Assembly: GCA_026770575.1 (NCBI GenBank)
Contig: MU657201.1
Location: 214,578-236,599, forward strand
Direction of reading: 5' to 3'
DNA from: Pelagophyceae sp. CCMP2097
Taxonomy: Eukaryota; Sar; Pelagophyceae
DNA: 22,022 bases
The notes below the pieces were generated by a model. It saw only the letters and a list, made by a program, of their open reading frames with translations. It did not search any database and had not been told where the DNA came from. Shown piece by piece: positions 1 through 22,022 of the stretch. The position numbers were made by a program, and so were the translations under genes. Position 1 is the first letter of the stretch. Every line of letters starts with the position of its first letter.

Positions 1-792
1 TGCCGCTGCTGGCTGCGCAGCCGTTGCATGCGGCGCAGCCGCCTCTTGCTGCCGCTGCTCGCGGTTCAGCCGTCGCAGGCTGCGCAGCCGCCTCACGCAT
101 CCGCCGCAGGCGGCGCAGCCGCCTCTTGCCGCTGCTGGCGGCGCAGCCGTTGCAGGCGGCGCAGCCGCCTTATGCTCCCGCCGCAGGCGGCGTAACCGTT
201 GCATGCGGCTCAGCCGCCTTTTGTTGTTGCTGGCGGCGCAGCCGCAGCATGCGGCGCAGCCGTCTTATGCTGCCGCCGCAGGCGTCGCAGCCGCCTCATG
301 CAGCCGCCGCAGTCGGCTCAGCCGCCTTGTGCCGCTGCTAACGGCGGCACAGCCGCCGCAGGTGGCGCAGCCGCCTCATGCTGCCGCCGTAGACTGCGCA
401 TGCCGCCGCATGCGGCGCAGCCGCCTCTTGCTGCCGCTGCTCGCGGTTCAGCCACCTCAGGCTGCGCAGCCGCCGCATGCATCCGTCGCAGTCGGCGCAG
501 CCGTCTTTTGCAGCTGCTGGCGGCGCAGCCGCCTCAATCGGCGCAGCCGTTGCACGCGGCGCAGCCGCCTTATGTTTCCGCCTCAGGCGATGCAGCCACC
601 TTTTGCCTCTGCTGTCAGAGCAGCCGCATCAGGTGGCGCAGCCGCCTTTTGCCACTGCAGGCGGCGCAGCCTCCGCAAACGGCGATGCTGTTGCATGCGG
701 CGCAGCCTCCTTATGCATCCGCCTCAGGCGGCGCAGCCGCCGCAGGCGGCGCAGCCGCCTTTTGCCGCTGCTGGCGGCGCAGCCGCCGCAGG
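1..792. repeat. Degenerate GCGCAGCCGCC minisatellite-like array
   Basis: The stretch is made almost wholly of variants of GGCGCAGCCGCC joined by short linkers such as TTGCTGCCGC or TCATGC, spaced irregularly in multiples of three. Because of that periodicity every frame stays open and gives Ala/Gln/Pro-rich or Arg-rich text, so open frames here are not evidence of coding. No start, splice sites or domain can be supported. The array is cut by the window edge, and a shorter related patch lies at 3420-3545. Confidence 0.8.
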
Positions 793-960
793 CAGGGCAG
801 GAAAAGGGTCCGCGGATCCGGGTCTAGGTCTTCGACTCGGCCCAGAGCCGAAACCCGGACCAGTGCGGCCGAGGCCAGACCCGAACCCGGACCCGCCTAA
901 ACCCGGACCCGAGGCAATAGGCCCGGGCATGGCCCGGCTCCGAAAGAAAGAGGACGGACC
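793..960. repeat. GACCCG-rich low-complexity DNA
   Basis: The array ends in GGGCAGGAAAAGGGTCCG and passes into copies of ACCCGGACCCG-like sequence. A block reading CCTAAACCCGGACCCGAGGC (about 895-915) recurs in the same orientation near 3236-3265. The GGGCAGGAAAAGGGTCC junction recurs inverted near 3398-3416. Nothing here looks coding. Confidence 0.7.
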
Positions 961-1001
961 CGCGTCGCTGAAATATATGCTGAATTAAAACGAGACAAAT
1001 G

Positions 1002-1219
1002 CACATTAGTCGGCGTTGGTCGCACATCAAATCCGGAGGAGCTCAATAGTGTCTATCGCAAAAAACTTGGACCACATTAGTTACCCGGCTGTTCACATGA
1101 GGATGCCTCGTCGAACGGGGGTTCATATAAGTGGGGAGCCTGTCCACATTGGGGGTGCACGTGTCCACATTTGTCGCGAGCGTGTCCACGTCAGTGGGTG
1201 TCCGTGGCACCACATCAGC
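1002..1219 (-). repeat. Left subterminal array of CACATTAG-type motifs
   Basis: Nine variants of CCACATYAG (minus strand CTRATGTGG) start at about 1002, 1023, 1073, 1094, 1124, 1145, 1166, 1187 and 1211. The steps are mostly 21 bp, with one of 30 and one of 50. The layout mirrors the right-hand array, suggesting protein-binding sites such as transposase sites rather than coding repeats. Confidence 0.7.
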
Positions 1220-1274
1220 GCGTCCTTCCCTGCTCTCACAGAGCATTTGGCATAGGCCTGAGACGCGCGACCTC

Positions 1275-2619
1275 ATGTCCGACGACGGCGACGCCGCGCG
1301 CGCCGAGAAGTACCCGTCGTCGGAGGAGGGCGGCGATGGTAGCGACGAGGACATGCCGCCGAAGTCGCGCCAGAAGAAGATCCGGAAGAAGGGGGACAGC
1401 GATGAGCTCATCTCGTATCAGAACGCGCAGCAGGCTGGCCTCGATGGCCGCAAGCCCCTCGAGCTCTCGCAGACGGTCGACCACTGCCTCCGGGACAAAA
1501 TGGAGTTCGAGTCGAGGTCCGTCTTTGTCTGATAATGTTCCGAGTGTTCCCCCAGTTCCTCGGTGGGGATCGAGCAGCATCAAATAGGTGGGCAGCCGAG
1601 CTCTACATCACCGAGATCGCGGCGCGGGACGACAAGATTTTCCTCAAGAACGGCTTCGCGAGCAGCTTCGACGGTGGCCTCTCAAAGTCGAAGGACAACT
1701 TCCGCGCGTCTATCGGCATCCGCGACCCGAGAGCGTGGACGCGCGCCTCAAGCTCGGCGACGTCGACGTCGACTGGCTCGACGACTCCGACCCGCCGCGG
1801 ACCGGCCCCGACGTGAGTACGCCGCGGCTGACGGGGAAAGCGCCGGCGACGCCACCGCGCGGAGCGCCGGCGTCGTTGAGCGGCAACGGCGCCGTCGAGC
1901 CCAGCTACCAGTTCTCGAACCTCGGGCCCGGCGCCACGAGGGGCGACATCGTTTTTCTCACCAAGGGCATGGGCGCCATGGTCGACCGCCTCGAGGCCGA
2001 GGTGTTTGTCTCCCCGTCGACGGGCTTCTGCGGCTTCGACTCTCTGGCCGCCATGTACCGCGAAATCATCTCGGCGGAGGAGGATTGGACGGCCGGAGAC
2101 GTGCGCGCTGCGCTAGGGCAAATCTACACGAAGCACATCGACTCGCTGCTTGCGTTCGAGACGAAGTACCGGCTGCTCGAGCAGGGCAAGCCGCGGCGGG
2201 AGGCCGAGAGGGCGCTGCGCCTCCGCGGCGACAAGCACAAGAAGTCGTTCCGCGAGATGGGCACGCTCCCGCAATCGTACTGGCTCAAGGCCACGGACAT
2301 TAAGGGCTTCGCCATCGAGTTCGGCCTCAACGTCTTCGTGGTCTCCACTGAAGAGTCGCGCGTCGTCGACGGCCAGCACGTCGAGAAGGTCACCGTGTTG
2401 AAGTACCTGAGCACCGTCTCGCCGCCGGGGCTCATCTCCATCGACCTCGAGAAGATGGGGATGGTCGGGTTCTCGAGAGGGGAGGCCGTCGTCGCTGAAG
2501 AAGACATCGCCCTCATCTACAACGGCTCGCACTACAACGCCCTGTCGTGGCACCGAGCGGACGAAGACGTCGAGGGGCACGACGAGGCCCACTTTGAAGA
2601 CGATTTCGCCGACGAGTAG
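1275..2619 (+). CDS. OTU-like cysteine protease (putative), with a frame break
   Basis: Exon 1 is 1275-1516, beginning MSDDGD and acidic/lysine-rich. A 71-bp GT-AG intron (1517-1587) removes an in-frame stop, and exon 2 resumes with RWAAELYITEIAARDD. Near 1725-1735 the coding frame moves by one base (IGIRDP in one frame, ESVDARLKLGDVDVDW in the next), then stays open to the stop at 2617-2619. The C-terminal 220 residues resemble an OTU peptidase: a nucleophile-like GFCGFDSLA followed about 165 residues later by a histidine motif NGSHYNALS, the usual OTU Cys...HY spacing. The acidic residue usual before the OTU cysteine is absent. Only a 26-bp intron could repair the break, shorter than any other intron here, so this is a decaying gene or a sequencing error. 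It lies wholly inside the candidate transposon. OTU proteases remove ubiquitin; that role here is inference. Confidence 0.55.
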
Positions 2620-2859
2620 GACCCGCCCTAGGCCGCCGTCGCGCTCCCGCACGGGCCTCGGTGTCCACCGGCCCGGCGCGCGGCCGGCGGCGGCTGTGCT
2701 TCCTTGCGCTCGCCCGCAGACCCGCAAGGGCATCCGCTGCGCTGCCATCTTCGCCGCGCCCCTCCGTCGACGCAACCCCAAATCTATACCTAAGCCTATC
2801 CGCCGTCGACGAATCACTCCTCCGCCGCTGTCACGCAAGAGACTCAGAGATCGTCCTCA

Positions 2860-3054
2860 CTGATGTGGAATGTGGCGTCACTGATATGGTCACCGACATC
2901 ACTGATATGGACATCTTCATGCCTCATATGGACCGTGATTTTAGAGCCCACCCTAATGTGGACGTGGTGTCCCTGATGTGGACAGCCGCGCCACTGATAT
3001 GATCTTAAATCCAGAGTGCTAACTAATGTGGTCATAAAATCCCACTAATGTGCA
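2860..3054 (+). repeat. Right subterminal array of CTRATRTGGA motifs
   Basis: Nine variants of CTGATGTGGA/CTAATGTGG start at about 2860, 2881, 2902, 2923, 2953, 2973, 2994, 3023 and 3044, with steps of 20-21 bp broken by steps of 29-30. Measured inward from the tip, the offsets (0, 21, 50, 71, 91, 121, 142, 163, 184) nearly match the left array (0, 21, 71, 92, 122, 143, 164, 185, 209). They lie in opposite orientation, as in elements with subterminal transposase sites. Confidence 0.7.
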
Positions 3055-3070
3055 TAGGACCCAATTAAAA

Positions 3071-3229
3071 CCTTCTTACTAAGGTTTAAACGTTTTCGAC
3101 TTTGGGATCTTCCGATATCTGATACAATTGTATCACGACTGTGTGCGAAGCACGTTGACTCGGACGTGCATTCCACCTTTCAGGTGGAACACGAGCTCTT
3201 TGTTCACCCGTCCGCACCGCGACTGACCC
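3071..3229. other. AT-richer spacer with two palindromes
   Basis: There is no gene. It holds a perfect 16-bp palindrome TGATACAATTGTATCA at 3120-3135 and a hairpin TTCCACCT-TTC-AGGTGGAA at 3171-3189. Base composition differs clearly from the GC-rich DNA on its right. Confidence 0.6.
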
Positions 3230-3545
3230 TTGACCCTAAACCCAGACCCGGACCCGAGGCAAAAGGGCCGGACCCGAGACCCGGTCCCTCAAAGGCCGAG
3301 GCCAGAGCCGAGTCCCGGAACAACCCCGGGTGAGCCCGGATGGGCGGACTTTGACCCGGACCCTAACTCGGTTTTCACGGGTCCGGGTCCGGACTCGGAC
3401 CCTTTTCCTGCCCTGGCCGCATGCGGCGCAGCCGCATTGTGCATCCGCAGCAGGCGGCGCAGCTGCCGCAGGCCTCGCAGCCGCCGCAGGCGACGTTGCT
3501 GGAGGCGCAGCCGTCGCAAACGGCGCAGCCGCCTCCTGCTGCAGC
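3230..3545. repeat. Second GACCCG / GCGCAGCC block, partly inverted copy of the left block
   Basis: GACCCG-rich DNA (3230-3400) is followed by CGGACCCTTTTCCTGCCCTG (reverse complement of the junction near 790-815) and then a short GCGCAGCCGCC array (3420-3545). The order is the mirror of 1-960, so the mobile unit sits between two facing copies. No coding signal is visible. Confidence 0.65.
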
Positions 3546-3742
3546 TGCTTTCGAAACAGTCGCTCTTCTTAGGGCGAGCGATCTGTTCATGAGACTCTGT
3601 GGACAAGCGCTGAGGCTTGGCTACAGGCTTTAAAACGGCTTCTTTCAAGTTAGCGCTTTTCCATTTTTGAGTACTATTGTACTGCTTTGTGTCGCTAGCT
3701 TATAGTTTTCGTTAATTTCCACGCACACGCTAACGGAGGCCG
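3546..3742. other. Spacer, no gene seen
   Basis: AT-richer DNA between the repeat block and the 3' end of the ArfGAP-C2 gene. It is presumably that gene's 3' flank; no motif can be called with confidence. Confidence 0.4.
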
Positions 3743-6715
<2,973 letters not shown>

Positions 6716-7045
6716 CCGGAAGAAGCGGAGGTCCCGGGGGAAGAAGCCGAGGTCCCGGCCAGCCCGCGACGGGCCGGCCCGCCACGACGGACGAAGGCGA
6801 GGGCGTAGAAAGGACAACCGAGAGTGATTCGACAGACCGCCAGAACCCTGTCACCCAACTTGAACGTCGACCTTCCGGACCTTTCCCGCGTCACCAACTT
6901 GTCCAACAGTTTCGCTGAAATCCTCTCAGCGATAAGTTTGAGTTGCCGTGGCGTACTACGCGCGTCGTGGGCGCACACCTTCGAAGACCGGCCGGCGAGC
7001 GCTAGTCGCGGCAGGCCCGGGAGGTGGCCTCTATTCGCTTGACTG
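6716..7045. promoter_or_regulatory. Divergent promoter region between ArfGAP-C2 and RAP genes
   Basis: The two start codons face away from each other, 330 bp apart, so both promoters must lie here. I see no convincing TATA box or initiator. Open frames crossing the region have no family signal. Confidence 0.5.
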
Positions 7046-9997
7046 ATGCTCGTGGTCGGCCGCATTGCGGCTGCCGCAGTGCGTCGCTGCGCAGTGCGGC
7101 GCTTCGCGCACGGCAACGCGGAAAGAACGGACCTATACATACGCAACCTGCCGCCCGCGGCGACGGCGGCTGAGCTGCGGGCGTTTTTCGAGGTGGAATG
7201 TCCCGTCACTAAAGTTATAGTGCCCGTCAATGACGCGGGCGCGGCCAAGGGATATGCCTTCGTCACTGTCGAAGCAACCAGCGCCGCGCGCTGTGTCGAA
7301 ACTCTCGACCGGAAATTTCTAAACGGGACGCCCGTCTTCATCCAGCTGCAGCGCGCGGACGCGGGGCCGCGCGGCGGCGTGCAGCAGCCGCGCGGCGGCG
7401 TGCAGCAGCCGCGCGGCGACGCGCGGGAGCCACGACGCGGCAACTTAAAGGAGTCGCGCGGCAACTCAAAGGAGCCGCGCGGCAACGCGCAGGAGCGCGG
7501 CAACGCGTGGGAGCCGCGCGGCAACGCACAGCCCTCGCGTTTTGAGCCCTGCGGCCGACAGGCTTCGATTGTTATAAATCAACAGCTCATGGCGAGCCAG
7601 AGCGCAGGCGATCTTTTAGCCCTCTTCGCGTACAAGGCTCCCGATTTCGATTCGCGCAATTTGGCCACGGCGCTGCACAAGCTCAGTAGCTTGAAGAAAA
7701 CGTTTGAACCAGCTTCGGAAAGGCTGTTTTTTCAACTCGCGGACCAAGCGGCGAAAAGCGTCGGAAATGGCTGGGAGCCGCGCGGCCTCGCGTCCGCCGT
7801 TTACGGCGCTGCAAAAGTCGGCCGGGGCGCGCCATTGTTGTTTGAAGCGGTCTCTTTTGAAGCTGTTAAGAAGATGAAGTTTTTCAACGCGCAGGACCTG
7901 GCAAACACCGCGTGGGCCTTTGCGCGCGCGGGTTTCCAAGCGCCGATGTTGTTTGAAGCGGTGGCTGCGGAAGCCCCAAAGAAGATGGAGACGTTTAACC
8001 AGCAAGAGCTGGCCAACACGGTCTGGGCCTTTGCGACGGCCGGCGTCGAGGCGCCGGCTTTATTTGAAGCGATTGCTTCAAAGGCTTTTAAGGCGATAGC
8101 GACGTTCGTCGCGCAAGACCTCGCCAACACCGCGTGGGCCTATGCGACAGTGGGGTTTGAAGCCACTGCGTTATTCCAAGCCATCGCTTTGGAATCATCA
8201 AAGAAGATTGCGACGTTCAACGCGCAAAACCTGGCCAACACTGCGTGGGCTTTTGCAAAGGCGGGCGTGGAAGCGCCTTTATTGTTTGAAGCGGTCTCTG
8301 TCGAAGCCTCGAAGAAGATTGCGACGTTCCACCCGCAGAACCTCGCCAACACCGCGTGGGCGTACGCGACGTCTGACACGCATTCCAAAACGCTCTTCGA
8401 GGTCGTTTCCGCGGAAGCAATAAAGAAGATGGCCATGTTCAACCCGCAAGAGCTCGCCAACACGGCGTGGGCCTTTGCGACGGCGGGCGTCGAAGCGCCG
8501 TTGCTTTTTGAAGCACTCGAAAAAGAGTCGGTGCAGAAGATGGCGCAGTTCAACGCGCAATCTTTAGCCAACACGGCGTGGGCCTTTGCGACGGCGGGCG
8601 TCGAAGCGCCGTTGTTGTTCAAGAACATCGCTTCCGAGGCTGTTATGAAGATGGTGACGTTCAACTCGCAAGAGCTCGCCAACATCGTCTGGGCTTACTC
8701 CACGGCGGATGTCGAGGCGCCGGCTTTATTCGAAGCTGTCGCCTCTCAAGCAGCAAAGAGGATCGCGACGTTCAACCCGCAAGAGCTCGCGAACACCGCC
8801 TGGGCTTACGCGACGGCGGACGTCGAGGCGCCATTGTTATTCGAGGCGGTCGCCGCACGAGTGTCCGAGAAGATTGCGGATTTCAATTCGCAGAACCTCG
8901 CAAGCACCGTGTGGGCTTATGCAACAGCGGGCGAGGCGCACCGGCCGCTCTTCAAGGCCGTTGCAGCAGAAGCATCGAAGAAGATCGCGACGGCCGATTC
9001 ACAGATCTTAGCAAACACCGCCTGGGCGTATGCAACGGCGGGCTTTGAAGCGCCGGCGCTCTTCGAAGCCATCGCCGCGGAAGCTGCGAAGAAGATGGAA
9101 ACGTTCAACCCGCAGGAGCTCGCAAACGCATTGTGGGCGTATGCGATTGCGAATGCCGAGGCGCCATTGTTTTTCGAGGCGAGTGCGTCGAGGGTCGAAG
9201 CGAGGATCCACGACTTTAGTCTCGGCGGGCTCTCGCAGCTGCACCAAGTCTCTATGCACCTCCAACTCGAGGCGCCGCGGCACGCGTTGGCTTTGGTTTT
9301 GAGTCGGCACGAGGCCGAGCTGCGTGCGGCTTATATTCGGGAAGAGCCGAGGCCGTCACGGTCGCAGCGCGAAGTCTCCGAGGCTCTCTCTAGAATAGGG
9401 TGGGCGCACGACTTTGAGCACGTCACCGCCGAAGGCCTCTCTTTGGACGTCGCCAACCCAAAGACAAAAGTCGCAATCGAGTTCGACGGCCCGGCGCACT
9501 ACCTCGCGGGCGATACACGCGTCCTCGACGGCCCGTCCGACTTCAAGGGCCGGCTGCTCCGCCGCCTGGGCTGGGACCTGGTCCGCGTCCCGTACTTTGA
9601 ATGGATGGAGCTCGAGTCGGAAGATGCACAAGATGCGTACTTGCGGGGCTGCATCGCCGATGCGCGCACCTCCGACGCGCGCGGCGCATCCAAAGGCGCT
9701 TGCGGCGCATCCGAAGGCGCCACGACGCAGCCGGCAGAGCGCGGCGAGGCAGCGCCGGCGGACGAGGCTGCGAGCCATGGCGGCGACGCGGCTGCGCGGT
9801 GCGGCGACGCGGCTGCGCCGACGGCCGAGCGCGGCGGCGGCGACGTGGCCGAGGCATCTCACGGTGGCGGCGCGGCGTACTCGCAACTAACGGTCAAAGC
9901 CCTCAAACCAATGCTCAAGGCCCGAGGCCTCTCGCAGGCCGGCCTCAAAAAGGACCTCGTGCAAAGGCTCGAGGAAGACGACCGACGAAAGAGCTGA
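7046..9997 (+). CDS. Organellar RNA-binding protein: RRM, 37-residue repeats (OPR/HPR type), RAP, SAP
   Basis: One 983-residue exon. The N-terminus MLVVGRIAAAAVRRCAVRRF is arginine/alanine-rich without acidic residues, like a mitochondrial presequence. An RRM (about 27-105) shows RNP2 LYIRNL and RNP1 KGYAFVTV. An Arg/Gly-rich linker (about 110-165) precedes thirteen exact 37-residue repeats (245-725) of the form PQELANTAWAYATAGVEAP plus LLFEAVA and KKIATFN. LANxxWAxA is the signature of octotricopeptide/heptatricopeptide repeats, helical solenoids that bind organelle RNA. A RAP domain (about 800-860) has VAIEFDGPAHY, a lysine/arginine-rich strand and GWDLVRVPYFEW. The C-terminus (about 945-980) reads LTVKALKPMLKARGLSQAGL, a SAP motif. 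Likely role: processing or stabilising mitochondrial transcripts. It is tail-to-tail with pICln, 135 bp apart. Confidence 0.9.
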   Translation: MLVVGRIAAAAVRRCAVRRFAHGNAERTDLYIRNLPPAATAAELRAFFEVECPVTKVIVPVNDAGAAKGYAFVTVEATSAARCVETLDRKFLNGTPVFIQLQRADAGPRGGVQQPRGGVQQPRGDAREPRRGNLKESRGNSKEPRGNAQERGNAWEPRGNAQPSRFEPCGRQASIVINQQLMASQSAGDLLALFAYKAPDFDSRNLATALHKLSSLKKTFEPASERLFFQLADQAAKSVGNGWEPRGLASAVYGAAKVGRGAPLLFEAVSFEAVKKMKFFNAQDLANTAWAFARAGFQAPMLFEAVAAEAPKKMETFNQQELANTVWAFATAGVEAPALFEAIASKAFKAIATFVAQDLANTAWAYATVGFEATALFQAIALESSKKIATFNAQNLANTAWAFAKAGVEAPLLFEAVSVEASKKIATFHPQNLANTAWAYATSDTHSKTLFEVVSAEAIKKMAMFNPQELANTAWAFATAGVEAPLLFEALEKESVQKMAQFNAQSLANTAWAFATAGVEAPLLFKNIASEAVMKMVTFNSQELANIVWAYSTADVEAPALFEAVASQAAKRIATFNPQELANTAWAYATADVEAPLLFEAVAARVSEKIADFNSQNLASTVWAYATAGEAHRPLFKAVAAEASKKIATADSQILANTAWAYATAGFEAPALFEAIAAEAAKKMETFNPQELANALWAYAIANAEAPLFFEASASRVEARIHDFSLGGLSQLHQVSMHLQLEAPRHALALVLSRHEAELRAAYIREEPRPSRSQREVSEALSRIGWAHDFEHVTAEGLSLDVANPKTKVAIEFDGPAHYLAGDTRVLDGPSDFKGRLLRRLGWDLVRVPYFEWMELESEDAQDAYLRGCIADARTSDARGASKGACGASEGATTQPAERGEAAPADEAASHGGDAAARCGDAAAPTAERGGGDVAEASHGGGAAYSQLTVKALKPMLKARGLSQAGLKKDLVQRLEEDDRRKS
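7778..9220 (+). repeat. Thirteen 111-bp coding repeats
   Basis: The unit length is 111 bp throughout, with no gaps. Repeats 7 and 8 carry an identical run of more than 45 bp starting at 8456 and 8567, including silent sites, pointing to recent duplication or gene conversion. The first unit (7778-7888) is the most diverged. Confidence 0.9.
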
Positions 9998-10132
9998 GGC
10001 CTCGCAAGCCGCCGTCGGGCCCTGTGCATCACGCGTCTTCGGAATCGTGCATAATTTAGCTTGACGTCCCTTCTCTCGGGCGCGCCGCCGCGTGCCGCCG
10101 GGCACGTCCGTATCGAAGAGGCCGCCGCTTGG

Positions 10133-11335
10133 TCACTCGTAGTCGTTGGCCTCGGCGCAGTCGTTTTCTGCGTCGTCGAACTGGCCATCCCTAGGGGCGC
10201 ATGACGCGATGCATTCACACGGAGAAAGCGGCGATGTGAGGGCGGGAGGGCTCTCTGAAAGCGGGCTCTCAGGACGCGAGCCGAGGTTCACGGCGTGCCC
10301 CCCCCAAACGACGCCGGCCACATGCTGCTCGTCTTCGGGCGGTCGTCGCGCGTAGTCGCCGACGTTGAGCATGGCGTCGAAGCGGTCCATCATGGCCTGA
10401 ATTATGGGTTTCCTGGGGTTCAAAGGATTTCCAGGGGCGTTCCAAGGCTCCGCAGGAAACCCCAAGACACCAATGATCGGTGGGTTTTAACTCGTCGAGC
10501 ACCAATCGTCGAAAACACACGATGCGAGGCGCGCACCTGCGAGTCGAGGGCGGCGCGCGGCTCGTCGTCGTCGCCGCCGCCGCCGAGGACGCCGTTCATG
10601 ACCTGCGGCGGCGGCGTGTCACGCAGAAGTTTCGCGCAAACGAAGGGATGCTGAGGCGCCGCACCAGGTCGTCGTCGTCTTCGTCGTCGTCCGTGTCCGG
10701 GTTGAGCTCTGCGGCTTTGGAAAAGGCGGCGAAGAGCTCCGGCAGCTGTTTGACGTTTCGGGGGGCCAGGTAGAGCTCCGCGGGCTCGTTGCTTTCGCCT
10801 TCGAACTCATCTAGGAGCAGCTGCGCGTACAAGCACGGAGACGCAAACGTCTCCGGGTCGCGCGTCACCGCCTATTCTTTCCGTGAAACCCGACGATGAT
10901 CGCCGCCCGGATCAGACCATCGCCGGACCGAGTCCCCCACGGGCCTTTTGGCTCACGTGCAGGCCGACGTGCTTGACCTGGACGGCAAATGCGGCCATCG
11001 CATCGGCGTGCGCCTCGGGCGCCGCCTCGGTGCGCCGCCAGAGGACTCGAGTGGTGGTAACTGAGAGAGTCCCGCAGCCCCAAAACTCGGGTTCCTTAAG
11101 CTCGTCGTCGTCGTCGTCTTCGTCGCGCAGGATCTAGACTGAAGCGTGAGAGACGTCCCGGGTGGGCGGGAGGGACGCCGGACGGACCGGCGGGCGAGCC
11201 TGCCGGCCAGGCGCCCGCGTGCCGAGGACGCACCGAACATGCGACGTTTTCAACGCTGTAGTCCATTTCCTCCCCTTCTTCCAGCGCCGCCCCCTCCAGC
11301 AGCGGCTGCAGCACGGACCGCGAGAAGCCGGCCAT
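10133..11335 (-). CDS. CLNS1A: pICln, methylosome subunit / Sm-protein assembly chaperone
   Basis: Five exons: 11335-11234, 11133-10957, 10871-10665, 10602-10537, 10396-10133 (271 aa; human protein 237). After splicing, GCGTLSVTTTRVLW matches the conserved GTLYI...LSW strand of the pICln PH-like fold. HVGLHAVTRDPETFASPCLY matches the plant block ISLHAVSRDPEAYPSPC, and PRNVKQLPELFAAFSKAAEL is followed by an acidic run as in known pIClns. The tail GQFDDAEND matches the human C-terminal GQFEDADVDH. The protein binds Sm proteins and presents them to PRMT5 for arginine methylation and snRNP assembly in the cytosol. Exon 5 reads through a poorly conserved Pro/Ser-rich segment (about 10175-10300) that could hide a further intron, though I found no phase-compatible pair. 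An intron in exactly this class of gene splits the VGLH/AVTRD block here. Confidence 0.9.
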
Positions 11336-11447
11336 CGTCCCTAAGCGCAGCGAGCGGCGCGGCTCTTTTCTCTCCGAAGACTTTAGCGATGCCGCCGATT
11401 CAGCGAGCGTAACTTTTGGGTGTCGACTTTTCAAGCGCCGCTGTGCC
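11336..11447. promoter_or_regulatory. Compact divergent promoter, 112 bp
   Basis: The pICln start (minus) and the membrane-protein start (plus) are only 112 bp apart, so both 5' untranslated regions and promoters share this interval. No TATA box is evident. It would contain a bidirectional core promoter. Confidence 0.6.
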
Positions 11448-12995
11448 ATGGCCGACGAGGTCAAGGAGGAGCGCGCTTTGCCGGGCGGCTGGAGCGCGGC
11501 CAAGGAGCCGCGCGCAGCCAAGAGCGCCGAGGGAGTGAGGAAAGAGGCACCGACCATTGGGAGCCTGCCGCCCAGTAAGACGCATGAGAACGTGTGGGAT
11601 CATCTCGACGACTGGACAACCGTCGGAGACGACGCGATCCGTACCAACGCGGCGCCCAGAATTCGGAATCGGACGAGCGGAGGACGCGGGGGACGCGGGG
11701 CCTTCTGGCGGTCCTGCGGTGGTCCTTCTGGCGGCCCTTCTGGCGGTCCTTGGCGGTCCCTCTGCGGTCCTCTGTGGGCCCGAGCGTCCTCCGCCGCTGG
11801 CGCACTCGTTGGTAGGCGACGCTGACGTCGGCAGCAGCAGCGGCCCCGCGAAGAGCGCGCTCAAGCAGCGCAAGCCCACTTCGTCGTCCGCAAAGGCATC
11901 CAAGCAACGCGAACGGCCCGACGACGACGGGCTGCCCGAGGACATGCTTGAAGAGCGGCTCATAGGCGCGTCAGGAAGTCTTTCCAAACCCGTTGCTTGT
12001 CTTTCCATCGCTGACTGGCTGATTGTCTTTCCAAGCCCGACGCTTGCCATTTAGGCTGCTCGGCAGTAATCTTCGGCCTCCTGCTCTGGGGCTTGCCAAC
12101 ACTCTGGTGGCTCGCGGAACCGCAGCACGCCCTCTCGCGCTTCGGCGCCGCGCCGGCGAGAAGCCAGTACCTGGAGTTTCTCCGTGCGTTCGGGGATGCC
12201 GTCGACGGCGCTTCAGCGGCCTCAAACGCTTCTAGGCCCGCTCCCCGAGGCCGTCACCGCGGACCGCTTTCTCGAGTGGGAGTGCTCCGCCGCGCTTAGT
12301 ATTGCCTCCGCGGGAAGGAACGTGAGCGCCTATTTACATGATGATACCGTACTCGACCGGAATCTCCTGCCACAACATGATCCCCTCCCGCGAATAGGTG
12401 AGCATCGAGGTCTACCTCGACCAGAAACTCGTCCTCGGCGGCGACGCCGGCGCGCAGGTCCGCGGCGATGCGCAGGCGTGCGTCTATGGCGCATGTCTCC
12501 GACGCCGTTTTAGGTCATGCCCCAACTGACGCAGACGTCCCGGCGCAGCGGCGCAAAGGTCGAACCCATTCGCATCACCTTCGACCTCGGCGACGTCGGC
12601 TTCGGCTTCCACAACGCCACCGTAAGGCAATTTGTCTCAGGTCGTCGGGATGCGATTCGTGCGCCGTACCGTGTTCGCGTTTGCGCCGGACAAACGAATA
12701 GGTCGCCATGCGCTCCACCGACGGCGCCTTCGACGCCCAGCTCAACACGACGCTCTTCCTCTTCGGCGCGCCCGAGCAAACCCAGCTCGACGGCGACGGC
12801 ACGGACGGCGGCGCGGACCGACGCTTCGAGCAACTCGAGCCGCGCGAGACCGCCGGCCGCGAGCTGCCCTTGGAGCCGCCCGCCGGGGAGCCGCTCGAGG
12901 GGCGCTCTCCGCCGCCGCGCGACGGCGCCGCGCGGCCGCCACCACGCGTGGAGCAAGGTTCCCCGCAACCGCCAAAATTCTCGACGCACGCCTAG
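11448..12995 (+). CDS. Unrecognised single-pass (type II) membrane protein with luminal domain
   Basis: Seven exons with consistent phases: 11448-11640, 11816-11977, 12055-12183, 12236-12321, 12398-12457, 12514-12621, 12702-12995 (343 aa). The first 118 residues are charged and lack a signal peptide. One hydrophobic segment, VIFGLLLWGLPTLWWLA (about 120-137), follows. The remaining 205 residues contain alternating hydrophobic stretches typical of beta strands (VSIEVYLDQKLVLGG, IRITFDLGDVGFGF, NTTLFLFGA) and three N-glycosylation sequons (NVS, NAT, NTT), consistent with a luminal or external domain. The end is Pro/Glu-rich. GLPxLWW just after the membrane segment recalls PIG-S of the GPI transamidase (GLPLWWKTT), but I could not match the rest, so I give no function. 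Intron 1 holds GGCGGTCCT repeats. Confidence 0.7.
11700..11772 (+). repeat. Intronic GGCGGTCCTTCT repeats
   Basis: Six or so imperfect copies of TGGCGGTCCTTC/TGCGGTCC lie inside intron 1 (11641-11815) of the membrane-protein gene. If left unspliced they would read as a Gly/Ser/Pro run ending in a stop at 11823. Confidence 0.6.
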
Positions 12996-13407
12996 GGCGA
13001 CTCCGCCGAGGCTCCGACCAGCCCAAGGAGCATGACGAGAGCGTGCACTAAGGAACCCGTCCACCCTTGGCCACGGTTCGAAACGACGGGACGTGCACTT
13101 CAATGCACGTGCATGCACGCCGAAGCTCAGACCTTCGCCAAACAGAGACCGCACAGATGCACCGTGAATTCACCGTGACCAATCGCACCTTGAAGGGGCG
13201 CGGCTTCGTCCGGCGCTACGCTTCGCGCGCCGGTGACCTCGGGAGCCCTCCACCCGGTGAGCTAGACGGCGGTCCTTGAGAGATCGACGACGCTCTCGAA
13301 CACTTCTCCTGACCCCCATGGGAATTGTACCTTCGAATTACCCAGTGGCAACATAGGCATCAAGCGACCCAAGGAGCAGCTCGAGGTGACACGGCATCCT
13401 CGACAAA
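12996..13407. other. Intergenic region with GTGCA inverted repeats
   Basis: There is no gene in these 412 bp. ACGTGCA-CTTCAA-TGCACGT (13091-13110) is a perfect 7-bp inverted repeat followed at once by GCATGCAC, so CACGTG and TGCA cores cluster over 30 bp; this could be a factor-binding site upstream of the MYND gene. The last 50 bp (GGCATCAAGCGACC up to the ATG) resemble the DNA before the second MYND copy. Confidence 0.45.
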
Positions 13408-14457
13408 ATGGGCGACACGCCGCCGGCCGCCGTGCGCAAGCCGTGCTGCGTCTGCGACGCGCCGGAAGGCAAGCAGTGCACCAAGTGCAAATCGCGCCAC
13501 TACTGCTCGAAAAAGTGCCAGCTCGTCGACTGGAACGAGGGCGGGCACAAGGCGCAGTGCAAGCAGCTCGCCATCAAATTCCAGGACCGCCTCCTCGACG
13601 AGCTGATGCCGCCGAAGAAGGTCAAGGAGGAGACGGCCATCGTCGAGGACGTCGCGCCGGTAGCTGGTTTAAAGGCGGCGGCGCGCTTATCGGCTGTTGG
13701 AGGGACGGCAGTCGTCAAGGCCAGTGCCCCGAACGACGATGCGCCGGACTGGCGCGGCACGTGCGCCATCTGCCTGGATGTGCTGCCGGTCGAAGCTCAC
13801 CTGCAAAGATTCTACGACTGCTGCTGCAAGAGGCTTTGCATGGAATGCTGCCTTAAGTGCAAGCAGTACGACGACCGATGCCCGCTCTGCCGAGGGCCAG
13901 GTCCCAAGTCGCATGCCGAGAGGGTGCGCCGGCTGCAGACGCACTCGGACAAGGGCATTGCCGAGGCACAGTTGATGCTTGGAAGCGCATATTGCAACGG
14001 TGAGATGGGCCTCAAACAGAGCTGCAAGCGAGGGTTCCAGCTGTACGAGCTCGCGGCGGCGCAAGGACACGCAATCGCTCAGTTTGCATTGGGAGATTGT
14101 TATGATCGTGGGGAAGGCGTGAAGATCAACTCAAAGACGGCCGCGCAGTGGCATCGACGTGCAGCCGACCAAGGCTATCATAACGCTCAAGAAAACCTCG
14201 GCCTCAAGTTTTTTAAGGGCGAGGGCGTGGTGCAGTCGTACGAGGAAGCCGTGCGGTGGATCGGGCTCGCAGCAGCGCAGGGTAACACAAACGCGCTCTA
14301 CAACCTCGGCGCGTGTTATGAAAACGGCCACGGCGTGCCGCAGGACTACGCCGAGGCGCTGCGCTGCTTCAAGCGCGCGGCGGCCAGGGGGCACGCCGGC
14401 GCGGCGGCGGCGGTCGCCGAGGCCGAGGCGCGGCTGCCCGCCAATCGACCGAGGTGA
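13408..14457 (+). CDS. MYND zinc finger, RING-like and Sel1-repeat protein (copy 1, intact)
   Basis: A single exon of 349 aa. A MYND finger at residues 12-52 shows CCVCDAPEGKQCTKCKSRHY, CSKKC and the HKAQC end. A RING-like Cys-rich finger at about 120-160 begins CAICLD, has a CCCKRLC core and closes CPLCR. Four Sel1-type repeats (about 186-335) follow, e.g. AIAQFALGDCYDRGEGV and TNALYNLGACYENGHGVPQD, forming an alpha-alpha solenoid. MYND and Sel1 modules mediate protein-protein contacts, and the RING-like finger suggests ubiquitin ligase activity, though the His position is unusual. The family is abundant in stramenopile algae with unknown substrates. The stop lies in the first unit of a 26-bp tandem repeat. 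A diverged copy is at 17416. Confidence 0.88.
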   Translation: MGDTPPAAVRKPCCVCDAPEGKQCTKCKSRHYCSKKCQLVDWNEGGHKAQCKQLAIKFQDRLLDELMPPKKVKEETAIVEDVAPVAGLKAAARLSAVGGTAVVKASAPNDDAPDWRGTCAICLDVLPVEAHLQRFYDCCCKRLCMECCLKCKQYDDRCPLCRGPGPKSHAERVRRLQTHSDKGIAEAQLMLGSAYCNGEMGLKQSCKRGFQLYELAAAQGHAIAQFALGDCYDRGEGVKINSKTAAQWHRRAADQGYHNAQENLGLKFFKGEGVVQSYEEAVRWIGLAAAQGNTNALYNLGACYENGHGVPQDYAEALRCFKRAAARGHAGAAAAVAEAEARLPANRPR

Positions 14458-14520
14458 TCTCCTCCACGAATGGACCGAGGTGATCTCCTCCGCCAACCGA
14501 CCGAGGTGATCTCCTCGTCG
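14443..14520 (+). repeat. Three 26-bp tandem repeats over the MYND stop codon
   Basis: Units 14443-14468, 14469-14494 and 14495-14520 share CGACCGAGGTGATCTCCTC. The first contains the TGA stop of the MYND gene (14455-14457); in the others the matching TGA lies at 26-bp steps, hence in different frames. Confidence 0.85.
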
Positions 14521-14528
14521 ATGAAACT

Positions 14529-14540
14529 CTTTAATTAAAG
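14529..14540. terminator. Palindrome CTTTAATTAAAG between convergent genes
   Basis: A perfect 12-bp AT palindrome in otherwise GC-rich DNA, in the 313-bp gap between the converging MYND and JmjC genes. It contains ATTAAA on both strands, a plausible shared polyadenylation signal. Function is inferred from position only. Confidence 0.35.
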
Positions 14541-14770
14541 ACCAGCTGCTCCCAATGAGTACTCGACGTCGCGGCGTGCGCCCGCGCCTCGCGCTCCTGA
14601 CCACCGCAGTACTTTGGAGCTGCCAGGAGCAGGATCGACGTCTTCAAAGAAGGCCCCTCGCTTGCAACGCGAGGGTCGAGATCCGTGGAGCGCGGCACGT
14701 GCGCGAGGCCCGCCCCGCCCCGAAGAAAGAGGCCGCGGCCGGTCAGGCGTTTCAGGGCACGTTGAAGGAG

Positions 14771-15765
14771 TTAGTGCAGCCCCGCTGGTGCATGGTACCA
14801 CGACGCGGCGGCGGAAAAGCCGAGACCTTCGTCGGGCTGCGACTCGACGGCGTGCCACCAGCCCGCGGGGACGCGTATGACGTCGCCCGCGTGCAGCGAG
14901 ATTGTGCGGCGCTGGATGCCGTTTCGGAGCTGGTGCGTTAAAGAGTCGCCGCCTTTGCCGTCGGCTGCAGAGACGCTGCCCGGCGATCGTTCGAGCCAGT
15001 ACGAATGGTCCGGGTGGACCAGTGTCCACGTGCGCGCGCCGGCGAGGCAACAGTAGACCTATCCGACTCGGATCCTTGCAACCTTTGGAGGCGGTGCAGT
15101 CGAGACTGACGTTGTCAAACGCGTCGGGGGAAAAAGACGCACGTTGTCAAACGCGTCGCGGTGCAGCTGCGTCTTCGCGGCGCCACCGCGAGAGACGAAG
15201 AGCTGCCTTCGCAGCGGCGCTGCGAGCGCTTCGGGCGCCGCGCCGAGCGATTCGGGCGCCGTGCCGAGCGCTTTGGGCGGCGTGAGTGGCAGGCCGAGGC
15301 CGTTTTGCCATTCCGCGTCGTCGAGGTCGTCGACAACGCAGTACCTACGCAAGCCCTTTCGTCCTCGAGGGTCGTGAGGACGCCTGCAGCAGAAGGCAAG
15401 AGCTCCACGGCACCTCAGGAGCCGGTCGTCGAGCGGCGTCTCGGGGCTCGGCGCGCCGCCGCGCTGATCGCCGAGCGGACCGACGCCGAGCAGCGACCCA
15501 AGGCTCTCGTGGCGTGTACACAGCCTTGTAAGCAGCGCGCGCCTGCGAGGGTGCGGTCCGGCGCCGCCGATGGGCATCCGTCGACGCGGGTGCCCCGAGT
15601 GCATGTTTTGGACGCGGGCCCTCGCGGGTGCTTAGTCCCATCTAAATAAAAGAGTCCTTCGCAGTCTTTCGCTGCCGCGAACACGGTCACGTCCCGCGTC
15701 GAAAACAGCGCGTCGGCGTCGGCGGCGCGAGCGGCAAGTACTGTGCGGAGGAAGTCTTGAGACAT
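14771..15765 (-). CDS. JmjC/cupin-type Fe(II)/2-oxoglutarate dioxygenase module
   Basis: The clear part is exons 15344-15143 and 15058-14771 (84-bp intron, phases agree). They encode LFVSRGGAAKTQLHRDAFDN, with the HxD iron ligands, then a strand GARTWTLVHP and GDVIRVPAGWWHAVES, with the distal histidine and the GD...P.GWWH block typical of cupin_8/JmjC proteins (KDM8, HSPBAP1, JMJD families). Such enzymes hydroxylate or demethylate proteins or RNA; the substrate is unknown. Upstream coding continues from an ATG at 15765 (MSQDFLRTVLAARAADADAL), but the junction between about 15430 and 15345 is unresolved. That upstream frame is open without a stop back into the phytanoyl-hydroxylase-like exons, so 15765 may be an internal methionine of a fusion. 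The intron donor is duplicated. Confidence 0.75.
15109..15158 (-). repeat. Duplicated exon end / 5' splice site
   Basis: ACGTTGTCAAACGCGTCG occurs at 15109-15126 and 15141-15158 (32-bp period). On the coding strand both copies end GACAAC|GT. The upstream copy gives the donor GTGCGT that preserves the JmjC frame; use of the second would add 32 nt and shift frame. Confidence 0.8.
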
Positions 15766-15879
15766 TTGAAGAGCGGCGCCCGTAGTGTGCCGGACGTGCG
15801 CCTCGAAGATCGTGGCGGCGATGCGTTGCAAAGTGCAGTCGTAGACCGCGGCGGGCGATGCGCACGCCTTCAATGGCGA

Positions 15880-17026
15880 TGCCTCAGCGAGGCAGGGTAC
15901 GGCCATCCACAGCGGCAGTCCCTGCCAGAGGATGGCATTCTTCGAAAACTGCCTACGACAGCAACCGCATCGACGGCGGCACGCGCCGACGGCGTCGCAG
16001 AAAAGGCCGCGGGCGCGCCGGCTCTGGGCTCTGCAAAGACGCACGCGTAGTGAACCCTGCGCGCCGAAGCCGACGCGTTGCGAAACGACCGGTGCCACAC
16101 GGCGCCTAGCGCACCGTCGCCGCGCACCGAACGCCCCGGCCACCGCCCGGTCACAAGCGCCCGGTTACAAGACAAACGATCAAAAGGCAAACGATCAAAA
16201 GACAACCAATCACAAGATGCCACACGCACGGTCGAACACGACGACGTCGCCGCGCTTGGCCAAAACCGTGCGGTCGCCGCCGTCGAGCGAACGGACTTGC
16301 AGCGTGCCGTTTGCTTCGCAGACGTCGTCCAACGGCGCCCACGTCGAGACAAACGCGTAGCGGTCGTCCGCTTCCGCACCGCCGACAAAGGCCAGCTGCT
16401 TGGCGTCGTCGCGGTGCCAGTCGAACTCCGTCCCGGGTGCGCCGGGTTCCTTGACGACGTAAATCTCAGACAGCAAACGCCTAAGGTTCGAAGGTCAAAG
16501 GGCGTCACACACGCAGCAAGAGACCCGTCGTATCATCACATCATCCGATTCCGACGCCGCGGTTTTGGGACGGTGTTTCGCCGTCGGCCGCAGCGCCGCC
16601 GAGCGCGCTTTGGGCGGCGGCGGCGAGTTTCTTGAGGACGACGAGCTCCGCCAACCATCCTTGCTGCGTCTCCGCCTCGCACCGCAGCACCGCGCGGCGC
16701 AGCGTGCGGTACGCCCAGGCTTCGGATCGCGCGGGCGAGTCGCGGCCGACGCCCGCGCGGCCGAAGGCGTCGAGATTGTTTGCCTCATTTTTGTACGCCC
16801 GTCTCGCTCGGTCGCACTCTTCCGAAAGCACGTCGACCTCGCACGCGGCCAGGTAGCCGCGCAAGACGACGTAGCCCTCGACGCCGAACGCGGCTGCGTC
16901 GCAGTTCAACGCCGGCGAAGCGGGGAAGGCGGCGGCGCCGCCGGCCACTTCGTCGTCGCCGTCCTCGCCCACAACGCCGTCCTCGCTTTCTACATTCGCC
17001 CGAGGCCGCTTCAGAGGCGGAACCAT
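15880..17026 (-). CDS. Phytanoyl-CoA-hydroxylase-like (PhyH) Fe(II)/2OG dioxygenase module
   Basis: Exons 17026-16572, 16480-16230, 16105-16045, and a fourth starting at 15952; phases agree. The N-terminal third has FGVEGYVVLRGYLAACEVDV, the usual opening of PhyH proteins. Exon 2 carries TEFDWHRDDA (HxD iron ligands), WAPLDDVCEANGTLQV and GDVVVFDR. Exon 3 joins it as RAVWHRSFRNAS (distal His) and SARRVHYA (arginine for 2-oxoglutarate). Exon 4 continues QFSKNAILWQGLPLWMAVP, a common PhyH ending. All expected cofactor residues are present, so it should be active; the substrate (lipid, small molecule or protein) cannot be told. No organelle signal is obvious. Its start is head-to-head with MYND copy 2. 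No stop codon closes exon 4 before the JmjC region, so the end given here is the end of recognisable homology, not a stop. Confidence 0.8.
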
Positions 17027-17415
17027 CGCCCCGCGCGGCCGGCGCCAGCGCCGGGCGGCCGCGGCCAGAGAGCGCGAAGCGCTTTGGCGCCGCTTCGGCC
17101 CTTGGGGTTGTCCGGGAAGGCCCCTCGCGCCCGGGGGAGGTCCCGAGGGCTCGGCCAAAACTCGACTTGGCTCGGCCGGAATTCCGCAACCGCACCGAGG
17201 TCGTCGACCGCACTCAGCGACGCAGTGATCGCACGGGCACGCGATCGGACTCCGGCGCTCGCCGCGCCGGTGCCGCCGAGGCCCCGCCGGCGCCCGCCCC
17301 GCCGCGGGCCGGCCGACGCTCCGTTGGGTGTGGACTCGTCTTCGAATCTCGACTCGGGCCGAGTGCGCACGAGGCATCAAACGACCAGCCGACCGGCGAG
17401 GCCACCCGCTCCAAA
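17027..17415. promoter_or_regulatory. Divergent promoter region between PhyH-like gene and MYND copy 2
   Basis: 389 bp between opposing start codons, GC-rich and purine/pyrimidine-mixed, with no recognisable core element. The last 50 bp (GGCATCAAACGACC up to CCAAAATGGGC) are related to the sequence before MYND copy 1 and were probably duplicated with the gene. Confidence 0.45.
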
Positions 17416-18534
17416 ATGGGCAACGCGCCTCCGGCCGCCGCCCACGCCTGCTGCGTCTGCGGCGAGCCGAGCGGCCAGCACTGCACCGAGTGCAAGTCGC
17501 GCCACTACTGCGGCAAGACGTGCCAGCGCAAGGACTGGCGCGAGCGCGGGCACAAGGAGCAGTGCAAGCAGCTCGCCACCGCGTTCCAGGACCGCATGCT
17601 CGAAGCGCTCATGCCAGAGAAGCTGCAGATTACGGAGGAGCCCGTCATCGTCGTCACGCCGGCAGCTGGTTTAAAGGCGACGCTGCGCCGAGCGGCGGCG
17701 GCGGTCAAGGCCAGCGCGGTGAACGACGACACGCATGCCTGGCCCGGCATGTGTGCAATTTGCCTGGACCTACTGCCATTCCAATTTGACCAGCAAACAT
17801 TCTACTCTTGCTGCTGCAAGACGATTTGCACGGAATGCCACGATAAGTGCCTGCAGCACGACGAGCGCTGCCCGCTCTGCCGAACGTCGGCCCGCAGGTC
17901 GGAGGCCGAGTGGGTGCGCCGGATGCAGAAGCACGCGGACAAGGGCAACTTCGACGCGCAGGTGCACCTCGGAGACACGTACCGTGACGGCGACATGGGC
18001 CTCAAGAAGAGCTTGAAGCGGGCGTTCCAGCTGTACCAGCTCGCGGCGGCGCAAGGGCATGCAGAAGCGCAGTTTGCGGTTGGACGCTGTTTTCAGCAAG
18101 GCTGCGGCGTGAAGATCGACCACAAGACCGCCGAGCAGTGATACCGGCGCGCAGCCAAGCAAGGCTATCCATTCGCACAGTACAGCCTCGGCTTGATCTT
18201 CTACAACGGCAAGGGCGTGGCCCAGTCGTACGACAAAGCCGTCAAGTGGTACCGCCTCGCCGCGGCGCAGGGCCTGCCGGACGCGCTCTACAACCTCGGC
18301 ATGTGTTATGAATACGGCGAAGGCGTGCCGGAGGACGACCACGAGGCGCTGCGGCTCTACTAGCGCGCCGCGGCTAAGGGGGACGCCGACGCCGCGCGGG
18401 TCGTCAAACTGCTTTCAGAGCGAATCTCGCGGCAACCGGACGGACGCAGAGAAGCCGACGCCTACGCCACGGTCGGGCTCGTCGTCGTGGCCCTCGTCTT
18501 CGCAGTCTGCATGGCCATGCGCAGGTCTGGGTAA
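17416..18534 (+). pseudogene. MYND, RING-like and Sel1-repeat protein copy 2, interrupted by two stops
   Basis: The region aligns along its whole length with copy 1 in one frame: MYND (CCVCGEPSGQHCTECKSRHY), RING-like finger (CAICLDLLPFQFDQ to CPLCR) and Sel1 repeats. TGA at 18139-18141 replaces the Trp of copy 1's AAQWHRRAA, and TAG at 18361-18363 stands where copy 1 has Lys in CFKRAAA. The frame is otherwise open to TAA at 18532-18534 and, unlike copy 1, ends in a hydrophobic anchor TVGLVVVALVFAVCMAM. Truncation at the first stop would leave both fingers and about one and a half Sel1 repeats (241 aa), which could still be made. Intact frame between the stops suggests recent inactivation, readthrough, or sequence error. 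Confidence 0.75.
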
Positions 18535-18806
18535 TCTGCTCGTTTGTTTGGACCCGACAGGGCTTCTCGATGACGGGGATGCAGTGAGATACTGGCATGG
18601 ATCCGTCCTCTCGAGAGCCCCGGGCGGACTCGGAGCCGCACGGTTCATCGGCGTCCGTGTCTCGGAGGAGCCGCGCCGGCGCCCCCGGGCCTCTGTCGGC
18701 ACATTTCGGCGATTATACTTTTTCGGCGAGCATAATCCCTGCGTACTCCCTGCGTTGTTGACGTTCCCCGACGTCTCTCCCCTGCGCGCCGCGCCCCTCT
18801 GCGGCC

Positions 18807-21051
18807 ATGCTCTTCCGCGCTTTATTCATCGGCGGCGCTGCCGCGCTGGCGCCGACGCCGCGATTGTCGCGGCGCGACGCTCTCATCACGGGTAAGTGCC
18901 TGACGCTGCACCGATGACCGCCTCGCATCGGTGATGTCCGCCATGCACCACCGGGACGTGCCTGACGCACCGCCTCGTGTCGAGCGGACCCACCGGCGCG
19001 TCGCGGGGCGGCGAGCGCCGGCGACGACGGCGCCGCGGTCGCGCGGCCGACGGCGCGAGTGGCTTGGCGTCGCGGAGCGGCGACTTTTGTCGGATGCGAG
19101 ACGGTCGCGGCCTCGACGGCGGCCGCGCGGTCGCATGATTGTAGCAGGAACTTTTGTAGGCACGCTGGCCCCGTTCGTGGCGCCGCTCCTCGTCCCTACG
19201 CCGGCGTCGGCTGTCGTCTACCTCGACCCGGCGCGCTACGGCGACCAGGAGCTCAAGAACGCCGCCATCGCCAAGTGCCGCACGCGCGTCCGCGACGCCA
19301 TCGTGAGTCGCTGAAATTCGAAAAGGCCGCGCGGCGCCGCAGTGAACCGTCGCCTTTGCAGGTCCGCGACCCCAAGGTGGCGCCGCAGTTCTTTCTCCTC
19401 GCGCTTTTGGACGGGCGCGTTTTTGGTGTCGTTTGGGGACGCGTTGGTGGGAGACGCCCTCTCGGAAATACTCTAGGAAACCTATGGTCACTAGGCTCTC
19501 GTATAGCGAAAAGACCAAAAAGGGCGGCCCCGACGGCACGGTCGCGGCGTCGATCCAGCTGCCCGGCGAGCGCAACGCCGCGCTGCGCGGCGCGCTGGAA
19601 CTTTTGCAGGAATCGCAAAAGGCGCTCAAGCGCACGTCCGGGCCCGCGTCTGCTTCCGTCGTGCAAGGCCACTGTCTCGGGACGTTCCCTTTGGCCTACG
19701 GCGCCCTTCGTAGGAACGCTCTCACGCTGGCGGACCTCATCGCCTTGGCGGGCGCCGAGTCGGTGGCGGCGGTGGGCGGGCCCGAGATCAGCGTGCAGCT
19801 CGGTGAGCGTTTGCATGATCAAATGGCAAACCGATGATCAAAGGCGCTGCGAAAAACGTCTTTGAATATCAAAGGGCCAACCGATGAGCGCTGCAGAAAG
19901 AAAAACATCTTTGAATATTAAAGGGCCAACCGATGAGGATGGCGTCGTGGCCGGGGCGGCGAGCGTCGACTAGGCCGCACGGATTCGCCGAAGCTTTTGG
20001 AGGACCTCAAAGCGGTCAAGGCCGGTGGCGCCACTGCAGCGAAGGAGCGAGGCATCTCGCTGGCGTTCGACGTCGAAGCGCGGGACCCGAAGGCCATCTT
20101 GGCCGCGTTTAAGCGGTCTGGGTTTACCGAGCGCGAGGCCACCGTAAGTCCAAAGAGGCCACGTCGCACCCTCCATCAACCCCCGCGTCGAGAGGCCGCC
20201 GTCGCATGGGCGGCCGCGCGCGCCCCCGCCGACGCTTGCTCAGGTGCTCCTCGGCACGCTTGCCATCCTCGAGTCGGACGCCGTCGTGAACGCTTCGGTC
20301 GGCGAAAGAACGGACAAGGACACGGTCGGCAAAACCCGCGGCAAGATGGGTGCGTCTTCGCGGGGCTTGCGTGGGTGCAGGGCGTGCGTTGGTGCGCGGC
20401 GTCACGCGCAGGCTAGGCCGGACGACTGCGATCTTCCGGAGCAAGGAGCAAGCTTCGAAGCCTCTTATTGATCTCTACGACACGGCAGACGGCGACGAGG
20501 AGCCTGATATCGATAAATTTGATGGAGACCTCGATGAGTTTTACATCGCCGACGCGTTCGGCACGCGCAAGGAGGCGTACGGGAAGCGCGCGGCGACGGA
20601 CGTCGACAGCAAGAACTTTAACTTGTTGTTCCAGTCGCTCGACGAGAAATTCAAGGCGAATGCGGAGCCGGCCACGTGGTTGGAGGCGGTGCGTCTTTGC
20701 TGCGGCTTTTGGAGACCTTTGCTGCACCTGCTGGAGACTTGCCCGACGTCTCTTTGCTGTGCACCTTTCGGACCCCGTTGAGACAACCCACTTGCCCGCT
20801 TTGCAGGCCCTCCTGGGCGACGCCAACACGCGCATCTGGGTGGCGCGCTACGGCCAGGAGCGTCTGCTCTACCTCAAGGATCTTTCGAAGACGTTTTATC
20901 GCATCACCGAGGTTGGGGCCAGTTACACGGGTGCGTTGCTCTTCAGTCGTCACAACGGCCTCTTGTCAAAACACCCCTTTCCCACGCTCCCCGCGCAGGC
21001 GGCAAGTACGCCGCGCTGCTCGAGGGCCGCGCGCCCGCCAAGCTGGACTGA
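18807..21051 (+). CDS. Thylakoid-lumen heme-peroxidase-fold protein lacking heme residues (TL29-like)
   Basis: Ten exons: 18807-18891, 19145-19302, 19362-19414, 19495-19647, 19714-19802, 19974-20143, 20244-20349, 20417-20688, 20807-20930, 20999-21051 (420 aa, phases agree). The leader is a signal peptide (MLFRALFIGGAAALA), a short basic stretch, then SRRDALI plus a hydrophobic run ending PTPASA: a twin-arginine lumen signal. Mature blocks follow class I plant peroxidases: SYSEKTKKGGPDG, TLADLIALAGAESVAAVGGP, ARYGQERLLYLKDL and the final GGKYAALLEGRAPAK. The distal Arg-Trp-His of ascorbate peroxidase (VRLAWHSAGTF) is Leu-Leu-Leu here (FLLALLDGLSY), and the proximal His of the LSGGHT block is Leu (LLGTLA). 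The chloroplast protein TL29 is likewise a lumen peroxidase homologue without peroxidase function. The donor after exon 3 is GC, not GT. Confidence 0.85.
19817..19937 (+). repeat. Intronic tandem repeat, about 50 bp
   Basis: Within intron 5 of the peroxidase-like gene, units beginning CCGATGA at 19831, 19881 and 19930 share GCGCTGC, TCTTTGAATAT and AAAGGGCCAA. Two GATCAAA motifs (19817, 19836) precede or overlap the first unit. Confidence 0.7.
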
Positions 21052-21239
21052 GTCGCATCGTCTTAACCGAACCTCTTTCCGAGGACACTTTTATCCAAGA
21101 CGGGCGGCACCTGAGTGGGCCTCGCGCTCCCCTTTGCCGGACTGGGCGCTCTCGCTTCCCACCGGGCGTGGCGCTTCACGAGACGGCGGGGCGTCGCACC
21201 GGTCGGGGGCTCGACTCGTCAGTTGCTTACGCAGGCTGC

Positions 21240-21521
21240 TTACGCGGGCTGCGCGGCGAGGCAGGCGTGCAGCGCTTGTAGAGCGTCGCCGCAGTCGCTC
21301 TTGCCGTCGAACGCGCCGACGCTCATGACGCTGCGGTGGCAGAGAGAGTGCGCTTGTGCGGCGTCGAGGCAGGCCTTTCTTGCTTGGACCTCGCACTTCA
21401 AGAACCTCACAAGGTCGTTGTTGTCCCGCGCCCCCGTCGCCTTCAGACGCACTACCGCCGGCAGCGCCGAAGCGAGGCGGGCGCACTTTGGCGACGGGGG
21501 GGCGGCGTTGGCGACGCTCAT
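21240..21521 (-). CDS. Small twin-CX9C (CHCH-type) protein
   Basis: Single exon, 93 aa, starting MSVANAAPPSPKCARLAS. The C-terminal half holds two exact CX9C motifs, C-LDAAQAHSL-C and C-GDALQALHA-C, separated by 15 residues, the helix-loop-helix hairpin of coiled-coil-helix proteins of the mitochondrial intermembrane space, oxidised by the Mia40 pathway. Another Cys sits 8 residues before the first motif. It ends right after the second motif, as small CHCH proteins often do. I cannot name the family (assembly factor, complex I subunit or MICOS type are possible). It converges with the peroxidase-like gene 188 bp away. Confidence 0.65.
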   Translation of the reverse strand: MSVANAAPPSPKCARLASALPAVVRLKATGARDNNDLVRFLKCEVQARKACLDAAQAHSLCHRSVMSVGAFDGKSDCGDALQALHACLAAQPA

Positions 21522-21780
21522 CTATAGCGCGCCGGGCCGCCGAAACGGCGCCGCGAAAGGCTCCCGCGCCGGCCCGGAGCGACCGCGGCAATGAGGAGGC
21601 GGTGCAGCCTCTTGCAGTAGGCCTGGCACGCCTCCGAGGTGAGCCTGGATCACACACACAAGTCTTGGGAGCAGTGAAGAAATCAAAGTTTTCCCAGAAT
21701 ACTTGCCGGGTTTTCTGATATCGACCGGAAATTAAAAGAAACATGTTGTTTGGTATTTTTGACCATAATACGGTAATTGA

Positions 21781-21841
21781 GGACCCGAAGGGTCCTTGCC
21801 GTTTATTCAACGTCAGTTTACGGCAAGGGCCCTTCGGGTCC
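21781..21841. repeat. 22-bp inverted repeat, 17-bp loop
   Basis: GGACCCGAAGGGTCCTTGCCGT (21781-21802) pairs with 21820-21841 with a single mismatch. Each arm also holds its own small hairpin (GGACCC-GAA-GGGTCC), so a cruciform with side hairpins is possible. Confidence 0.85.
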
Positions 21842-21870
21842 TTTGATTGAAGGATTACCAGGGGCAATTA

Positions 21871-21901
<31 letters not shown>

Positions 21902-21917
21902 TTGTTTGTCTGTCCGT
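21871..21917 (+). repeat. TGTC tetranucleotide microsatellite
   Basis: About eleven units of TGTC with TTGT interruptions. Confidence 0.95.
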
Positions 21918-22022
21918 CGCCGGGTCCATCCGTGAGGTTCCACCTTTGGGAAGAAAAAAACAGCAACTCGGCCGATTTAGCGATTGGTGGTTGATGCGAT
22001 TGCTAAAATTGGGAGTTGAGGT

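Follow-up and report, generated by a model that had tools for sequence, protein, structure and literature searches.

A probable Mutator-like transposon family with nine subterminal sites at each end and an OTU-like reading frame in Pelagophyceae sp. CCMP2097

We analysed a 22,022-nt stretch of DNA from Pelagophyceae sp. CCMP2097 (hereafter the window; C38:214578-236599, in a host genome of 66.2 Mb and 638 contigs) and found that it holds a 2071-bp mobile element belonging to a multicopy family (Table 1). We hold with good confidence that this element is a deleted, non-autonomous copy of a probable Mutator-like element (MULE), that its two subterminal arrays are most likely transposase sites, and that it could be moved in trans. 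This reading draws on the multicopy ends, 9-bp target duplications, empty sites, the deletion structure, transposase-like coding sequence in relatives and the conservation of the sites.

Table 1. Coordinates of the element, its parts and its surroundings in the window
Feature	Position	Strand	Basis or remark
Host repeat holding the element, ~540 bp, multicopy, CAGGGCAGGAAAAGGG inverted tips	793..3415		Joined-flank matches, tip comparison
Left target-site duplication AATTAAAAC	983..991		Identical 9-mer at 3063-3071
Non-autonomous element, probably Mutator-like, 2071 bp	992..3062	+	Multicopy ends, flanking duplications, comparison of copies
Left tip GAGACAAATGCACATTAGT	992..1010	+	Sequence and flanks of copies; imperfect inverted match to right tip GGGTCCTATGCACATTAGT
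Left array	1001..1218	-	Sites 1001-1009, 1022-1030, 1072-1080, 1093-1101, 1123-1131, 1144-1152, 1165-1173, 1186-1194, 1210-1218
Putative transposase exon 1 (N-terminus MSDDGD...)	1275..1516	+	Open frame; splice site predicted
Putative GT..AG intron	1517-1587		By reading the sequence
Putative exon 2 remnant, transposase N-terminal part (WAAELYITEIAARDDKIF...IGIR)	1588..1727	+	Cut at the deletion junction; C36a continues here
Internal deletion junction	1727..1728		End of the sequence shared with C36a
OTU-like frame, C-terminal part of the parental protein	1750..2619	+	Cys in TGFCGFDSLA, His in NGSHYNAL
Right array	2860..3053	+	Sites 2860-2868, 2881-2889, 2902-2910, 2923-2931, 2953-2961, 2973-2981, 2994-3002, 3023-3031, 3045-3053
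Right target-site duplication AATTAAAAC	3063..3071		Same 9-mer at 983-991

The host genome was searched with both termini of the element and the copies were aligned, by which the tips and the target duplications were defined. With the left 276 bp as the query, 18 matches were obtained in the 66-Mb genome, and with the right 271 bp, 13, counts that include fragments and cases of one copy in two pieces. The true tips of the window element, set by the target duplications, read GAGACAA... on the left and ...AGGACCC on the right. An earlier note on this DNA had described AATTAAAA at both borders and inverted ATGCACATTAGT tips; both sequences are present, but the former belongs to the longer 9-bp duplication AATTAAAAC and the latter lies 7 bp internal to the true tips. 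MULEs have long terminal inverted repeats, or none in the non-TIR types; the termini of the window element consist of 19-bp imperfect inverted tips plus the arrays, the sites being more alike between the ends than the spacers, which are 41% identical between the left and right arms of the window copy. The 9-bp duplication, different each time, was perfect in seven of the eight copies in which both ends could be read (C38, which is the window copy, C36a, C31a, C31b, C76, C107, C1 and C89) and matched at 8 of 9 bases in the eighth, the diverged 1.2-kb copy C89. Copies with an unreadable right end (C36b) or left end (C471, C11 and C112) were left out of this count.

Empty sites were looked for and found. 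A query made of the joined flanks gave 24 matches in the genome, 2 of them being the window's own flanks, and at all nine of the other paralogous loci that were cut out and aligned, the target was uninterrupted, without the element and in single copy (AATTAAATC in eight loci, AAATAAATC in one). Altogether, the further copies with the same ends, the duplications and the empty sites bear out the earlier proposal of a mobile DNA-transposon family; the findings that it had named as speaking against it, a lack of other copies or ends made of single-copy promoter DNA, were not encountered. We rejected the reading of the arrays as mere promoter or tandem-repeat DNA that is conserved along with one gene, and regard it as practically excluded, since the ends are multicopy and both duplications and empty sites contradict it. 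The window element is nested in a repeat with CAGGGCAGGAAAAGGG tips. Other copies of this repeat were seen at L071, L074, L076 and L077 (three of 508-659 bp, the fourth of 992 bp), and its 8-bp duplication, GCCGCAGG, is perfect in L074, and in the flanks of the window copy 7 of its 8 bases agree; judged by tip and duplication, this repeat looks hAT-like.

When copies were compared, C36a, C36b and C31 proved 99.5-100% identical to the window copy across the long stretches examined, at different loci, and C76 was 96.8% identical. The near-identity of the first three at other sites suggests recent movement. With this family, the Mutator-like lineages would gain a diverged eukaryotic member that has apparently been active recently. 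We also observed isolated ends. A lone right-end piece of 65 bp at C70:162250-162420 (L039) has the direct 9-bp repeat GATTTCAAG on both flanks, as might result from the insertion of one end by itself or from an extreme deletion, and a lone left-end piece at C4 (L023) lies between 7-bp repeats TTGATGC.

Relatives of the window copy hold coding sequence that it lacks. C36a shares with it window positions 992-1727 on the left (736 bp) and 2723-3056 on the right (334 bp) at 99.7% identity, and differs in its interior, which contains a zinc-finger-like region and the N-terminal and first-D part of a transposase. In the window copy, the transposase frame continued past the junction at 1727/1728 stops at 1816. 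The interior of the window copy recurs elsewhere in the genome, in C36b (99.5% identical). C471, a diverged copy that is 78% identical over the shared 3' part, starts inside the transposase at base 1 of its contig and continues through a linker and an OTU-like frame to the right array; its transposase shows a putative D, D, C-x2-H and E, followed by a C-x2-C...C-x-H motif. C11 passes in frame from the transposase C-terminus through the linker. In C471, an in-frame stop precedes the linker and the frame is broken where transposase and linker meet, and in C11 it is broken where the OTU-like part begins; since each of the two copies reads through the break of the other, we infer from both a fused transposase-OTU-like frame, which is whole in no single copy. 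An intact full-length copy was not found among the genome copies.

The earlier note had taken the OTU-like protease for a cargo standing in the place of a transposase. This is not borne out: C36a has a piece of transposase within the same two ends, in C471 a transposase precedes the OTU-like frame and the right end, and in C11 too the OTU-like frame comes after transposase sequence. From these relatives, the window copy is judged to be a non-autonomous internal-deletion derivative, having the same ends and lacking a coding interior that other copies retain. At least three deletion types were distinguished, namely that of C38 and C36b, that of C36a, and that of C76 and C107, in which window position 1391 is joined to 1759. 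Summing the pieces, the parent element would be about 4.2 kb long.

The parent was probably a cut-and-paste DNA transposon of the Mutator-like kind, an assignment that rests on the length of the duplication and the order of the catalytic motifs. MULE duplications are of 8-11 bp and often of 9, the length found in this family. The catalytic motif of MULEs is a DDE triad with C/H between the second D and E, and D, D, C-x2-H and E align in C471 and C432, while the C217 frame has D2, C-x2-H and E. The putative D2 and the C-x2-H are 21 residues apart in all three of these lineages (C471, C432 and C217) and D2 and E are 95, 102 and 95 apart, the catalytic residues having been assigned by eye in alignment rows that are 23-33% identical to C471 (59% for C36a). 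A search of the genome with the transposase gave eight matches, including the related lineages C217 (E 2.5e-18), C432 (7.8e-7), C175 (2.0e-6) and C185 (3.6e-6). In C217, the related transposase-like frame (L054) is followed by an Ulp1 peptidase (Pfam C48, E 6.1e-28). We also observed a further MULE-like transposase lineage with 21 genome matches, many of them partial (C432, C76, C7, C175, C461, C109, C185 and others). The Pfam MULE profile (PF10551) matched neither the host genome nor the transposase pieces; as a control it was found in 3 of 14 genomes, and a very diverged lineage could escape it. MULE transposases have zinc-finger regions, one N-terminal and one, of the SWIM type, C-terminal. 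The SWIM profile gave only a match that falls short of its cut-off, in the relative C432 (E 0.048), and the C-x2-C...C-x-H motif is SWIM-like by eye.

Subterminal repeats are also typical of CACTA elements, and the usual target duplication is of 8 bp for hAT and 3 bp for CACTA elements. In the family studied here the duplication is of 9 bp, perfect in seven copies of eight, and not of 8 or 3, the C-terminal motif looks SWIM-like, and the relative C217 is joined to Ulp1 as MULEs are (CACTA elements also). Against this background, we find it distinctly improbable that the element comes from a different superfamily, hAT-, P- or CACTA-like, equipped with subterminal repeats, even though the Pfam MULE profile is unmatched, such repeats are typical of hAT (PMC10368747), Galileo provides a case from the P superfamily (PMC3688188) and a C/H motif between D2 and E is common to hAT as well (PMC5225508).

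Nine copies of the motif CTRATRTGG per end, in opposite orientation, had been reported earlier, and they are real, being strongly enriched over shuffles in both arms. The right 260 bp contain 6, 9 and 10 sites at no more than 0, 1 and 2 mismatches, respectively (1000 shuffles: means 0.008, 0.27 and 2.0; maxima 2, 3 and 7), and the left 260 bp, on the other strand, 2, 6 and 9 (means 0.01, 0.16 and 1.5; maxima 1, 3 and 6). The nine right sites exclude a tenth, two-mismatch match, 187 bp from the tip, that overlaps its neighbour. Left sites match the motif less well, with two mismatches in three of the nine and one in four. In the wrong orientation, none was detected in either arm at one mismatch and a single one, in the right arm, at two; the interior of the window copy, searched at one mismatch, had no sites. 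Counted from the true tips, the sites are found at 9, 31, 60, 81, 101, 131, 152, 173 and 194 bp on the right and at 9, 30, 80, 101, 131, 152, 173, 194 and 218 bp on the left. The offsets of the earlier note were exact for the left end and, after the first site, one short for the right, the corrected list being 0, 22, 51, 72, 92, 122, 143, 164 and 185. With this correction the two arrays agree even better, site by site, than had been claimed: of the eight right sites other than the one at the tip, seven have a counterpart on the left that is no more than 1 bp off, and random placements (3000) reach at most 4.

The same note had put all sites on one DNA face, two helical turns per step, which is partly right. 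Neighbouring sites are 20-22 or 29-30 bp apart, with two further steps of 50 and 24 bp in the left array. If 10.5 bp per turn is assumed, phase concentrations of 0.53 (right) and 0.59 (left) are obtained; the helical repeat that fits best is 10.2 for the right sites (concentration 0.93, p 3e-4 relative to random) and 10.3 for the left ones (0.76, p 0.03), so that the one-face claim depends on the twist that is assumed. When the right end of the window copy was compared with four diverged right ends, the sites were identical at 70 of 81 bases in each (86%) and the spacers at 83-94 of 149 (56-63%); site masks shifted by 5-8 bp still gave an identity of 0.54-0.80, against 0.86 unshifted, and as the four ends all come from a single subfamily and the window copy itself served to choose the sites, these comparisons are not independent tests. 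Conservation of the left end against C1 was weaker (sites 60 of 81, spacer 98 of 159). In C1, C112, C11 and C471 (with the 3' end placed by eye in three of them), the right sites fall, give or take a few bp, at 30, 81, 101, 131, 152, 173, 197 and 218, a pattern close to the left pattern of the window copy. The spacers drift, yet the register of the sites persists in both arms and from one subfamily to the other, so that the importance of phase can be put to the test, and the ends are clean enough to study how multiple transposase sites are read.

That the sites keep a fixed distance from both tips is consistent with a protein binding them to pair the ends, and by analogy with Hermes and Galileo the sites are most likely bound by the transposase. 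In Hermes, a transposase zinc finger binds subterminal repeats and the exact phase from the tip matters (PMC10368747), and the THAP sites of Galileo are a known parallel for subterminal transposase sites (PMC3688188). The window element resembles Hermes and other hAT elements in its subterminal repeats, but the ends of Hermes are asymmetric, with most repeats unaligned between them (PMC10368747), while most align here. We propose that the coding region of the parent ran from a zinc-finger-like part for DNA binding through a DDE-type transposase (C-x2-H between D2 and E) and a SWIM-like zinc motif to a low-complexity linker and, at the C-terminus, the OTU-like domain. The transposase, by its N-terminal zinc finger, or a partner, would bind the nine inverted sites of each end side by side, in a register fixed from the tip; the two ends would form equivalent complexes, pair and be cut, and insertion would create the 9-bp duplication. 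Because the window copy retains both arrays, it could be mobilized in trans.

It is also conceivable, although rather unlikely in our view, that the arrays are bound not by the transposase but by a regulatory protein of the element or the host, for example a VANC-like anti-silencing protein or a transcription factor. VANDALs are MULEs. They have, like the family described here, short repeated motifs in the non-coding DNA of the element; the VANDAL motifs are arranged in tandem and bound by an element protein, VANC, that is not the transposase (PMC5735166), and the extra OTU-like domain encoded in the present family could be seen in the same light. The VANC21 motif, YAGTATTAY, is however also intronic and intergenic and varies in number between copies (PMC5735166), whereas the sites of the window family are anchored to the tips and absent from the interior of the window copy at one mismatch. 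A register that agrees within 1 bp at seven of eight non-tip sites is explained by end pairing and not by a promoter, and binding by the transposase is thus preferred.

The Cys (TGFCGFDSLA) and the His (GSHYNAL) of the OTU-like frame are invariant in the five copies aligned, and they are set in the C-x-F-x-[SA]-L-A and HYN-like motifs that surround the catalytic Cys and His of OTU cysteine peptidases. Where OTU domains of the host genome have Asp 2-3 residues before the Cys, the frame has Thr or Ser. Pfam (OTU PF02338), NCBIfam and PDB sequence searches left the OTU identity of the frame unconfirmed, as did an hhalign comparison with OTU domains of the same genome (P 0.058, probability 0.9%) and pairwise shuffles (p 0.11 and 0.84), and a single-sequence AlphaFold model had a mean pLDDT of 35 and was unusable for the fold. 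By its motifs, an OTU-like protein is plausible. No relatives of the frame were found in phages, nor, for the frame and three transposases, among viral contigs. Separately, the host genome has 20 Pfam OTU matches, and at least six near-identical canonical OTU domains lie on different contigs (L061, L064, L067, L068, L069 and L070), perhaps another OTU-carrying repeat family.

Since the upstream transposase frame stops at 1816, the OTU-like part of the window copy is probably not made as in the parent. Its dN/dS is 0.97-1.04 in nine between-subfamily pairs, and C38 and C471 differ at 54, 47 and 49 sites in codon positions 1, 2 and 3, which, with a ratio near 1, argues against constraint. When aligned with C471, however, 864 bases of the frame show a single gap, of 3 bp, and 430 bases of the 3' non-coding part show 10 gaps; the identity of the frame is 0.83 against 0.71 and 0.75, and it contains no stop where about 3.8 would be expected from 150 neutral changes (P 0.024; with 75 changes P 0.11). 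An extra 1-base gap was found in C11 and a stop in C1. The selection tests are therefore mixed and suggest a reading frame that is mostly kept, with residues that are hardly constrained.

MULEs tend to acquire fragments of host genes (PMC6446971), and the OTU-like frame could in principle be host-gene cargo, captured in Pack-MULE style and absent from the parental element. We consider this very improbable: the frame has a transposase ahead of it in two copies (C471, C11) and none in four others (C38, C36b, C76, C1), these copies belonging to two subfamilies, and all of its 11 matches in the host genome are on contigs with element-end matches. The same frame following the transposase in C471 and C11 makes gene cargo the less likely description, and a C-terminal domain of the parental protein remains our preferred one. 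If it is a deubiquitinase, such a domain might perhaps keep the transposase, or the chromatin it targets, from being removed or silenced in a ubiquitin-dependent way. Quite unlikely is the fuller version, in which an OTU-type deubiquitinase would form the C-terminus of the transposase of this MULE lineage, and the protein would assemble on a scaffold of nine sites in near-equal register at both ends. With many transposase copies bound, the deubiquitinase would be densely clustered at each end; local removal of ubiquitin from histones or transposase would then be an anti-silencing device built into the transpososome.

The earlier note knew of no described family with this layout, a view that does not hold, as Muta1, Muta5 and MuDR-6_HM, the last from the genus Hydra, have parts of it. 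The window element is a real and tidy case of a layout known from other organisms. Muta1 and Muta5 are MULEs of Aedes aegypti with 8-9-bp duplications and many non-autonomous derivatives, and Muta1 has nine copies of its subterminal repeat inside the terminal inverted repeats (PMC5225508). The likeness thus extends to nine subterminal repeats, duplication length and deletion derivatives. The repeats are of 12 bp with 3-4-bp spacers in Muta1 and of 15 bp in Muta5, within terminal inverted repeats of ~150 bp (PMC5225508), unlike the 9-bp sites of the window element with their poorly conserved spacers and steps of mostly 20-22 and 29-30 bp; an OTU domain goes unmentioned for them in the accessible text of that source. 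For MuDR-6_HM, a cnidarian MULE, an Ovarian Tumour gene is entered as the additional motif or ORF (PMC6446971, Table 1), to which the OTU-like frame of the present element may be a parallel, and the accessible part of that source lists no TIR and describes no arrays for it. Plant MULEs with ULP1 (PMC2528002) likewise encode a cysteine peptidase of the ubiquitin/SUMO kind, theirs being Ulp1 and that of the window family OTU-like; an Ulp1-bearing relative (C217) exists in the host genome too. The occurrence of both domains, OTU-like and Ulp1, beside related transposases in one genome suggests that such elements have acquired ubiquitin/SUMO peptidases repeatedly. Helentrons are also DNA transposons with an OTU-like protease, but of the rolling-circle type with Rep/helicase (PMC4067079). 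Our literature search, in which subscription papers and other wordings were poorly covered, returned no paper that treats a MULE, an OTU domain and a transposase together, and no claim of absence is made.

Other open frames were seen in the window. A large one at 7046-9997 has FAST_1, RAP, RRM and SAP domains and presumably encodes an organelle RNA-type protein. Two more, at 13408-14457 and 16780-18141, each have a MYND finger and Sel1 repeats and are probably a local duplication.
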